Part shown: piece by piece, positions 1 to 64,000 of the stretch | Layout: every line of letters starts with the position of its first letter | How positions within the stretch are numbered: position 1 is the stretch's first letter | From: Sulfoacidibacillus thermotolerans | GTDB taxonomy: Bacteria; Bacillota; Bacilli; Alicyclobacillales; SLC66 | NCBI RefSeq assembly: GCF_003144315.1 | Contig: NZ_MPDK01000002.1 | Location: 124,001 to 188,000, forward strand | Reading direction: 5' to 3' | DNA length: 64,000 nucleotides | Program-made: the position numbers and the translations under genes | The notes under the pieces: model-generated | Databases searched by the model: none | Told to the model about the DNA's origin: nothing | What the model saw: the letters and a program-made list of their open reading frames with translations, nothing else

Positions 1-440
1 ATCACAGCATCAAATGTTTGTATGAATTCATCAGACGTTTTTTGCATGGCGTTTTTTTGACGATTTGACGCAACTGCTAATTGGTGAATGCGATCCATCA
101 TTTGGTATTGCTCATTCACTCCTTGAAACATGACCATACCTACTGCCCCGATCACATCATCACCTTTATACATCGGAATGCGATGAACGAGCATTTCGTG
201 ACCATGAATAATTTGAATTTGATCTTTTTCTGCAACTCCCGTTTTTAATACTTCGTGGAGCCGTGTATTTTGAATGACTTCTGTCACATGTCGATGCAGT
301 GCATCTTCTTTGCGCATCCCAAGAAATCGCGCATATGCATCATTTAATTCCACAATCATGCCGTTTGCATCAACCACAACAATTCCTTCATAAACAATTT
401 CCAGCACGGTGCGAAAAATCCGCTCTATCTCTTGCTTCAT
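1..440 (-). CDS. PAS-domain sensory regulator, probable sigma-54 activator (N-terminal part)
   Basis: The window holds only the first ~146 codons; the rest lies beyond position 1. Translation from the ATG at 440 begins MKQEIERIFRTVLEIVYEG and shows one PAS domain (about residues 15-115: GIVVVDANGMIVELNDAY, then a V-GAVGMVMF end strand). This PAS form is typical of Bacillota sigma-54 activators, which carry an AAA+ and a Fis-type HTH domain after it, but neither domain is visible here. The start is supported by a GGAGGTGG ribosome binding site 8-10 nt upstream. The gene is divergent from the dienoyl-CoA reductase at 638 and may control it; that is inference. A PAS histidine kinase is the alternative. 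Confidence 0.75.
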   Translation of the reverse strand, partial: MKQEIERIFRTVLEIVYEGIVVVDANGMIVELNDAYARFLGMRKEDALHRHVTEVIQNTRLHEVLKTGVAEKDQIQIIHGHEMLVHRIPMYKGDDVIGAVGMVMFQGVNEQYQMMDRIHQLAVASNRQKNAMQKTSDEFIQTFDAV

Positions 441-518
441 TGCTGTTGCTCCACCTCCAATCACCACAATCCATCAAAATCTAAACGTTCATCCTCTAGA
501 AAAATTCTATCATGTTAT

Positions 519-554
519 AAAGTAGTTTGCCTTATTCGAACCTAAGACTACTTT
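519..554. repeat. Inverted repeat between divergent genes
   Basis: Perfect 8-bp arms AAAGTAGT (519-526) and ACTACTTT (547-554) enclose 20 nt. It lies in the 197-bp divergent spacer between the PAS regulator and the reductase, upstream of a TATAAT at 596-601. It could be a regulator site or a weak hairpin; the sequence does not decide. Confidence 0.35.
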
Positions 555-637
555 GTTAACAGCAAAAGATTTCCTAAGCTGCCGACATTCAAAGGTATAA
601 TGGAGTTATAACAAAACCTCGCAAGGAGAGTGTAATC

Positions 638-1489
638 ATGTTCCGTCGCGATTTATTGCAAGATAAAGTAGTGGTAATTACTGGAGGGGGTACAGGACTT
701 GGTCGAGCAATTGGCGAAAGATATCTCGAACTCGGCGCAAAGCTTGCCATTGCTAGCCGCCGTGAAGAAGTTCTAGCCAGGGCTGCACAAGAAATGACCG
801 CACAAGGTGGTGAAGTGTTTTACAAGTCCTGTGATGTAAGAGAGGAAAAACAGATTGCAGACTTGTTTGATGCCGTCTTCGCTCATTACGGAAAAGTTGA
901 TATCTTAGTTAACAATGCAGCAGGGAACTTTATTAGCCCTACCGAGCGACTATCCGCGCACGCAGTAGATGCCGTTTTAAAGATTGTATTGCACGGCACC
1001 TTTTATACGACCTTGGAACTTGGGAAACGATGGATAACTAGCGGACAAGGTGGCGTAATGCTAAATATTGTGACTACATACGCTGCTTCAGGAGCGGGTT
1101 CCGGATTTGTGGTTCCTTCTGCTGCAGCCAAAGCTGGCGTATTATCACTCACTCGCTCTCTCGCCGTCGAATGGGCTAAATATGGAATTCGCCAAGTCGC
1201 GATTGCTCCCGGAATGTTCCCTACTGAAGGCGCTTGGTCGCGTCTTGTCCCATCCGATGAGATTGCTGAACGTCTAATGCATCGTGTTCCCTTACGCAGA
1301 GTAGGGAATAAAAGTGAGTTAGCCAATTTAGCTGCATTTTTAGTGTCAGATGAAGCCGGTTACATTAACGGTGAAGTGGTGACAATCGACGGAGGTGAAT
1401 GGTTACAAGGCGCAGGGGAATTTAATGAATTAATCGATTTAAGTGCGCACGATTGGGATCAATTAAGTGCGATGACGCGCAAAAAGTAA
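638..1489 (+). CDS. fadH: 2,4-dienoyl-CoA reductase-type SDR oxidoreductase
   Basis: NADPH-dependent reductase of the short-chain dehydrogenase superfamily, 283 aa. The Rossmann glycine motif TGGGTGLG is at about residues 15-22. NNAAGNFISP (about 91-100) and GSGFVVPSAAAKAG (about 149-162) are close to the signature segments of 2,4-dienoyl-CoA reductases, where the usual SDR Tyr-x3-Lys is modified: here Ser/Ala stand where Tyr is expected, with the Lys kept. The family removes double bonds at even positions during beta-oxidation of unsaturated fatty acids. The start has AAGGAG (about 623) 9-10 nt upstream. It stands alone, with coat genes downstream. Trans-2-enoyl-CoA reductase is the closest alternative. 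Confidence 0.85.
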   Translation: MFRRDLLQDKVVVITGGGTGLGRAIGERYLELGAKLAIASRREEVLARAAQEMTAQGGEVFYKSCDVREEKQIADLFDAVFAHYGKVDILVNNAAGNFISPTERLSAHAVDAVLKIVLHGTFYTTLELGKRWITSGQGGVMLNIVTTYAASGAGSGFVVPSAAAKAGVLSLTRSLAVEWAKYGIRQVAIAPGMFPTEGAWSRLVPSDEIAERLMHRVPLRRVGNKSELANLAAFLVSDEAGYINGEVVTIDGGEWLQGAGEFNELIDLSAHDWDQLSAMTRKK

Positions 1490-1570
1490 TTGTCATGCAA
1501 CAGTATAGAAGGATCTTGCGGGGGCATCTTAAGATTGCGACAGAGCAAGCACAAGGAGGGAACGCAAAAG

Positions 1571-1777
1571 ATGAATTCACAGCGATTAGCTGCGCATGAA
1601 ACACTTGAACTTCACGAATTGCTTGCGAGTACAACAACATCCTATGCAATTTGTAACCTGCTCATGCCATCGGTACAAGATCGCGAATTAGGCGGTTTGC
1701 TTATGCAGCAAGCACAGTCTTGCCAAAGGCATATGATTGATCTACAAAATGCTCTTACCCGCAGTGCATTTAACTAA
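1571..1777 (+). CDS. Small coat F-like protein (CotF N-half)
   Basis: 68 aa, starting at the ATG preceded by AAGGAGGG (about 1553-1560). The N-terminal HETLELHELLAS segment and the later helix with regularly spaced Gln, Met and Leu match the coat F / COG5577 family of Bacillota, whose members bind the spore coat or form short four-helix ferritin-like folds. It has no signal peptide or cysteine cluster; the single Cys residues are scattered. A second coat F-like gene follows 23 bp later, so the two look like a bicistronic unit. Function beyond coat association is unknown. Confidence 0.7.
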   Translation: MNSQRLAAHETLELHELLASTTTSYAICNLLMPSVQDRELGGLLMQQAQSCQRHMIDLQNALTRSAFN

Positions 1778-1800
1778 AGGAGGTTATCCCCCTGGTTACG

Positions 1801-2085
1801 ATGATGGCGAATCCTACAACAATGATCACGGATCAAGTAATCGCTTCCGAATTATTAAATACTTTGAAGGCCTCAATAAAAAATCAAGCGCTCGCTCTAA
1901 CAGAAATTTCCACAACAGACATACGCAATATGATGATGCAACATTTTAACGACACAGTCAATGCACACGGAAGACTTACAGACTTGATGATTCAACGCGG
2001 ATGGTATCAAGCATACAATCCTTCCGCACAAATCCACTCTGATTTACGCAATGCTAGCATGACCCTGCAAACTACACACAGATAA
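1801..2085 (+). CDS. Coat F family protein
   Basis: 94 aa (from ATG 1801), an all-helical coat F-type protein. The stretch from ITDQVIASELLNTLK through LTEISTTDIRNMMMQHF and ending RGWYQAYNP is the usual family pattern, including the C-terminal G-W-Y-x-A-Y-N. The ribosome binding site is unusual. A perfect AAAGGAGG sits at 1776-1783, overlapping the previous stop, 17 nt from ATG 1801 but only 8 nt from an in-frame CTG at 1792. A CTG start, adding three residues, is therefore possible. It probably acts in the spore coat with its upstream partner. A hairpin at 2091 follows. Confidence 0.8.
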   Translation: MMANPTTMITDQVIASELLNTLKASIKNQALALTEISTTDIRNMMMQHFNDTVNAHGRLTDLMIQRGWYQAYNPSAQIHSDLRNASMTLQTTHR

Positions 2086-2090
2086 GTTGG

Positions 2091-2135
2091 ATGCCTGGGA
2101 AAGTCACAGAATTCATGTTGTTTTCCCAGGCATTT
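2091..2135. terminator. Hairpin terminator between convergent genes
   Basis: ATGCCTGGGAAA (2091-2102) pairs with TTTCCCAGGCAT (about 2122-2133), followed by TTTTC. It sits just after the coat F stop and faces the glutaredoxin-like gene on the other strand. Confidence 0.75.
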
Positions 2136-2162
2136 TCAATTCTTCTCGCACACCTTTGCATA

Positions 2163-2417
2163 TTACGAATCTAGCCACCCTGTTTGCGCCAGCAATCGTT
2201 CGATCGCCGCAGGATGATAACCTTGAACAAATTCTCTGCCAATGCGCAACAACGGCGCGGTAAAAGACCCCGTATAGTGAAGCATCTCATCAATCGATCC
2301 AGGATCTCGAAAAACATTCACCTCTTTAAAAGGTAAATGATGATGGGAAAGATACTCTTTCACCATTTTGCATTTTCCTCACTGTGTCGTCGTATAGACA
2401 ACTATCTCTTCACGCAT
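2163..2417 (-). CDS. Glutaredoxin-like protein with in-frame UGA (candidate selenoprotein)
   Basis: Read from the ATG at 2417 (AAGGTG 5-6 nt upstream), the frame gives MREEIVVYTTTQ, then TGA (2381-2379), then GKCKMVKEYLSHHHLPFKEV and onward to a normal TAA: 84 aa if UGA is read as an amino acid. UGA is residue 13 and Cys is residue 16, so the redox motif is U-G-K-C in place of glutaredoxin C-x-x-C. The strand before it (VVYTTT), the cis-Pro loop FTAPLL and the GYHPAAIERLL helix are glutaredoxin features. A bSECIS-like hairpin follows the UGA. Without readthrough only a 67-aa fragment lacking the active site could start at Met18. It lies 54 nt downstream of the sigma-54 activator, on the same strand, and may share its transcript. 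Alternatives are a pseudogene, a sequencing error or UGA decoded as Cys. Confidence 0.7.
2343..2381 (-). promoter_or_regulatory. Candidate bacterial SECIS element with its UGA
   Basis: After UGA (2381-2379) come 12 nt, then the hairpin 2366-2343: AUGG, a bulged U, GAAAG, loop AGUAU, CUUUC, CCAU. That is nine base pairs with one bulged U on the 5' side. The apical loop starts 22 nt after the UGA and has G as its second base. As I recall the published bacterial consensus, it asks for about 16-37 nt and a G in the first two loop positions; the bulged U also recalls the fdhF element. The pairing was read by eye. Confidence 0.6.
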
Positions 2418-2471
2418 CGTTACACCTTCTTTCCCTTGCGCATGAACCTCTATTGATGCGACAATGAGTGG

Positions 2472-4034
2472 TCAATCAGACATCCTATACGTGCGCAAAT
2501 AATTATACAGAGTCGCGCGTGAAATCCCAAGTTCGCGCGCAGCAGCAGCTTTATTGCCATATGTCCGCAATAGCGTATTGCGCAGTGATTCTGGCGTAAT
2601 CCTCTTGTTCCTCTTCCCTCCTTCTTTCTCTTCTTCTCGGGGAAAAGTGTTCGTACTGTGTTTTGAAAGCAAGGGAATGGAGCTTTCACTCTGTTCAAGA
2701 AACTGGGAAGCTTCCCTTGTTCTATACAGATCTTCCTGCCAACCTCGATGTTCACTGCCAGAAAAAACGACTTGCTGTATTTCTGGTGGCAAGTGATGCA
2801 CATGGATGCCATCTTCATCAGCCAAAATCACCAAGCGCTCTACCATATTTTTTAGTTGCCGCACATTCCCAGGCCACGAATAACGGACGAGTGCTAACAT
2901 CACATCTGGATCGAAGTTCGGAATCAATCGGTTATACTGCATTGCAAATTGGTGGGCAAAACGCTGAACAAGCAGAGGAATGTCCTCCATATGTTCTCTT
3001 AGAGGTGGCAAGTCTAGGGAGACCACATTCAAGCGATAATACAAATCCGCACGAAAACGACCGCGCATTACTTCTTCCTGTAAATCGCGATTCGTTGCCG
3101 ATAGGATACGTACATCAAGCGAAATCCCCCGTTCACTGCCAATGCGATACAACATTCGGTCTTCGAGCACACGCAATAATTTGACTTGCAATTCTAAGGG
3201 CAATTCGCCGATTTCATCAAGAAAAATCGTTCCCTTTTGCGCAAGTTCTAATTTCCCAATCTTTCCTTTCCGATCAGCTCCGGTAAAAGTTCCTGGTTGA
3301 TAGCCAAATAACTCACTTTCAAACAATCCTTGTGGAATTGCACCACAGTTTACCGCGATAAAGGGGCCATTAGATTGCTGGCTGGCGCGGTGAATCGCAT
3401 GTGCAAACAACTCTTTGCCAGTACCAGATTCCCCATACAATAGCACCGCAGCATCCGATTTTGCCACACGCTTCGCGATGTGAATCGCCTGTGTGATCGC
3501 TCTTCCGTTCCCAAGAATACTCTCAAAGGGGTCTGCCTCGTCATTTTGCCGCTGCACAGTTTCCTCAAGACTTGCTAATTGGCGATTGGTGTTCATTAAT
3601 TCATCACCCAATCGCACTAAACTTGTGACATCCTGTTCGGTAGCGATTGCACCAACAATTTTACCCTGTATACGAATGGGCGTTGCGTTGATTAACACGT
3701 GCACTAAAGGGCGCGGTTCATGATATAGTTGATGTACTGCGATTCCTTCTTTAAGCACTCTCCCCAAAATTAATGATTTCCAAGGAAATTCTCCAATTGG
3801 CTTTCCAATAATGTCTCTTTCTAAAATTCCGTACAGCCGCTGGGCAACTGAATTCCAATAGCGAACAATTCCATTTGCATCGACAATGGTGACCGCTTCT
3901 TCAACAGTATCTAATAATGTCGATAACATCGCCTCGCCAATTTCAGAGAAAGGTACTCGCTCTCTCTGCCCATGATGCAATTCTGGTAACAACTCTTGAA
4001 TTCCGTTGGGAACGTTTTGATCAAATTCCCCCAT
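2472..4034 (-). CDS. Sigma-54-dependent activator of proline catabolism (PAS-AAA+-HTH)
   Basis: 520 aa from ATG 4034, which has AAAGGCGG 7 nt upstream; an earlier in-frame ATG at 4055 has no such site. Domains in order: a PAS sensor (about residues 30-135, VTIVDANGIVRYWNSVAQRL), a short coiled segment, an AAA+ core (Walker A GESGTGKE at 201-208, Walker B FLDEIGEL near 275) and a Fis-type HTH ending AAARELGISRATLYNYLR. The sigma-54 contact loop reads GTFTGA (248-253) in place of the usual GAFTGA. It resembles RocR-type activators. It is divergent from the proline genes, whose promoter is a -24/-12 site, so control of proline use is a strong inference. The inducer is not visible. Confidence 0.88.
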   Translation of the reverse strand: MGEFDQNVPNGIQELLPELHHGQRERVPFSEIGEAMLSTLLDTVEEAVTIVDANGIVRYWNSVAQRLYGILERDIIGKPIGEFPWKSLILGRVLKEGIAVHQLYHEPRPLVHVLINATPIRIQGKIVGAIATEQDVTSLVRLGDELMNTNRQLASLEETVQRQNDEADPFESILGNGRAITQAIHIAKRVAKSDAAVLLYGESGTGKELFAHAIHRASQQSNGPFIAVNCGAIPQGLFESELFGYQPGTFTGADRKGKIGKLELAQKGTIFLDEIGELPLELQVKLLRVLEDRMLYRIGSERGISLDVRILSATNRDLQEEVMRGRFRADLYYRLNVVSLDLPPLREHMEDIPLLVQRFAHQFAMQYNRLIPNFDPDVMLALVRYSWPGNVRQLKNMVERLVILADEDGIHVHHLPPEIQQVVFSGSEHRGWQEDLYRTREASQFLEQSESSIPLLSKHSTNTFPREEEKEGGKRNKRITPESLRNTLLRTYGNKAAAARELGISRATLYNYLRTYRMSD

Positions 4035-4085
4035 ATCGATTCCGCCTTTGCACATTTACTTAATAGACAAGACTGTAGTTTTTAA

Positions 4086-4103
4086 TTATACACTTTTGTA
4101 TAA
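4086..4103. promoter_or_regulatory. Palindrome, candidate upstream activator site
   Basis: TTATACA (4086-4092), spacer CTTT, TGTATAA (4097-4103): perfect 7-bp arms. It lies about 100 bp upstream of the sigma-54 promoter, where enhancer sites for AAA+ activators are found, and about 50 bp in front of the activator gene itself. Binding is inferred from position only. Confidence 0.4.
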
Positions 4104-4205
4104 CTCCTGCACACAATCATACAGATGTGTTAAAATAATTGTAGTCTATTGCACATAAATCTTATGAACTGCGTATCAGTAAGGAAAACCTGTTGTGTTT
4201 TTTTG

Positions 4206-4221
4206 TGGCATGGTTCTTGCT
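4206..4221 (+). promoter_or_regulatory. Sigma-54 (-24/-12) promoter of the proline operon
   Basis: TGGCATGGTTCTTGCT matches the sigma-54 consensus TGGCAY-R-N4-TTGCW with correct GG-to-GC spacing. Transcription should begin near 4232, which leaves an ATG at 4246 without room for a ribosome binding site and favours the GTG start at 4288 for the dehydrogenase. Confidence 0.88.
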
Positions 4222-4287
4222 TGTATTTGAAATGAGAAGCGCCACATGAGAACCCTCTTGCAGCGCAAGAAAGGAGCATCAGGAACC

Positions 4288-5208
4288 GTGGAACAAGTGA
4301 TGCGCAATGTGCTTTTGTTGATGGCAAAAAACCGCAAAGCAAATCAATTGGCGCGTCGCTATGGATTGCGCCTTGGCGCACAGCGATTTGTCGCTGGTCA
4401 AACGTTAGCGGAAGCCATTTCGACGGTGCAGACACTCAATGCAAAACAACTGCTCGTCACGTTGGATCATCTTGGCGAATCTGTCTTTACAGAGGCGGAA
4501 GCCATACAGTCTGCAGACGCATGTGTACAGACATTAGCGGCTATCTCTGAGCGTGGTGTACGGTCGCACTTATCGATCAAACTCACCCAGTTAGGCATGG
4601 ATTTATCGCGTGATTTATGTAAGGAAAACGTCATTCGCATTCTCGAAGAGGCAAAAAAACACAACAATTTTGTGCGGATCGACATGGAAGATTACGCACA
4701 TAACGAAAAGACCATCGCCCTTTTCCGTGAACTGCATGCGACTTATGGCAATACCGTTGGACTTGTCATCCAAGCCTATTTGTATAAGAGTGAGAAAGAT
4801 GTCGCGCAACTTGGTGAACTTAATGCAAATTTACGCATTGTAAAAGGTGCTTATAAGGAAGATGCGTCTGTTGCATTTCCAAATAAGGCTGACGTAGATA
4901 AAAACTTCCTACATCTCGCTCAGCAACATCTCGCCAATGGTCACTACACGGCAATAGCGACACACGACGAAGCAATCATTGAACAAATGAAACAATTTGT
5001 CGCATCGCAACACATTCCAAAAGACGCTTTTGAGTTTCAAATGTTATATGGGATTCGTCCTCAGTTGCAACAGCAGTTAGCTTTAGAAGGCTATAAGGTG
5101 CGTATTTACGTCCCTTACGGCGATGACTGGTATGCGTATTTTATGCGCCGTCTCGCAGAGCGTCCCGCGAATGTCAGCTTTGTCGTAAAATCTATGATCC
5201 ACGCATAA
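4288..5208 (+). CDS. putB: Proline dehydrogenase (FAD)
   Basis: Oxidises L-proline to 1-pyrroline-5-carboxylate and passes electrons to the quinone pool. 306 aa from GTG 4288 (AAGGAG at 4271-4276), the usual length of the monofunctional Bacillota enzyme. The TIM-barrel landmarks are present: HLSIKLTQLGMDLS, VRIDMEDYAHNEKT, GLVIQAYLY, LRIVKGAYKE, and near the C-terminus FEFQMLYGIRP and VYVPYGDDWYAYFMRRLAERP-type segments that form the proline pocket (Tyr, Arg-Arg). The GTG is chosen because it follows the sigma-54 start site and the ribosome binding site; ATG 4300 is the alternative. The P5C dehydrogenase follows 16 bp later. Confidence 0.95.
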   Translation: MEQVMRNVLLLMAKNRKANQLARRYGLRLGAQRFVAGQTLAEAISTVQTLNAKQLLVTLDHLGESVFTEAEAIQSADACVQTLAAISERGVRSHLSIKLTQLGMDLSRDLCKENVIRILEEAKKHNNFVRIDMEDYAHNEKTIALFRELHATYGNTVGLVIQAYLYKSEKDVAQLGELNANLRIVKGAYKEDASVAFPNKADVDKNFLHLAQQHLANGHYTAIATHDEAIIEQMKQFVASQHIPKDAFEFQMLYGIRPQLQQQLALEGYKVRIYVPYGDDWYAYFMRRLAERPANVSFVVKSMIHA

Positions 5209-5224
5209 GAAAAGGAGGAAATTG

Positions 5225-6775
5225 ATGATGACACTCACACCATTCAAAAATGAACCTTTCGTCGATTTCAGTTTGCCAAAAAACGAACAAGCTATGCGTC
5301 AAGCCATTGAACAAGTTAAAAATCAACTTGGAAAATCCTATCCCCTAGTGATTAACGGGGAAGCGATTTTTACCGAAGAAACTGCCCCTTCTTATAATCC
5401 AGCAAAAAAAGATCAGTTGATCGGCACGGTAAGCCAAGCTGATCGCCAAGCGATTGATCAGGCAATCGCTGCAGCAAGTGAAGCGTTTGAGACTTGGCGC
5501 TATACGCCAGCTGAAGTACGTAGTAGCTACTTACTAAAAGCAGCAGCTGCAATTCGTAGGCGCAAGTTTGAATTTAGTGCATGGATGGTACTTGAAACGG
5601 GGAAGAGTTGGGCTGAGGCAGATGCCGACGTAGCAGAAGCTATTGATTTTATGGAATATTACGCCCGCGAAATGTTGCGTTTAGCAAACCCTGTTGCACT
5701 CGTTCCATACGAAGGTGAATTTAACCGGCAAGTCTATATTCCACTCGGTGTAGGTGTCATTATCCCGCCTTGGAATTTTCCGCTTGCGATCATGGCCGGT
5801 ATGACGACATCAGCGATCGTTACAGGCAACACAGTATTGCTTAAACCATCGCCAAATGCACCTGTTATTGCCGCGAAGTTCGTAGAATTAATGCATGAAC
5901 TCGGACTACCAAAAGGTGTTCTAAACTATGTGCCGGGTCGCCCTGAAGAAATTGGCGATTATATGACCGGTCATCCTTTGACACGGTTTATCTCGTTTAC
6001 AGGCTCGCGTGACGTCGGTTTGCATATTGTCGAACACGCGAATAAGCGCGTCCCAGGTCAAAAATGGATCAAACGCGTCATTGCAGAAATGGGCGGGAAA
6101 GACGGCATTGTCGTCGATCGAGACGCTGATCTTGATGCAGCTGCCGCTGCGATTGTACAATCCGCATTTGGCTTTCAAGGTCAAAAGTGTTCTGCTGCCA
6201 GTCGAGCAATCGTCCATAAAGACGTCTACGATGAAGTTGTACAAAAAGTAGTCGCACTGACGAAATCATTGCCAATGGGAAATCCTGAAGACAATGTCTA
6301 TGTGGGACCTGTCATCGATGAGAAAGCTTTCAAAAAAGTACAGCACTACATCGAAATTGGAAAAACCGAAGCAAAACTTGTCGCTGGCGGAGAAACAGGT
6401 CCAGATCACGGGTTTTTTGTGCAACCTACCATCTTCATTGACGCAAAAACAGACAGCCGGTTGATGCAAGAAGAAATCTTTGGTCCTGTGCTAGGCATCA
6501 TGAAAGCGGACAGTTTTGAGGAAGCCATTGACCTTTTCAATTCCACTGAGTATGGGTTGACAGGCTCTGTATTTAGTCATGACGAAGCACATCTCGCCTA
6601 CGCCAGTGAGCGAATGTTTTGCGGAAACCTCTATTTCAATCGCAAGTGTACAGGTGCACTCGTTGGCGTTCATCCTTTTGGTGGATTCAACATGTCTGGA
6701 ACCGATTCAAAAACAGGAGGTCCAGATTATCTCCAATTGTTTATGCAGGCAAAAGTCGTCTCAGAAAAATTTTAA
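5225..6775 (+). CDS. putC: 1-pyrroline-5-carboxylate dehydrogenase
   Basis: NAD-dependent aldehyde dehydrogenase that turns glutamate semialdehyde into glutamate, the second step of proline and arginine use. 516 aa, the RocA/PutC length. Visible landmarks are the PPWNFPLAI segment, the nucleotide-binding FTGSRDVG, the general base in IAEMGGKDG (Glu288) and the catalytic GQKCSAAS (Cys322), and the late EEIFGPVLG motif. AGGAGG at 5213-5218 serves ATG 5225 (6 nt) or ATG 5228 (9 nt). It is co-transcribed with the proline dehydrogenase from the sigma-54 promoter. No clear terminator is seen before the usp gene. Confidence 0.95.
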   Translation: MMTLTPFKNEPFVDFSLPKNEQAMRQAIEQVKNQLGKSYPLVINGEAIFTEETAPSYNPAKKDQLIGTVSQADRQAIDQAIAAASEAFETWRYTPAEVRSSYLLKAAAAIRRRKFEFSAWMVLETGKSWAEADADVAEAIDFMEYYAREMLRLANPVALVPYEGEFNRQVYIPLGVGVIIPPWNFPLAIMAGMTTSAIVTGNTVLLKPSPNAPVIAAKFVELMHELGLPKGVLNYVPGRPEEIGDYMTGHPLTRFISFTGSRDVGLHIVEHANKRVPGQKWIKRVIAEMGGKDGIVVDRDADLDAAAAAIVQSAFGFQGQKCSAASRAIVHKDVYDEVVQKVVALTKSLPMGNPEDNVYVGPVIDEKAFKKVQHYIEIGKTEAKLVAGGETGPDHGFFVQPTIFIDAKTDSRLMQEEIFGPVLGIMKADSFEEAIDLFNSTEYGLTGSVFSHDEAHLAYASERMFCGNLYFNRKCTGALVGVHPFGGFNMSGTDSKTGGPDYLQLFMQAKVVSEKF

Positions 6776-6890
6776 TCAATCTCCCCTTTTGTCAGACGCC
6801 TTTGATTTTCATCTAGTCAAGGAATAAAAAGTAGCGCATAATGAGAATCGATGAGAACAAAATAGCGATCACACAGTTAGGGGTAGGAAA

Positions 6891-7301
6891 ATGAACGTTC
6901 TGATTGGGTACGACGGCACGGAATCGGCAGATCAAGCACTGCGTTATGCATTGCGGACATTTGCGACAAATGACGCATTACAGGTTCACGTTCTATTTGT
7001 GGAATCAATCCCTTATGTCAATGGAGAGTTTGGTGTTTTACCTGTCCCCTATGACACAGAGAAAAATCGCGAATTGCTCGCAAAGGCAGATCAAATTTGC
7101 CAAGAGTACCACGTGAAGCCTACACTGCAATCCGAAATTGGAGTACCAGCAGACGTAATTCTCGATACAGCAAACAAATTACACGCTGAATTGATTGTGC
7201 TTGGCGCTCATAACAAGGGGGCACTAGAGCGTTTATTGCTTGGAAGTGTCAGTGAAGCAGTTACCCGTCGTGCGCATTGCTCTGTGTTAGTTGTACGCTA
7301 G
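6891..7301 (+). CDS. Universal stress protein (UspA family)
   Basis: 136-aa single-domain UspA fold. It starts MNVLIGYDGTESADQALRYA, giving the first ATP-contacting Asp, and ends with the ATP-binding G-x2-G-x9-G-(S/T) pattern, here GAHNKGALERLLLGSVSEAV, then CSVLVV. Such proteins bind ATP and are induced by stress; their targets are mostly unknown. The ribosome binding site (GGGGTAGG) is weak. It stands alone between the proline operon and the MerR operon, and a strong hairpin follows. Confidence 0.92.
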   Translation: MNVLIGYDGTESADQALRYALRTFATNDALQVHVLFVESIPYVNGEFGVLPVPYDTEKNRELLAKADQICQEYHVKPTLQSEIGVPADVILDTANKLHAELIVLGAHNKGALERLLLGSVSEAVTRRAHCSVLVVR

Positions 7302-7353
7302 TCTTCTTCTAAATGTGGCTAGATTCTCTTATTTTTGGCATGCTGCAAGCCAT

Positions 7354-7404
7354 TTGTGCATAAGAAAGGACCACTGAGTTCAGGTGGTCTTTTCTTATGC
7401 ACAA
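7354..7404. terminator. Long hairpin after the usp gene
   Basis: Bases 7354-7374 pair with 7384-7404 over 21 positions with one G-U, leaving a 9-nt loop. No T-run follows on the plus strand, so termination is likely but not certain. Confidence 0.6.
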
Positions 7405-7427
7405 CATCATTTTACAGCGAAAATAAG

Positions 7428-7456
7428 TTGACGTAAACGTAAATAAAAGATATATT
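7428..7456 (+). promoter_or_regulatory. Promoter and operator-like site of the MerR operon
   Basis: TTGACG (7428-7433), 17 nt, TATATT (7451-7456) is a good sigma-A promoter. The -35 region lies in TTGACGTAAACGTAAA, with two ACGT cores two bases apart. This resembles the sites known for LiuR-like MerR regulators of acyl-CoA metabolism. Autoregulation is inferred. Confidence 0.65.
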
Positions 7457-7480
7457 TCGACTATAAGATAGGAGGGAAAA

Positions 7481-7876
7481 ATGATCGAACGATCCTATTC
7501 GATTACTGAGTTAACAGAAATGTTTGACGTAACCTCACGGACTTTACGTTATTACGAAGAACTCGGTCTATTAAATCCTGAACGACGTGGTACGCAGAGA
7601 CTTTATCACGATCGCGATCGAGTGCGCTTGCAATTAATTCTGCGCGGGCGTCGCCTTGGTTTTGGGCTGCAAGAAATCTCCGACATGCTTAGTTTGTATG
7701 ATGCGGACCCGACAGAAGTTACACAGTTGCAGGCTGTTTTACAGCGTGGTGACGCCAAACTGCGAGAAATAGAAGCTCAAATTCGCGATTTGGAAGCTGT
7801 TCGTGCGGAACTGTTGGAAGTGCGTTCCCGCCTTGAGAAAACATTGGCACAAAAACAGAGAGGAGAACGTGAATGA
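7481..7876 (+). CDS. MerR-family regulator of acyl-CoA catabolism (LiuR-like)
   Basis: 131 aa. The N-terminal winged HTH (YSITELTEMFDVTSRTLRYYE, then RLYHDRDRVRL) is followed by a long dimerisation coiled coil (about residues 75-125). It lacks the C-terminal cysteines of metal-sensing MerR proteins. The architecture and operon place it with regulators of branched-chain and fatty acyl-CoA degradation genes. The start has GGAGGG 5-8 nt upstream. It overlaps the next gene by 4 bp (ATGA), so the acyl-CoA dehydrogenase is translationally coupled. It probably represses its own operon through the ACGT site at 7428; the ligand is unknown. Confidence 0.85.
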   Translation: MIERSYSITELTEMFDVTSRTLRYYEELGLLNPERRGTQRLYHDRDRVRLQLILRGRRLGFGLQEISDMLSLYDADPTEVTQLQAVLQRGDAKLREIEAQIRDLEAVRAELLEVRSRLEKTLAQKQRGERE

Positions 7877-9477
7877 TGAATCACATCTCATATGCTTACG
7901 GACAAAACCATTTTGCACTTGACGATGATTTGCAGATCATTTTGCAGCATTACTGGCCAGAGTTTGCCGCACACAAAAAGGAACTTATAGAATTTGGCGC
8001 ATATGCGGGTCGTGATATTTATGAAACCGTTTACCACGTAGATCATGATGCGAGACCCATTCTCATGACTCATGACCTCGATGGAAATCGCATAGATCGC
8101 GTACGTCTGAGTCCTGCACATCGCGCTGTCCTACAAAATACAGCACACATTAACCGTCCCCCATATGAAGGTGGGAGTTGGCACCATCATTTTGCACTTG
8201 GCTATCTAATTGGCGATCCAGGCATGTATTGCATCCTTACGATCACAGGTCAAACCGCATACGCCATTCACAAATACGCACCAGAGTTTAACCAAATAAA
8301 AGAACAACTTCTTCGTGGGGATGCATATGGAGCCACGTGGATGACAGAATCACAAGGAGGCAGCGATCTTGGGGCAAACACTGCGATCGCTTTCCCAGAT
8401 GGAGATCACTGGCGACTCACAGCAGATAAGTATTTTGCAAGTGGAGCTGGACTCACCGATTACGCGATCACAACCGCCCGCCCACATGGAGCAAAAGCAG
8501 GCCCCAAGGGACTCGCCTTATTTTTATTGCCAAGAGTAAATAAGGAAGGTCAACTCAATTTTCACATTCGACGCCTAAAAGATAAAAGTGCGACGCGCTC
8601 CGTACCTTCTGGTGAAGCTGAGCTTAATCAAAGTGAAGCATACTTGATAGGAGAAGCAGAAAAAGGGATTTACTATACGCTTGAAAATTTAACAGTTTCA
8701 CGTCTTGCAAATGCCATTGGCGCTATGGGAACCGCACGCAAAGCTCATCTTGAAGTTCTAGGAAGAGTGCAGCGCCGTCAAGCGTTTGGCAGTCTTTTAC
8801 TCGAACATCCTCTGATTCGCCGCGATTTAACAGACCTTGCTGTGCGGTTAGCCGGTGGACTCGCACTTAGTTTTCACGCAATTGAGAAGTTTGATAAAGC
8901 TTGGGAAGCACGTCCTCCTTATACAAGTGCCTACCACTATGCACGTTTTCTTACGCATGTGGCAAAAAACAAAACTGCGAATCACGCGTCTGTCATGACG
9001 GCGATGGCGATGGAACTGTTTGGTGGCCTTGGGTTCCTTGAAGAATATGCAGTCGCTCACTGGCATCGCGAAGCACTCATCACGCCAATTTGGGAAGGCC
9101 CAAGTAACATTCAAGCACTCGACTTTCTTGAAACGATCAATAAACAACGCGCTCACGAATCCTACCTTACAGAGTTCATTCCTCTTCTTGAACAAGTGGG
9201 TACTCGGCACGCGAAGATTGCCAAAGAAACAATTGAATCTTCATTACAAAAACTTGCAAGTCTCTCACCACAACAGGCACAGTGGCATGCAAAACATGTA
9301 CTTGACCAAATCGCCGACGCAACACAAGTCGCCCTTCTGTACGCGCTTGCTCATTCAGGGAATACTCGCTATGAAAAATTAGCGGAACTGTATGCAACAC
9401 ATTTTATCTTACATGAAGAATATCCAGACTGGGCACTTCAGGATCAGGCAATTTGGGGGGCGGGAATCGATGCGTAA
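7873..9477 (+). CDS. Acyl-CoA dehydrogenase, AidB-like subfamily
   Basis: 534 aa, longer than ordinary acyl-CoA dehydrogenases (about 380 aa) and matching the AidB-like group. Landmarks: an early INRPPYEGGSWHHHFALGYL segment as in AidB proteins, the flavin region WMTESQGGSDLGAN, GAMGTARKAHLEVLGRVQRR with RQAFG, and the catalytic-base region ITPIWEGPSNIQALDFLE. It probably oxidises an acyl-CoA at alpha-beta; the genuine AidB role in alkylation response is less likely here because a fatty acyl-CoA ligase follows, overlapping by 8 bp. Substrate chain length cannot be read from the sequence. Confidence 0.88.
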   Translation: MMNHISYAYGQNHFALDDDLQIILQHYWPEFAAHKKELIEFGAYAGRDIYETVYHVDHDARPILMTHDLDGNRIDRVRLSPAHRAVLQNTAHINRPPYEGGSWHHHFALGYLIGDPGMYCILTITGQTAYAIHKYAPEFNQIKEQLLRGDAYGATWMTESQGGSDLGANTAIAFPDGDHWRLTADKYFASGAGLTDYAITTARPHGAKAGPKGLALFLLPRVNKEGQLNFHIRRLKDKSATRSVPSGEAELNQSEAYLIGEAEKGIYYTLENLTVSRLANAIGAMGTARKAHLEVLGRVQRRQAFGSLLLEHPLIRRDLTDLAVRLAGGLALSFHAIEKFDKAWEARPPYTSAYHYARFLTHVAKNKTANHASVMTAMAMELFGGLGFLEEYAVAHWHREALITPIWEGPSNIQALDFLETINKQRAHESYLTEFIPLLEQVGTRHAKIAKETIESSLQKLASLSPQQAQWHAKHVLDQIADATQVALLYALAHSGNTRYEKLAELYATHFILHEEYPDWALQDQAIWGAGIDA

Positions 9478-11092
9478 AGGATTAATTCACGAAATTTTAG
9501 CGGATGCAGCATGGAATTTTCCTCATGTTGAAATCGTCAGCGGGAATATTCGTTCCACATACGCGAAGGAATGGGAGCGTGTACTGCAAGTAGCCGCTGG
9601 ATTGCATCAACTTGGTGTGAGTAAAGGAACTGTCATCGGCGTGCTTGATGTAAACAGTTACCGTTATTTTGAACTTCAATTTGCAGTATCGTTGCTTGGA
9701 GCTATTATTCATCCACTTAACTTTCGCTTGCCCATGGAAGATCTCGCCTATACGGTACAACACGCGAGAGATGACGTTCTCTTTGTCCATTCCGGGTTTC
9801 AAGAAGTAGGCATAAAGCTCCGCCCCTACGTGAAGCACTTCATCTGGATGGACGAAGCTTTCCTTTCGATTGCTTTCTCCGAACACTCAGAGAACGATTT
9901 TACGTTTGAGCAAGTCATCGCCTTGGGTCAGACAGCCAATTTATCAAAAATTGAACTGTCCACTGCACAACTGCAAGACACCGATATTTACTCCGTTTTT
10001 TATACCACAGGAACAACAGGTCGTCCCAAAGGCATGCAATATCGACATCGTGATTTGCTTCATGCTTCCTTACAAATAGCTCATCATCTAACGATACACG
10101 AAACAGGAGCAAGATTGGCACATGGCGCTACAATTTTTCCCCTCATCCCCTTTTTCCACATTCATGGATGGGGCACGCCATTTTTTGCTCCTTACCTCGG
10201 AGCGAAGCTCGTTTTGCCTGAGCGCGCGAACGTGAAAGAACAATTAGCACTGATCAAACAGGAGAAAGTTTCTTGGAGTAATATGGTCCCTACTCAATTA
10301 CACATGCTGTTGAACGAAGTTTTGCAAGAACAGGAACAGCAAGCTTTGCTTGCACTTCGTATTCTCACAGGAGGAAGTGCGCTACCAAGCGGCCTGGCCA
10401 GCCGGGCAAACGCGTTGGGTATCGAATTTTCATTAATTTACGGCGGTTCTGATCAATTGGCAACGGGAATTTCTGCCCTTTTAGAACCTGCTCTCACGTC
10501 TTTGCAAAAACGAGAGATTCTATCCACGCGAATTGTTCCATTACCGATGGTAAAAATTGATATTCGCGGAATCGATGGACAAACGGTCCCCAAAGATGGA
10601 CATACCATCGGCGAAGTTTATGTGCAGAGTCCCTGGCTTCCTGACGGCTATCTGAATGATGAAAAGCGCTCACAATCTGCATACATCGATGGGTGGTTTC
10701 GCACAGGAGACCTTGCAGTATGGCATGAAGATCATACTTTCCATGTGCTCGATCGTCAAAAAGATGCAGTCAAGAGCGGTGGGGAGTGGATCGCGACAAG
10801 TGTCATCGAAGCTGTTCTCTCCGAATTAGAAGGTGTAAATGCTGTTGCTGTCATCGCCCAAACAGATGAGCACTGGGGGGAGCGCCCTATCGCAGTCATT
10901 GAATCAAGTACCTCCCTAAGTACTGAAACAGTCCGCGATCACCTTTTGCAAGCCGTTCAAGCAGGCCGCCTAGCAAAATTTTGGATCCCTGATCGTATCC
11001 TTTTCATTCCTTCCATGCCTATGACAAGTGCTGGAAAGATTCACAAGGCGGTATTGCGTCAACAACTCGCGGAACAGATTGAAGACTCATAA
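9470..11092 (+). CDS. Fatty acyl-CoA synthetase (AMP-binding, AlkK-like)
   Basis: 540 aa from ATG 9470, which overlaps the end of the dehydrogenase gene and follows a GGGGGGCGGG stretch. The adenylate-forming signatures are all present: YTTGTTGRPKGMQYRH (P-loop), YGGSDQ, GWFRTGDLAVW, and near the C-terminus AGKIHKAVLR with the catalytic Lys. The pattern IFPLIPFFHIHGWG resembles medium/long-chain ligases of the AlkK type. It activates a fatty acid with ATP and CoA and hands it to the upstream dehydrogenase. Both are likely under the MerR regulator. Confidence 0.9.
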   Translation: MRKGLIHEILADAAWNFPHVEIVSGNIRSTYAKEWERVLQVAAGLHQLGVSKGTVIGVLDVNSYRYFELQFAVSLLGAIIHPLNFRLPMEDLAYTVQHARDDVLFVHSGFQEVGIKLRPYVKHFIWMDEAFLSIAFSEHSENDFTFEQVIALGQTANLSKIELSTAQLQDTDIYSVFYTTGTTGRPKGMQYRHRDLLHASLQIAHHLTIHETGARLAHGATIFPLIPFFHIHGWGTPFFAPYLGAKLVLPERANVKEQLALIKQEKVSWSNMVPTQLHMLLNEVLQEQEQQALLALRILTGGSALPSGLASRANALGIEFSLIYGGSDQLATGISALLEPALTSLQKREILSTRIVPLPMVKIDIRGIDGQTVPKDGHTIGEVYVQSPWLPDGYLNDEKRSQSAYIDGWFRTGDLAVWHEDHTFHVLDRQKDAVKSGGEWIATSVIEAVLSELEGVNAVAVIAQTDEHWGERPIAVIESSTSLSTETVRDHLLQAVQAGRLAKFWIPDRILFIPSMPMTSAGKIHKAVLRQQLAEQIEDS

Positions 11093-11116
11093 AAAGTGTC
11101 CGAATTTCATCACTTA

Positions 11117-11125
11117 TGATATAAT
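11117..11125 (+). promoter_or_regulatory. Extended -10 promoter candidate for lutABC
   Basis: TGATATAAT (11117-11125) is an extended -10 element in the 117-bp gap before lutA. The -35 region is poor. It suggests the lut genes can be transcribed apart from the acyl-CoA genes. Confidence 0.4.
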
Positions 11126-11209
11126 TCTTTTCAATTCTACTAAACTGTATCAGATGTTTTCAATCCATTGTTCAGGTCACTTGATCAAAGCAGAAAAGAA
11201 GGTGGCTCC

Positions 11210-11971
11210 TTGCAAGTCTCTATTTTTATTACCTGTCTGATTGACACGATGTTTCCCGATGTCGCGGAGAGTCTTGTCCGCTTATTGCAACGACAAGGCA
11301 TTCAAGTGCAAGTCCCCCGGGGACAAACATGTTGTGGGCAACCAGCATTTAATTCTGGGTATTGGGAAGAAGCTCGTGAAGTAGCTAAAACGTGGATCAA
11401 TGCATTTTCTGACAGTGATTATATTGTCTCTCCTTCAGGCTCCTGCGGCGCTATGATTCATCACAATTACCCCATGTTATTTAAAGACGATCCAAAACGC
11501 CTCGCACTGATTGAAAAGTTGAAAGCGCGCACATTTGACTGGACACAATTTTTCGTCGATATCTTACAAGTTGAAGACCTAGGTGCCTCTGCGAATGTAA
11601 GAGCTACCTATCACCCTTCTTGTCATGCAACCCGCTTGCTTGAACTTCACAATGCTCCACAGCGTCTTTTACAGCATGTACGTGGATTAACCTTGGTCGA
11701 TCTGCCATTTGCTGAGCAGTGTTGCGGTTTTGGCGGCACATTTTCCGTAAAAGTCCCAGCCATCTCGACAGCAATGGCTACTGATAAAGTAACCCATATT
11801 GCTAAGACACAGGCACAAGTTGTGCTTGGACTCGATATGGGCTGCTTGATGAACATCGCAGGCCGTATGAAGCACATGCAAATGGAAATCCCCACGATGC
11901 ATCTCGCACAGTTTTTAGACCGCGCTACATCAGGCGTTCCTATTCTTGAAAAAGCGGGTGATCGCATATGA
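11210..11971 (+). CDS. lutA: LutA, lactate utilisation iron-sulfur protein
   Basis: 253 aa from a TTG start at 11210, served by AAGAAGGTGG 4-8 nt upstream. This start gives QVSIFITCLID, the normal LutA N-terminus; an upstream in-frame ATG at 11168 has no ribosome binding site. It contains the two CCG-domain cysteine motifs, QTCCGQPAFNSGY and EQCCGFGGTFSVK, which bind an unusual iron-sulfur cluster and relate it to GlcF and HdrB. With LutB and LutC it oxidises L-lactate to pyruvate at the membrane. lutB overlaps its stop by 4 bp. Confidence 0.93.
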   Translation: MQVSIFITCLIDTMFPDVAESLVRLLQRQGIQVQVPRGQTCCGQPAFNSGYWEEAREVAKTWINAFSDSDYIVSPSGSCGAMIHHNYPMLFKDDPKRLALIEKLKARTFDWTQFFVDILQVEDLGASANVRATYHPSCHATRLLELHNAPQRLLQHVRGLTLVDLPFAEQCCGFGGTFSVKVPAISTAMATDKVTHIAKTQAQVVLGLDMGCLMNIAGRMKHMQMEIPTMHLAQFLDRATSGVPILEKAGDRI

Positions 11972-13407
11972 ATCCACAGTTTGACGCGCGAATTCGAGCC
12001 GCTTTAAAGGATGAAAACTTACATGTCGCCCTACAAATTTCCACAGATCGTTTGCGTGAAAAAAAAGCAGAAGCTGTTGCTAAGATTGATTTTGAAGCGT
12101 GGCGTGAACGTGGACGAGAAATTCGTGCACATGTAATTGCCCATCTCGATTTTTACCTTGGACAACTTGCACATCAAGTGAGAGAACGCAAAGGACATGT
12201 GCATTTTTGTTCTGATGCAAATGCAGCAGTGCAAGTCATCCGCGAAATTGTGCACATGCATCAAGGAAAAAAAGTCATCAAATCTAAATCTATGGTCACA
12301 GAGGAATTGCACCTTAATCAAGAACTGATGCGAGATGGCATTGAGGTCGTGGAGACAGACTTAGGAGAATATATTATTCAGTTAGCTGGTGAAACTCCTT
12401 CTCATATTATCGCTCCTGCAATCCATAAAAAGCGTGAACAGATCGCCGACTTATTTAGTGAAGTTGCAAATCAGCCAATTGCATCTGATACGCCTAGTTT
12501 AAATGCCTTCGCACATAAGATTCTGCGCGAAAAATTCATTCAAGCTGATATTGGAATTACTGGTTGCAACTTTGCAATCGCAGAGACAGGAACCATCTGC
12601 CTTTTTACAAATGAAGGAAATGGTAGGATGGTCACTACGCTGCCTCCTGTTCACATTGCAGTGATGGGAATGGAACGCATCTTACCGAGTCTAGAAGATC
12701 TCGAAGTGTTTATGAATCTTCTGCCGCGCAGTGGTACGGGTCAAAAGTTAACAAGTTACGTATCTCTTATCACAGGCCCAGCAGATGTACAAGAACTTGA
12801 TGGTGCCCATGACTTTCACCTTGTCATTCTCGATAACCACAGGAGTCGCTCATTAGGAGATCCCGATTTTCAAGATGTTTTACACTGTATCCGCTGTGGT
12901 GCCTGTTTAAATGTTTGCCCTGTCTATCGACAAATTGGCGGTCATGCGTATCAATCTGTTTACTCAGGCCCAATTGGAGCCGTTCTCACTCCGCTCTTGC
13001 GTGATGATCCAGAAGCTGCCGACCTGCCATATGCGTCAAGTTTATGCGGCGCTTGTTATGAATCATGTCCAGTAAAAATCCCGCTCCATGACATGCTCGT
13101 AAAACTTAGGGCTCGAAATGTCGCACGCGGTCATACCTCATCCCTCGAACGAGTCGCCTTTCGAACTTATCAGCATGTTTTTACACGCGCAATAAACTAT
13201 CGTTTAGCAGTTCGCTCTCTGCGCACCGTACAAAAATGGTTTTTGAAAAATGATGAATTCCCCTCTTCCATGCCTGGCCTATCAGCTTGGACAAAAACGC
13301 GCAGCTTACAAGGAATGAGTCCGCTCACTTTTCGCGAACGATTTGCACAAGGGCTTACGATCGATCAGATTACAGCACAGCTATCCAACAGTCAAAAAGG
13401 AGATTAA
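11968..13407 (+). CDS. lutB: LutB, lactate utilisation iron-sulfur/LUD protein
   Basis: 479 aa. The LUD domain (about residues 70-300) shows KSMVTEELHLN and ADIGITGCNFAIAETGT. Two ferredoxin-type clusters follow: CIRCGACLNVCP (Cys from about 307) and CGACYESCPVKIP (about 360-367), then a helical C-terminus. It carries electrons within the LutABC lactate oxidase. It is coupled to lutA (ATGA overlap), and lutC begins 3 bp after its stop. No LutR-type regulator is seen nearby. Confidence 0.94.
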   Translation: MNPQFDARIRAALKDENLHVALQISTDRLREKKAEAVAKIDFEAWRERGREIRAHVIAHLDFYLGQLAHQVRERKGHVHFCSDANAAVQVIREIVHMHQGKKVIKSKSMVTEELHLNQELMRDGIEVVETDLGEYIIQLAGETPSHIIAPAIHKKREQIADLFSEVANQPIASDTPSLNAFAHKILREKFIQADIGITGCNFAIAETGTICLFTNEGNGRMVTTLPPVHIAVMGMERILPSLEDLEVFMNLLPRSGTGQKLTSYVSLITGPADVQELDGAHDFHLVILDNHRSRSLGDPDFQDVLHCIRCGACLNVCPVYRQIGGHAYQSVYSGPIGAVLTPLLRDDPEAADLPYASSLCGACYESCPVKIPLHDMLVKLRARNVARGHTSSLERVAFRTYQHVFTRAINYRLAVRSLRTVQKWFLKNDEFPSSMPGLSAWTKTRSLQGMSPLTFRERFAQGLTIDQITAQLSNSQKGD

Positions 13408-13410
13408 AAG

Positions 13411-14175
13411 ATGAACGCGAACGATGAAGCTACATTTTTATCAAATATCGCTCAGCGTCTCGGGCGCAATGAGCCGCTTCAAGTGGCCCCAAAACGCGCA
13501 TACCGAGGAAGTGAAGGATTACAACACAGCTTACTCCCAAGCGAAATCACTGAATCCAATCAAATTCTTCAAAAACAACTTCAAGGAATTCCTTTATCTA
13601 TCAAAGAACAAAATCAACTTGCTGATGTTTTTTGTAAGTCCCTTGTAGAAATTGGCGGACATGCAAAAATCATCACCAAGGATCAAGTCACAATCGCTTT
13701 GCAAGATATTTTCTTGATGCATCGCCCGACATCTGTGCTCGCTTGGAAGGATCCTCTTCTTGATAAACTAGGAATTCAAAAAATCACACAGAACTACTCA
13801 CTCAAATTCGACGTATGGAGTGATTCATCAAATATAGATAAGGAATCCATCGCAAAAGCTGAACTTGGTATCACTTCTGCTGACTATGCAGTTGCTGAAA
13901 CTGGATCGCTTGTATTGATCGGCTCACAGACGCACGGCCGTTCCGTAAGCCTTTTGCCCGCAACCCACGTCGCGTTTGTACCCCTTTCACGCCTTCATCT
14001 GCGCGCCGCAAGTGTACTTTCTGAACTGCGAACAAACCGGATGCCAAGTAGTGTCAACTGGATCACAGGACCCAGTCGCACCTCAGATATTGAGATGGAT
14101 TCAACAATTGGTGTTCATGGTCCAGCACATGTCTATGTATTTCTTATGCTCGACGAAAAGGACGATCAGCTATAG
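13411..14175 (+). CDS. lutC: LutC, lactate utilisation LUD protein
   Basis: 254 aa with one LUD domain: SIAKAELGITSADYAVAETG and HGRSVSLLPATHVAFV are the family signature. It lacks the ferredoxin part found in LutB. AAAGGAG lies 8 nt before the ATG. It is the third gene of lutABC, and the next gene is convergent. The third subunit is required for L-lactate growth in Bacillus, though its exact chemistry is unsettled. Confidence 0.93.
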   Translation: MNANDEATFLSNIAQRLGRNEPLQVAPKRAYRGSEGLQHSLLPSEITESNQILQKQLQGIPLSIKEQNQLADVFCKSLVEIGGHAKIITKDQVTIALQDIFLMHRPTSVLAWKDPLLDKLGIQKITQNYSLKFDVWSDSSNIDKESIAKAELGITSADYAVAETGSLVLIGSQTHGRSVSLLPATHVAFVPLSRLHLRAASVLSELRTNRMPSSVNWITGPSRTSDIEMDSTIGVHGPAHVYVFLMLDEKDDQL

Positions 14176-14217
14176 CTGGCTATCTCTTAGTAAAAGAAAG
14201 GAAATGGGAGAGCATTG

Positions 14218-15573
14218 TTAAGCTCCCCCTTCCTCGTCATCCACTATGTGTATTCGATCCTCGCCCAACCTCTCAATCGCCTGTCCCTCAGGAAGTGCTT
14301 CTACCTCACTTAGCTTGCGAGAAATGACACGGGTTCTTCGCTCAACCTGACCAAAATCCGAACTAGCTGCATCAATTTTCTTTTTCACCTTCGCAAGTAC
14401 ATCACCAAATTTACTGAATTCTGTTTTCACTGCAGCTAACGTAGTCCAAACCTCGGAAGAACGTTTTTCAATGGCTAAGGTACGAAAACCCATTTGTAAA
14501 CTGTTTAAAATTGCAGCGATCGTCGTTGGCCCTGCAACCACAACTCGCGCTGTGCTTTGCAATTCTTCAAGTAACCCAGGCCTGCGAATGATTTCTGCAT
14601 ATAGTCCCTCTGTAGGTACAAAAAGGATTGCAAAATCAGTAGTATACGGAGGACAGACATATTTTTCACGAATTTTCTTTGCTTCCTCTCGAACACGGCG
14701 TTCGAGTGCTTTCCCTGCTTCCTCCATCTGCCCAAGATCCCCTACATCTTGCGCATCCATTAGACGTTGATAATCTTCAATCGGAAACTTTGCATCAATT
14801 GGCAGCCAGACTGGGGATTCATCGGAACGTTTTCCAGGCAAACGCAAAGCAAACTCGACACGATCTTGGTGTTCTGGATGAACGGCGACATTTGTCGCAT
14901 ACTGATCAACCGTCAAAATTTGTTGCAACAACGTCCCCAACTGGACTTCTCCCCAAGTCCCTCGTGTTTTGACATTCGTCATGATCCGTTTTAAATCGCC
15001 GACTCCACCTGCAAGCGTCTGCATTTCACCGAGACCCTTGTGCACCTGTTCTAATCGCTCAGACACTAATTTAAAAGAATCACCTAAACGCTGTTCCAGC
15101 GTAGCATGCAACTTTTCATCAACTGTAAGACGCATTTGTTCTAACTTTTGCTCGTTGTTTAGCAGTAAGAGATGCAGGCGCTGTTCAAGCGTTTCTTTTA
15201 CTGTGTGTAAGCGCGCCTCTGTCACTTCTGTTACATGATCCAATCGATGAGCGAGTTCCATACGCTGTTCCTGAGATGCTTTCCCTAATATTTGTGTAAT
15301 TCCTTCAAGATTTTTTTGCAAGCTGATGGATTGTCGTTGTACAGCATCATGTAACGCTTTATCGTGGCGCTCTAAGATTCTTCCGATCTCTTCGCGATCT
15401 CGACGCGCAGATTCCAACATTTCTGTACGATTACGGGGAAATTCATCACGCATTTCACGAATTAACAAGTCAAGTTCATGTGTTGTTGGTCGATTCGTTT
15501 TTAACTTTGTTAAAAAGAAATAAATCAAAATACCTTGCATAAGAAAAACAATCCATAATAATGCTGTATTCAC
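14218..15573 (-). CDS. rmuC: RmuC-like DNA recombination protein
   Basis: 451 aa. An N-terminal membrane helix (LLWIVFLMQGILIYFFL, residues 5-21) is followed by a long coiled coil (about 35-180) and the RmuC nuclease-like domain (about 190-410), with TWGEVQLGTLL, LPIDAKFPIEDYQRL, TTDFAILFVPTEGLYAE and MGFRTLAIEKRS. RmuC proteins limit inversion and rearrangement at repeats in Escherichia coli; the biochemical activity is unknown. It starts with GTG and overlaps the stop of the precorrin-2 dehydrogenase gene by 4 bp, so it sits at the end of the cobalamin operon and is coupled to it, which is odd for its role. Confidence 0.92.
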   Translation of the reverse strand: MNTALLWIVFLMQGILIYFFLTKLKTNRPTTHELDLLIREMRDEFPRNRTEMLESARRDREEIGRILERHDKALHDAVQRQSISLQKNLEGITQILGKASQEQRMELAHRLDHVTEVTEARLHTVKETLEQRLHLLLLNNEQKLEQMRLTVDEKLHATLEQRLGDSFKLVSERLEQVHKGLGEMQTLAGGVGDLKRIMTNVKTRGTWGEVQLGTLLQQILTVDQYATNVAVHPEHQDRVEFALRLPGKRSDESPVWLPIDAKFPIEDYQRLMDAQDVGDLGQMEEAGKALERRVREEAKKIREKYVCPPYTTDFAILFVPTEGLYAEIIRRPGLLEELQSTARVVVAGPTTIAAILNSLQMGFRTLAIEKRSSEVWTTLAAVKTEFSKFGDVLAKVKKKIDAASSDFGQVERRTRVISRKLSEVEALPEGQAIERLGEDRIHIVDDEEGGA

Positions 15574-16283
15574 AAGGTTTCGTCCCCTATTTTTCTATCT
15601 ATATTCTCTATTTCTGAACGTTTGTGTTGGGGTAATGGATCGACGGACAACCCATACTCCATGCAAACACGAGTTACCGTATCCTGGAATGCTGCACCGT
15701 GACCGCTTTGCCACAAACGCAGCAGATCCGCTGTAATTAAGTTCTTTAAACTCTCATGCTTCATTTTCGTTGATCGATCGAGGCTCAGAATTTCCTTTCG
15801 TATATTTGCCAGATAACTCGCTAATTCACCAAGTTCTTGTGGAAGATACTCCTCTATATATTCACGTAATGCGCGCGTCAGTGCAGGACTTTGCCCAGAA
15901 GAGCCAATTGCTACTTGGATCTCACCACGACGAATGACCGCTGGAACCAAGAATGTACACAATGTGGGATCGTCACTCACATTCACAAAAATACCATGCT
16001 GCTTTGCGTCACGTGCAACCTGCGCATTCACTGACGCGTCATTTGTCGCTGCAAATACGAGTCGCTTCGCAGCAAGATCTTTCACATGATACGTTCGTGC
16101 TACATGTAACAGCGCTTGGCTATCGCGTAAATCAGCGAGTTCTGTATGTAAACTTGGACTGACTACAGTTATTTTCGCTCCTGCCTCAATCAAGGTTCGC
16201 ACTTTGCGCAAGGCGACTATACCACCCCCAACAACCAGACAAGGCTCACCTTGCAAATCTAAAAAAGCACTATAAAAGGACAC
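15570..16283 (-). CDS. Precorrin-2 dehydrogenase (siroheme/cobalamin branch)
   Basis: 237 aa, starting at GTG 16283 with AGGAGG 10 nt upstream. The N-terminal Rossmann domain (LQGEPCLVVGGGIVALRKVRTLIEAGA) is followed by the Met8/CysG-N dimerisation part (CTFLVPAVIRRGEIQVAIGSSGQSP-type). It uses NAD to turn precorrin-2 into sirohydrochlorin, the substrate of the CbiX encoded at the head of this operon. It lacks the methyltransferase half of full CysG, which the separate cobA supplies. Some relatives also chelate iron to make siroheme; that cannot be decided here. Confidence 0.9.
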   Translation of the reverse strand: MSFYSAFLDLQGEPCLVVGGGIVALRKVRTLIEAGAKITVVSPSLHTELADLRDSQALLHVARTYHVKDLAAKRLVFAATNDASVNAQVARDAKQHGIFVNVSDDPTLCTFLVPAVIRRGEIQVAIGSSGQSPALTRALREYIEEYLPQELGELASYLANIRKEILSLDRSTKMKHESLKNLITADLLRLWQSGHGAAFQDTVTRVCMEYGLSVDPLPQHKRSEIENIDRKIGDETL

Positions 16284-16328
16284 GCTTTTCGTTCCTCCTG
16301 CCCAACTTCTTTAAAACTCCATCTCGAA

Positions 16329-16916
16329 TCAGCGCTCGTTTGACTTTGACTTTTCCCGAAAAACGAGAGGACTGTTTTGATATTCAATGTCTGCAAAGTG
16401 ATCTCGCGCATTTATTGCCCGGGCAAGCACAAATAGCAAATCAGATAAGCGATTCACATATTGCAGTGTTACGGGATGAATTTCTTCTTCCTGCATCAAT
16501 TGCACAATTCGACGCTCTGCCCTTCTCACAACGGTACACGCCACATGCATCGAAGCTGCCGCGCGATTCCCCCCGCGCAACACAAACTTTGTTAGGCGAT
16601 CCGCCTGTTCTTTGTAGGTATCAATGAGTGGTTCAAGTTTCGCCGCAGCATCAAGAGCCGTGCGATAAGGTCGCTCCACTGCAACAGGACGAGCGAGATC
16701 AGCCCCTACGTCCCATAGCGTCTGCTGTACTTGCCGCAGAATCTCTAAAATATCCTCATCGCGCTGAGGTTGAAGTTCTGCTGCCGCAAGTCCAATAAAT
16801 GCACCCGCTTCATCAATAGCACCATATGCTTCGATTCGTACATTATTTTTAAATCGACGCTCCCCACCCACAAGGGCAGTCTTTCCTTTGTCGCCGCCGC
16901 GCGTATAAATTCTCAT
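16329..16916 (-). CDS. Corrinoid adenosyltransferase, PduO type
   Basis: 195 aa. It opens MRIYTRGGDKGKTALVGGERR, the ATP-binding loop of PduO-type enzymes, and continues with KNNVRIEAYGAIDEAGAFIG and the later RRAERRIVQL and YVNRLSDLLFVLAR helices that line the active site. It transfers the 5'-deoxyadenosyl group of ATP to reduced cobalt, giving adenosylated cobyrinate diamide or cobalamin. AGGAGG lies 8 nt before the ATG. It follows cbiP by 14 bp in the cobalamin operon. Confidence 0.94.
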   Translation of the reverse strand: MRIYTRGGDKGKTALVGGERRFKNNVRIEAYGAIDEAGAFIGLAAAELQPQRDEDILEILRQVQQTLWDVGADLARPVAVERPYRTALDAAAKLEPLIDTYKEQADRLTKFVLRGGNRAAASMHVACTVVRRAERRIVQLMQEEEIHPVTLQYVNRLSDLLFVLARAINARDHFADIEYQNSPLVFREKSKSNER

Positions 16917-16930
16917 CCTTCTGACCTCCT

Positions 16931-18478
16931 CTATAAACGTTTAGAAGAAAGCATTTGGTAAATCGCCTCCATATTGAGATGTTGACGAACGATTTCGGCT
17001 AAGCGATCATACGCTGCTTTTCGCACATCTCTCGTGACTACCGTCTGCTCTTTTGCAGTCCATCCCCGGCGCACACGCAAGCGATTAAGCCAAACGGTTC
17101 GAAAGTCGTCATTATGCAAGATTCCATGCAAGTATGTGCCAATCTGACTACCATCTGCCGATTGTGCTCCATCAGCTGAGAGTAAATTTTCACGCTCACT
17201 GTGAGCGAAAGCAAATATCTGCTGAGATCTCATCGATGTTTTCCCCATATGAATTTCATATCCAGTCACAGCAATTCCTGCGTATGGACCTTGCAACTCA
17301 CCTACAACTAATTCCGTGCGCTTTTCATCGGAAATGACCGTATCACAGTCAAACAATTCAAGGCCAGCAATCGCATTTTGACTTGACTCGTGATGATGTG
17401 GGTCACGCACTTGCTGCCCTAACATCTGAAAGCCACCACAAATGCCAAGAACGTATGTACCTTTCTGTACGCGCTCCCTTATTGCTGATGCGAGTCCTGA
17501 TTCCTTTAGCCAACGCAAATCTTCCATTGTATTTTTTGTTCCCGGCAAGATGATCGCATCGACGTGCTGCAGATCGTTCGGATGGTCACAAAAATTCACT
17601 ACGACATCAGGTTCAAGAAAAAGTGGGTCAAAGTCTGTAAAGTTCGCTAAATGGGGGAACGCAATTACAGCAATTTGCAACACCTGCTCTGAAGACGCTT
17701 CAAGGGAGAACTCCCTTGGCATACGATACCGCTCTGATTCTAATCCAAGTGAATCTTCTTCCTCAATTCCCAAGTCTGAAATGTGCGGAATCACACCAAG
17801 TACAGGAACTTTTGCATATTCTTCAAGCAAATGTACCCCCTCTTCAAACAAGGCCGGGTCTCCTCGAAATTTGTTGATGATAACACCCTTTACACGCGCG
17901 CGCTCTTGCGCAGTTAACAGATGTAACGTTCCAACAACAGAAGCAAAAACGCCACCTCGATCGATATCTGCCACAAGCAAAACATCGGCATCCGCCATCA
18001 TCGCAGCTCGCATATTCACAATGTCGCGCGCTTTTAAGTTCATCTCAACGGGACTTCCTGCTCCCTCCATCACAATCACTTCATAGCGCTCTTGTAGAAA
18101 CTGAAAGGATTCCGTCACAGCCGTCCAAAGCTCTTCTTTATTGCTCTGAAAGTAAGTGCGTGCAGACACTGTATCTTTGACTTTCCCTTGCACGATCACC
18201 TGAGAACGCGTAACTCCAGTAGGTTTCAGCAGTACCGGATTCATATGCTCACTTGGTAAAATTCCGGCGGCTTCTGCTTGTACAGCTTGTGCACGGCCAA
18301 TTTCTCGACCAGACGGAGTAACTGCCGAGTTCAATGACATATTTTGCGCTTTAAAAGGAGCTACACGATAACCATCTTGTGCAAGGATACGGCAAAGCGC
18401 TGTACAAAGTGTACTCTTTCCAACGTTTGAAGCCGTTCCAAGCAACATAATGCTTCTTGCCCCCGCCTTGGTTCGCAT
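16931..18478 (-). CDS. cbiP: Adenosylcobyric acid synthase
   Basis: 515 aa (CobQ/CbiP). The N-terminal dethiobiotin-synthetase-like ATPase domain has TASNVGKSTLCTALC, and the motif VAPFKAQNMSLNS is diagnostic. The C-terminal glutamine amidotransferase domain has the nucleophile in GICGGFQMLG (Cys347) and a late His (TYLHGILHND). It amidates the b, d, e and g carboxyls of adenosylcobyrinate diamide using glutamine and ATP. The ATG has GGGGGAG 6 nt upstream. It lies 3 bp after the cbiA stop. Confidence 0.96.
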   Translation of the reverse strand: MRTKAGARSIMLLGTASNVGKSTLCTALCRILAQDGYRVAPFKAQNMSLNSAVTPSGREIGRAQAVQAEAAGILPSEHMNPVLLKPTGVTRSQVIVQGKVKDTVSARTYFQSNKEELWTAVTESFQFLQERYEVIVMEGAGSPVEMNLKARDIVNMRAAMMADADVLLVADIDRGGVFASVVGTLHLLTAQERARVKGVIINKFRGDPALFEEGVHLLEEYAKVPVLGVIPHISDLGIEEEDSLGLESERYRMPREFSLEASSEQVLQIAVIAFPHLANFTDFDPLFLEPDVVVNFCDHPNDLQHVDAIILPGTKNTMEDLRWLKESGLASAIRERVQKGTYVLGICGGFQMLGQQVRDPHHHESSQNAIAGLELFDCDTVISDEKRTELVVGELQGPYAGIAVTGYEIHMGKTSMRSQQIFAFAHSERENLLSADGAQSADGSQIGTYLHGILHNDDFRTVWLNRLRVRRGWTAKEQTVVTRDVRKAAYDRLAEIVRQHLNMEAIYQMLSSKRL

Positions 18479-18481
18479 GAA

Positions 18482-19936
18482 TCACTCCCCCTTAGCGGCA
18501 ACAGTCCGTGTTTTTTGATAAACCGCACAAGCGTGGATAAAGCGCTGGACAACCGCAGGATTTGAAGCGAAGTGCAGATGTGTATAGCCTGCTACAAGTG
18601 TATTTGTAGAGAACCCATCCACCTTTTTCCCGCGCAATCCTTTCACTTCATAAGCGTATGGCGGGGAATCCAGCTCATAGGTGAGAGTTGAATAGTGAAA
18701 TTCATGTCCTTTTACCGTTTCACCCTGTGCCAATAACAAGTGATCGACGAGCGCTGTCGCTTCTCGATACCCTAATGCTGCTAAATTCTCTTGCATCTTA
18801 ACTGTTGCAGGGATAACGCCAACCATCGGATGCCGTTTCCCCGCTCGATCAACAATTTCCTTCGCTAAAAACATGTATCCTCCACACTCTGCAAAGGTCG
18901 GCAATCCACCCTTGATTTTCCCATACAATTGCAACAAAAGTTCTGTACGTGCGCTCAAATCTCCCGCGAATTCTTCAGGAAATCCACCACCGATATAAAG
19001 TCCATCCACATCATCAGGAAGTAAATCCCCCGCAAGTGGAGAGAAATAATGCAAGTCTGCTCCAGCTAACTCTAAGAGTTCTAAGTTTTCCGGGTAATAA
19101 AAATTAAACGCAGCATCTTTAGCAATCGCGATTTTTACTTGTGTTTGTTTTTCCTTTTTAGTAAAAATTACTGCGGAAGGCTCACTGAGCGCCGATGCCC
19201 CTTGCGCAATCTCAAGTAATCGAGCAACGTCTACCGACTCTTCAATACGCTTTGCCAAAAGATCAAACAGTGGGCTGAGTTCCCCCCGTTCAAGAGCTGG
19301 AATTAAGCCTAAATGTCGCTCTGGAATTGCGACGTCTGCCATTTTAGGAAGATATCCGACCGTGGGTACATTGCATTCTTGCTCAATCGCCGTTTGAACG
19401 ATGCGATAATGTCCAATACTTCCCACGCGATTGACAAGGACTCCTGCGATCGGTACGCTCTCAAGCAATTTTTGAAACCCTAGAACAAGCGCCGCAGCAC
19501 TACGTGCCATGCCACTTGCATCAATCACTAAAATGATAGGCGACTGCAACAAAAGGGCAAGCTCCGCACTGCTCCCGACATTCTCTTTGACATCACGCCC
19601 ATCATAGAGCCCCATAACCCCTTCAATGACAGACAGATCTGCATCCGCACTCGCACGCCAAAAAATTTCACGCACGCCGTCTTCGCCTACCATAAATCGG
19701 TCTAAATTGCGCGCAGGTCTATGGGTTACAGCCGTATGATAACTAGGATCGATATAATCAGGTCCTGCTTTAAACCCTTGTACAGCAAGTCCTCTTTTTC
19801 TGAGCGCAGCGAGTAACCCTAAAGTGAGAGTTGTTTTCCCTACGCCAGAGTGCGTCCCGGCAAGTAACAGCCGCGGTCGCAAAGCCGTCTGGGACGAAAA
19901 CTCAGCCACCGATTGAAGATTTATCTCACGTGACAT
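18482..19936 (-). CDS. cbiA: Cobyrinate a,c-diamide synthase
   Basis: 484 aa from ATG 19936, which has AAGGAGAGG 7 nt upstream; the frame is open further (to 19987) but without a site. ATPase domain GTHSGVGKTTLTLGLL and KAGPDYIDPSYH, then a class I amidotransferase domain with FAECGGYMFLA (Cys351) and a C-terminal FHYSTL and YTHLHFASNP. It amidates the a and c side chains of cobyrinic acid. The start lies inside the last 11 bp of the permease gene, so the two are coupled. Confidence 0.96.
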   Translation of the reverse strand: MSREINLQSVAEFSSQTALRPRLLLAGTHSGVGKTTLTLGLLAALRKRGLAVQGFKAGPDYIDPSYHTAVTHRPARNLDRFMVGEDGVREIFWRASADADLSVIEGVMGLYDGRDVKENVGSSAELALLLQSPIILVIDASGMARSAAALVLGFQKLLESVPIAGVLVNRVGSIGHYRIVQTAIEQECNVPTVGYLPKMADVAIPERHLGLIPALERGELSPLFDLLAKRIEESVDVARLLEIAQGASALSEPSAVIFTKKEKQTQVKIAIAKDAAFNFYYPENLELLELAGADLHYFSPLAGDLLPDDVDGLYIGGGFPEEFAGDLSARTELLLQLYGKIKGGLPTFAECGGYMFLAKEIVDRAGKRHPMVGVIPATVKMQENLAALGYREATALVDHLLLAQGETVKGHEFHYSTLTYELDSPPYAYEVKGLRGKKVDGFSTNTLVAGYTHLHFASNPAVVQRFIHACAVYQKTRTVAAKGE

Positions 19937-21371
19937 GGACAGCCTCTCCTTCGTTCTCCTCTGCAAATGAAACGGCATGCACGACATGTGGCTGTTTTCG
20001 CGGCATCAGCATAAAGACAACCCCTAGTGCGAGCAGAACAAACACTGCGTAATCTGACCAAGGAGAAATCACTTGGGGACTTAGTACCAAAAACGCGATC
20101 AACACAGCCCCTAAATAAAGCGTTGTAAACATCGAGCCCACGCGCATCACGCGGTGCGCGTGCCACGTCATATCTCCAATGTGACGTTTGCGATGCATCT
20201 TCCATAAAAAGATTGACGCCGTCAAACTATCCAACGTAAATTCAAGCGTCAAAAAGAACCCTGCCGCTGAAAGGACAACTGCAAAAAACGTCTCCAAGGA
20301 ACTCGCAAATAACTGCAACATCGTGATCAACCACAAGACGATAAACACAACAAGCGTAGCTACCACAGGCGAGCCTCGCCGATTTAAACGCGCAAATGAC
20401 TGCGGCAGCAAGCGATCGCGCCCCATTGCATAGAGCGCCCGAATCAAAATGTATCCCGTCAACCAGAGCGAACCTGCTGTCGAGGCTAAAATCGGAATCA
20501 AAATCGATTGACGAACGGCCGCGGGCAAAAACGGCGCCAAGTGATTTGTCCACGCCACCATTGGATCTGGTGAATTGGCAAGCGCTACAAGCGGCGTTTC
20601 CCCGATGATCAGTGGAAATAGCACCGCGTAGATCAACAGTGCGACAAAAGCTCCGATAATGCCGCCAAGCCCGGGATCCTGCTTTGGTTTTGCAGATTCT
20701 TCTGATGCGTAACTGTCAATCTCCCAGCCGTCAAGAATCGTCGTTGCAACAATCATCGTAAGCAAAATCCCTGCTACAGGAAACTTCCCTCGCCATACCG
20801 GAAAGTGAGCATGCGGCAACATAAAGGCTCCAAGTCCGGCAAAGACGAGCAAAAACAGCACTTCCACGACCAAAAAGACTTGTGTAATGCGCGCTGTCGG
20901 CCGCGCCCCAGAAAGGAGCGGAACCGACGCAAACAACAGCCAAAATGTGCTGATCGCAAACTCTACCCACACATTGTTTTGCCAGCCCGGATGCAAAAGT
21001 GCAATCGTATACTGCGCAGCCGGAATCACAATCGGGGGCAACGAGGTAAAATATGCAAGAATGATTACCCACCCTTGAAAACGACTCGCTTGAGCGCCCA
21101 TGACGCGCGCAGACCAGTGGTATGACGCGCCAGAATGCGGGAAATGTTGATTGAGTACACGAAAAATAAAAGCAGAGAGGAGAAAGGGGATCGCTACTAA
21201 AACAATGGCCAGCAAACTGTAAATCCCACTATAGGCCACCATCACGCCAGCTGCCGCAGAAATACTAAATGCAGGGCCAACACTCGAAATTGACAAACTA
21301 CTTAGATCAAACAGCGAAAAAGTTTGACGCAATCTATGATGTTCATGCTTTAACTTCGTTTCCAAACCCAC
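19926..21371 (-). CDS. APC-superfamily amino acid/polyamine permease
   Basis: 481 aa, about 12 membrane helices. The first unwound helix region SSLSISSVGPAFSISAAAGV is the substrate-binding motif of the APC family, and PHSGASYHWSARVMG follows helix 2. The C-terminus is short and polar. Its ligand is not readable. It sits between cbiG and cbiA in the cobalamin operon with an 11-bp overlap into cbiA. A role in taking up a cobalamin precursor (threonine or an amino alcohol for the aminopropanol arm) is a guess from position only. Confidence 0.85.
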   Translation of the reverse strand: MGLETKLKHEHHRLRQTFSLFDLSSLSISSVGPAFSISAAAGVMVAYSGIYSLLAIVLVAIPFLLSAFIFRVLNQHFPHSGASYHWSARVMGAQASRFQGWVIILAYFTSLPPIVIPAAQYTIALLHPGWQNNVWVEFAISTFWLLFASVPLLSGARPTARITQVFLVVEVLFLLVFAGLGAFMLPHAHFPVWRGKFPVAGILLTMIVATTILDGWEIDSYASEESAKPKQDPGLGGIIGAFVALLIYAVLFPLIIGETPLVALANSPDPMVAWTNHLAPFLPAAVRQSILIPILASTAGSLWLTGYILIRALYAMGRDRLLPQSFARLNRRGSPVVATLVVFIVLWLITMLQLFASSLETFFAVVLSAAGFFLTLEFTLDSLTASIFLWKMHRKRHIGDMTWHAHRVMRVGSMFTTLYLGAVLIAFLVLSPQVISPWSDYAVFVLLALGVVFMLMPRKQPHVVHAVSFAEENEGEAVHVT

Positions 21372-21418
21372 TCACCCTCCGTCCTTTTCTTCTCTCAGCC
21401 CGAGTTTCTCACATACTT

Positions 21419-22546
21419 TTACGTTGAAGCCGTGAAATTCATACGCTCGTCCTCTTGCATCTCATGTGTAATCAAAGAAACGGAAACAGTGACATTCCCG
21501 GATTTTACTTTTTCTACAATCCAATCAGAAGCTTGCGCAGATAGCCGCGCTGCAGGTTCACTTACGCCATAAGCACCAACATAACGAAAGACTGTATCTG
21601 AAGGATGGGGCAGTTCCACAGTATTTAACTCTTGCGCGGAATAAGTTACGAGCGGCCAATGATATTTTTCACAGACAGCCAATAATCCTGGTTCGTCGGC
21701 TTTTTTGTCAATCGTGGCGAGATTGCGCACACTCTGCCAGGCAAGCCCTCTTTCATGTAAGGTCGCAAGGATCACTTGTTCGATTTCTTGTTCAGATGTA
21801 TTGCGATTGCAACCGATGCCTACCACTAAAACTTTAGGACGATATAAAACAGCAGAAGTAGAAATGATATCCATTAACTGTTGCGAAAGCAGACGATGAG
21901 TGACGATGAGTGCCGCATGAAATGGATGTTCAAGGATCTGTTCAGCCTTTGATAAGACACGAATGTGCTTGGGAAGAGGCTTTTCATAAGTCCACCAATC
22001 GCGTTCCCCTGATTCCTGCACAAACAAAACGGGCTCTTCATTGACAACAGCCGCACTTACCTTTGTAACATTCTCCCATAGATCGATTTTCCAGCCATGT
22101 ACCCTCCCGAGTAAATCCACTGCGATCGTCTCTGAAACGTCAGAGGCAGTTGTAATCACAGGAAGCGCATCAAGCATCTTCGCAACCGTTCGAGTTAATT
22201 CATTGGCTCCGCCCAAATGTCCCGAGAGCACACTGATCGCATAAGTGGCACGATCATCAATCACAACTACAGCCGGATCGGATTTTTTATCTTTTAACAG
22301 CGGAGCAATCATTCTCACCATCGCACCCAGCGAGATGATACTAATTATCCCTTCATACTGTGCAAACAGCGTAGGAAGAAGTTGCATGACTGGTTCTGAA
22401 AACGTCTGAATCGCTACGTTTGCTTCGTCTCCCTGAGCAAATTTTTGCGGATAATACACGTCTACTTCTGTCCATTTGGCTTGCAATCTGCGCGCAATCG
22501 CTGTCCCATGCTTTGTTATTGCGACAATAGCAAACCGTTTAGTCAC
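21419..22546 (-). CDS. cbiG: Cobalt-precorrin-5A hydrolase
   Basis: 375 aa. The N-terminal part has FAIVAITKHGTAIARRLQ and GAMVRMIAPLL; the middle has SVLSGHLGGANELTR and ITTASDVSETIAVDLLG, which are CbiG signatures; the C-terminal CobE-like part has VVGIGCNRNTS and SEPAARLSA. It opens the delta-lactone of cobalt-precorrin-5A and releases acetaldehyde, a step of the anaerobic (early cobalt) route. The GTG start has AGGGAG 9 nt upstream and overlaps cbiF by 8 bp. Confidence 0.95.
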   Translation of the reverse strand: MTKRFAIVAITKHGTAIARRLQAKWTEVDVYYPQKFAQGDEANVAIQTFSEPVMQLLPTLFAQYEGIISIISLGAMVRMIAPLLKDKKSDPAVVVIDDRATYAISVLSGHLGGANELTRTVAKMLDALPVITTASDVSETIAVDLLGRVHGWKIDLWENVTKVSAAVVNEEPVLFVQESGERDWWTYEKPLPKHIRVLSKAEQILEHPFHAALIVTHRLLSQQLMDIISTSAVLYRPKVLVVGIGCNRNTSEQEIEQVILATLHERGLAWQSVRNLATIDKKADEPGLLAVCEKYHWPLVTYSAQELNTVELPHPSDTVFRYVGAYGVSEPAARLSAQASDWIVEKVKSGNVTVSVSLITHEMQEDERMNFTAST

Positions 22547-23330
22547 TCGCAGCCACTCCCTTGCGATAGCGGTGCGTAAATGTCTTATCGTATAATTTTG
22601 AGCGATGTTCCGTAGAACTTAATAACTGAGGATCTAACGCCCATCCTGCGAGAATCATGGCGTGACTAGAAATGTGCGCATCCCCCATCGCGCGCACCAT
22701 ATGGCTAAGTGTAGTGCGGATGATTTTTTGCTCTGGCCATGTCGCTTTTTGTACGATCGCAACGGGTGTTGTTTCCTTCCAGCCGGCTGCAAGTAGTTCC
22801 TCAACAATCGTTTTTGCAAGTGTGGCGGAAAGATAAAAAGCCATCGTGCAATGATGTTCAGCCAGTGACCGCAGTTGTTCACGCGGCGGCATGGGAGTAC
22901 GCCCCTCTACACGCGTCAAAATCACCGTTTGCGTAAGATCAGGGACGGTCAGTTCCGCAGACAGTGCGGCTGCGGCAGCAAATACTGAACTGACCCCCGG
23001 AATAATTTCAAATGCGACTTCTGCTTGTGTAAGCATTGCCATCTGCTCCAAAATAGCCCCATATACAGCTGGATCACCGGTATGTACACGCGCCACGCTC
23101 GCACCATTTTGCACGTGATCAATCATCAGATCTACAATTTGCATCAGATCAAGACCCGCGCTTTTGATGATTGTAGCCTGTGGTTTGGCATTTGCAATAA
23201 GCGCTTCTGATACGAGACTGTCAGTGTAAAGAATGACATCTGCAGTTTGTAAAATGCGCAACCCTTTTACTGTGATGAGTTCTGGATCACCAGGACCTGC
23301 CCCCACGATATACACCTTTGGCTCTAGCAC
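22539..23330 (-). CDS. cbiF: Cobalt-precorrin-4 C11-methyltransferase
   Basis: 263 aa from GTG 23330, which overlaps the cbiL stop (GTGCTAG) and has GGTGGTG 8 nt upstream. The frame is open earlier but would run far into cbiL. SAM-dependent class III methyltransferase: VYIVGAGPGDPELITVKG, VARVHTGDPAVYGAILEQM, IIPGVSSVFAAAAAL and the ELTVPDLTQTVILTR segment typical of CbiF/CobM. It methylates C-11 of the macrocycle. Confidence 0.95.
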   Translation of the reverse strand: MLEPKVYIVGAGPGDPELITVKGLRILQTADVILYTDSLVSEALIANAKPQATIIKSAGLDLMQIVDLMIDHVQNGASVARVHTGDPAVYGAILEQMAMLTQAEVAFEIIPGVSSVFAAAAALSAELTVPDLTQTVILTRVEGRTPMPPREQLRSLAEHHCTMAFYLSATLAKTIVEELLAAGWKETTPVAIVQKATWPEQKIIRTTLSHMVRAMGDAHISSHAMILAGWALDPQLLSSTEHRSKLYDKTFTHRYRKGVAASD

Positions 23331-24055
23331 GTCTTTTTCACCACCATCAACGTTAGATAATTCAGTTCTGCACCCTTTAAATCCAAGACATTGCGCCACA
23401 CAACTTCTTCGCTTGAAGTCACTTTCGTAACAACCATTGCATGTTCGGCTAAATTCATCGATTCAAGCAGAGAAATCATCGGATCGAGAACCTTAGCAAC
23501 TTTTAGAAATACAACACAGTCATGATGTACAAGTTGTGCGCGCATATCTTCCATTCGATCCGTTGCAGGCACAATTGCCACGACTTCATCGCCGTCCGCA
23601 AGCGGTACATCAAGTCTTGCAGCCGCCGCGTTGATAGAAGAAACACCAGGCACAGTAATTATGGTGGTTTCAGGAAGGCGTGATTTTAATCGTCTTGCCA
23701 TGTGAATAAACGTGCTGTAAAGCATTGGATCGCCTTCTGTGACAAAAGCGACGTCGCGCTGCTGCAATAAGTGTGCACACACCTCATCCACGGTGCGATC
23801 CCACTGCGCAGAAAGTTGCTCTTGATCCCTCGTCATCGGAAAAACCAGTCCGAGCATTGTTTTCTCACTTGGATCAACATATAATTCAACGATGTCAAGC
23901 GCATAACTGCGACCCCCCATACGCTTTTTGGGATATGCGATCACTTGACATTGCTTTAAATAGCGAAACGCCTTAATCGTAATCAGTTCTGGATCGCCAG
24001 GACCTACCCCAATTCCATAAAGTGTACCCGTCCTGCCTTCACTCACTGTTGTCAT
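23324..24055 (-). CDS. cbiL: Cobalt-factor II C20-methyltransferase
   Basis: 243 aa, ATG 24055 with AGGAG 7 nt upstream and a 17-bp overlap with cbiET. GTLYGIGVGPGDPELITIKAFR, the cobI/cbiL-specific VIAYPKKRMGGRSYALDI, VAFVTEGDPMLYSTFIHM and VPGVSSINAAAA identify it. It adds the C-20 methyl to cobalt-sirohydrochlorin in the anaerobic pathway. A downstream shift of only 7 bp leads into cbiF. Confidence 0.95.
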   Translation of the reverse strand: MTTVSEGRTGTLYGIGVGPGDPELITIKAFRYLKQCQVIAYPKKRMGGRSYALDIVELYVDPSEKTMLGLVFPMTRDQEQLSAQWDRTVDEVCAHLLQQRDVAFVTEGDPMLYSTFIHMARRLKSRLPETTIITVPGVSSINAAAARLDVPLADGDEVVAIVPATDRMEDMRAQLVHHDCVVFLKVAKVLDPMISLLESMNLAEHAMVVTKVTSSEEVVWRNVLDLKGAELNYLTLMVVKKTC

Positions 24056-25289
24056 CGTCCCTCTCCTCGACCCGTGAACCTGTAATCAAATACACGGGGT
24101 TCATGCCTTCAAATCGCGTCAAGTGTAAGATCGGTTTACTGCGCGATGTTTGCACAAGTGACACAGATACCGCAAACTGCAGTTCGCGTAAGGTCTCATA
24201 AGCTGTCGCCAAAGTTTCAATGGTCACCGCATTTACTACAATCCGACCACCCGCACGCAACCGCGCTGCGCAAAGTTGTAACAATTCGCGAAGCTCTCCT
24301 CCACTGCCGCCAATAAAGACAGCATCAGGATCTTCAAACTGATCAAGTAAAGCTGGCGCGCGTCCAAGTACTGCGACAAAATCCGTTCGAAATTTGACCT
24401 GGTTCGCCTGCAAGTTGGCGAAGTCTTCCTCATTTTTTTCAATCGCATAAACACGCAAATCAGGAGTTTGTAAAATCGCTTCAATCGAAACGGATCCTGT
24501 GCAAGCGCCAATATCCCATAAAACACCACCCGGTTGCAGTTGCAACTCAGCGAGGCTAAGCACACGAATTTCTCGCTTTGTAATCAGGCCGCGATCAGGT
24601 TTTCGCTGTATAAACTGCCCATCGTCAATCCCTAAATGAGTGCGAAAAGGTCGTGTCTTAGGATCTCGTTGCAAAAGCACCACATTTAACTCTGAAAAGG
24701 TTTTTTCAGCCATCTCGGCAAGTTCGTACCAACCAGTTCGCTCATGCTTAGAACCCAGATTTTCAGCTACAAATGCACGATACTCTCTCATCTCATACCG
24801 CATGAGATATTTTGCTATCGCACTTGGCGTATTGGTAGGATCCGTTAGAATTAGGACCTTATCACTCGCATTCACGCGCTGAGCAAGTCCATGCATCGCA
24901 CGTCCATGAAGACTAACCCAACTTGCGTCGCTCCAGCTTTCTTGACAGCGAGCAAAAGCTAGTTGAAGAGAACTTACATACGGGGTAATCGAGACACGCT
25001 CAGGTCCAAACTGTTTAGCCAAGTATGAACCAATACCAAAAAAATTTGGATCCCCGGAAGCGAGGACGACGACTTTACGTCCTTCCCCCTCCTCTTTTAT
25101 ACGTGCAATGAGGTGTGTCAGCGATCCCTTGATTTCAAGCGTTTGCTTTGCAAAATGCGGAAAAAAAGAGAGATGCCGCTGTCCACCAACTAGCAAGTCA
25201 GCGTCCAGAATCTCGGCAATCGTTTCTTCTGGAAGCTGACTTGCCCCGTCATCACCAATTCCCACAACCCGAATCCACTTCTCCTTCAA
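24039..25289 (-). CDS. cbiET: Cobalt-precorrin-7 C5/C15-methyltransferase fusion CbiE-CbiT
   Basis: 416 aa, a fusion of CbiE (about residues 1-200: IRVVGIGDDGASQLP, VVVLASGDPNFFGIGSYL) and CbiT (about 215-416: GLITKREIRVLSLAELQLQPG, VLWDIGACTGSVSIEAIL, AVFIGGSGGELREL). Together these methylate C-5 and C-15 and decarboxylate the acetate side chain. The start is taken as TTG 25289 with GGGAGGGG 6 nt upstream; a GTG at 25316 is also in frame but lies deeper in cbiD. It overlaps cbiD by 38 bp, one of the largest overlaps of the operon. Confidence 0.93.
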   Translation of the reverse strand: MKEKWIRVVGIGDDGASQLPEETIAEILDADLLVGGQRHLSFFPHFAKQTLEIKGSLTHLIARIKEEGEGRKVVVLASGDPNFFGIGSYLAKQFGPERVSITPYVSSLQLAFARCQESWSDASWVSLHGRAMHGLAQRVNASDKVLILTDPTNTPSAIAKYLMRYEMREYRAFVAENLGSKHERTGWYELAEMAEKTFSELNVVLLQRDPKTRPFRTHLGIDDGQFIQRKPDRGLITKREIRVLSLAELQLQPGGVLWDIGACTGSVSIEAILQTPDLRVYAIEKNEEDFANLQANQVKFRTDFVAVLGRAPALLDQFEDPDAVFIGGSGGELRELLQLCAARLRAGGRIVVNAVTIETLATAYETLRELQFAVSVSLVQTSRSKPILHLTRFEGMNPVYLITGSRVEERDDDNSE

Positions 25290-26391
25290 ATGTCGCCCCT
25301 CCCAGTTCCTCTCCACTCATTGTGACAAGTTGCGTCACAATCGTTGCTCCGCCGTCAATCTCTTTAGAAATCTGGCGACAACAGTGAAGACTCAAGTGCG
25401 AAAAAAATTGCGGATATCCCCACTCCAGCATCCAATCTCCCACTTGCATCGCGGTGTTTGCTTGGCGAATTTGCTCACAAAGAGCAGGCGGTACACCACT
25501 TTCATCTGCAACTTGTGCCAAAAAATCAAAATCAACAGGAGCACTTTTCGCATGCACCATCATGACACCTTGTGCAATTTTAGAAAATTTCCCCATCATT
25601 CCAACAAACCGCAAATCGCGAAATCCCTGTTTTTTTGCTTGTTTCGCCGAAAACCCTACAAAATCCCCCATTTCAATAAAGCAGTCTTCTGGTAGCTCTT
25701 TGTATATGCGCATCGCAAATTTTTCGCTTCGTCCGCCTGTGGTCAAAACAACAGCCGTTCGCCCCTGTTCTTTTGCCACGCGCAACCCTTGTACAATACT
25801 TGCTCGATAGGAAGAAGTAGAAAACGGAACGACCGTTCCTCGCGTCCCTAAAATCGAAATGCCCCCGATAATTCCAAGTCGCGCATTGAGCGTCTTTTTT
25901 GCTATCTCTTCACCATCAGGAACAGAGATTACCACGCGCACACCTCGTTTGACGCCATAGGCCTGCATCACATCTTCCACAGCCTGTAAAATCGTGCGCC
26001 GCGGTACAGGATTGATCGCAGCTAGTCCAACCGCAACAGGGAGCCCAGGCTTCGTCACACGCCCCACACCAACGCCGCCGTCCAATTCAATCCCTTGTTT
26101 TTCCGAAAAAGAAACGGTTGCGACAATTTTTGCGCCATGTGTTGCATCAGGATCATCGCCTGCATCTTTAATCGTAGCGGCTGTTGCAAAATATTCGTTA
26201 AAAGCGACATCTTGCAGCGAAAATGTGACAGCATCTCCAATAGGTAATACAGTTTCAACTTCTTCAATCGGTTTTTGTGTGATGAGCATCAGCATAGCTG
26301 CCTTTGCACACGCAGTCGCACAAGCACCTGTCGTGTACCCGTGTCGCAAGGGTCGATCAGGAACTTCAAGCATCTCAGACACGTGCTTCAC
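25252..26391 (-). CDS. cbiD: Cobalt-precorrin-5B C1-methyltransferase
   Basis: 379 aa. LRHGYTTGACATACAKAA at the N-terminus and VVLTTGGRSEKFAMRIY in the middle are CbiD hallmarks. It methylates C-1 using SAM and is specific to the anaerobic pathway, so together with cbiG and cbiX it fixes the route used. GTG 26391 overlaps cbiC by 17 bp; GTG 26382 is an equally possible start (AGGTGA 5-6 nt upstream). Confidence 0.95.
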   Translation of the reverse strand: MKHVSEMLEVPDRPLRHGYTTGACATACAKAAMLMLITQKPIEEVETVLPIGDAVTFSLQDVAFNEYFATAATIKDAGDDPDATHGAKIVATVSFSEKQGIELDGGVGVGRVTKPGLPVAVGLAAINPVPRRTILQAVEDVMQAYGVKRGVRVVISVPDGEEIAKKTLNARLGIIGGISILGTRGTVVPFSTSSYRASIVQGLRVAKEQGRTAVVLTTGGRSEKFAMRIYKELPEDCFIEMGDFVGFSAKQAKKQGFRDLRFVGMMGKFSKIAQGVMMVHAKSAPVDFDFLAQVADESGVPPALCEQIRQANTAMQVGDWMLEWGYPQFFSHLSLHCCRQISKEIDGGATIVTQLVTMSGEELGGATFEGEVDSGCGNW

Positions 26392-27049
26392 CTGCAGGTT
26401 GATCGCTTTGAACCGCTAACAAAGACAGGGCGTTAATCGTCGCCACCGCTACCGGACTTCCACCTTTTCTCCCGCGATTCGTAATATAAGGGATATCAAG
26501 TTTCAGCAACTCTTCCTTCGACTCCGCTGCAGAGACAAAGCCAACCGGGACACCCACAATCAAATCCGGTTTAGCAATCCCGGATTTGACCATAGAAATT
26601 AGCTCAAGCAGTGCTGTCGGGGCATTGCCAATTGCGTAAATGCCCCCTTTGTATGTGCGAGCTGCTTTACGCATGGCCATAATCGCTCGTGTTACCCCTG
26701 TTGCTTTTGCCTCTTCAGCTACATCCGAATCAGAGATATGTACAAACACATCGGATCCAAAGCGACTCAGGCGCGGCTTACTAATGCCCACTTGCACCAT
26801 CTGAACATCGGCAATGATTGGACGACCTGCTCGAATTGCTTGAATACCAGCTGCGATCGCTTGCGGATGAATAGCAACACTGCGACCTAAGTCAAAATCT
26901 GCAGTTGCGTGAATAATTCGCTGTATGACAGTGAACTGTTCAGGCGTGAAGTCATGCGCACCAAATTCTTGGGCAATGATCGCAAAGCTCCTTTCTTCAA
27001 TTTCCATCGGAGCAATGGTAATCGGTTGAAAATCATTCGGATGCGACAT
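26375..27049 (-). CDS. cbiC: Cobalt-precorrin-8 methylmutase
   Basis: 224 aa. SVAIHPQAIAAGIQAI, IIADVQMVQVGISK and GNAPTALLELISM, plus VGFVSAAESKEEL, identify the CobH/CbiC family. It moves the C-11 methyl to C-12 to form cobyrinic acid. AAGGAGG supports ATG 27049; ATG 27052 is too close to it. It overlaps cbiJ by 17 bp. Confidence 0.95.
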   Translation of the reverse strand: MSHPNDFQPITIAPMEIEERSFAIIAQEFGAHDFTPEQFTVIQRIIHATADFDLGRSVAIHPQAIAAGIQAIRAGRPIIADVQMVQVGISKPRLSRFGSDVFVHISDSDVAEEAKATGVTRAIMAMRKAARTYKGGIYAIGNAPTALLELISMVKSGIAKPDLIVGVPVGFVSAAESKEELLKLDIPYITNRGRKGGSPVAVATINALSLLAVQSDQPAGEARV

Positions 27050-27857
27050 CATAAGCCTCCTTATCGGTTTTTCTATTTAAATCACCAGAGACACCCTTAA
27101 TTTTTTGCAGGGCTGTAGTGATTTCATCGACAGAAGAGTAACTGTTTCCATACTCGACGTTTGGACGACCGATGACAATAATCGAGATACCGAGATCAAC
27201 AGCTGCCTGGATCTTTTCATCGACAGCACCCACTTCACCACTTTCCTTTGTAATCATCACAGTCGTTTGGTAATGACGATATAGAGCTTGATTTAGTTCG
27301 TAAGAAAAGGGCCCTTGCATTGCAATAATATTCTTTTGCGCAATGCCTAACTGCTCGCACAGTTGCATATTCTCTAGACGCGGAAGCAAACGAATCACTA
27401 ATCGAACATCTTCAATCGGTAAAAGGCGATGTGCAAAAATACCGAGCGTCTTTGCTCCCGTCGTAAGCATCACACTGCCCTTTAATTCAGCTGCATAGTC
27501 AGCCGCCTGCTCATAGCTGTCTGCAAGAATAATCCCTTGTCTCCCTGAGAAGTCTAGACCAGCCCGTTCATAGCGCAGATAGGGCACTCCCAACCTTTGT
27601 GCAGTTGCCATCGCCGTTTCATGTGCCTCCCTAGCAAACGGATGGCTAGCATCAACTACCGCTTCTGCATTGTACTTCTTGATTTCCTGTTCCATGGAAA
27701 TAGCATCTAAACGACCAACACGCACAGATAGACCCACTTCACGCAAACTCTGCGCCGCACTTTCTGTGACAACACTCGCGATCACAGGGTATCCCATATC
27801 TCGCAAATGCACGCCGAGTTCACGCGCATCACTCGTACCTGCCATTAGAAATAGCAC
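27033..27857 (-). CDS. cbiJ: Cobalt-precorrin-6A reductase
   Basis: 274 aa from GTG 27857 (AGAGAGGAG 7 nt upstream), just after the cbiH stop. The N-terminal VLFLMAGTSDARELGVHL, VVDASHPFAREAHETA and LRYERAG motifs are those of CbiJ/CobK. The frame is open to 27941 but would run into cbiH. It reduces the ring with NAD(P)H. The late LFRH-like segments and the KESGEVGAVDEKIQAA motif are also typical. Confidence 0.93.
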   Translation of the reverse strand: MLFLMAGTSDARELGVHLRDMGYPVIASVVTESAAQSLREVGLSVRVGRLDAISMEQEIKKYNAEAVVDASHPFAREAHETAMATAQRLGVPYLRYERAGLDFSGRQGIILADSYEQAADYAAELKGSVMLTTGAKTLGIFAHRLLPIEDVRLVIRLLPRLENMQLCEQLGIAQKNIIAMQGPFSYELNQALYRHYQTTVMITKESGEVGAVDEKIQAAVDLGISIIVIGRPNVEYGNSYSSVDEITTALQKIKGVSGDLNRKTDKEAYDVASE

Positions 27858-27873
27858 GCGCAAGCTCCTCTCT

Positions 27874-29544
27874 TTACGTACCGCAAACTGTATCCACAAC
27901 AACGGGCGCTGTTGTTTTGTCATAAGAAAAACCTGCAACAATTCCTACACGGGCAAAGAATTTGTGAAAACGCTCGCTAGGAAATGCTTGCTCACTGTAT
28001 TCGTTGACAATTTGTTCAACGAGGTTCACGATTTGGTTAGCGGGTATGCCCTCTGCCATCAGCTTGGCTGCACACGCTGTACGCCCCGTCGTTTTCCCCC
28101 CTAAAAACAAATCAAATTTGCCTTTGCGATAGACGATCCCGATATCTTCAAGCACCGCGCCATAGCAAGCCATTGCACAACCATTGACGCCAATGCAAAG
28201 TTCTTTTGGAACTTTACGACCCCCCAGACGGTTTGTCAGTTCTCGCGCGTACGGAATCGACTCTGCTTTCTCTCCGTCACAAAAATCGCAAGCTTTCACT
28301 TTTACCACTTCCCCGACGGGAAACACATAAAACCCTGCCTCACGTAACTGATCGACGACCGCCTGCGGATCTTCAGTCTTAATACGCAATTCGATCTGAT
28401 GGTCGGCCGTATAGTGTACTTCCCCCTGATCCTTTGCCAAATCAGCGAGACAAATCAATTGTTCTGCAGTAAATCGCTTATTTGCTACCCCAGGCGCCAC
28501 AGCAACAACAAAATCGACAACTTGCTGTGGGGCAGTCTGTACAGCCATCTGGGATCGTTCATTTACCTGCCCCAGCAAGGTACTACTTTGTTGTGCGGAT
28601 GTAGCACTCATTTGTACACGTGAAAGTGCCTCTTGTGCCAGTTGTAGACTGTCTAGTGTTGCAGACATGGACGCCTTTTGTTTTGTCAAAACGGGCGTAT
28701 TCTCCTTTGACTGGACGGCACGTAGAGACCACGGCTCATTTTCAACATGCAATCGCTCCCCCGGCCGCAATCGCTGTTCAACTTGATCTAACGTGTACTT
28801 ACGTTGATAGCCGCGCGGGGTAATCATCAGATCACCATGATAAAAGGTTGTGGAATTGCCAATAATCACAGTGGTCAACATCCCGATTTCCTGTTCGAGC
28901 ATGTGTGCAAGTGTCGTACGCACGACATGTTGCTGTGCTCGATAGGCACTCTTCACAAGCCCAACCGGAGTGTCAGGTGAGCGATATTGCAACAAAATTT
29001 GTTGCGTCTCTACAATTTGCGATGTGCGCCTACCACTGCGTGGATTGTACAGCGCAATGACGAAATCAGCCATTGCAGCCGCTTCTACACGCCGTTTAAT
29101 CGTCTCCCAAGGTGTCAAATGATCACTGAGACTAATCGTGCACGCATCATGCATGATAGGTGCACCAAGTAATGAAGCACAGGAATTGATCGCAGAAATC
29201 CCCGGGATAATTTCAACTTGTAAAGATTCAGAAGGGTTCCAACCCGATTCAATCAACACTTCATAAATCAGGCCAGCCATTCCATATACACCCGCGTCAC
29301 CACTTGAAATGACCGCTACATCTTTTCCTGCGCGAGCCAATTTCACAGCAGTCTGTGCACGACTGACCTCCTCTGTCATCCCTGTGCGCACAATCTCTTG
29401 ATCTACAAGCAAATCACGAATAAGATCCACATAGGTGTGATAACCAATAATTACATGAGAAGTGACCATCGCTTGTCTCGCCCGATCCGTAATATGTTCA
29501 AAACTTCCCGGACCAAAGCCCACTACCTTGATCGAACCCGACAT
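27874..29544 (-). CDS. cbiH: Cobalt-factor III C17-methyltransferase fused to a sulfite-reductase-like Fe-S domain (CbiH60 type)
   Basis: 556 aa, against about 250 aa for ordinary CbiH. Residues 1-~245 are the methyltransferase (IKVVGFGPGSFEHITDRAR, VAVISSGDAGVYGMAGL, IIPGISAINSCASLLGAP, ALYNPRSGRR). A ~75-residue Gln/Ser-rich linker follows, then a half sulfite/nitrite reductase domain. That domain has Cys419-x2-Cys422 and Cys450-x5-Cys456-x3-Cys460, likely [4Fe-4S] ligands. This architecture matches CbiH60 of Priestia megaterium, which performs C-17 methylation and ring contraction. ATG 29544 has GGAGG 9 nt upstream. Confidence 0.93.
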   Translation of the reverse strand: MSGSIKVVGFGPGSFEHITDRARQAMVTSHVIIGYHTYVDLIRDLLVDQEIVRTGMTEEVSRAQTAVKLARAGKDVAVISSGDAGVYGMAGLIYEVLIESGWNPSESLQVEIIPGISAINSCASLLGAPIMHDACTISLSDHLTPWETIKRRVEAAAMADFVIALYNPRSGRRTSQIVETQQILLQYRSPDTPVGLVKSAYRAQQHVVRTTLAHMLEQEIGMLTTVIIGNSTTFYHGDLMITPRGYQRKYTLDQVEQRLRPGERLHVENEPWSLRAVQSKENTPVLTKQKASMSATLDSLQLAQEALSRVQMSATSAQQSSTLLGQVNERSQMAVQTAPQQVVDFVVAVAPGVANKRFTAEQLICLADLAKDQGEVHYTADHQIELRIKTEDPQAVVDQLREAGFYVFPVGEVVKVKACDFCDGEKAESIPYARELTNRLGGRKVPKELCIGVNGCAMACYGAVLEDIGIVYRKGKFDLFLGGKTTGRTACAAKLMAEGIPANQIVNLVEQIVNEYSEQAFPSERFHKFFARVGIVAGFSYDKTTAPVVVDTVCGT

Positions 29545-29582
29545 CTTATACAGCCTCCAAACACTCAAGTTTGACGCAGCTT

Positions 29583-30347
29583 TTACTGTTCCATTGCAAT
29601 GCGTGGCCAAAACCAAGAGAGCGACGCGCTCAATGTGACGATCTCACCAATCACAACGGTAGCTGGCGAAGCAATCGCGCGCGCTTGACACGCTTCAAAA
29701 AGTGTGCCAAGTGTCGCTGTGACGACTTCTTGATCCTTTGTCGTCCCTTTGCTGACAACAGCTGCTGGTGTCCCTTCCGATTTTCCATATTGAATCAATC
29801 GAGTGACGATTTGCTGTAGATGGCTTAGCCCCATCAAAATCACAATCGTCCCTCCCACTTTGGCGAGTGCACGCCATTCTTCTTCTGATACTTTTGAATC
29901 AGAACATTCGTGACCTGTAATCACATGAAATGAGCCGCTATAATTGCGATGAGACACGGGAATTCCAGCATAAGCGGGCGCTGCAACAGCGGATGTCACA
30001 CCTGGGACAATTTCAAAAGGAATCTGGTTTGCACTTAACACTTGCGCTTCTTCAGCTCCACGCCCAAAAACAAATGGGTCTCCACCTTTTAGACGAACCA
30101 CAGTGTTCCCAGCGAGCGCGTAATCAACTAATTTTTGATGAATCTCTTCTTGGCGCACGGCGTGATGCTGTGGATCTTTTCCCACGTAGATTTTTTTTGC
30201 GTAACTAGGAGCAAAATCAAGCAGTTCAGGTGCAATCAAGCGATCATAGAGCAAAATATCTGCCTGTTCTATACACTCTCTCCCTTTGACCGTAATTAGA
30301 CCTGGATCTCCTGGTCCTGCTCCAACTAAGTACACTTTTCCCGTCAC
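29583..30347 (-). CDS. cobA: Uroporphyrinogen-III C-methyltransferase
   Basis: 254 aa from GTG 30347, which has GGAGG 7 nt upstream; the in-frame GTG 30353 is too close to it. KVYLVGAGPGDPGLITVKG, VVRLKGGDPFVFGRGAEE and PGVTSAVAAPAYAGIPVSHR are complete SUMT signatures. It makes precorrin-2 from uroporphyrinogen III with two SAM, the first committed step to cobalamin and siroheme. It starts 2 bp after the cbiX stop. Confidence 0.96.
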   Translation of the reverse strand: MTGKVYLVGAGPGDPGLITVKGRECIEQADILLYDRLIAPELLDFAPSYAKKIYVGKDPQHHAVRQEEIHQKLVDYALAGNTVVRLKGGDPFVFGRGAEEAQVLSANQIPFEIVPGVTSAVAAPAYAGIPVSHRNYSGSFHVITGHECSDSKVSEEEWRALAKVGGTIVILMGLSHLQQIVTRLIQYGKSEGTPAAVVSKGTTKDQEVVTATLGTLFEACQARAIASPATVVIGEIVTLSASLSWFWPRIAMEQ

Positions 30348-30349
30348 AT

Positions 30350-31333
30350 TCACGCCTCCCCGTGATGATCGTGATGATCGTGATGATCGTGATGATCGTG
30401 ATGATCGTGATGATCGTGATGATCGTGATGATCGTGATGATCGTGATGATCGTGATGATCGTGATGATCGTGATGATCGTGATGATCGTGATGATCGTGA
30501 TGATCGTGATGATCGTGATGATCGTGATCTGATGACACCATTTTGCGGTATTTACATAAATCACAGTTCATAAAAGAGTGACCAATTACTGCTTCTTCGT
30601 ACTGACTCACCACAACATCAAGCAAGAGTGGATGAAATCCAAAATAATGAGCCATCGTCATCGGAATCGCAGGAAACTCTTCTTGAAGCTCAATCAACAC
30701 GTTACGCATCCGCTTAATCAAAATCCCTGTAAATAGAAAATAGGGGACAACAACCACGCGTTTAGCACCTAATGCGATTGCCCTCCTTACTCCGTCGGCA
30801 AAAAGGGGCGTTGTAATGCCAGTAAAACATGTTTCTACTGTCATCGTTTGCGTTCGTTCCCATAATAGACGACCGAGCTTATAAGCATCACCATTTGCAT
30901 CAGGTTCACTGCTGCCGCGGCACATCAAGACAATTGCCGTCTCTTCTTTTGAAAAATCCGGAATTTCTACGATCGCTTCGTTATATCTCATTTCTAAGAG
31001 ATCTACTATCTTTTCATTTAATCCAAGATGACGCCCATAAATAAATTCAATTTGTGGATACTTTTTTCGTGCAGCATCGAGAAATTCAGGAATTTCTAGT
31101 TTTACATGCGACGCGGCGAGCAAGATCACTGGTATGACGATCACTCTTTGTGCACCAAGCTTTGCGCATTGGTCTACCCCATCTGGAATCGTCGGTTCGG
31201 CAAGCTCTAAAAAACAAGAAACGACTTCTCGATCTGCAAATTGCACTTGGAAATTCTTTGCGAAGCGCAAAAACTCTTCATTGCCTTCAACATCTCGACT
31301 GCCGTGTCCTATGAGTAAAATTACTTCCTTCAA
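30350..31333 (-). CDS. cbiX: Sirohydrochlorin cobaltochelatase CbiX with Asp-His-His repeat tail
   Basis: 327 aa from TTG 31333 (AAAGGAGAG 7 nt upstream, and after the riboswitch). Two CbiX halves are present: LLIGHGSRD with the metal-binding His10, and VLMCRGSSEPDANGDAY in the second half. Then comes an M-x-C-x-x-C motif (MNCDLC, Cys257 and Cys260), known in long CbiX proteins to hold an Fe-S cluster. The tail, about residues 269-324, is Asp-His plus 18 Asp-His-His units. It inserts Co2+ into sirohydrochlorin and is the first gene of the operon. The His tail probably stores or delivers metal; the repeat is extreme for the family. Confidence 0.95.
   Translation of the reverse strand: MKEVILLIGHGSRDVEGNEEFLRFAKNFQVQFADREVVSCFLELAEPTIPDGVDQCAKLGAQRVIVIPVILLAASHVKLEIPEFLDAARKKYPQIEFIYGRHLGLNEKIVDLLEMRYNEAIVEIPDFSKEETAIVLMCRGSSEPDANGDAYKLGRLLWERTQTMTVETCFTGITTPLFADGVRRAIALGAKRVVVVPYFLFTGILIKRMRNVLIELQEEFPAIPMTMAHYFGFHPLLLDVVVSQYEEAVIGHSFMNCDLCKYRKMVSSDHDHHDHHDHHDHHDHHDHHDHHDHHDHHDHHDHHDHHDHHDHHDHHDHHDHHDHHGEA
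30361..30528 (-). repeat. Perfect 9-bp tandem repeat inside cbiX
   Basis: About 18.7 copies of CGTGATGAT on the plus strand (168 bp), encoding Asp-His-His on the minus strand. The copies are identical base for base, so recent expansion or active slippage is likely. Frames on the opposite strand here are artefacts of the repeat. Confidence 0.97.
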
Positions 31334-31362
31334 ATTATCTCTCTCCTTTAATGAGCCCATAG

Positions 31363-31395
31363 AAAAAGACACTCCAACTGCCATTCAGAGTGCCC
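31363..31395 (-). terminator. Expression-platform terminator before cbiX
   Basis: On the minus strand GGCACTC and GAGTGTC pair (one G-U) around a 13-nt loop and are followed by TTTTTC. It lies between the riboswitch aptamer and the cbiX start, so cobalamin-dependent premature termination is likely. An antiterminator partner was not found with confidence in the ~85 nt between (31396-31480). Confidence 0.55.
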
Positions 31396-31480
31396 GTGGT
31401 GGACTCGAAGGAGCTACAGCCATCGCTTGTAACACCTTGACTCCAACACATCCCTATCGACCGTAGGTCCTGTGGTGCTA

Positions 31481-31640
31481 AAAAAGGCAGGTCTCCTGAC
31501 TTCGATTCATCATGCATGACGCCCTTCCCAAGTATGTACTCAGTGGATTATCGCCAGCACTCCTCGTTACAGTGGCGGGACCGCACCGGATTCTCACCGG
31601 TTTCCCTTTTAAGTTCACGTCATTGTGAACACCTTTTTCA
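31481..31640 (-). ncRNA. Cobalamin riboswitch
   Basis: Reading the minus strand, the aptamer shows AAAAGGGAAACCGGTGAGAA, then a TCCGGTGCGG box, CCCGCCACTGTAA and the end GAAGTCAGGAGACCTGCC, all standard B12-element blocks. The P1 stem pairs AAAAAGG (31638-31632) with CCTTTTT (31487-31481). It should lower expression of the downstream operon when adenosylcobalamin is plentiful. Confidence 0.95.
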
Positions 31641-31727
31641 TTCTTCAATTATCCTTCTATCTTTTTCCTACCCATTTTCAAACCAATTCAAATGGATACT
31701 TATTACTCTATGATCCTTTTCATTTTC

Positions 31728-31756
31728 ATAGTACAAGCAAAACGGATGGATGTCTA
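31728..31756 (-). promoter_or_regulatory. Promoter of the cobalamin operon
   Basis: Minus strand TAGACA (31756-31751), 17 nt, TACTAT (31733-31728). Transcription would begin near 31721, about 80 nt before the aptamer. The remaining part of the 31334-31823 gap holds nothing else recognisable. Confidence 0.5.
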
Positions 31757-31823
31757 GTCATTAGATTTGCAATAAATTTCGTCACCCTTTATCTAAAGAG
31801 TGATTTTTATCGCTAGATTGTAG

Positions 31824-33005
31824 TTAGGATAGTAACTGTAGTGCTGCCGCAACAAACGCTTGAACTCCCATGGGAAGCGCTCGCTCATCCACTGTAAAGC
31901 GCGGATGATGGTGAGGTGCATCAATTCCATTTTCGGGATTTCCTGCACCAATAAAGAAAAACGTACCTGGAGCCACTTGCTGATAGGCAGAAAAATCCTC
32001 TCCGCCCATCGTGGGTGTCGCCTTTTCCACGACTTGCGCGCCAAATGTTTTCATCAGACACTCTTCTAACTTCGCTGTCACCTCTTCGTCGTTAATGACT
32101 GGGTGATACCCATTGGTATACACAAAGTTGTAATTTGCTCCGTGCGCCTCTGTCACTCCTTTTACAATCCGCTCCATGAGTGCGGGCGCATGTTCACGCA
32201 ATGCGACATCAAAAGTGCGCACAGTTCCCACCAACTCTGCGGTTCCGGGAATCACGTTATCTGCAGTCCCCGCAATAAATTTCGTCACTGATACAACCAT
32301 AGGTAGCAAAGGGTCCGTATTGCGCGAGACGATATGTTGCAAATTCGTCACTACTTGCGCTGCAATCGCAATGCTATCCACTGTCTGTTGAGGACTTGCG
32401 GCATGCCCACCCTTACCAATAATCGTAATTTTAAACGTGTCTGGGGCAGCGAGTAATGGACCAGAGCGGACGGCGATTTTCCCAACGTGAAGTTCTGCCC
32501 AAAGATGGGCACCCAATACGAGATCAACTCCATCCATGACACCCGCATCGACCATTTCCTGTGCACCACCTGGAAAAAGTTCCTCAGCATGCTGGAATAA
32601 AAAGCGCACCTCGCCACGCAATGAACTCTTCATCCGCGAAAGTAGTTTTGCTGCACCTAGTAGCATAGCTGTATGACCATCGTGACCACACGCATGCATT
32701 TTGCCCGGAAATTGTGACTTAAAAGTAAAATCATTCTCTTCTGCAATGGGCAGTGCGTCCATATCCGCTCGCAAAGCGATCACAGGACCTGGTCGATCGC
32801 TTTGCAAGCGCGCTACCACACTTGTTTTTGTCGGACGTGAGACTTCAAGTCCAGCGAAATTTTGTAAGGTTTCGTAAACAAATTGTGAGGTTTCCACTTC
32901 TTCAAATGATAATTCTGGGTGCGCGTGCAAATGACGCCGCCACTGAACAACCTCTTCTTTTATCTCATTAACAAGCGCCGATAAATCCGTTAACACTGTA
33001 CTCAC
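31824..33005 (-). CDS. M20 metallopeptidase / N-acyl-amino acid amidohydrolase
   Basis: 393 aa. The M20D features are HLHAHPELSFEE, LRADMDALPI, FPGKMHACGHDGHTAMLLGAA (metal ligands Cys-Gly-His), FLFQHAEE and the C-terminal PTMGGEDFSAY and HHHPRFTVDE. Members remove acyl groups from amino acids, or act on indole-acetyl or aminobenzoyl conjugates; the substrate here is open. GTG 33005 has GGGGG 7 nt upstream. Cobalamin regulation does not cover it, as the operon's promoter lies after its stop. Confidence 0.9.
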   Translation of the reverse strand: MSTVLTDLSALVNEIKEEVVQWRRHLHAHPELSFEEVETSQFVYETLQNFAGLEVSRPTKTSVVARLQSDRPGPVIALRADMDALPIAEENDFTFKSQFPGKMHACGHDGHTAMLLGAAKLLSRMKSSLRGEVRFLFQHAEELFPGGAQEMVDAGVMDGVDLVLGAHLWAELHVGKIAVRSGPLLAAPDTFKITIIGKGGHAASPQQTVDSIAIAAQVVTNLQHIVSRNTDPLLPMVVSVTKFIAGTADNVIPGTAELVGTVRTFDVALREHAPALMERIVKGVTEAHGANYNFVYTNGYHPVINDEEVTAKLEECLMKTFGAQVVEKATPTMGGEDFSAYQQVAPGTFFFIGAGNPENGIDAPHHHPRFTVDERALPMGVQAFVAAALQLLS

Positions 33006-33204
33006 TGCGATTCCCCCTAAGATCTATCGTACTTAAATAACTCTCTGATCCGTCTATTATGTTCTATGATACGCTGCTTTGCTTTGTTTCACCACACTGA
33101 TCTTTGTCCACCTGCTTCGATCTCTCTTTTGCTATCCGTCTTCGAACGATTGAAGTGCAAAAAATCTGGTCATAATGAGACCGTATAAGAAAGGGGGAAA
33201 AGTC

Positions 33205-34539
33205 ATGCATTCACTGACGATCATTAAAAATGCTACGGTATATGCACCAAAATCTCTTGGAAAGCGAGATTTGTTGATTGGTGGACGGCAAATACTGGCC
33301 ATTGGCGAAAACATTGAATTACATAGTACTCATCTGCCCATTCATGTCATGGATGCAAGTGGGCTGTTTCTCTTCCCTGGACTCATTGACCAGCATGTAC
33401 ATATGGCGGGGGGAGGCGGTGAAGGTGGATTTCACTATCGAACGCCTGAAATCTCTCTGAGCCATCTGACCACAGCCGGCGTTACCACAGCCGTGGGTGT
33501 ACTGGGGACAGATGGAATCACTCGCAGCACGAGAGAGTTATTAGCAAAAGCACAGGCGCTCGATTATGAAGGCATTTCTACCTATATTTATTGTGGCGCC
33601 TATCAAGTACCGACGCGTACAATTACTGGGATGCCACGTTCTGACATTGTGTTAATCGAGAAAGTCATTGGGGTTGGCGAAATCGCGATCTCAGATAGTC
33701 GCTCTAGTCACCCCTCCGATCGCGATCTTGCTGAACTTGCAAGTGAGGCGCGAGTAGGTGGACTCCTTGCAGGTAAGGCTGGAGTTTTACATCTTCATTT
33801 AGGTGATGACGACACCAAATTAAAATTGTTATTTGATGTGTTAAGACAAACTGAATTACCCAAATCGACCTTTACCCCAACACACTTAAATCGCAATCCG
33901 GATTTGTTAAAAGATGCGATACGCTATGGGAAAGAGGGGGGATATGTCGATGTGACATCTGGAATCCGCCCCGATGAACATGATCATATTTCTGTCAAAC
34001 CATCTACAGCGATCCGCATGCTGCTTGATGCTGGGGTCAACCCACAGTTCATCACAATGAGTTCAGACAGCAATGGCAGTTCTCCCATTTTTAACGATCA
34101 AGGAAAACTAGTTGCAATGGGGATTGGTTCAATTGCGACATTATGGGAAGAGACTCGCGATGCAATTGTCGAAGAAGAAATTCCCGTTGAAACAGCCATC
34201 GGCATAGTTACGAAACATGTAGCGCGCGTGTTAAAATTGACGCACAAAGGACAGATCAAAGTCGGCGTTGATGCGGACTTGTTATTTACAGATGAGAAAT
34301 ATCAGATCCAACACGTCTATGCGAAAGGTAGAAAAGTTGTAGAAGATGGCAAACCAATTGTCTTTGGCACGTTTGAAAATGTGAGTGGTATTCCTGGATC
34401 TCCAGGAAGTAAAGCAGAGGCAGGGAAAGAAAATAAAGAGCGCGGACGCCCGATGATTGAACATGATGACGATGATCCAGATGATTTTCCGGACCGCGAC
34501 GAACGGCAACGCAAAAGTCGACGCGATTATTGTTGTTAG
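33205..34539 (+). CDS. iadA: Isoaspartyl dipeptidase with acidic C-terminal tail
   Basis: 444 aa from ATG 33205 (AAAGGGGG 6 nt upstream). Amidohydrolase fold with metal ligands in LIDQHVHMAGGGGEGGFHYR and later HLHLGDDD and THLNRNPDLL, and the Asp near MSSDSNGSSP. It cleaves beta-aspartyl dipeptides from damaged proteins. The normal enzyme is about 390 aa. Here ~45-50 extra residues follow GTFENVSG: Gly/Ser/Lys-rich, then a run of Asp, then RRDYCC at the end. The tail is unlike IadA as I know it. A T-rich hairpin follows. Confidence 0.92.
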   Translation: MHSLTIIKNATVYAPKSLGKRDLLIGGRQILAIGENIELHSTHLPIHVMDASGLFLFPGLIDQHVHMAGGGGEGGFHYRTPEISLSHLTTAGVTTAVGVLGTDGITRSTRELLAKAQALDYEGISTYIYCGAYQVPTRTITGMPRSDIVLIEKVIGVGEIAISDSRSSHPSDRDLAELASEARVGGLLAGKAGVLHLHLGDDDTKLKLLFDVLRQTELPKSTFTPTHLNRNPDLLKDAIRYGKEGGYVDVTSGIRPDEHDHISVKPSTAIRMLLDAGVNPQFITMSSDSNGSSPIFNDQGKLVAMGIGSIATLWEETRDAIVEEEIPVETAIGIVTKHVARVLKLTHKGQIKVGVDADLLFTDEKYQIQHVYAKGRKVVEDGKPIVFGTFENVSGIPGSPGSKAEAGKENKERGRPMIEHDDDDPDDFPDRDERQRKSRRDYCC

Positions 34540-34593
34540 TCCAAAAGCGCTAAATGAGTCAAATGACACTCAATCAAAAACACGGACGTTTAT

Positions 34594-34629
34594 CCACTCG
34601 ATGCGCCGATTGCAGCGAGTGGTTTTTTT
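34594..34629 (+). terminator. Terminator after iadA
   Basis: CCACTCG (34594-34600) pairs with CGAGTGG (34616-34622), followed by TTTTTTTG. It is a standard intrinsic terminator for iadA and also faces the regulator gene on the other strand. Confidence 0.85.
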
Positions 34630-34639
34630 GATTCGTCGC

Positions 34640-35290
34640 CTATTGCCGCCAAGGGCCTTCCCACGTCTTCATTTCACGCCACACAAGATCAATCGCTACA
34701 GCATCATCAAGATATCCTAATGGAAAAGAGTAGTCTGGTATGATATCTGTAGCCAAAATGAAGTACAACAATGCACTCCCTACCGTTCGTCTCTGCTCCT
34801 CGGCAAGTTCTTCATTTTGAAAAAGCATATACATTGTTTTTAACTCTTCAAGCACTGGGCCAATCCCTTGAATTTGATTGACTTTCTGATGAAAATCCCG
34901 CAAGATAAGTTCCCTGCCTTCTTGCGTACCCGCATATTCTTTACATTTTCGCAATTCAGATATAATTCGATCCACATCTAATGATTCAAGCTCAGGCAAC
35001 TGATAATGGGGTGCACTACTCGCTTCGCAGCGATCGAGCGTTTGTTCCTGTTCGTTCTGTTCATCATTGAACGTATATCCGGACACGGCCCATAATTCAC
35101 GCAATGAGATTTTCAGTGCGCGCGCCAACATCAGCAGGTGTTCCGGTCGGGGCCGCTGCTTTCCAGAAGCAAGTCGTGAGACAGTCGCTGGATCTACGCC
35201 ACACAGATCTGCTAAACGGCGCATCGATAACCCGCGCTTTGCGAGTTCACTACGCAGAAACAGACCAAATGCATTGTCTTTTTGTGACAT
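34640..35290 (-). CDS. Xre-type HTH regulator fused to DUF1232
   Basis: 216 aa. The N-terminal Cro/C1 HTH (LSMRRLADLCGVDPATVSRLASG) covers about residues 8-70. An acidic linker follows, then a helical C-terminal domain ending ALLYFILATDIIPDYSFPLGYLDDAVAID, the DUF1232 (YkvA) signature, usually a small membrane-linked domain. ATG 35290 has AAGGAGG 7 nt upstream. It is divergent from the Nramp-like gene, with a palindrome at 35310 between, so it probably represses both. DUF1232 has no known function. Confidence 0.85.
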   Translation of the reverse strand: MSQKDNAFGLFLRSELAKRGLSMRRLADLCGVDPATVSRLASGKQRPRPEHLLMLARALKISLRELWAVSGYTFNDEQNEQEQTLDRCEASSAPHYQLPELESLDVDRIISELRKCKEYAGTQEGRELILRDFHQKVNQIQGIGPVLEELKTMYMLFQNEELAEEQRRTVGSALLYFILATDIIPDYSFPLGYLDDAVAIDLVWREMKTWEGPWRQ

Positions 35291-35309
35291 ACATTTTCCT
35301 CCTTACAGC

Positions 35310-35326
35310 GTTGCAAAATTTGCAAC
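35310..35326. promoter_or_regulatory. Palindromic operator candidate
   Basis: GTTGCAAAATTTGCAAC has 8-bp arms around one central base. It lies between the regulator's ribosome binding site and its promoter region. A half-copy TTGCAAC is at 35351-35357, inside the likely -35 (TTGCAA, then 16 nt to GATACT) of the divergent transporter gene. This suits an Xre-type repressor. Confidence 0.6.
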
Positions 35327-35401
35327 AAAGCGCAAATGGTCATGCACTTCTTGCAACGACCACTCATACGGTGATACTGAAGTCTATGAGGGGGAACCGA
35401 T

Positions 35402-36727
35402 ATGACGCAAACGAAATCCCTGCCCGTTTCTTCAGCTACTGGTGAAGATTCTACAACACCCTCGAAATTCCATGCGATTCTCGCGCATCAACGAACAGGA
35501 TGGCGCCGTTATAGCTGGATTCTATGGGCTCTGCTTGGACCTGGTATGCTCGCGATGATTGGAGACAACGACGCGGGCGGTGTGATCGAATACGCAGTCA
35601 CGGGCATTCAATTTGGCATTGGACTGTTCATCCCTTTGATTCTATGCCTTGCACCTCTCACCTTTACCATTCAGGAAATGACGATGCGTCTTAGCGCTGT
35701 GACACAGATTGGTTTTACAAAGCTAGTGTTCCGTCATTTTGGTCGTTTTTTTGGATATTATAGTTTAGCCACGTTAATGATTGAAAATCTACTTACGCTG
35801 ATGACCGAATTTATTGGTATGACAGCAGGTCTCATGATGATGGGTCTACCGCTTTGGGGAAGTGATTTACTCAGTCTGCTGCTCGTGGTTTCACTCGCAA
35901 TTTTTACAGGTTATTGGACGAAAGAGCGACTCGCATTATTTGTCAGTGCACTAAATGCTGTGTTTATCCTCGTCGCTTTTTTAACCCATCCCTCACTGTC
36001 TGCCGTCGCACACGCCTTTACGGCTTGGTCGATCCCCCATCACTTGCAAGGCAGCGTCATTTGGTTTGTCGTAGCAACGGTAGGCAACGCAATTGCACCA
36101 TGGATGATTTTTTTTCAAGGCAGCGCGGCGATTGATAAAGGAATTACTGCCAAGGAACTGCGACTCGGCCGCATTGATACCTTGATTGGCAGTCTCGTAC
36201 AGGTTTTCATCGCAGTCGCCATCGTCCTATGTGGAGCTGTTTTGTATGGGCATATCCAAAATGTGGCGTCTGTAGGGCCGACCGCGATCATTCATGCACT
36301 CTCGAGCAATGTAGGCAGGACAGCTGGCATTCTTTTTGGTTTTGGTCTCTTTAATGCAGGATTTTTAGCTAGTATCACGATTTCCCTCTCTTCTTCCTGG
36401 ACAGTGGCTGATGCATTTGGCTTTGCAAGAAGTCTCAATGACAAGATATCAACAGCTCCAAAATTTTATGCCGTTTATATTGGAAGCCTTGTAGCGGCAG
36501 CAGCAGCTATTTTAGTCCCTGGACTGCCACTCAATTTTATTGCAGTACTATCCCAAGCTTTAGGTGCCATGGTGATGATTCCTATTTTGCTCTTCCTCGT
36601 GATTTTGACGAGCAATCGAGAAATTATGGGTAACTATGCAAATGGGGGGTTCCAGCGGGTGTGGGGCTTTACAATAGCGCTAGTGCTCATCTCCCTAACA
36701 GTCACTTTAGTCATCCAAACTCTTTAG
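35402..36727 (+). CDS. Nramp-superfamily metal transporter, divergent (NRMT-like)
   Basis: 441 aa, about 11 membrane helices. In helix 1 the Mn/Fe Nramp motif DPGN is replaced by DNDAGG (GPGMLAMIGDNDAGG), and in helix 6 the usual metal-binding Met is absent (NAIAPWMIFFQGSAAIDKG has APW in its place). Loss of these ligands is described for Nramp-related proteins that carry Mg2+ or Mn2+ rather than Fe2+. The substrate here is therefore uncertain. GAGGGGG lies 6 nt before the ATG. It is likely under the divergent HTH-DUF1232 protein. Confidence 0.85.
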   Translation: MTQTKSLPVSSATGEDSTTPSKFHAILAHQRTGWRRYSWILWALLGPGMLAMIGDNDAGGVIEYAVTGIQFGIGLFIPLILCLAPLTFTIQEMTMRLSAVTQIGFTKLVFRHFGRFFGYYSLATLMIENLLTLMTEFIGMTAGLMMMGLPLWGSDLLSLLLVVSLAIFTGYWTKERLALFVSALNAVFILVAFLTHPSLSAVAHAFTAWSIPHHLQGSVIWFVVATVGNAIAPWMIFFQGSAAIDKGITAKELRLGRIDTLIGSLVQVFIAVAIVLCGAVLYGHIQNVASVGPTAIIHALSSNVGRTAGILFGFGLFNAGFLASITISLSSSWTVADAFGFARSLNDKISTAPKFYAVYIGSLVAAAAAILVPGLPLNFIAVLSQALGAMVMIPILLFLVILTSNREIMGNYANGGFQRVWGFTIALVLISLTVTLVIQTL

Positions 36728-36731
36728 GCAT

Positions 36732-36784
36732 CATCGAGTAGTCAGAATGAACGAGGCTGGCCTGTACATTCTGACTACTCGATG
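36732..36784. terminator. 18-bp perfect inverted repeat, bidirectional terminator
   Basis: CATCGAGTAGTCAGAATG (36732-36749) is exactly complementary to 36767-36784, with a 17-nt loop. It separates convergent genes. No T-run follows. Confidence 0.65.
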
Positions 36785-36799
36785 GCGATCTGTCCTTCA

Positions 36800-37132
36800 T
36801 TACTTGATTGCTCGAAATTCGTGAACCCAAGTAGGCATTCCTGGAGCAAACGGCATCCCAGGATGAACGGTCTGAAGATACTCTTGGTAACTCGCAAGAT
36901 CTAAAAATCCTTCTTTTTTTGCATCCTCGTCTGTCATCTCTCCAAGTTTCTGACGGTACACTTTTTCGACTAAAAAGCGGTGTTCACGAATCATCCACTG
37001 TTCACCCGGATCAGCATAGCGGCCGTTACGGCGAACCGCAGTCTTTTCGCCTCGCAAAATGCGCGCTACATCTTCCTCGCGCGTCACAAGTCGATCAATA
37101 GAACATGTCTTTGGTGGAAAACTCTCGCTCAT
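36800..37132 (-). CDS. ASCH-domain protein
   Basis: 110 aa from ATG 37132 (GAGAGGGG 8 nt upstream); the open frame reaches 37186 without a site. The pattern of an early polar core (CSIDRLVTREEDVARILRGEKTAVRR), a G-E-x-W region and a short C-terminal strand (TWVHEFRAIK) fits the ASCH/PUA-like beta-barrel of RNA-binding proteins. It is the last gene of the minus-strand run that begins with the MaoC genes. Assignment rests on pattern only. Confidence 0.6.
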   Translation of the reverse strand: MSESFPPKTCSIDRLVTREEDVARILRGEKTAVRRNGRYADPGEQWMIREHRFLVEKVYRQKLGEMTDEDAKKEGFLDLASYQEYLQTVHPGMPFAPGMPTWVHEFRAIK

Positions 37133-37182
37133 GCTGATTTCCCCTCTCTCAAGCAATCTAAGCGATTCAATTCCGACGAACC

Positions 37183-37608
37183 TCATTCAATCGAATGCGT
37201 TTCACCATTTAAAACGAGCAAAGCACGCAGTGGTGCACTGATAGAATGCGAAGCCGAGCAATACTTCTCTTGTGACAACTTAATCGCGCGCACAACTTTT
37301 TCAAGCGGTGCACCCGGTGCGTCAATTTCATATGTCAATGTAATCTGTGTAAATTTTTGCGGAATTTGTTCTGCCCGTTGTGCATCGATAACAACATCGA
37401 CACGCTGATAAGGAATTCGCATCCGTTCTAGAATCAATGTGACATCAATCCCCGTACATCCTCCAAGCCCCATGAGTAAAAGTTCCATCGGTCGTGGACC
37501 TTGATCTTCTCCTCCTGCGTCTCGTTTTGCATCAATCGTCACAACATGGTTCGAATCTGCAACAGCTTCAAAGCGGCGCTTTTCTTTCCAACTCACTCTT
37601 GCATGCAT
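37183..37608 (-). CDS. OsmC-like peroxiredoxin family protein
   Basis: 141 aa from ATG 37608 (GGTGGAG 4 nt upstream), which avoids running into cysteine synthase. The two OsmC catalytic cysteines are in MGLGGCTGIDVTLIL and KYCSASHSI, with Arg in RPMELLL. Family members reduce organic hydroperoxides with these cysteines or act on related thiol chemistry (YhfA subgroup). Next to a cysteine synthase it may serve thiol or peroxide balance, by inference. Confidence 0.87.
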   Translation of the reverse strand: MHARVSWKEKRRFEAVADSNHVVTIDAKRDAGGEDQGPRPMELLLMGLGGCTGIDVTLILERMRIPYQRVDVVIDAQRAEQIPQKFTQITLTYEIDAPGAPLEKVVRAIKLSQEKYCSASHSISAPLRALLVLNGETHSIE

Positions 37609-37625
37609 GTCACTCCACCGTCCTT

Positions 37626-38543
37626 TTAAAACAAATCCATGCTCAAATACCGTTCCCCTGTATCCGGACAAAGGGCAACCACCCGTTTATCCGGGCCAAA
37701 CTCACGAGCAACTTGTAAGGCAGTATGCACTACAGCGCCAGCCGATACACCGACAAGAAGTGCCTCTTCTCGCGCAAGACGCTTTGTCATGGCGATCGCC
37801 TCGTCATCAGATACTTGGAAAATACGATCGTATATTTTTGTGTTCAAAATAGAGGGAATAAAACCAGGACTCGTCCCCACAATCTTGTGTGAACCTGCTT
37901 GCCCACCGGAAAGCACAGGTGAACCTTTCGGCTCCACGACGAAAACTTTCAGGTGCGGTAGATTCGCCTTTAATACCTCGCCACACCCTGTAATCGTCCC
38001 GCCCGTTCCTGCGGACGCAACAAATGCGTCAAACTTGCGTTCTGTTTGCTCTAATAGTTCAAGCGCAGTCGTATGACGATGCGCATCTGGATTATCAGGA
38101 TTGTCAAACTGGGCGAGCAATAATGCGCGGTCTCCCATTTCTTCCTTTAGTTGCCTTGCTTTATCTACTGCACCGCTCATGCGCAAATTTCCTGGTGTAA
38201 GCACGACCTTCGCACCATACCCTTTTAAAATCGCAATGCGCTCCCAAGTCATCGTATCAGGCATGACAAGAATTGCATGATAACCTTTCGCCGCTGCAAC
38301 CATGGCAATGCCAATTCCCGTATTGCCACTCGTCGGTTCAATCAGCGTCATTCCTGGACGCAATCGCCCCTCCTGTTCTGCGGCTTCAATCATGCGCAGT
38401 GCAGGACGATCTTTTACACTTCCTCCAGGATTAAACTTCTCTAATTTAACCAGAATCTCCGCCGTAGACGAATCGGTGATTCGCTTTAAGCGCATAAGCG
38501 GAGTATTGCCAATCAACTCAGTAATCGACTGTACGACTTTCAT
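37626..38543 (-). CDS. cysK: Cysteine synthase (PLP)
   Basis: 305 aa. The PLP lysine lies in NPGGSVKDRPAL, the phosphate loop is GTGGTITGCGEVL, and the serine-binding loop is TSGNTG. ITELIGNTPLMRLKRI and a C-terminal PDTGERYLSMDLF complete the OASS pattern. It makes cysteine from O-acetylserine and sulfide; CysM-type use of thiosulfate or O-phosphoserine is not excluded. ATG 38543 has GGAGG 6 nt upstream. The OsmC gene starts 17 bp after its stop. Confidence 0.94.
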   Translation of the reverse strand: MKVVQSITELIGNTPLMRLKRITDSSTAEILVKLEKFNPGGSVKDRPALRMIEAAEQEGRLRPGMTLIEPTSGNTGIGIAMVAAAKGYHAILVMPDTMTWERIAILKGYGAKVVLTPGNLRMSGAVDKARQLKEEMGDRALLLAQFDNPDNPDAHRHTTALELLEQTERKFDAFVASAGTGGTITGCGEVLKANLPHLKVFVVEPKGSPVLSGGQAGSHKIVGTSPGFIPSILNTKIYDRIFQVSDDEAIAMTKRLAREEALLVGVSAGAVVHTALQVAREFGPDKRVVALCPDTGERYLSMDLF

Positions 38544-38569
38544 TTTTTACCTCCGCAGTGTGATGGAGA

Positions 38570-39919
38570 TCATGACTCACGTACTTTTGCCATTGTTGCT
38601 AAGCGCTCACGTTGATTTTCATACCCAGGTTTGCCAAGCAATGCAAACATGTTAGATTTATACATTTCCACACCAGGTTGATCAAACGGATTGACACCCT
38701 GTAAATAGGCGCTAACTGCAACTGCTTTTTCAAAGAAGTAAAACAAATACCCAAGTGAGGCTGCACTCATATCGTCTAATTCTAATAAAATCGTTGGTAC
38801 ACCGCCAGTTTGATGCGCGAGCATTGTTGCTTCAAGCGCTGTATCATTTACTTGTTGCAAGGGTCGACCCGCAAGATAATTGAGCCCATCAAGATCATCT
38901 GCTACCTCTTCAATCTGTAGTGATCTGCGAGGATTCTTTACTTTGATCACCGTTTCAAATAACGTGCGAGCGCCATCTTGCACAAATTGCCCAAGCGAAT
39001 GGAGATCTGTTGAAAAATCAGCACTCGCCGGATAAAGACCTTTTCCATCTTTCCCTTCACTTTCTCCAAATAGTTGTTTCCACCATTCACCAACATAATG
39101 TAGTGCTGGCTCGTACGTTACAAAAAGTTCGATCGCTTTGCCTTTTGCCCGCAAAATTTGACGTAAGGCGGCATAAGTATAGGCTGGATTTTTACGTACA
39201 TCAGATTCGCGAAGTTCACTTTGCGCCCGTTTCGCTCCTTGTAAAAGTGCATCTACATCAATGCCTGCTGCGGCAAGCGGCAATAACCCAACAGGAGTAA
39301 GCACAGAAAAACGTCCTCCAACATCATCAGGAATAACAAAAGTTTCATATCCCGCTTCATTCGCTAATTTACGCAGGGCTCCACGTTTTGCATCTGTTGT
39401 TGCATAGATTCTTTGCGCTGCTCCTTGTATTCCATAACGTTGTTCCATATATTGCTTGAGAGTTCGAAATGCAAGAGCAGGTTCAGTGGTCGTCCCAGAT
39501 TTTGAAATGACGTTGACTGCCACTTCATAATGATCAAGAAGTTCAAGCAACTCAGCTAAATACGTTGCGCTCATCTGATGACCTGCAAAGACCACTTGCA
39601 AAGGGCGTTGTTCGCGTGGTAACAAATCATGAAACGAATGTTGCAGCATGTGCAATGCTGCACGCGCACCTAGATAAGAACCGCCAATTCCAATCACAAC
39701 GAGTAAATTCGCTTGTTTTGCGATATTTTGCCCAGCTTCTTTGATGCGCTGCAACTCAATTGGATCAAATGAGCTCGGCAAATCCATCCACCCAAGAAAC
39801 TCATGCCCGGCACCTGATCGCTGTTCAAGCAAACGATGCGCCGTTTCAACAAACGGTTGTTGTAATTCTATTTCTTCCGGGGCCACAAAAGATTGTGTCC
39901 ATTCAACCAAACGAATCAT
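38570..39919 (-). CDS. pgi: Glucose-6-phosphate isomerase
   Basis: 449 aa. Recognisable pieces are VVIGIGGSYLGARAALHML, NVISKSGTTTEPALAFR, the late VEMYKSNMFALLGKPGYE and the GRPLQQVNDTALEATMLAHQTGGVPT region. It converts glucose-6-phosphate and fructose-6-phosphate. ATG 39919 is chosen; the TTG at 39928 is too near the AAAGGAG. It follows the hydrolase gene by 17 bp in the same run, so glycolysis is transcribed with lipid-type genes. Confidence 0.95.
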   Translation of the reverse strand: MIRLVEWTQSFVAPEEIELQQPFVETAHRLLEQRSGAGHEFLGWMDLPSSFDPIELQRIKEAGQNIAKQANLLVVIGIGGSYLGARAALHMLQHSFHDLLPREQRPLQVVFAGHQMSATYLAELLELLDHYEVAVNVISKSGTTTEPALAFRTLKQYMEQRYGIQGAAQRIYATTDAKRGALRKLANEAGYETFVIPDDVGGRFSVLTPVGLLPLAAAGIDVDALLQGAKRAQSELRESDVRKNPAYTYAALRQILRAKGKAIELFVTYEPALHYVGEWWKQLFGESEGKDGKGLYPASADFSTDLHSLGQFVQDGARTLFETVIKVKNPRRSLQIEEVADDLDGLNYLAGRPLQQVNDTALEATMLAHQTGGVPTILLELDDMSAASLGYLFYFFEKAVAVSAYLQGVNPFDQPGVEMYKSNMFALLGKPGYENQRERLATMAKVRES

Positions 39920-39936
39920 GAAATCCAAAACTCCTT

Positions 39937-40479
39937 TCAGTTAGACAATCGCTGTGCCTTTAGCACATTTTCCATCTGTAAAACAGCAAATTCATGTGCC
40001 TCTGGCGTTAAATCAGCCATCAAAGCAGGGTCAATCACCACTTGATAGCCACGATAATACGCACCTAAAGCGGTCGCATAACAGCAAATCGAAGTGCAGA
40101 CTCCGCAAACAAGTACCTCTTGAACTCCCTTTTCCTGTAGCCACATTGCAAGGGGCGTCTCAAAAAACGCATCGTATTTCGTTTTTGGCAGATATCGCAC
40201 TTGATCACTCTCGTAGGTCGCATAAAATTGGTTGAGCGGCTCAATCAATTGTGCACCTTTTGTGCCCGCCACACAGTGAACAGGCCACAATTGAAATTCT
40301 TTGTCATCTATCGCGTGCGCATCACACGCAAAGATGACAAAATCTCCATTTTGATGAGCGGTCTGTACGGCCTGCAGGATCGGATTCACTATCTTCTGTC
40401 CAGCTTCCCCGCATGGAAGTGCTCCGTCATCAGCAATAAAATCATAGGTCATATCAATCACAAGTAAAGCGCGCTGCAT
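39937..40479 (-). CDS. Isochorismatase-fold cysteine hydrolase (nicotinamidase-like)
   Basis: 180 aa. The triad is in LVIDMTYDFI (Asp), PKTKYDAFFETPL (Lys) and VLVCGVCTSICCYATA (Cys). Metal-binding DAHAIDDKEFQLWPVHCVAGT matches nicotinamidases, which turn nicotinamide into nicotinate for NAD salvage. The start ATG overlaps the reductase stop by one base (TAATG). Another amide hydrolase of the fold is possible. Confidence 0.85.
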   Translation of the reverse strand: MQRALLVIDMTYDFIADDGALPCGEAGQKIVNPILQAVQTAHQNGDFVIFACDAHAIDDKEFQLWPVHCVAGTKGAQLIEPLNQFYATYESDQVRYLPKTKYDAFFETPLAMWLQEKGVQEVLVCGVCTSICCYATALGAYYRGYQVVIDPALMADLTPEAHEFAVLQMENVLKAQRLSN

Positions 40480-41231
40480 TACACCCCGCCCCTTACATAT
40501 AAAACCTGACCTGTGATAAATGATGATTCATCCGCCGCAAAAAACAAAACTGCATTTGCCACATCTGCAGGAACCCCTACACGAAGGACGGCAGTTTCCT
40601 TTGCAGCCGCAGCTTTTAGTTCTTCATAAGCAAGACCCATGCGCGCTGCTGTAGCCTTTGTCATATCTGTTTCGATAAATCCGGGAGCTACCGCATTACA
40701 CGTGATGCCATAGCGTCCAAGTTCAATTGCGAGTGTCTTTGTCATTCCTTGAATTCCCGCTTTTGCTGCTGCATAATTTACCTGACCGCGATTACCCAGC
40801 GCCGATGTAGAAGAAAAATTAATAATGCGTCCATATTTTTGTGGAACCATCCATTTTTGTGCCGCTTGCGAACAAAGAAAGGTGCCTTTTAAATGCACAC
40901 CTAGCACGGCGTCAAAATCTTCTTCTGTCATTTTATAAACCAAGTTATCGCGAATAATGCCCGCGTTGTTGACAAGGATGTCAACACGTCCGAATTCCTC
41001 GATTGCTGCGGCAAAGAGCGCTTCTACTTGATCGCCCTTTTGCACGTCAGCACCGACTCCGATCGCTTCTCCACCTGCTTCCCGAATCTCGCGCACCGTT
41101 TGTTCTGTAAATTCCCGTGTAAGATCACACACGACCACTTTTGCACCATTTTGCGCAAACTGCTTCGCTGTTTCTGCCCCAATCCCTTTTCCTGCTCCTG
41201 TTACAACTGCTACGCGATTTAAAACCGTCAC
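40479..41231 (-). CDS. FabG-like 3-oxoacyl reductase (SDR)
   Basis: 250 aa, complete classical SDR: VVTGAGKGIGAETA, DLTRE (cofactor choice), NNAGIIRDNLVYKM, the SST-Y-K triad (NFSSTSALGNRGQVNYAAAKAG), and VAPGFIETDMT. This is the FabG/PhaB form, reducing 3-oxoacyl thioesters with NADPH. It overlaps the second hotdog gene by 4 bp. With the two MaoC-type genes it forms a likely three-step reduce/dehydrate set. Confidence 0.9.
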   Translation of the reverse strand: MTVLNRVAVVTGAGKGIGAETAKQFAQNGAKVVVCDLTREFTEQTVREIREAGGEAIGVGADVQKGDQVEALFAAAIEEFGRVDILVNNAGIIRDNLVYKMTEEDFDAVLGVHLKGTFLCSQAAQKWMVPQKYGRIINFSSTSALGNRGQVNYAAAKAGIQGMTKTLAIELGRYGITCNAVAPGFIETDMTKATAARMGLAYEELKAAAAKETAVLRVGVPADVANAVLFFAADESSFITGQVLYVRGGV

Positions 41232-41659
41232 TTTACATCAACCTCCCCTTGGTCAAAACGCAAGACCGCCGATCCCTTTACAGCCACTTCACCATTTTGC
41301 GTTTGCGCACTAACTTGAATAGATGCGAGCAGTCCGCTTGCTACAGGCTCGACTTTGGTAATCGTCCCAAGACAAGTGATGGTGTCGCCAGGCCTTACCA
41401 TTGCGCGAAAGCGTACACTAAAATCTAGAAGATCAGCTTCGTTACCTGCAAAGTCCGTCAACAATTGCCCAACATAGGCCATCGTAAGCATGCCATGAGC
41501 AATCACCCCGCCAAGTCCAACCTCTTTCGCAAATGACTCGACTGTGTGAATGGGATTAAAATCCCCGGAAGCTCCTGCATATTTTACTAGATCCACGTGT
41601 GAAATTGGCCCTTTGATTAGGGGAGGAAGTTCTTGACCAACTGTGATCTGCCGTTTCAT
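41228..41659 (-). CDS. MaoC-type (R)-enoyl hydratase/dehydratase
   Basis: 143-aa hotdog protein with the hydratase-2 motif SGDFNPIHTVESFAKEVGLGG and HGMLTMAYVGQLL (catalytic Asp and His). It is the catalytic partner in split dehydratases such as mycobacterial HadB. The ATG has GGGGGAG 4 nt upstream. It overlaps both neighbours by 4 bp, so the three proteins are made together. Confidence 0.88.
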   Translation of the reverse strand: MKRQITVGQELPPLIKGPISHVDLVKYAGASGDFNPIHTVESFAKEVGLGGVIAHGMLTMAYVGQLLTDFAGNEADLLDFSVRFRAMVRPGDTITCLGTITKVEPVASGLLASIQVSAQTQNGEVAVKGSAVLRFDQGEVDVK

Positions 41660-42093
41660 AACGCTCCCCCTTCTCTCCAGATGACATTCATCTTCGCAGT
41701 AAAAATAAGCTCCCCTTGTTTAGACTCACCCTTTTGTTCAAGGAGATAAAAAGTCATTCTACCCGATCCCCCGTTACGGGTGTATGTATCTGCCACGCGC
41801 ATGCTGCAAAGCACTTCTTCTCCCACATAGATCGGACGCTCAAAATGAAAAGCCTGTTCCCCGTGAATCAAACCATCCTTTTGAAGTTCAAATCCTTCAA
41901 TCGTACCATAGTCAAACGTCCTTGAAAAAGTCGGCGGTGCGATCATTCGCCCATACCGTGACTGCTTTGCCGCCTGATCATCGCGATATAATGGATTAAA
42001 ATCACCGATTGCGTCCGCAAACTTACGCACTGCCCCGCGCTCTACGAGATTCGCGACAGGCGTGGACCAACGGCCGATTACATCATCTGACAT
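41656..42093 (-). CDS. MaoC-N hotdog subunit (HadA-like)
   Basis: 145 aa from ATG 42093 (AGGAGG 10 nt upstream; ATG 42102 is too close). It has the hotdog features IGDFNPLYRDDQAAKQSRYG and APPTFSRTFDYG but lacks the catalytic Asp/His set, as in the non-catalytic half of split dehydratases (HadA/HadC). It likely pairs with the next gene's product to hydrate or dehydrate acyl thioesters. Confidence 0.8.
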   Translation of the reverse strand: MSDDVIGRWSTPVANLVERGAVRKFADAIGDFNPLYRDDQAAKQSRYGRMIAPPTFSRTFDYGTIEGFELQKDGLIHGEQAFHFERPIYVGEEVLCSMRVADTYTRNGGSGRMTFYLLEQKGESKQGELIFTAKMNVIWREGGAL

Positions 42094-42207
42094 GCCGTTC
42101 ATTCCTCCTGTAAAAACCTTGACTACATCATATCATGCAGGATCGGTTTTTTGTCCCCATTATGCTACAATCAGACTCGACTCTACAAACATGAGGACGG
42201 ATTATAG

Positions 42208-43377
42208 ATGAATGAAACGTTTCTAGCTACAGCACCGTTTGGACTTGAAGCTGTTGTCGCGCGCGAATTAGAAGAACTTGGGTTCCACGAGCGCTCCGTT
42301 GAAAACGGGAGAGTGTTTTTTTCTGCGGACGCACTAGGCGCTTTGCGTAGCAATTTATGGTTGCGCACGGCAGATCGCGTCTTATGGGTAGTCGGACAAT
42401 TTGAAGCGCGGACATTTGATGAACTCTTTGAAGGCGTAAAAGCGCTGCCCTGGGCGGATTGGTTGCCTCGTAACGCGCATTTCCCCGTTGAGGGTCGTTC
42501 TGTAAAATCACAGTTGTCCAGTGTTCCTGCTTGCCAATCGATCGTCAAAAAAGCGATTGCGACAAAACTTTCGCAAACCTATCACGATTCATGGCTTGAG
42601 GAGACAGGACCAACGTATGCAATTGAAGTGTCACTCTTAAAAGATCAAGTAACTCTTGCAATCGATACGAGCGGGCCTGGTCTACACAAACGCGGTTATC
42701 GCGTACAAACCGGACCAGCGCCGATTAAAGAAACCCTTGCTGCTGCACTCGTGCTTTTAAGCAGATGGCGCTCGCATCGACCATTTGCTGATCCAATGTG
42801 CGGGTCTGGTACAATTGCCATCGAGGCCGCATGGATTGGTGCAGGAATTGCACCCGGGTTACTGCGCTCGTTTAGTATGGAATCTTTTGGTTGGTTGTCT
42901 GCGAAAGCAATTCGCCAACTGCGGTCAGAAGCAGAAGAGATCAAAGCAAATGCTCCCAAACTGCAGATTTTAGCGAGTGACATCGATGCGCAAGCCGTTG
43001 CACTCACTACACAACACGCTCAGTTAGCCGGAGTTGCTGAATACTTACATATCGCGCAACAACCTCTTAAGCGGTTTGACTGGAATGAGCCTTACGGCTG
43101 TCTTGTGAGCAATCCTCCTTACGGAGAGCGCATGGGAGAAGATCGCGAAGTGCGATTACTCTATCGCGAACTTGGTGAAATCATGCGAAAGCATGAGACT
43201 TGGTCAGCATTTATCCTCACTTCGCACCCATTATTTGAGCGATTGTACGGGAAACGCTCCGATAAAAACCGCAAGCTGTATAACGGGCGAATTGAATGTC
43301 ATTTTTATCAGTATCTCGGTCCTTTACCTCCACTTCCCCAAAAGCAACAGGAACAAATTCCCCCTGAGAAACAATGA
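42208..43377 (+). CDS. THUMP-domain RNA methyltransferase (RlmL/YpsC family)
   Basis: 389 aa. A THUMP domain (about 50-150) follows the start ATAPFGLEAVVARELEELGF. The methyltransferase part has PFADPMCGSGTIAIEAA and the catalytic NPPYGERMGE motif. It adds a methyl group to a guanine N2 of 23S rRNA in relatives. It stands alone, divergent from the MaoC genes, with GAGGACGG upstream of ATG. A hairpin follows. Confidence 0.92.
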   Translation: MNETFLATAPFGLEAVVARELEELGFHERSVENGRVFFSADALGALRSNLWLRTADRVLWVVGQFEARTFDELFEGVKALPWADWLPRNAHFPVEGRSVKSQLSSVPACQSIVKKAIATKLSQTYHDSWLEETGPTYAIEVSLLKDQVTLAIDTSGPGLHKRGYRVQTGPAPIKETLAAALVLLSRWRSHRPFADPMCGSGTIAIEAAWIGAGIAPGLLRSFSMESFGWLSAKAIRQLRSEAEEIKANAPKLQILASDIDAQAVALTTQHAQLAGVAEYLHIAQQPLKRFDWNEPYGCLVSNPPYGERMGEDREVRLLYRELGEIMRKHETWSAFILTSHPLFERLYGKRSDKNRKLYNGRIECHFYQYLGPLPPLPQKQQEQIPPEKQ

Positions 43378-43384
43378 CCTATAC

Positions 43385-43430
43385 TGGTTGCGAGGTTTTC
43401 GGTTATGAATTGCTCGCAACCAACTTTTAT
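43385..43430. terminator. Terminator between the methyltransferase and metH
   Basis: TGGTTGCGAG (43385-43394) pairs with CTCGCAACCA (43413-43422), followed by ACTTTTAT. It serves the plus-strand gene and lies just after the minus-strand metH stop. Confidence 0.7.
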
Positions 43431-43438
43431 CACTTGTG

Positions 43439-46400
43439 TTAGGCGTCTGCGTTAAAGTAACGCGCTTCAGGATGACTAAAGACCAGTGCAGAAACAGTTG
43501 CTTCTGGATCCATCATATAGCCTTCCGTTAAATCAACGCCGATTTCACTTGGTCGCAAGAGTTGAAACAACTTTTCTTGATCCTCTAAGTTAGGACAGGC
43601 AGGATAACCGAACGACACGCGAATGCCTTGATAACGAGCAATAAAACGCTCTCGCATCGTTAGTTCTGGCGCATCTGGAAATCCCCAGTTATCGCGTAAA
43701 ATATGGTGCAGTCGCTCTGCAAAAGCTTCTGCCAATTCGAGTGCAAGTGCTTGCAACGCATGCGAACGCAAGTAATCCCCCTGCTCTTTTAAGCGTTCTG
43801 CTTGTGCGCGAATCCCCATTCCTGTCGTCACCACAAAAAATGCGACATAATCCATTTCATCACTAGTCACTGGGCGTACAAAATCTGCTAGACAAAGATT
43901 TGCGTCTCCCGATTGACGTGGAAAATCAAATGTTTCAAGCACTCTCGAAAAATCGTATGGATCGTAAATCAATATTTGATTGCCATCTGCTTTTGCAGGA
44001 TAAAATTGATAGACCGCGTGCGCACGGATATTTCCTGTGACAAGAGCATCTTGTAGTAAATCATCGATCAATTGTTTTAACATGATCGCCTTATCATTGC
44101 CATTTGCTAGTTCCTTTTCAACATTTCCTCGTAGCCCTAAGTGTTTGCCTAGCAACATCTGCCAATTAAGATAAGGTGCAATAAACGACAACGGATAATC
44201 CCGCAAGACATGACGCAATAGGTCAGGAGGAGTAAATACTGGCGCCTGATGAATCGTGACTTGACGCTTTTGTAACTCTTGCGCAGCCTTTGGCTTTGGT
44301 GCGGACTGCATCACATCCGAGTGCAGGAGCGCGCGCAAATCCTCGATCATTTTCATGCGCGCTTCTGGGTTGCTAAGACGATTTGCCAGTTCAAGTCCCT
44401 CCATCGCATCTTTTGCATAGAGGACAACCCCATCGTACTCCGGTGCAATACGCGTTTGCGCAAACTTCTTCGTAAGTGCGGCACCACCTACGAGTAGGGG
44501 GACATCAATACCTGCATTTTTTAAGTCCTGCGCCGTCAAGATCATTTGTTGCGCCGACTTTACAAGTAATCCAGACAAGCCAATCACATCGGGTTTTTCT
44601 GTTTGGTACGCTGCGATCAACTGCTCAGACGGCACCTTAATGCCTAAATTCACCACTTGATAGCCATTGTTCGTCAGAATGATGTCCACCAGATTCTTCC
44701 CTATATCGTGAACATCACCTTTCACTGTCGCTAAGATGATCTTCCCTTTCACTGCGGTCTCTGTTTTTTCCATATGTGGCTCAAGAAATGCTACTGCGGC
44801 TTTCATGACCTCCGCACTTTGTAAAACCTCAGCAACGATCAACTCATTCGCATTAAATAACCTTCCCACTTCCTCCATTCCTGTCATCAAAGGTCCATTG
44901 ATGATCTCAAGAGGTGCATAAGTTTGCAATGCAGTTTGTAAATCTTCGAGCAATCCTTCTTTTGTCCCCTCTACTACATAGCGGGCAAGACGTTCCTCTA
45001 GCGATAGCAAATTTGTGGAAATTTTTATTTCTTCCTTTTTTGTACGATAAAAAGCAGTAAACGTAGCCACCGTTTCATCATTGGTCGCAAATAATAAATC
45101 CTCGGCAAGTTTACGTTCCTGCTCTGGAATCGATGCGTAGCGCTCAAGTTTTTCTGTATTTACAATCGCGTAATCTAAGCCTGCCTTTGTACAGTGATAC
45201 AAAAACACAGCATTCAACACTTCTCTCCCTGACTGTGGCAATCCAAAAGAAACATTGCTCACGCCAAGAATCGTCTGCACATGAGGCAGCGCTTCTTTTA
45301 TTAAGCGGATACCTTCGATTGTCTCAAGTGCTGATCCAAGATAATTAGCATCCCCCGTTGCTACAGGAAAGACAAGTGGGTCAAAAATAATGTCTGTCGG
45401 ATGCAGACCATAGTGATTCACTAATAAATCATACGATCTGCGCGCAACCTCCAATTTGCGTTCACGTGTGACCGCCATCCCCTGTTCATCAATCGTGCCA
45501 ACCACAACTGCCGCACCATATTCTTTGATCAAAGGAACCACTTCGCGAAAGCGCTTTTCACCATCTTCAAGGTTGATTGAATTAATAATTGCTTTTCCTT
45601 GACTGAATTTAAGTGCTAGTTCCAGGACTTTTGCATCAGTTGAATCAAACATAAACGGAGCTTTTACTTTCTTTGCTGCAAACTGTAAAAAGCGCTCCAT
45701 GTCACGCATTTCATCTCGATCAGGATCGGCAAGACACACGTCTACCACCTGTGCCCCACCCTTGACTTGAAGTCGTGCAATTTCAGAAGCTTCCTCATAT
45801 TGCTCATTCGCTATTAAACGCCGAAACTTTTTGGAACCAATCACATTTGTTCGCTCGCCAACTAGTATCGGTCGATTATCCTCCTCGATATAGACAGGAT
45901 CGATCCCCGAAATGGCTGGTACGCGCGAAGCAGTAGCCACACGTGGTGAATAGTCTTGTAATGCAGAAGCTAATGCGCGAATGTGTTCTGGGGTTGTACC
46001 ACAGCAACCACCCGCCACATTCAACCAACCCTGCTGTGCAAATCCAGCCATTTTGGCTGCAAGGCTAGCCGGCGATTCGTGATAATGTCCATCTTCATCA
46101 GGTAATCCCGCATTAGGATAACAACTAATCGCAGACTGTGCCAGCGAGGAAAGTGTGCGTAAATGATCCCGCATAAACTCGGGACCCGTCGCACAGTTCA
46201 AGCCCACTGAGAGCGGTTCAAGATGTTGCAGTGAAATATAGAAAGCTTCGATATTCTGTCCTGCAAGTGTAGTACCCATGGGTTCAATCGTTCCAGACAC
46301 CATCAAGGGAACCCGTTTGCCAAGCTCATCAAATGCTTGAAAAATCCCGATGCTTGCCGCTTTGACATTCAGGGTATCTTGAGCAGTTTCAAGCAATAAA

Positions 46401-46903
46401 ACATCCACCCCACCCATAAGTAAAGCGCGTGCCTGTTGGTAATAGGCCTCTTGCAATTGTTCAAATGTCGCTCCACCTGTAACAGATAAGGTTTTTGTGG
46501 TAGGTCCCAAGGATCCTGCTACATAACGCGGCCAATTGTCTGTTGTATACTTGTCCACCGCAGCGCGAGCAATTTGCGCAGCCCGAAAATTGATTTCATG
46601 CGTTTGATCCGCTAGTCCGTATTCCGCTAAGACCACGGGTGTCGCCCCAAACGTATTGGTTTCAATGATGTCTGCTCCAGCTGCCAAATACGCTTCATGT
46701 ATCTCTTGAATCAAATCTGGGCGAGTGAGATTTAACATCTCATTACAACCTTCATACAATTCGCCACCAAAATCTTCAGCACCTAGATTTTGTTGTTGAA
46801 TCATCGTTCCCATTGCGCCGTCTAAAATTAAAATTTTCTCTTGCATCCGTTCCTGAATCGGTTTTTTTGCGGATCGCGCATGCTCTTTTGCAACCATATT
46901 CAC
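43439..46903 (-). CDS. metH: Cobalamin-dependent methionine synthase
   Basis: 1154 aa from GTG 46903 (AGGAGAG 6 nt upstream); the frame is open to 46936 inside addA. Four domains: homocysteine (Zn ligands Cys237, Cys300, Cys301, seen in NCATGPEF and GGCCGTT), pterin (FDSTDAKVLELAL region), cobalamin-binding (GDVHDIGKNLVDII with axial His732, and VGGAALTKKFA) and a C-terminal activation domain. It transfers a methyl group from methyltetrahydrofolate to homocysteine. It uses the cobalamin made by the operon at 14-31 kb. It lies at the end of the ABC-addB-addA run. Confidence 0.96.
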   Translation of the reverse strand: MNMVAKEHARSAKKPIQERMQEKILILDGAMGTMIQQQNLGAEDFGGELYEGCNEMLNLTRPDLIQEIHEAYLAAGADIIETNTFGATPVVLAEYGLADQTHEINFRAAQIARAAVDKYTTDNWPRYVAGSLGPTTKTLSVTGGATFEQLQEAYYQQARALLMGGVDVLLLETAQDTLNVKAASIGIFQAFDELGKRVPLMVSGTIEPMGTTLAGQNIEAFYISLQHLEPLSVGLNCATGPEFMRDHLRTLSSLAQSAISCYPNAGLPDEDGHYHESPASLAAKMAGFAQQGWLNVAGGCCGTTPEHIRALASALQDYSPRVATASRVPAISGIDPVYIEEDNRPILVGERTNVIGSKKFRRLIANEQYEEASEIARLQVKGGAQVVDVCLADPDRDEMRDMERFLQFAAKKVKAPFMFDSTDAKVLELALKFSQGKAIINSINLEDGEKRFREVVPLIKEYGAAVVVGTIDEQGMAVTRERKLEVARRSYDLLVNHYGLHPTDIIFDPLVFPVATGDANYLGSALETIEGIRLIKEALPHVQTILGVSNVSFGLPQSGREVLNAVFLYHCTKAGLDYAIVNTEKLERYASIPEQERKLAEDLLFATNDETVATFTAFYRTKKEEIKISTNLLSLEERLARYVVEGTKEGLLEDLQTALQTYAPLEIINGPLMTGMEEVGRLFNANELIVAEVLQSAEVMKAAVAFLEPHMEKTETAVKGKIILATVKGDVHDIGKNLVDIILTNNGYQVVNLGIKVPSEQLIAAYQTEKPDVIGLSGLLVKSAQQMILTAQDLKNAGIDVPLLVGGAALTKKFAQTRIAPEYDGVVLYAKDAMEGLELANRLSNPEARMKMIEDLRALLHSDVMQSAPKPKAAQELQKRQVTIHQAPVFTPPDLLRHVLRDYPLSFIAPYLNWQMLLGKHLGLRGNVEKELANGNDKAIMLKQLIDDLLQDALVTGNIRAHAVYQFYPAKADGNQILIYDPYDFSRVLETFDFPRQSGDANLCLADFVRPVTSDEMDYVAFFVVTTGMGIRAQAERLKEQGDYLRSHALQALALELAEAFAERLHHILRDNWGFPDAPELTMRERFIARYQGIRVSFGYPACPNLEDQEKLFQLLRPSEIGVDLTEGYMMDPEATVSALVFSHPEARYFNADA

Positions 46904-46932
46904 GCTGATCTCTCCTGTCTCATGCTCATTTT

Positions 46933-49900
46933 TCATAAAGTCAGTAATCTCTCTACAGCAACTGCCTTTCTACTATTTACAAAATACAAGTAGGATGTGC
47001 TTATCGACCGCATAAAAGCGCCTTCCATCGCCTTTTTATATAGTGCGAGTTGCAGTGCATACTCTTTTACAAGCGCAGATTCATCTCTTATCGATAATTG
47101 ATCCGTTTTATAATCCACTAAGATCATACGTTCGTCAAGAGCAATCAGGCAATCGACAGTTCCTTGGATAATTACTTGTTCACCACGCCCTGAAAAAAGT
47201 TGCGGTTGTTGATCAATCAAGTGCTCCGCCGCTACAGCTAAAGTAAAGGGGACTTCTCTCCATACTTTGTCTGAATTTGCGATCATCAGTTGGCCAAGCG
47301 AAGATTGAAAATACGCTGCAATCAGTTCAGGTTGCAAATATTGCAAGGAATTTTCAGGGAGATATCCTTGCCGTACTAATCGTTGCAATTCTGTAACAAC
47401 TCCTGCCTCCTCTACAAGTTGCTCAATCAAAGGAAGATGTTGCATCGCTAAATGAAACAAGCTCCCCTTTTCCGCTGCAGTAAGTGGCATGTCTTGTTGC
47501 AAAAAGCGTGGTCGCGAAAACTGTACATTGCGCTTTAAACGCTGCCAAGAAATACTTGTCTCAGTTTCTTCAGAATGATCCATCCAGTTGTTTTTCCACT
47601 CTGTCACGCTCATTTTTGCAGCAAGCGGATTTCCTTGGTCAATAGGTCGCCAAAGATGAGCCAATACATGTTCTTGCCACATCGTTGACTTAGCAACGTC
47701 GATCGCATCTGCGTCAAAAGCTCCTGGCTCCAGGGACGAAATAGCCTGCCAATCGCGTTGTACACACTGCTCTTCCTCTTTGCCCGCGATTGTTTGGCCA
47801 AAATCCTCTCCCCATAGTTTTACAGTAAAGAGTGGGGAACCCGCTTGCGAAAAGCGATAGATTGCTGGACCGATCCAATCAAAATAATGTTTTGCACTTA
47901 GCAAAAGGGATTCGCGCAAAGGACCTTGTCGACTTGTTTCAAAGCGTGCTGTCGCGCGCCACTTGTCCCAATGTGCAGAAAGGTTTTTAAGCGCACCTAT
48001 AAAAATCAACTTCTCCTTTGCACGCGTCGCTGCCACATATAAAATACGAGCTTCTTCTGCGAGATTGTAACGTTTTTCTAATGTATCGACTGCCAGAGAT
48101 GACAAGGTACGCCATTTCTCCTTACGCTCGAGATCCACAAAATCAATACCAAAACCAATGTCCTTTTGAAAGCGAATGGGTAATCCATGATCACTAAGCC
48201 GAAAGCTCTTGGTCATGTTTACTACGAAAACAACGGGAAACTCCAACCCTTTACTTTTATGAATCGTCATGATACGTACGACATTTGCTACTTCCGATGC
48301 ATTTTTTGCTAACCCGACATCTCCAGAACGCCGATCATGTTCTTGTATATATTTTACAAACCCAGAGAACCCATGACCTTCTAAGTCGTCATATGCTCGC
48401 GCTTGACGGATGAATTGCCTGAGGTTCGCTTGACGCACATCGCCATCTTGCAGCCCAGCCACAAAATCAGATAACCCTGTTTCCTCTAGCGCAAACCGAA
48501 CGGTATCCTCTACGCTATGCAAGCTTGCATAAGTACGGAGACGTTCGAGATGCAAGAGAAACTGTTGCACGCGAAATCCTAATTCATCATTTTGGCGACT
48601 TCGTTGGTAAAGTGCTTGAAATAGATCGCCACGCGCCATGGTGAGACGTATTTGTCCTAGATCAGTAGTTGAAAAACCCCCAACAGGGGAGCGCAATACC
48701 GTCGCGAGTGGAATGTCTTGTCGTGGGTTATCGATCGTTTGCAGCAAGGCGAGTACGAAGCGCATTTCCAAACTCGTATAAAACCCACTATTCGATTCTC
48801 CATCGCAAGGAATACCAAGTTGTCGAAAGACACGCAGCAGGATGTCGCTGCGCCCAGCTTGTGATCGCAATAAAATCGCGATATCTCGCCACTGAAGTGG
48901 ACGGTATGCATTTTCTGAAGGATCAAAAATTGGCGTTTCACTCTCGTACAGACGTAAAATTTCTTGGCCGGCAACCCATGCTTCTCGTTCGAGCAAATGC
49001 TGATCTCGCAAATCCTCTTCTCTATTGCTAGCATTCGCTTCATCCTCTGGCTCCTGCTCATCTTCACCTTCTTGTAGAAATTCCATTTCATCAGATGACG
49101 AAGAATTGGAATCGATAAGATGAACATCTACCGCTGTCATACCCTGTTGCAGTGGGCGAGGTGGATAAGTTGCAGCCGCATTCATGCGTGCCCCTTCATC
49201 ATACGAAATCCCTCCTAACACCGGCGCAAAAATCTGACTGAAGAGATAGTTAATCGCATCAATTAGGTCTGTACGACTGCGATAATTATCCTGCAAATCA
49301 ATTCGCACTCCGCCATCTTCATGCTTAAAGGACTCATATTTACTCAGAAACAAACCAGGTTCTGCCATGCGAAAACCATAGATACTCTGTTTCACATCTC
49401 CCACGTAAAACAGATTTGATCGATCAGAATTTGCAATTTGCTCTAGAATTGCATCTTGAATCGGACTTGTATCTTGATATTCATCTACAAGTACCTGCAC
49501 ATATTTTTGCGCAAATTGCCGAGCTAATGAGGAGGCTGCACCACGTTCATCTACCAGGAGTTGGAAAGCAAAGTGCTCAAGATCTGCAAAATCAACACAA
49601 CTGCGATCACGTTTTGCCGCTTCGTAGCTCGTATGAAATTGCCAGACTAAATCAACAAGCATTTGCACATATGGTGTTATCAATGTGAGCTCCGCTTGCA
49701 ATTCATGCTCACTGCGAGCAAAAATTGAGTGCAAAAGCAATCCGATGATTTTCTTCACACGACTGCGTAGATCTTGAATATTTTTTTTTAAAAGAGCATC
49801 AGCTTCTTTTACCTGTCCAAGTTTTACAAAAGGCTGCGCGAGACAGACACGAAGTTCGTCATAATCCCTTTTTTCAGCATAGGAAAGAGCATTCTCTAAC

Positions 49901-50661
49901 ATCTTTAGGTCGCTTTCTAAAGCTTTACGATAGGGCGCAAACGCTTCATCCGCACAAATGTCATTGGCCTCTCGAATAAGATCAATCGCCAATAAAATTT
50001 GCTCTTTACAAAAGGAAAAAAAGACTTGTCCATATGTTGATTCAGCAATTGGTAATTGTGCACTTTGGGTTAGTTTCAAGACCGCATCTTCCAACCATCC
50101 TGCAGGTCGAGGATGACTGCGTACAAAACTATAAAGTTGTAGGATCATATCGCGCAAATTTTGATCCCCATTTGTTCCTGCATAGCGTGCAGCAAATGCA
50201 TGAAATTGCTCATCGGCAGAAGCAAACCAATCATTCATCAGTTGATCTAGTACACTGTCTTGCAGTAATGCTACTTCCTGCTGATCAGCAATCCGAAATC
50301 CTGGATCGATCGGTAACTGCAGGGCTCCAAAACGCATCACTTCCAAGCAAAAGCTATGCATAGTGGAAATTTGTGCCCGTTCAAGCAGGTATAACTGCCG
50401 CAAGAGTCTTCGATCTGATTGGCGCTTGTCTAAAGTAGCCCGCAATGCTTTCGCGATTCGCTCTTTCATTTCATTTGCTGCTGCATCAGTAAAAGTTACG
50501 ATTAAAATGCGATCAATATCAACACCTTCATGCATAATCAAGCGCAGCACACGTTCGACAAGAACAGACGTTTTTCCAGAACCTGCGCCAGCTGAAACCA
50601 AAAGCGATCTCCCCCGCAATGTGATCGCCTGTTCTTGACGCAAAGAAAATGTGTGACCCAC
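46933..50661 (-). CDS. addA: AddA helicase-nuclease subunit
   Basis: 1242 aa from GTG 50661 (AAAGG 11 nt upstream), 8 bp after the addB stop. UvrD-type helicase: VSAGAGSGKTSVLVERVL (Walker A), QVLVDEYQDTSPIQD (Walker B), then IMTIHKSKGLEFPVVFVV and VAATRAKEKLIFIG. The C-terminal RecB-like nuclease has ILVDYKTDQLS. With AddB it processes double-strand ends for recombination, the Bacillota counterpart of RecBCD. Confidence 0.95.
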   Translation of the reverse strand: MGHTFSLRQEQAITLRGRSLLVSAGAGSGKTSVLVERVLRLIMHEGVDIDRILIVTFTDAAANEMKERIAKALRATLDKRQSDRRLLRQLYLLERAQISTMHSFCLEVMRFGALQLPIDPGFRIADQQEVALLQDSVLDQLMNDWFASADEQFHAFAARYAGTNGDQNLRDMILQLYSFVRSHPRPAGWLEDAVLKLTQSAQLPIAESTYGQVFFSFCKEQILLAIDLIREANDICADEAFAPYRKALESDLKMLENALSYAEKRDYDELRVCLAQPFVKLGQVKEADALLKKNIQDLRSRVKKIIGLLLHSIFARSEHELQAELTLITPYVQMLVDLVWQFHTSYEAAKRDRSCVDFADLEHFAFQLLVDERGAASSLARQFAQKYVQVLVDEYQDTSPIQDAILEQIANSDRSNLFYVGDVKQSIYGFRMAEPGLFLSKYESFKHEDGGVRIDLQDNYRSRTDLIDAINYLFSQIFAPVLGGISYDEGARMNAAATYPPRPLQQGMTAVDVHLIDSNSSSSDEMEFLQEGEDEQEPEDEANASNREEDLRDQHLLEREAWVAGQEILRLYESETPIFDPSENAYRPLQWRDIAILLRSQAGRSDILLRVFRQLGIPCDGESNSGFYTSLEMRFVLALLQTIDNPRQDIPLATVLRSPVGGFSTTDLGQIRLTMARGDLFQALYQRSRQNDELGFRVQQFLLHLERLRTYASLHSVEDTVRFALEETGLSDFVAGLQDGDVRQANLRQFIRQARAYDDLEGHGFSGFVKYIQEHDRRSGDVGLAKNASEVANVVRIMTIHKSKGLEFPVVFVVNMTKSFRLSDHGLPIRFQKDIGFGIDFVDLERKEKWRTLSSLAVDTLEKRYNLAEEARILYVAATRAKEKLIFIGALKNLSAHWDKWRATARFETSRQGPLRESLLLSAKHYFDWIGPAIYRFSQAGSPLFTVKLWGEDFGQTIAGKEEEQCVQRDWQAISSLEPGAFDADAIDVAKSTMWQEHVLAHLWRPIDQGNPLAAKMSVTEWKNNWMDHSEETETSISWQRLKRNVQFSRPRFLQQDMPLTAAEKGSLFHLAMQHLPLIEQLVEEAGVVTELQRLVRQGYLPENSLQYLQPELIAAYFQSSLGQLMIANSDKVWREVPFTLAVAAEHLIDQQPQLFSGRGEQVIIQGTVDCLIALDERMILVDYKTDQLSIRDESALVKEYALQLALYKKAMEGAFMRSISTSYLYFVNSRKAVAVERLLTL

Positions 50662-50668
50662 TGTGATC

Positions 50669-53600
50669 TCAACCTTTCTTTTTATCGATACATAGTTTTT
50701 GTAAAATCTCCTTCCCGTTGATTTTGGGCAATTGATGATATGATCCAAGACCACCACTTTCTTCAAATTGACAGATACCTTGAAATGAACAGTGCTGACA
50801 AGCCGTGTTTTTCTTATATCGATAGGGGGCGATCGCCGTATCGCCTTTACGAACCCGATTCATAAAAGAGACAGCGAGATGCTTTGCGTGGTGTTTTAAC
50901 GCCTCCCACTCCTTGTCGTCGACAGTTTGCACCGATCGTTTAAATTGTCCGTCTTTTTTTAGCAGCACGGGAAAAAGATCATCTGCCACAGCATTTTTCC
51001 GATCAAGCAAAGACACAAGTTTCGGTTCGCGCAAAATTAATCCTTTCATTTGTAACGCCTTGCGCTTTGTCCGCTCCACTTCGCGAATTGGCGTTGGCGC
51101 ATCCACCTGCTTTACTAGATCGCGAATTGGATAATAGAATACCCCTGCAAACTTATGTGGATGGCCAAACCACTCTATACTTTGTTGTTCGACAACTTCT
51201 GCATACAAAATAAGCTGTAGTGAAAGTCCGTAATACACCTGTTCTAGATTCAGACTACGTTCACTACTTTTATAGTCAATGATACGAAAATAAGGATATC
51301 TATCACCAGCAGATGTATCTAGTCGATCGATACGTCCACGCAAGCGCAAAGGCAGATCTCCTGGTAGCGCAAATTCAAATTCAGCTTCTGTCAAGTAAAC
51401 TTGAAAGGAACTGCGATGGGCATGTTCTGTAAGTGTGTCAATGGCACGCAAAAGTGCTTGGCGCACCTGCTCTAGTTGATTGCGAAAACGCGCATTATGC
51501 CTCCACACGATACGATTGTCTGCAGTAAGTACACTTGCAAAGACCTGGTTCAAAATTTGAAACGCCTGATGAGAATCTAAACTTCCCCAATCAACACCTT
51601 CTTTTTTTATCCAGACAACAAACTGGTGAAGTACCTCGTGAACCAATTGTCCGCGAATCAATTCGTCAATTTGAAATTCTTCGCGTCGCTTTAATCGCAA
51701 GCCATACTTTGCAAAATGCGCAAATGGACAAGCCGCAAACTGTTCTAAACGCGACACTGACAAAACCTCGGCATTATGAAACAACTTTTGTGCGATTTCT
51801 GGAGCAAGTGGCTCACTATCGATCACATAAGCAAGTCCTTGTAATTTAGACTTTACTACCTCTTGATTCAATTTTCCCGAAGCAAAAAGTTGAAAAACAC
51901 CATGCCATAAAGGTGTCAGCCGTTCACCTTTTTTAACTTCGCGCAAAATGGTTGTCAAATGCTGGGCCATCGACTCCTCTGTCATACATAATTGTACATC
52001 TTCCTCATCATTCCACTGTGGCTGATCAATGTAGTTGTATTCGATCATTTGTTCAGGCGCAAATCGGCTGATCATCTGCTGTAAAATCGTTGCCATAGCA
52101 AGCGCACGCCCGTTCTCATCTGCAAGCGCATAGGAGAGCACCAGTTTTTTCTGTGCGCGTGTCATCGCCATATATACGCGATAACGTTCATACACTTGTT
52201 GTCGACTGCTCTCTGGATTTATAGAAAATCCCTTTGTGATTAACTGTTTGCGTTCCTCGTCAGAAAACATTTCGTCGTTCTCAATCCGCCGCGGAAACAA
52301 TCCATCATTGCAACCTATCAGAAAACCATACTGCACTTCATAAGCGCGAACGCGCGAAACTTCAGTAATGATGATTTGATCGAGTAACATCGGGATGACA
52401 CCGATCCTGCTGCTACCAAACGCCTGCCGCAATAGAGCAAGAACCCGTGCAACTGGCAACTTGCGCTCGCCAAACGCATAGACAAGATCGTCACATAGTG
52501 TAATTGCATGCACAAGTGCACGTTCATGCGCTTGTGCATCAAACGTATTGTCGGAAGCTTCTTCACGCTCGATGAGAGCCGAGATCTGCCCCGGGACATC
52601 ACAACTTTCTAGCAAATTCCACAGCGCCGTAATCATTTGGCGCACAGTACTATCTGTAGACTGAAACACCTGGTAAAAAGGGAGGAGCCATGACGCAACG
52701 CGACTTCGCACAGCTTCTATCTCACTTTTGAATTCTTTATAATTCGTAAGCTCAAACGAGATTAACCACTCTTCTCCTTCAATACCATTTAAAAGTACAA
52801 AGTTTTCTAATTGATCCACTGCAAAGCGCGGAATTGGCGTCAAATCCGTTTTTAACCACTCAATGATCGCTTGACTAGATAGTTGGGACTCTATAATCGA
52901 TAAGGCGTGCAAGATAAAGCGGGCAACGGGATGGTGACGCATTGAGTGCAACTCATCCATAAAAAAGGGAATTTTCGCTTGTTGTAACACTTCTCGTAAC
53001 AAGGGACGATAAAGATCGAGATTCGTCACCATCAATGTAAATTCACGCCATGGCACCTGTTCCTCACGGTGTATTCGCAACATCTCTCTTATTGTTCCAA
53101 GTACTTCCGCCCTCCTTGTTGTCGCTTTTGCTATGACCAAATCCCCGCGCTCTGCAGATGTATAAAAAGGAGCTTCCGATTCTTCTGGCAAAGTAAAGAT
53201 CGCTTTTTCTAAGTGATTCAAACGAGGACTTGCAGTAAATCGCCATAATTTATTTCCTTGTGTATTTACAATGTGAAGGGTTCGCTGTTTTTGATCTGCC
53301 AGTTTACGCAAGTGCAAAAAAGTGTCATCTGCTTGTGCAAATGGTGAATCGAGTTCATCAACCCGTGCAAATCCAGTGCGCGCTAATTCATTCGCTCGTT
53401 CCAATGGCAACGTCAAACTGACACTCATATTTTCCACATGTTCAAAAAGTGCACCTAAAAGTGAGAATTCTTGTGCAGTAAACCCGAGGAATCCATCCAC
53501 ATAAATCTGTGCTGACCTTAAGCTCCCTATTCGATGCAATTCTCGAGCAAACAGCGGCAAAAGATGAAGAGGATCGATAAAGCGATCTTGCAGCGCGCGT

Positions 53601-54100
53601 TCATAAGCCTGTAAGAGAATCGCTAAATCATGCACTTTCTCGTGCAATTGTCGATCTTCCTTGAGAGTCGCAATTTGTGGCTCCAAAGGGATTCCAGTTA
53701 AATTCGCAGTTTGAAATTCTTCTACTGTGAGCAGCAAACGCTCAATAAATTGAGCAGATGGATTTGCTCGCCGAAAGACTTGAAGTTGTTCAGAGACTTC
53801 GTCGTAGGCAGCAGCCATCAGAAGAAACTTCCCATTTTTTGAGACCATTTGCGCAGGTAACTGACCAATCAGCTGTAATCCCCGCAAACTAAAGCGGCGA
53901 AAGCTCATCACTTGAGCTCGCACCAGCGATTGTCCAGGAACTCGTTTTGCCAGTTCCCGCTCCATATAAAAAGTCACTTGATCGGGGACTAGGAGGAAAA
54001 TGGGCGGTCCAAAGCGATCCGCAGCTAACGCAAGTAAGATTTCATCGAGAATTTGTTTTGTTTTTCCTGCCCCCGCTCTACCAGTGAAGATGCGAATCAT
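50669..54100 (-). CDS. addB: AddB helicase-nuclease subunit
   Basis: 1143 aa from ATG 54100, with AAAGGAGAT 6-7 nt upstream. The N-terminal Walker A is IFTGRAGAGKTKQIL; the C-terminal nuclease has FRIIDYKSSERSL, and an Fe-S set of cysteines ends in ACQHCSFQGICQFEE (plus FAACPFAHFA earlier). It partners AddA. Its start lies 4 bp after the stop of the ABC ATPase, so the genes form one transcript. Confidence 0.95.
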   Translation of the reverse strand: MIRIFTGRAGAGKTKQILDEILLALAADRFGPPIFLLVPDQVTFYMERELAKRVPGQSLVRAQVMSFRRFSLRGLQLIGQLPAQMVSKNGKFLLMAAAYDEVSEQLQVFRRANPSAQFIERLLLTVEEFQTANLTGIPLEPQIATLKEDRQLHEKVHDLAILLQAYERALQDRFIDPLHLLPLFARELHRIGSLRSAQIYVDGFLGFTAQEFSLLGALFEHVENMSVSLTLPLERANELARTGFARVDELDSPFAQADDTFLHLRKLADQKQRTLHIVNTQGNKLWRFTASPRLNHLEKAIFTLPEESEAPFYTSAERGDLVIAKATTRRAEVLGTIREMLRIHREEQVPWREFTLMVTNLDLYRPLLREVLQQAKIPFFMDELHSMRHHPVARFILHALSIIESQLSSQAIIEWLKTDLTPIPRFAVDQLENFVLLNGIEGEEWLISFELTNYKEFKSEIEAVRSRVASWLLPFYQVFQSTDSTVRQMITALWNLLESCDVPGQISALIEREEASDNTFDAQAHERALVHAITLCDDLVYAFGERKLPVARVLALLRQAFGSSRIGVIPMLLDQIIITEVSRVRAYEVQYGFLIGCNDGLFPRRIENDEMFSDEERKQLITKGFSINPESSRQQVYERYRVYMAMTRAQKKLVLSYALADENGRALAMATILQQMISRFAPEQMIEYNYIDQPQWNDEEDVQLCMTEESMAQHLTTILREVKKGERLTPLWHGVFQLFASGKLNQEVVKSKLQGLAYVIDSEPLAPEIAQKLFHNAEVLSVSRLEQFAACPFAHFAKYGLRLKRREEFQIDELIRGQLVHEVLHQFVVWIKKEGVDWGSLDSHQAFQILNQVFASVLTADNRIVWRHNARFRNQLEQVRQALLRAIDTLTEHAHRSSFQVYLTEAEFEFALPGDLPLRLRGRIDRLDTSAGDRYPYFRIIDYKSSERSLNLEQVYYGLSLQLILYAEVVEQQSIEWFGHPHKFAGVFYYPIRDLVKQVDAPTPIREVERTKRKALQMKGLILREPKLVSLLDRKNAVADDLFPVLLKKDGQFKRSVQTVDDKEWEALKHHAKHLAVSFMNRVRKGDTAIAPYRYKKNTACQHCSFQGICQFEESGGLGSYHQLPKINGKEILQKLCIDKKKG

Positions 54101-54104
54101 CCAT

Positions 54105-54911
54105 TCATCTCCTTTGCAGTGAATCATGTTTCACTCGAACGACAGGGCGATCATCTTGCCAGTGTAATGAAACAGATAACCCATAAGCTTCGGATAGCAT
54201 TTTTTGCGTAAGCACGTCTTGTTTAAGACCTGCGGCAAGTAATCGTCCTTCTTTTAAAATTGCAACATGTGAAATCCCAGGAAAAATCTCCTCCGGATAA
54301 TGAGTTACATACAAAAGTTGTGGAATTGTTCCCTGCGCTAAGTTTTGCAATGCGAAAAGAACGTGTTCACGTGATGGAAAATCAAGCCCCGTACATGGTT
54401 CATCAATAATCAGCAGTTTAGGATCAGCCATAAGTGCTCTGGCAATCATCACTTTTTGCCGTTCCCCTTGTGATAACAAGGCATAGGGACGCGTTGCGAT
54501 CTGTTGGGCCGCTAGGTCACACAGCAAGTCTTGCGCTTTTTTTAGATCGTCAGTCGTCGGAGTCACATAATTTCCATTGGTCGCATATTTACCAGATGCC
54601 ACGAGATCAACGGCCTGTACATTTTGCTCTAAATAACTGTCTATGCGATTACTCACAAAGCCAATGTCTTTGCGCAACTCACGAACATCATACTCACCTA
54701 AATGATGCCCCATGACCCATACATCTCCTTCTGTGGGCCAAAGCATGCCGAGTACTATTTGCAACAAAGTGGTTTTACCAGCGCCGTTAGCTCCTAGTAA
54801 AGCCCAATGTTCACCGATCTTTGTTTGCAACTGAATCTCCTGTAACAGCGGGCGCCCTTGCCTGAGAACAGAAACTCGATCGATTTTTACAATAACTTCA
54901 TGTCTCTCCAC
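54105..54911 (-). CDS. ABC transporter ATP-binding protein (YlmA-like)
   Basis: 268 aa from GTG 54911 (AAAGGAG 9 nt upstream); the open frame reaches 54977. Walker A ALLGANGAGKTTLLQ, signature LLSQGERQKVMIARAL, Walker B LLIIDEPCTGLD and switch His in YVTHYPEE. No membrane partner gene adjoins it. It resembles the YlmA/molybdate-type ATPases of unknown substrate. It leads the ABC-addB-addA-metH run; the 217-bp gap upstream (54912-55128) holds no other recognisable feature. Confidence 0.85.
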   Translation of the reverse strand: MERHEVIVKIDRVSVLRQGRPLLQEIQLQTKIGEHWALLGANGAGKTTLLQIVLGMLWPTEGDVWVMGHHLGEYDVRELRKDIGFVSNRIDSYLEQNVQAVDLVASGKYATNGNYVTPTTDDLKKAQDLLCDLAAQQIATRPYALLSQGERQKVMIARALMADPKLLIIDEPCTGLDFPSREHVLFALQNLAQGTIPQLLYVTHYPEEIFPGISHVAILKEGRLLAAGLKQDVLTQKMLSEAYGLSVSLHWQDDRPVVRVKHDSLQRR

Positions 54912-55128
54912 TCGCAGGTTCTCCTTTTCCGACACCTCATCGCTTGCTCGCGTGCAAAGTCGTATTTGTTTTACCATTGTATCGAACGAATCACGTGCGG
55001 TCTATCAACAAAAGAAGTAGGAGAAGAAATTTTGGAAATTCATAGTTCTCGATGTTACACTAACAGTGCATTGTCATGCGCAAGAAAAACCTTGCGATGT
55101 GCCACCAAGAAGAGAAGAGGTGAGTAAG

Positions 55129-57027
55129 ATGTATGTATATCTTTTAGGACCACTAGGTGTCGTCCTCGCGGTCGTGCTTGGCTATGGTCCTTTTCGCATT
55201 GCGCGTAAAACTTACGCCTGGCTCGCCACACTTGTGTTTGTACTCGGATTGATCGAGTATTTTAGCGGTTTTTTCCCAACACTAAATTTCCTCTATCTTC
55301 TTTTCCTCTTTTTGTTGTTTAGTGTTACGATGGGAATACGCCTGCTCATCGCGCGCTCTCTTTTTCACATCGGAAGAACGCGTTATCTAAAACCATTGGC
55401 CATAGGCTTACTCATTCTTCTTGCTTTCGCTTTGTTTAACGGCGTTGCGCTTATCGTTCTTCCCATCGCGATTGCAATCTATCGAAGCAAGAAACGCCCA
55501 CGTGGACCACGGCCCGTAGGTCAACCAAGTGGTTTTTGGGGATCACTTGAAAGCGTGCGCAAAAATCTATCTAGCCTAGGACCCCTCGCCTTAATCACTG
55601 CAATCGGTACACTTGCCATCGCTATAAGTTCAGGAATTGCCGCAACCGCAACTGCCATTAGTGCCGCCGCTACCTACAGTGAACAAGTTCAACTTATCAA
55701 AGCGCGCATGACAAACTCTCTGCCGCCAGTTGCTGCAAATGATGTCCCCATTGTCGAACGCACAAATGCAGCAATTGTCCTCTCCAACAGTATCGGCGGA
55801 CTCGGTCCGCAGTACCATGTATCCAATCAAGGTCTATCACTTGTTCGCTACCACGGACAGTTAATTTGGACTGCACCACTGGATTATAACAATGGATTGA
55901 TCTGGCTAACAAAACATACAACGCCAGGTTATGTCTATACTTCAGCCAGTAATCCTAGTGCAAAACCAGTCCTCGTACAAAATGCCGAGTATACAATCAC
56001 GCCTCAAGCTGGATTTGGGTATAACTTGCAGCGTGTCTTATATCAGCACTTTCCTACACTCTACATTGGAACTTCTGACTGGGAACTCAATCCTTCTGGA
56101 GAAGGTTATTGGGTAACTTCCCTATATGAACCAGCACCAGGACTCGCTGGTCTCGTCACTAAAGTCATTGTTGGCTCTGCATTAACCAATCCGACAACGG
56201 GTCATGTGCATTTTTTTGCGCTCGGTCAGCAGCCCGCTTGGGTAAGTCAAGTCGTGGGTCCAGAGTTTGCACAAAATGAAGCGATGCGCTATGGGTGGGA
56301 TCGCGCAGGATTGATTGCTTCGACATTTACGCATCAATTAACAACCGAACCTGTTCATGCAACACCTTATAACGTTCTATTAAGCAATGGCGACCTCGCC
56401 TGGGAAATTCCCATGACCTCCCCGAGTACCAATGACAATTCGCTCTCAGGTTTAATTCTTGTCAACGCAGAGACAAACGCTGTCAGTTATACACCATTTA
56501 CTGGTATGCAAAACGATCTCGCTGCCGAACAACGAATCAATGGGGCTACACTTAACAGTTCACTTTCCGCGGGGCGTCCTCTGCTCTATAATATTTCCGG
56601 TGGATACGCATATGTAGCTCCTGTAATCAATCAATCGGGCATCGTGCAAGAAATCGCGCTTGTAGATCCGCGTAACACAGTTCAACCGATCATTTCTCCA
56701 ACAATGCAAGATGCGCTAGCCTCTTGGCAAAATTATCTTGCAACAGGCGGTGTAACAAGTGCTACAAAAACCGTGCAAAGTAAAGTATTGACCGGTATAG
56801 TAAAACGTGTTGCTACTGTTTTATCTTCTAGTGGAGCAAATGGAGCACCAGTGAAAGAATACTGGCTTTTTCTCATCGGAAACCAAGCTTACCGCGCGTC
56901 ACTTTCAATCAATCCAAACGTCGTACCATTCGTCCGTCCTGGTGATACAGTGACAATCGCTTTTGCAACGGGACAAGCGGCACCGATTACCATTCGTTCG
57001 ATTCGTGACGTTACCTTAGGAAAGTAA
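55129..57027 (+). CDS. Multi-pass membrane protein with large C-terminal domain, unrecognised
   Basis: 632 aa from ATG 55129 (GAGGTGAG 3-5 nt upstream; upstream frame to 55066 discarded). About four or five hydrophobic helices lie within residues 1-120, a basic loop (RSKKRPRGPRP) follows, and a sixth helix, Ala/Ile-rich, lies near 150-180. The remaining ~450 residues are soluble, Thr/Ser/Asn-rich, with tandem segments such as YHGQLIWTAPLDYNNGLIWL and repeated short aromatic strands, and no cysteine. I do not recognise the family. The helix topology suggests that the C-terminal part lies outside the cell, as a beta-rich surface or sensing domain; that is inference. Confidence 0.8.
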   Translation: MYVYLLGPLGVVLAVVLGYGPFRIARKTYAWLATLVFVLGLIEYFSGFFPTLNFLYLLFLFLLFSVTMGIRLLIARSLFHIGRTRYLKPLAIGLLILLAFALFNGVALIVLPIAIAIYRSKKRPRGPRPVGQPSGFWGSLESVRKNLSSLGPLALITAIGTLAIAISSGIAATATAISAAATYSEQVQLIKARMTNSLPPVAANDVPIVERTNAAIVLSNSIGGLGPQYHVSNQGLSLVRYHGQLIWTAPLDYNNGLIWLTKHTTPGYVYTSASNPSAKPVLVQNAEYTITPQAGFGYNLQRVLYQHFPTLYIGTSDWELNPSGEGYWVTSLYEPAPGLAGLVTKVIVGSALTNPTTGHVHFFALGQQPAWVSQVVGPEFAQNEAMRYGWDRAGLIASTFTHQLTTEPVHATPYNVLLSNGDLAWEIPMTSPSTNDNSLSGLILVNAETNAVSYTPFTGMQNDLAAEQRINGATLNSSLSAGRPLLYNISGGYAYVAPVINQSGIVQEIALVDPRNTVQPIISPTMQDALASWQNYLATGGVTSATKTVQSKVLTGIVKRVATVLSSSGANGAPVKEYWLFLIGNQAYRASLSINPNVVPFVRPGDTVTIAFATGQAAPITIRSIRDVTLGK

Positions 57028-57063
57028 ATGAGGAAAAAAGCTTATTGCTGCAACTAAAAGAGA

Positions 57064-57124
57064 TTTACTGTGAAATAAATCCCCTCCCACACTTATAATG
57101 GGAGGGGATTTATTTCACAGTAAA
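57064..57124. terminator. 26-bp perfect inverted repeat, bidirectional terminator
   Basis: 57064-57089 is exactly complementary to 57099-57124, with a 9-nt loop. Core TCCCCTCCCA with AT-rich outer arms. It separates the membrane protein gene from the convergent MFS gene and could end both transcripts. Confidence 0.8.
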
Positions 57125-57152
57125 CAAAGATTAAATCAGGAGAGAAGGGAAG

Positions 57153-58562
57153 TTAACTGACCGCATGACGACCTTTTAATTTGCCTTGTGAATGATCTTG
57201 ATCTTTATCCGTGTCATGATATATTGCAGACAAGGAGCGAGCTTTTAACTCAGGAACTAGCATCGTCGTCCCAATTCCAAGTAAACAAACCACAGCCATA
57301 ATTCCTTCTGTTCCTGACAATGAGAATCTACTTAGCAAGATCGGCACAAACAAAGCTCCAAGAAATGCACCCATTTTTCCGGCCCCTGCAGATAATCCAT
57401 CACCAAAGGCACGCCAGCGAGTAGGAAACACTTCCGACGGAATTACAAACGTTGTCGTATTCGGACCAAATTCAGTAAAGAAATAACTAAGTCCATAAAT
57501 CAGAAGAAAAGGAATCGTCATCATCGTTATATGAGGAATAAAGTATAAACCAGCAAAAGACAATGCCATCATGATAAAACCAAGCATTTGAATCGTCTTT
57601 CTACCTAATCGATCAATCGTAAACGCTGTGACCCAGTACCCTGGGATTGCAAAGATGAGGAAGATCAATGTAGAGACTAGTGTCGTATGAAGCAACGAGG
57701 CATGAGATACTAATGATTTCATAATCAAGGTAGACGAAACGCTATTCCCGTAAAACGCAATATCAAGGAAAAACCAAGAACCTGCAGTTCCAAGCACCCG
57801 CAACCAAAATTGACTTCGCGTCCAACCGTCGCCGCGATTGTCCTCACTTGCTGACACATCGCGTTGTGTCAGCGAAGAAACGACTTTCGCCGCTTCTTCT
57901 TGATCTCGTTTCACTTCAAGCAAATAACGCGGCGTTTCCGAAATCGTACGCCGCAGATAAATGACTGCAGCGGCTGGAATCGCACCAAGCGCTAGCATAA
58001 GCCGCCATACAAGATCATGTGATAGACCACTCACAAGCAAGCCTGAAGCAACTAGAGGTCCGACTAATAAACCAAACCCTTGCATCGCAAACACACTCGT
58101 CACTAAACGCCCGCGATTTTTACGATTTGCATACTCGCTCATGATAATTGCACTCGTTGGATAATCCCCGCCAATGCCTAGCCCAATAATAAATCGCCAA
58201 AACAACAGTTGATCAAAGTTTTGCGACGTAGCAGACAATAAGGCGCCAATCGTTAAGATAATCACTTCAATTCCATACACAGATTTTCGTCCAAAACGAT
58301 CCGCAAGTTTACCAAAAATGATAGCGCCAAGTGCGGCAGCAATTAGCGAGGTCGCGTTTAAAATGCCGATCTCCGCTTTACCCAAATGCCAAATTGGCGC
58401 AAGAATAGTTGTAACAACACCAATTATAAATAAGTCGTATGCGTCTGTGAAAAAACCCATCCCGGACGTAAACATCGTTTTCCAATGAAACGACTGTAAT
58501 TTCGATTCCTCAAGCGCCTCTAGGATGTCTGCACGCGTTCGCACAATAGTTTCCTCCTGCAA
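57153..58562 (-). CDS. MFS transporter, phosphate:H+ symporter (PHS) type
   Basis: 469 aa, 12 helices in two halves. GFFTDAYDLFIIGVVT near the N-terminus, GIGGDYPTSAIIMSEYANRKNRGR, and the second-half YGNSVSSTLI and FGPNTTTFVIPSEVFPTRWRA are close to the PHS family. The substrate is probably inorganic phosphate, but organic anion carriers look alike. A 26-bp inverted repeat follows the gene. Confidence 0.85.
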   Translation of the reverse strand: MQEETIVRTRADILEALEESKLQSFHWKTMFTSGMGFFTDAYDLFIIGVVTTILAPIWHLGKAEIGILNATSLIAAALGAIIFGKLADRFGRKSVYGIEVIILTIGALLSATSQNFDQLLFWRFIIGLGIGGDYPTSAIIMSEYANRKNRGRLVTSVFAMQGFGLLVGPLVASGLLVSGLSHDLVWRLMLALGAIPAAAVIYLRRTISETPRYLLEVKRDQEEAAKVVSSLTQRDVSASEDNRGDGWTRSQFWLRVLGTAGSWFFLDIAFYGNSVSSTLIMKSLVSHASLLHTTLVSTLIFLIFAIPGYWVTAFTIDRLGRKTIQMLGFIMMALSFAGLYFIPHITMMTIPFLLIYGLSYFFTEFGPNTTTFVIPSEVFPTRWRAFGDGLSAGAGKMGAFLGALFVPILLSRFSLSGTEGIMAVVCLLGIGTTMLVPELKARSLSAIYHDTDKDQDHSQGKLKGRHAVS

Positions 58563-58670
58563 AATAGAATACTAACTATGACTTGTTTTGATCATACCAA
58601 GAACTCGTGTTGTGTTTGATAAGGAATTGTAAAGGTTGCGTAAAGGAGTTTTCTTGCGTCCTACAATAAC

Positions 58671-58696
58671 AAAAAGGAGGGGCCTCCCCCTCCTTT
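58671..58696 (-). terminator. Terminator of the aconitase gene
   Basis: Minus-strand AAAGGAGGGG pairs with CCCCTCCTTT (58682-58673) around a 4-nt loop, followed by TTTTTG. It lies 22 bp after the acnA stop. Confidence 0.8.
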
Positions 58697-58718
58697 AATC
58701 TGCTCTTGAACAACTGCT

Positions 58719-61436
58719 TTATGCCTTCATTAAGTTGCGCAGGACCATCTGCAAAATTCCGCCATTGCGATAATAATCGACCTCAATCGGGCTGTCGATA
58801 CGCGCGGTCACATCGAAGGAAATGGTTGAACCATCCGGTTTTGTCGCGCGCACAGTCACACGCTGATGTGGAGTCATGTGATCGTCGATCCCTTCAAAGT
58901 GATAGCGCTCAAATCCAGTAAGACCTAGCGCGCGCCAACTGACACCAGGATCAAATTGTAAAGGAAGTACCCCCATGCCTACGAGATTGCTGCGGTGAAT
59001 ACGCTCGAAACTCTCAGCAATGACGGCTTTTACACCAAGCAAATACGTTCCTTTTGCTGCCCAGTCACGCGAACTTCCTGTGCCATATTCTTTACCAGCG
59101 ATAACAATCATCGCATCTCCATCTTGCATGTATTTCATCGCTGTATCATAAATCGACATGACTTCGTTCGTGGGAATATAAGTTGAAAAACCACCTTCCG
59201 TGCCTGGAGCAACTTCATTGCGAATGCGCACATTGGCGAACGTACCGCGCATCATCACCTCATGATTTCCGCGGCGTGAACCGTAAGAATTGAAATCGCG
59301 AACATCGACATTACGGGACTGCAAAAAGAGACCTGCTGGACTTTTGGGATTAATTGCACCCGCAGGTGAGATATGATCTGTCGTTACAGAATCCCCTAGC
59401 AAGGCAAGGACACGCGCATCGTGAATTGGCGCGATTGGATGCACTTTCGTATCGAGTCCAACAAAGAAAGGTGGTTCTTGAATATACGTTGACTCTGGAT
59501 CCCAAGCAAACAATTCTCCTTCAGGCGTCGGCAAGGCATTCCAACGCTCGTTCGAATGGAGAACATCACGGTACTTCTCTTTGAACATTTCCGGAGTCAC
59601 AAAATTCGCAATCGCCTCATCGACTTCCTTCGAAGATGGCCAAATATCGCGTAGATATACAGGATTTCCATTTGCATCATGACCGAGTGGATCATTTGTC
59701 AGATCGATGTCGACCGTTCCAGCAATCGAATACGCGACAACAAGCGGTGGTGATGCAAGATAGTTTGCTTTAACCGCTGGATGAATACGCCCTTCAAAAT
59801 TGCGGTTCCCACTTAAGACAGACGCAACTGTCAATTCATTGTCGCGAATTGCGCTTTCCACTTCAGGAATGAGCGGACCGCTGTTACCAATACATGTTGT
59901 ACACCCATATCCCACCACTTGAAATCCTAATTTTTCTAGATACGGGAGTGTTCCGGATTTCTCTAAGTAACTTGTTACAACACGTGATCCAGGGCCAAGG
60001 CTAGTTTTGACATGCGGACACCGCCCAAGACCCTTTTCCACTGCTTTTTTCGCTAACAATCCCGCAGCAAGCATGACTGAAGGATTCGATGTATTCGTAC
60101 AACTAGTAATCGCAGCGATGACAAGCGATCCTGCCGTTAATTCAGACTCTTGTCCATTCGCTTGACGCACTTTGACTTTCTTTTGAATTTGTTCCTCAGA
60201 TAAACCAAACCCACCCTGTTTGACCGGTAGACGCAACGCCTCATTAAATTGTTTTTTCATTTGCGTCAATTCTACTTTATCTTGCGGACGACGAGGCCCT
60301 GCAAGTGAAGGAACGACAGTAGCAAGATCTAAGGTAACTACATCTGAAAACACAGGATCCGGCATGTCATCTGTTCTAAAAAGTCCTTGAGCCTTCGTGT
60401 ACGCTTCAACGAGAGCAATTTGCTCTTCATCGCGTCCCGTCGTGCGCAAGTAGTTCAACGTTTCTTGATCAACAGGGAAAAAGCCCATCGTAGCCCCATA
60501 TTCAGGCGACATATTGGCAATTGTCGCACGGTCAGCAAGAGTCATTTGACTTAACCCTGGACCAAAGAATTCCACAAATTGGCCCACAACACCTTTTTTG
60601 CGCAAAATATTTGTCACAGTCAGCGCTAAATCTGTCGCTGTCGCTCCCTCGGGAAGGCGGCCGATCAATTTGAAGCCAATTACTTTTGGCGTAACAAAGT
60701 ACAGCGGTTGCCCAAGCATGCCCGCTTCAGCTTCAATACCTCCGACCCCCCATCCAAGAACACCAAGCCCATTGATCATGGTCGTATGAGAATCGGTACC
60801 GACTAAGGAGTCAGGAAATGCAACAGGCCCATCCTCCGTTTCACGAACTTGGACAACAGAAGCTAAGTACTCCAAGTTTACCTGGTGCACAATGCCAGTA
60901 GAAGGTGGAACCGCACGGAAATTCTCAAACGCTTTCGTCGCCCAGTGCAAAAACTTATATCGCTCTTCATTGCGCTCAAATTCATAATCTGTATTGACTT
61001 CAAGAGAATTATCTTGCCCAAAGCTATCAACTTGAACGGAGTGATCAATGACAAGATCGACAGGTACAAGCGGATTGATCTTCTTTGGATCTCCGCCAAG
61101 ACGATGAACAGCTTGGCGCAATGCCGCTAAGTCAACCACAACTGGTACACCTGTAAAATCCTGAAGCAAAATACGTGCTGGCATGAAAGGGATTTCCTGT
61201 GTTTGATCTGGGGCTTCTGCATTCCAATTTGCAATTTGTTTCACATGATCTTGCGTGATGACATAGTCATCTAATTTACGTAAAACACTTTCAAGTAAAA
61301 TCTTCATGGAAAACGGAAGGCGTGAAATGTTCCCCAGATTCAGTTCTTCTAATCGCTGCAAGCGATAGTACTGATACTGTTTGCCATTGGCTGAAAGTAC
61401 AGCTTTTGCGCCAAACGGGTCTTTATTTTTTGACAC
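58719..61436 (-). CDS. acnA: Aconitate hydratase
   Basis: 905 aa from GTG 61436 (GAGG 9 nt upstream), the CitB length. The [4Fe-4S] ligands are in [11 protein letters not shown] (Cys446) and [14 protein letters not shown] (Cys512, Cys515). [19 protein letters not shown] and the late [16 protein letters not shown] swivel-domain motif are present. It isomerises citrate and isocitrate; in Bacillus the apoprotein also binds RNA. It is monocistronic with its own terminator. Confidence 0.96.
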
Positions 61437-61612
61437 TTTCTCCAACCTCACTTTACAAATAAGACAGGTTAGCTACCACTATTGATGAAGCCAGTGTGCG
61501 CCCGCTCCTCTACATAAACTTTTCGATCAGTCCACATGCTATGGTGTAGAGGTATCCAAAGCTTTTCATCCTCAAAATTATACCACATCTATGGAGGGGG
61601 GCAGCAAACGCG

Positions 61613-61804
61613 ATGACTATGGAATCGAAGGTTACAGCGCAATTTTTCCCCGAAGGAAGCACAGATGCGCAATCGCCTCATGAAGACATCGCAGAAGGCA
61701 TTGACCGAATGGCCGACGAGGGCGGTGGTGTGGTTGACCAAAATTTCCCAGCTGGTGCCCCCATTCTTAGAAACGACCTCGTTCGCCCAGGATCACTGAA
61801 TTAA
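61613..61804 (+). CDS. Small orphan protein, 63 aa
   Basis: A short, acidic, Gly-rich frame (IAEGIDRMADEGGGVVDQ, then NFPAGAPILRNDLVRPG) preceded by GGAGGGGGG at about 61591-61599, 13 nt before the ATG. A hairpin terminator follows 10 bp after the stop. It has no signal peptide, cysteine or known motif. The gene-like signals on both sides make it plausible, but the family is unrecognised. It is divergent from acnA. Confidence 0.55.
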   Translation: MTMESKVTAQFFPEGSTDAQSPHEDIAEGIDRMADEGGGVVDQNFPAGAPILRNDLVRPGSLN

Positions 61805-61813
61805 GGAATTTGG

Positions 61814-61851
61814 CGCAACGAGAGTGGGGCACACGTCCCCACTCAGTTGCG
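61814..61851. terminator. Hairpin after the small orphan gene
   Basis: CGCAAC-GA-GAGTGGGG (61814-61829) pairs with CCCCACTC-A-GTTGCG (about 61837-61851) around a 7-nt loop. It separates the small gene from the convergent SCP2 gene. Confidence 0.7.
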
Positions 61852-61882
61852 TACCACTTACTTTACAGGTTTCTATAACCAG

Positions 61883-62221
61883 CTACATATTTTCAGGTTT
61901 TTTAAACATTCCCAAGAACTTTTGAACCAGAAAAGGATCGCCCTGAATTTTAATTTTTCCTGTCATAAACGCCGCAACTGGATTGCCTTGACCAAGTGCA
62001 ATTTTGACAAACTCATCTGCATCCATAGTAACTGTCGCATTCACTCCATCTTGAACACCTTCATCCACAGACAGAATCCCATCTTTTACAGCAAGTGTCC
62101 ATGCACCACCGTCATCGCCATGAAGTACATAAGTCACTTTCGCTTGCATACCTATCGCAGCATCTTTTATAAAATTCTCCTTCATTCCAGAAAAGATATC
62201 TCGCGCAGTCACTGTATTCAA
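61883..62221 (-). CDS. SCP2 sterol-binding domain protein
   Basis: 112 aa from TTG 62221 (AGGAGG 7 nt upstream). The SCP2 fold is visible in GAWTLAVKDGILSVDEGVQDGVNATVTMDADEFVKIA and the short KIKIQGDPFLVQKF helix. Such proteins bind lipids or acyl-CoA; in bacteria the role is poorly known. It is divergent from the arginase-like gene. Confidence 0.82.
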   Translation of the reverse strand: MNTVTARDIFSGMKENFIKDAAIGMQAKVTYVLHGDDGGAWTLAVKDGILSVDEGVQDGVNATVTMDADEFVKIALGQGNPVAAFMTGKIKIQGDPFLVQKFLGMFKKPENM

Positions 62222-62363
62222 CAAAATTCCTCCTTCATCCATTCAGGGCTATAAAGGTAAGCTCTCCACAAGCTGAAAGCATATGCATACCGGTGCGGGG
62301 GACACTAATTTTACTGAATCCGTATTGTCCTTTACCCACGCAAATCTGAAAGGAGGGCATACT

Positions 62364-63230
62364 ATGACATTTACGGTAGGAATTTTAGGCGTCCCGCTAA
62401 GTGTTTTTAATCCAAACGATGCTTCAAAACCACTTGATCAATTGACAGAAACGCCGCGTGCACTACGCGCAGGTGGGTTACTTGAAGTGATTCGCAACAC
62501 GGGTGCAACAGTAAAAGATTTCGGCGATGTGAAGTTGACTTACAACAAAAATGCGAAGACATTTGACGAGTTAAAAAATGCGTTTTCTGCAATTGCCACA
62601 GCAACAGAACGTGCCGCTAGAGCTAGTGATTTTCTTCTTGTATTAGGTGGCGGTTGTACTTTAGCAACCGGAACCCTACGTGCCTTACACAAAGTATACC
62701 CCCATCTTCACCTGTTATGGTTTGATAGCCACGCAGATTTTGAAACCCCAGAATCCACGCATTCTCATTATCTAGGCGGCATGTCTCTGGCTCATGTCGT
62801 CGGAGCCGCAGGTGATCCGCCAATTCTAAAAGGTGAACAAGTCACTCTTTTATCCGGACGAGCTGCCAATTGGGCAGAAATTTCTACCATGCGCGAATTT
62901 GGTGTAAAACACTGCCCACCTGAGAATATGACAGAATGGCTACAAACAGAATTGCCCCCTGTCGATTTATACATTCATTTCGATGTCGATGTGCTGGAAC
63001 TGTCCTCGATGCCAGCCGTGGACATACCCTATTTACCGGGTGTAAAAAAAGCAGAGATGGTAACCGCACTCAAGATAATCGCCGCATCAAAAAAACTGCG
63101 AGGCCTAGAACTCACTGTCTATAACCCATATCGCGATGTGTCCGATATTGGGTTAACAACCATTTTGCAGTTGGTTGAAACTTGTGTGAAAGAACTCGTT
63201 ACACAACAAGTGGTTCCTGCCCATTCGTAA
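62364..63230 (+). CDS. Arginase/agmatinase-fold protein, non-canonical
   Basis: 288 aa from ATG 62364 (AAAGGAGGG 6 nt upstream). Ureohydrolase motifs: VLGGGCTLATG, WFDSHADFETPE and IHFDVDVLE. In classic arginases these are GGDHS, DAHxDxN and SxDxDxxDP. Here the first metal-binding His is Cys, and the last motif lacks the usual Asp-Pro. Five of six ligands remain, so a metal site is likely, but the substrate (arginine, agmatine, another guanidine) cannot be set. A hairpin follows. Expression with neighbours is not evident. Confidence 0.78.
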   Translation: MTFTVGILGVPLSVFNPNDASKPLDQLTETPRALRAGGLLEVIRNTGATVKDFGDVKLTYNKNAKTFDELKNAFSAIATATERAARASDFLLVLGGGCTLATGTLRALHKVYPHLHLLWFDSHADFETPESTHSHYLGGMSLAHVVGAAGDPPILKGEQVTLLSGRAANWAEISTMREFGVKHCPPENMTEWLQTELPPVDLYIHFDVDVLELSSMPAVDIPYLPGVKKAEMVTALKIIAASKKLRGLELTVYNPYRDVSDIGLTTILQLVETCVKELVTQQVVPAHS

Positions 63231-63235
63231 ACAAA

Positions 63236-63269
63236 GTCAGAATCAGGGCGAGATCTTCCTGATTCTGAC
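63236..63269. terminator. Hairpin between the arginase-like and fumarase-like genes
   Basis: GTCAGAATCAGG (63236-63247) pairs perfectly with CCTGATTCTGAC (63258-63269), 10-nt loop. It sits between convergent genes. Confidence 0.75.
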
Positions 63270-63289
63270 GAATGAGTGTAATGCACCTA

Positions 63290-64000
63290 TTATTCAAGTG
63301 CACGAGGGCCGATAAGCCAACTTTTAGGAATCAATTGACCCATTACTTCATATAGGTCGTCACGTTGTGGAACCTTATGTAGAATTTGTTCTCCTGTTTG
63401 GTTCGCGTGATGGACGAGTGCAGCCACACGATCATATCCGAAACGCGGCGCCAAAACTGTTGCTACAGAAGCGTTATGCAGCAATAACTGTTCACAACGT
63501 TCACGATGAACCTCGATCCCTGTGACAAGGCGACGCGAAAAATTAACGGCGCCACGCGATAAAATATTGGCAGAGTCTAATAAACGATCTGCCAAAAGAG
63601 GCCACATCGTATGGAGTTCAAAATTACTATATTGAGAAGCCGTTACAACAGTCGAGTCATTTCCGATGATTTGAACACAAACCATAAGTAGCGATTCTGC
63701 GATGACTGGATTCACTTTCCCTGGCATAATCGAGCTTCCGGGCTGCACAGCAGGTAATTGCAATTCTCCGATTCCAGCCATTGGTCCAGAGGCCATCCAC
63801 CGTATGTCATTTGCAATTTTAATAAGCACCGTCGCAACTTGTCTAAATGCACCCGAAGCATCAAGTAACACATCTGGACTCGCTTGCGCAGCTATATGAT
63901 TCTCTGTCTCACGCAAACTTAATCCTGTATACTCCGAAAGCTTAGCGATTGCTTTGATGGAAAAATCAGGATGCGTATTTACGCCTGTCCCAACTGCTGT
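63290..64000 (-). CDS. Class II fumarase/aspartase-family lyase (C-terminal part)
   Basis: The gene is cut by the window edge at 64000; ~236 residues are visible. TAVGTGVNTHPDF and the catalytic GSSIMPGKVNPVIAES are the superfamily signatures, and QYSNFELHTMWPLL resembles fumarase. The Gly in IMPGKVNP favours fumarate hydratase over aspartase, though the divergent C-terminus keeps aspartase possible. It would link aconitase with the rest of the TCA cycle. Confidence 0.85.
   Translation of the reverse strand, partial: TAVGTGVNTHPDFSIKAIAKLSEYTGLSLRETENHIAAQASPDVLLDASGAFRQVATVLIKIANDIRWMASGPMAGIGELQLPAVQPGSSIMPGKVNPVIAESLLMVCVQIIGNDSTVVTASQYSNFELHTMWPLLADRLLDSANILSRGAVNFSRRLVTGIEVHRERCEQLLLHNASVATVLAPRFGYDRVAALVHHANQTGEQILHKVPQRDDLYEVMGQLIPKSWLIGPRALE

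Follow-up and report, generated by a model that had tools for sequence, protein, structure and literature searches.

Selenocysteine (Sec) glutaredoxins are an established family of bacterial selenoproteins. Members are known from Geobacter, Alkaliphilus and Moorella (PMC1794560), ten were found in Sargasso Sea data (PMC1088965), and the family is entered as PF00462 with a UxxC motif (PMC13188914). Only three selenoproteins were counted in Bacillales in 2006 (PMC1794560). Our own literature searches on selenocysteine in Alicyclobacillus and related bacteria brought up nothing relevant. Here we describe a candidate member of this family in Sulfoacidibacillus thermotolerans. The gene lies in the 64,000-nucleotide stretch that we analysed (the window). 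This stretch comes from contig C48 of a draft genome of 2.87 Mb with a completeness of 99.86%. A sequence-only reading of the window had noted an in-frame TGA at residue 13 of a glutaredoxin, followed by a hairpin, and had proposed a U-x-x-C selenoprotein. It left the strand unstated; the frame runs along the minus strand, from 2417 to 2163. The features of the locus are as follows.

2163..2417, minus strand: predicted selenocysteine glutaredoxin gene, 84 codons plus TAA, motif U-G-K-C (translation with TGA as U; PF00462)
2417-2415 and 2165-2163, minus strand: start codon ATG and stop codon TAA, respectively
2423..2429, minus strand: possible ribosome binding site GAAGGTG, 5' of the ATG, proposed from inspection of the sequence
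2379..2381, minus strand: in-frame TGA, codon 13, read as selenocysteine from ortholog comparison
2343..2366, minus strand: SECIS-like hairpin AUGGUGAAAGAGUAUCUUUCCCAU, loop AGUAU at 2352-2356 (MFE -8.3 kcal/mol; homolog comparison)
2163..2366, minus strand: 67-aa ORF with an internal ATG start, from the standard ORF list

Translation of the frame with TGA as U yielded MREEIVVYTTTQUGKCKMVKEYLSHHHLPFKEVNVFRDPGSIDEMLHYTGSFTAPLLRIGREFVQGYHPAAIERLLAQTGWLDS. Codon 13 corresponds to the first redox residue, and the C/U-x-x-C motif expected after the first strand is present as UGKC at residues 13-16. The match to the Pfam glutaredoxin domain PF00462 ran across the TGA (residues 5-64, 56 bits, E 4.7e-15, curated cut-off 22.9 bits), confirming that the codon interrupts a glutaredoxin at residue 13. 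Residues A54-P55 of the putative cis-Pro loop were invariant across six orthologs. At this locus the standard ORF list contained only the 67-aa piece beginning at the internal ATG. Standard annotation would thus record a truncated protein without the active site, and the enzyme would be overlooked.

The other two genomes of the genus contained orthologs 77% and 70% identical to the window protein, with TGA at the same codon, and TGA orthologs at 46-49% identity were present in three further genera of the family. Across the 59 genomes of the order, 12 had a TGA ortholog and two (G054 and G058) a Cys ortholog; codon 13 of the close orthologs is therefore TGA in 12/14 and Cys in 2/14. Named strains with the TGA form include Alicyclobacillus ferrooxydans TC-34 (L062) and Alicyclobacillaceae bacterium I2511. 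Homologs with Cys at the aligned position had the motifs CARC (L111) and CTRC (L112), and CPYC forms were also found. In a tree of 45 sequences, built from a short alignment and with moderate support, the 12 UGKC proteins formed one cluster, and the two Cys forms stood next to it. Comparison of orthologs had been suggested as a means of distinguishing Cys at this position from proteins that simply end there; in the orthologs the position held either Cys or a TGA followed by a conserved open frame.

The same comparisons bear on whether the gene is intact. A single TGC or TGT to TGA change in an ordinary Cys glutaredoxin, arising as a nonsense mutation in a pseudogene or as a sequencing error, would suffice to produce the observed sequence. 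However, the same TGA occurred in independent genomes, including those of cultured strains, which excludes the resequencing outcome (TGC or TGT) that the sequence-only reading had allowed for. In addition, dN/dS for the window gene against the two congeneric genomes was ~0.11 3' of the UGA, indicating that this segment is under purifying selection. As both the TGA and the frame behind it are conserved in other genomes, we rejected a pseudogene or sequencing error as exceedingly improbable. Translation could instead terminate at the UGA and resume at the ATG at 2366, the product then being the 67-aa protein. The ORF from this codon is open and a GAGGA stretch lies shortly 5' of it, but many orthologs have CTT, TTG, TTA or CTA in place of the ATG, while the frame 5' of the UGA and the catalytic motif are conserved. 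Moreover, the short form would contain neither active-site residue. Because the internal start is not conserved and the frame and motif preceding the UGA are, re-initiation was also rejected, as a very unlikely account of the locus. Readthrough of the UGA into a full-length glutaredoxin remained the preferred reading.

The hairpin had been drawn as starting 12 nt after the UGA, with 9 bp, one bulged U, and a loop, AGUAU, that begins after 22 nt and has G in its second place. Each of these features was confirmed. We compared the hairpin with the bacterial SECIS (bSECIS) model of PMC13188914, which calls for a stem of 4-16 bp, a loop of 3-9 nt with G within its first two positions, a spacing of 16-37 nt and an MFE of at most -7.5 kcal/mol. 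The window hairpin falls within these limits, with a stem of 9 bp and one bulge, the loop AGUAU, a spacing of 22 nt, and -8.3 kcal/mol for the 24-nt element. Its resemblance to bacterial SECIS elements therefore stood with respect to the model, although the bulged U, which had been likened to that of fdhF as a shared SECIS feature, did not. This bulge is peculiar to the window species, in which a synonymous TCA to TCC difference leaves the U opposite C, whereas in orthologs the two bases pair as U-A or C-G. In a 51-nt context the hairpin gave a z of only -1.66, and random synonymous recoding produced equally many pairs in 14% of trials. For these reasons the window hairpin taken alone is weak evidence, and it becomes significant through comparison with homologs.

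The stem G(C/U)GAAAG...CUUUC(G/A)C was near-invariant in UGA carriers from Bacillota, Deltaproteobacteria, Chloroflexi and Rokubacteria. These homologs were collected with peptide patterns and degenerate codons, so the nucleotides that they share were not built in by the search. Of the 7 bp, a mean of 6.6 could form in 34 distinct UGA-type sequences compared to 3.3 in 13 Cys/Ser-type sequences (P 4e-7, a value that overstates independence as the sequences are related). The window stem, with 6/7 consensus pairs, is among the weaker ones of the UGA-type set. Several of the 13 Cys/Ser-type stems have the same peptide. Several Cys homologs still make 5/7 pairs, and the Cys orthologs L111 and L112 had no such hairpin. 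When all stem cells were scored, 97.3% were paired versus 29-68% in slid versions. Covariation was limited to one pair, changed from C-G to U-A on both sides in 5 sequences, and most columns were invariant. Judged from these alignments, a SECIS hairpin kept in the UGA forms and missing from the Cys forms is a clear case. A Chloroflexi homolog (L069:1592-1813) has Ser (TSPYC) in place of Sec with the SECIS-like stem intact, perhaps because Sec was lost recently or because the assembly is in error.

The sequence-only reading had located no selenocysteine genes in the window itself. All of them were found in the genome on other contigs: one selA (585 bits), one full-length selB above the cut-off, one tRNA-Sec gene (selC) above the cut-off (65 bits, anticodon UCA by ARAGORN), and two selD genes above the cut-off, each with an in-frame TGA at the usual N-terminal catalytic site. 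The outcome that would have counted against a selenoprotein, a genome devoid of sel genes, was thus not observed. The N-termini of the two selD products (L031 and L034, on G000:C24 and C59) are clearly diverged. Among the 59 genomes of the order, selA was present in all 12 with a UGA glutaredoxin and in 17 of the 47 others (Fisher P 4.6e-5, which overstates independence because the genomes are related). The Cys-form genomes were divided, G054 being without selA and G058 with it.

A general suppressor or a change of the code might alternatively insert Cys, Trp or another residue at the UGA, and the Cys found at this site in two orthologs would suit such decoding. However, TGA closes 18/44 long ORFs in the window, from which it follows that TGA is a normal stop and the code is unchanged. 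A dedicated tRNA-Sec with a UCA anticodon is present together with SelA, SelB and SelD, and the SECIS-like hairpin accompanies the UGA forms. On these three counts we rejected general reassignment of UGA as highly unlikely. Selenocysteine at codon 13 is the reading that we retain. The genomic sequences hold a UGA at the catalytic position, a full sel set, and a UGA, frame and hairpin that are conserved, with no hairpin in the Cys forms. The proposal of a U-x-x-C selenoprotein with a bacterial SECIS was supported by the sel genes, by TGA or Cys in the orthologs and by its recurrence in independent genomes, and we conclude that the window gene very probably encodes a selenocysteine-containing glutaredoxin.

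For Sec insertion itself, for the catalytic role and for the partners of the protein we infer the following scheme. The hairpin, which lies within the coding sequence immediately 3' of the UGA at codon 13, would recruit SelB and Sec-tRNA(Sec), and these would translate the codon as selenocysteine. The product would act as a thiol/selenol-disulfide oxidoreductase. The Sec glutaredoxin of Clostridium (Alkaliphilus) oremlandii is a studied example; by analogy with it, Sec13 would most likely be the nucleophile that attacks the disulfide and Cys16 the residue that resolves the mixed intermediate. As the bacillithiol gene bshC is present in the genus, including this organism, and the fused glutathione synthase GshF gave no match above its cut-off in the genus, we weakly favour, as the most likely reductant, a bacillithiol system or one of the thioredoxin-reductase type over glutathione.

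The gene neighbourhood provided nothing firm as to operon context. In the window the glutaredoxin gene follows a PAS/sigma-54 activator gene by 54 bp on the same strand. This neighbour was not kept in G002 and G001, which have an unrelated gene on that side, and the more distant loci had no neighbours in common with the window. Two small adjacent genes at 1571-2085 on the plus strand, the second encoding a spore-coat F domain protein, stay beside the glutaredoxin gene in 3/3 genomes of the genus.

A PF00462 search of the organism's own genome identified exactly three genes, each with one in-frame TGA. The second (L015; G000:C59:54371-54604, minus strand; MYVVPLUPHC) converges on a selD gene. 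The third (L012; G000:C103:71639-71857, plus strand; YSQATUQKC) has a possible hairpin, AGCCA-AGGUU-UGGCU, ~19 nt after the UGA. Orthologs of both paralogs also have the TGA elsewhere in the family, those of the L015 type in several genera. It is possible, and we suggest it only tentatively, that every glutaredoxin of this organism is a selenoprotein (3/3 PF00462 genes found, from three separate subfamilies), and that these proteins serve a redox system built on bacillithiol rather than glutathione, in Bacilli that are presumably aerobic and acidophilic. Aerobic bacteria rarely keep selenoproteins (PMC13188914), and the question raised is why such bacteria would use selenium in all of their glutaredoxins. 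Elsewhere, two UGA glutaredoxin-like genes adjoin on opposite strands at G047:C91:11788-12372, and Salipaludibacillus aurantiacus, of another Bacilli lineage, has a glutaredoxin-like gene with an in-frame TGA (L100:3001-3162, GUMDC) in a genome that contains selA. In other genera of the family, longer open frames (L042-L046; 421-459 aa) begin with a Cys-type glutaredoxin domain (CEYC).

No NCBIfam model matched the window protein above its cut-off, YruB and NrdH being the best. The YruB family (TIGR02196) matched over the whole domain at 65.9 bits, below its cut-off of 88.55. The Uxx-star selenoproteins (NF041212, NF041211 and NF041114) are likewise glutaredoxin-like with Sec as the first redox residue, but the window protein fell below the cut-offs of all of these models (36.4 bits versus 66 for NF041212). 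Among the distant homologs found in this analysis, the UGA glutaredoxins of Syntrophaceae/Deltaproteobacteria and Chloroflexi (L071, L072, L075 and others) have UPYC where the window gene has UGKC; they are mostly 28-38% identical to the window protein and form a separate group in the tree, although their hairpin, GCGAAAGAGUUUCUUUCGC, is nearly identical. The UxxC glutaredoxins of Geobacter, Alkaliphilus and Moorella share with the window gene the glutaredoxin domain, UGA as the first redox residue and a SECIS inside the coding region; compared by domain, UGA position, SECIS and host, the window gene differs from them in its host, a member of the Alicyclobacillus group of Bacilli with bshC. 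The window gene thus appears, from sequence comparison, to represent a new branch of a known kind of protein, in spore formers of the Alicyclobacillus group. As Sec glutaredoxins are already an established family, the presence of several in one clade of Alicyclobacillus-group genomes is a useful extension rather than a new kind of system.

Follow-up and report, generated by a model that had tools for sequence, protein, structure and literature searches.

A conserved HTH-DUF1232 regulator, its predicted palindromic operator and an NRMT-like transporter as a candidate control unit for metal-ion transport

How is the Nramp-family transporter gene of Sulfoacidibacillus thermotolerans that lies back to back with an HTH-DUF1232 regulator gene controlled, and to which signal might the pair respond? 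A preliminary description of the window (the whole 64,000-nucleotide stretch analysed here, positions 124,001 to 188,000 of contig NZ_MPDK01000002.1) had proposed that regulator, palindrome and metal transporter form a compact control unit. The perfect palindrome and the half-copy that it placed in the 111-bp divergent spacer (35291-35401) were both found there (O1 and O2 in Table 1), and the unit as such holds up in comparison, with pairing and operator both recurring in other genomes. Convergent with the regulator gene lies a beta-aspartyl-peptidase gene (TIGR01975; 33205-34539, + strand) encoding an acidic and basic C-terminal tail; this neighbour was seen beside the regulator only in three genomes of the same genus. 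Elsewhere in the window (30350-31384 and 31469-31651, both - strand), an ORF that looks by eye like CbiX finishes with a long stretch of His-Asp repeats; upstream of it is a cobalamin riboswitch, and ORFs resembling cobalamin genes adjoin it.

Table 1 Features of the regulator-transporter locus (window coordinates)
Feature	Position	Strand	Basis
HTH-DUF1232 regulator gene, 216 aa	34640-35290	-	Pfam HTH_3 and DUF1232 above cut-off; relatives found
HTH_3 DNA-binding domain, residues 12-66	35093-35257	-	Pfam
DUF1232 core, residues 169-200	34691-34786	-	Pfam; invariant columns among 56 proteins
Predicted operator O1, GTTGCAAAATTTGCAAC, member of the GTTG-N9-CAAC family	35310-35326	.	Perfect 17-bp palindrome; comparative evidence
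Candidate half-site O2, TTGCAAC	35351-35357	+	Sequence; recurrence in relatives' spacers
Conserved GCACTT block, -35-like, 17 bp past O1	35344-35349	+	Spacing common to relatives
TACGGT, -10-like, 17 bp past GCACTT	35367-35372	+	Sequence; spacing in relatives
NRMT-like transporter gene (DxxG-NxxA clade), 441 aa	35402-36727	+	Pfam Nramp; 7qia E 2e-49
Helix-1 ion site DAGG, residues 57-60	35570-35581	+	Alignment; motif definition from the accessible part of PMC8806188
Helix-6 ion site NAIA, residues 229-232 (EleNRMT: Thr224-x-x-Ala227)	36086-36097	+	Alignment

We read this locus as an autoregulated, repressor-type control module for divalent-cation transport, most likely of Mg2+, and on the comparative evidence below we give this reading about an even chance (roughly 0.5). 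The HTH-DUF1232 protein, presumably as a dimer, would bind the O1 palindrome (GTTG-N9-CAAC) and, more weakly, half-site O2, about three helical turns off and inside the transporter promoter; once bound, it would repress both its own gene and the transporter gene. The likely signal receiver is the all-helical C-terminal domain with its invariant D182-x3-D186...D195-D196: with sufficient cytosolic cation the regulator would stay bound, and with scarce cation it would release the DNA, so that the NRMT-like importer would be made. Comparison of genomes and spacers supports the gene pairing, the operator, the absence of the operator where the regulator is absent, the position of the operator over the -35 box of the regulator gene itself, seen in five relatives, and, for some members of the family, a linkage to M-box magnesium genes.

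That such regulators stand beside Nramp-like genes more widely than in this one locus is well supported by sequence comparison. Near-full-length HTH-DUF1232 matches (E < 1e-30) in 61 genomes, including that of S. thermotolerans, amounted to 24 genes spread over 22 genomes, and the transporter adjoins 22 of these 24 genes, divergently in 21 cases and in the same direction in one (G031); in G007 the contig ends after the first part of the transporter gene. The exceptions are one gene in G012 (contig C198) and one of three regulator copies in G057. Counted in reverse, 30 transporter relatives (49-100% identity) have the regulator adjacent in 21 cases and absent in 8, with one at a contig end (G012:C10); two of the eight genomes with a regulator-less transporter are 65% and 83% complete and the others 91-100%.

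A scan of named genomes, restricted to the best 80 of 200 loci, six of which coincide with loci of the 61-genome set, refines the proposed pairing: it recurs, and yet the regulators are here more often divergent from ytaF (52 loci) than from the transporter (9), the divergent partner being an LCP gene in one locus and none being detected in 18. Within these 18, a partner in another orientation is present in some, with the transporter downstream in L061, L078 and L093 and YtaF beside the regulator in L071 and L089; one of the 52 ytaF-partner loci also has mgtE nearby. The ytaF counts come from tblastn, and one representative partner was recognised as spore_YtaF (195.9 bits vs 149.6). A rapid tree of 56 regulators, weak at many forks, calls for at least three changes between NRMT-like and YtaF partners. 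Variants of the arrangement were also seen. At L044, L051, L075, L077, L079 and L097, two HTH-DUF1232 genes flank ytaF, and the locus also has an LCP gene close by and an mgtE gene accompanied by an M-box. Alicyclobacillus fastidiosus carries an extra HTH-DUF1232 copy (L036:6001-6633) with no operator match upstream, whose neighbour is a second HTH-DUF1232 member that adjoins the transporter. The YtaF partners at L039:5236-5865 and L063:5222-5857 contain a mid-protein EF-hand-like loop, DxDxSGxIxxxE.

Taken by itself, the symmetry of O1 is unremarkable against chance. The window contains two perfect 8+1+8 palindromes, and 20 mononucleotide shuffles gave a mean of 1.25 and a maximum of 4. Allowing up to three mismatches, the O1 word has three matches in the window, a number reached by 7 of 100 shuffles; in the whole 2.87-Mb genome the exact word is found a single time, and with two mismatches it occurs at nine further places (one of them the window copy at 47331) compared with 2 for a control pattern. 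The two-mismatch copy at 47331 and the three-mismatch copy at 51547 were rejected as operators, as they fall inside ORFs of 1277 and 1152 aa, respectively. It is conservation in the spacers of related loci, and not symmetry, that raises O1 above chance. From 81 divergent spacers, 76 of them different, we kept 54 with limited sharing of 6-mers (19 transporter and 35 ytaF spacers), and exact GTTG-N9-CAAC was present in 28 of these non-redundant spacers (shuffles about 0.2): 9/19 transporter spacers (200 shuffles, mean 0.08, maximum 1) and 19/35 ytaF spacers (mean 0.125, maximum 3). Requiring at least 7 of the 8 operator letters gave 15/19 (shuffle mean 1.7, maximum 6) and 27/35 (mean 3.1, maximum 8), respectively. 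When the gap was varied from N3 to N15, N9 yielded 28 matches, N8 four, N11 one and all other gaps none.

Within 400 bp upstream of the regulator, the 80 named loci carry the exact operator in 38 cases, a relaxed one in 58 and none in 22, and the exact form is 38 times as dense there as in the rest of the same loci. Its letters vary by lineage: the window's genus has GTTGC...GCAAC, some other members of the order have GTTTCG...CGCAAC, and loci with ytaF mostly have GTTGA...TCAAC. Upstream of the regulator-less transporter relatives (up to 1.2 kb searched, with 0.8-2.5 kb present), GTTG-N9-CAAC was found in 0/8; a looser pattern gave loose matches in three of the eight. O1 is thus well supported, at the level of sequence, as one case of a family operator GTTG-N9-CAAC and as a predicted binding site.

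We then turn to what the transporter might carry. It is a member of the Nramp family (Pfam Nramp, E 3e-50); as a refinement of the earlier label, it is NRMT-like, with magnesium transporters as its near relatives, and no classical Nramp. Among solved structures only 7qia matches it significantly (E 2e-49, against 1.8 for the second-best), and we take 7qia to be EleNRMT because the D55, G58, T224 and Q379 of that chain bear the numbers used in the accessible part of PMC8806188. In the same part of that paper, classical Nramps are defined by DxxN-A/CxxM and NRMTs by DxxG-TxxA/T. The window transporter has the NRMT-type DxxG on helix 1 (DAGG) and NAIA instead of TxxA/T on helix 6, with Asp57, Gly60, Ala232 and Gln385 aligned with EleNRMT Asp55, Gly58, Ala227 and Gln379. 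Because Asn replaces Thr on helix 6, we file the transporter as NRMT-like and not as an NRMT. Classical MntH was considered and rejected (NCBIfam MntH score 77.7 vs a cut-off of 430; DAGG/NAIA without the helix-1 Asn or the helix-6 Met).

The substitution is common to the whole clade. Among 43 rows of close relatives (>47% identity), some of them duplicates of a gene listed under two locus ids, 40 show the helix-6 site, and all 40 read N-A-x-A; 31 more distant rows comprise 28 with DAGG/TTxA and 3 with DAPS/ATIT. Nine relatives fetched for having no visible adjacent regulator also read N-A-x-A, so that the change from Thr to Asn marks the transporter clade rather than the link to the regulator. 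With Asn in place of the Thr ligand throughout the clade, Mg2+ is not assured as the cargo. Nor is the Nramp family label alone proof of a metal substrate, since PxpT/YcsG, of the NRAMP family, is required for 5-oxoproline uptake and use according to the accessible text of PMC13274462. S. thermotolerans itself encodes a third Nramp-like paralogue (L193; G000:C70:79000-81600) with a DGPS/ATIT ion site, which could belong to an oxoproline-type group.

Riboswitches near the regulators point towards magnesium in part of the family. NrmT genes are associated with M-box control and magnesium transport in the portion of PMC4072509 available to us. One M-box was found in the S. thermotolerans genome under stricter filters, and it precedes an NRMT paralogue of the Thr type (TTIA); none was found at the window locus, and the cobalamin riboswitch was the only one above threshold in the window. 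The order regulator, transporter, M-box, TTIA paralogue is shared by six genomes of genus g10, and in 8 of 22 genomes the regulator has an M-box no more than 2.5 kb away. Of the 80 named loci, 8 have mgtE near the regulator, each of them with an M-box; unselected loci, mostly from Paenibacillus, had an M-box in 0/12. In the scan covering the window and 56 loci, M-boxes passed the threshold and Mn2+ riboswitches did not. We infer that Mg2+ probably serves as both signal and cargo and that DUF1232 may act as the sensor.

It is possible, if doubtful, that the ion is not Mg2+ but some other cation, be it Mn2+, Ca2+ or a trace metal, in which case the Asn-type clade would have changed its substrate and the regulator would sense that ion. 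The exchange of Thr for Asn at the ion site would fit such a change, as would the presence in the same genome of an M-box-linked Thr-type paralogue and the nature of the YtaF partners, which we take to be MntP-like and two of which carry the EF-hand-like loop. Asn is nevertheless still an oxygen ligand, the other four aligned positions agree with EleNRMT, and the riboswitch scan of the window and 56 loci returned M-boxes and no Mn2+ riboswitch. If YtaF, the commonest partner, is indeed MntP-like and binds Ca2+, as has been proposed, a single scheme of repressed import may not hold for all members of the family. The proposal of Ca2+ binding by YtaF is made in the accessible part of PMC9332280.

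The arrangement of O1, O2 and the promoter bears on the direction of control. Of 45 operator-bearing spacers, 21 have GCAC 17 bp past O1 and another 4 have it 18 bp past O1, and all 25 of these have TAnnnT 16-18 bp after GCACnn; in the other 20, GCAC lies elsewhere (5) or was not found (15). Considered as a 17-mer ending at 35357, O2 has its centre 31 bp from that of O1, and 12/42 spacers (shuffles 0.35) have a second [TG]CAAC whose dyad is 31-33 bp away from that of O1. The base preceding CAAC is the same in O1 and O2 in 17/21 cases, a weak agreement because 15 of them are T/T. Among the eight regulator-less transporter relatives, [TG]CAAC is found in none within the last 125 bases before the gene, and GCACnn-N17-TAnnnT is kept just upstream in seven; with the operator in 0/8 and the promoter in 7/8, the operator occurs with the regulator and the promoter also without it. 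In these regulator-less genes (L182, L183 and L185-L189) the -35 element matches no nameable sigma consensus, and sigma-54, SigE and SigK were set aside, none fitting well. In L086, L089, L092, L098 and L105, the TTGAC-type -35 of the regulator gene falls inside the operator and is followed, 17-18 bp on, by a TATATT-like -10, a layout that suggests autorepression in these five; for the window regulator gene, sequence search and inspection by eye resolved no promoter. From these autoregulatory sites in relatives, together with the half-site in part of the promoters, we infer that repression of the transporter is likely. Among the points that count against the main reading are the absence of even the relaxed operator from 22/80 loci, the presence of O2 in just 12/42 spacers and the 8 of 30 close transporter relatives that have no regulator next to them.

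Could the regulator instead repress its own gene and activate the transporter from O1, with the half-site being incidental? Counted from the start that the -10-like box suggests, the O1 centre lies at about -61, where class I activators are known to bind; the phasing of O1 to the core promoter is fixed, the GCACTT block is a poor -35 that departs from TTGACA, and O2 is missing from most spacers. We nonetheless think activation rather improbable, because the promoter seems to work unaided, being kept without O1 in seven of the eight regulator-less relatives. Moreover, [TG]CAAC is lacking in all eight while O2 recurs at a fixed distance in regulated genes, and the operator overlaps a -35 box in some family members.

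The regulator protein combines an HTH_3 domain (E 5e-13, 49.3 bits vs a Pfam cut-off of 23) with DUF1232 (E 1e-9, 38.2 bits vs 23), and no DtxR or Fur family is among its Pfam matches. An earlier suggestion that DUF1232 serves as a membrane anchor is weakened, as the best 19-residue hydropathy of the window protein is 1.24; a value of at least 1.6 is reached by 14 of 56 aligned relatives. Residues D182, P185, D186, P190, G192, D195 and D196 of the DUF1232 core, plus eight others, are invariant among 56 proteins, and from the invariant Asp letters one may guess at a carboxylate cation site. The AlphaFold model (mean pLDDT 77.5, pTM 0.50) is all helical in its C-terminal part, with a pLDDT below 50 in the conserved-Asp loop 183-191. 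A Foldseek search of the model against the PDB gave nothing at E ≤0.001, and among the 50 matches listed (E ≥0.0012) those that could be placed were HTH proteins aligned by the HTH domain. In the open-access literature, we found no paper on regulators of the HTH-DUF1232 type or joining DUF1232 to a helix-turn-helix or to Nramp; papers naming DUF1232 were, by title, plant RING-gene surveys, YkvA papers contained none on such regulators as judged by title and the start of the abstract, the passages of a riboswitch survey that the search returned had no bearing on them, and combined queries led to the NrmT and PxpT papers, to genome or regulon papers and to one on a streptococcal operon.

It also seems unlikely that the signal is a non-metal one, such as sporulation or the state of the envelope, with the transporter as one of several envelope genes controlled. 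The neighbours do include ytaF, a sporulation gene, and cell-wall genes, namely LCP and what are, from their sequences, presumably RodA/FtsW-like genes; yet the transporter adjoins nearly all regulator genes in the 61 genomes (22/24), and both main partners fall in divalent-cation families, the transporter by its 7qia match and YtaF partly by presumption and partly by the Ca2+ proposal cited above. Least convincing is an organic solute as cargo and signal, as proposed for PxpT/YcsG (5-oxoproline), since, despite the precedent of an NRAMP-family protein without which 5-oxoproline is not used and whose gene is under a divergently encoded repressor and a 17-bp inverted repeat (PMC13274462, in its accessible part), no oxoprolinase genes were recognised by eye among the ORFs listed around the locus, the NRMT-type ion-site letters are kept except Thr224, and there is the linkage to M-box genes.

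Extended from the locus to the family, the repressor reading tentatively suggests that HTH-DUF1232 proteins may form a widespread group of cytosolic repressors in Firmicutes that bind DNA in response to Mg2+ and so do as proteins what the M-box does as RNA; in them, DUF1232 would sense a divalent cation (probably Mg2+), GTTG-N9-CAAC would be the operator, and NRMT-like importers and YtaF would be the main targets. Bacterial control of Mg2+ is generally described as acting mainly through the M-box, PhoPQ and channel gating (see also PMC4072509). If the suggestion is true, protein-based control by Mg2+ or another divalent cation in Firmicutes becomes directly testable, and DUF1232 and YtaF gain a functional frame. 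The clade-wide change from Thr to Asn provides a natural experiment on how NRMT-like proteins select their ions, and the recurring unit of regulator, palindrome and transporter suggests a little-known mode of control over metal-ion transport.

Among known systems, the transporter resembles the NRMTs (CabNRMT and EleNRMT; PMC4072509 and PMC8806188, as far as their accessible parts go) in its NRAMP family membership, helix-1 DAGG, helix-6 Ala in place of the metal-binding Met and Trp after the helix-6 Pro; it differs in the Asn at EleNRMT position 224, seen in every visible row of its clade (40/40), and in a gene that stands beside a regulator and operator with no M-box found upstream. The M-box is likewise found beside NRMT-type and mgtE genes, including the Thr-type paralogue of the same genome, but it is an RNA device and none was found at the window locus. 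With mntH under MntR or Fur the locus shares a regulator that is predicted to act on an Nramp-family gene, whereas the window transporter scores far below the MntH cut-off (77.7 vs 430) and the window regulator is of the HTH_3 type. XRE/Cro-CI repressors have in common with it the HTH_3 domain, a palindromic operator (here predicted) and divergent genes, and the window regulator is set apart from them by its C-terminal DUF1232-type domain. In PxpR-pxpT of Corynebacterium glutamicum, as described in the accessible part of PMC13274462, the genes for a repressor and an NRAMP-family protein likewise diverge from a spacer that contains a 17-bp inverted repeat; PxpR, in contrast, is GntR-type with 5-oxoproline as its ligand, and its genes are linked to oxoprolinase genes.
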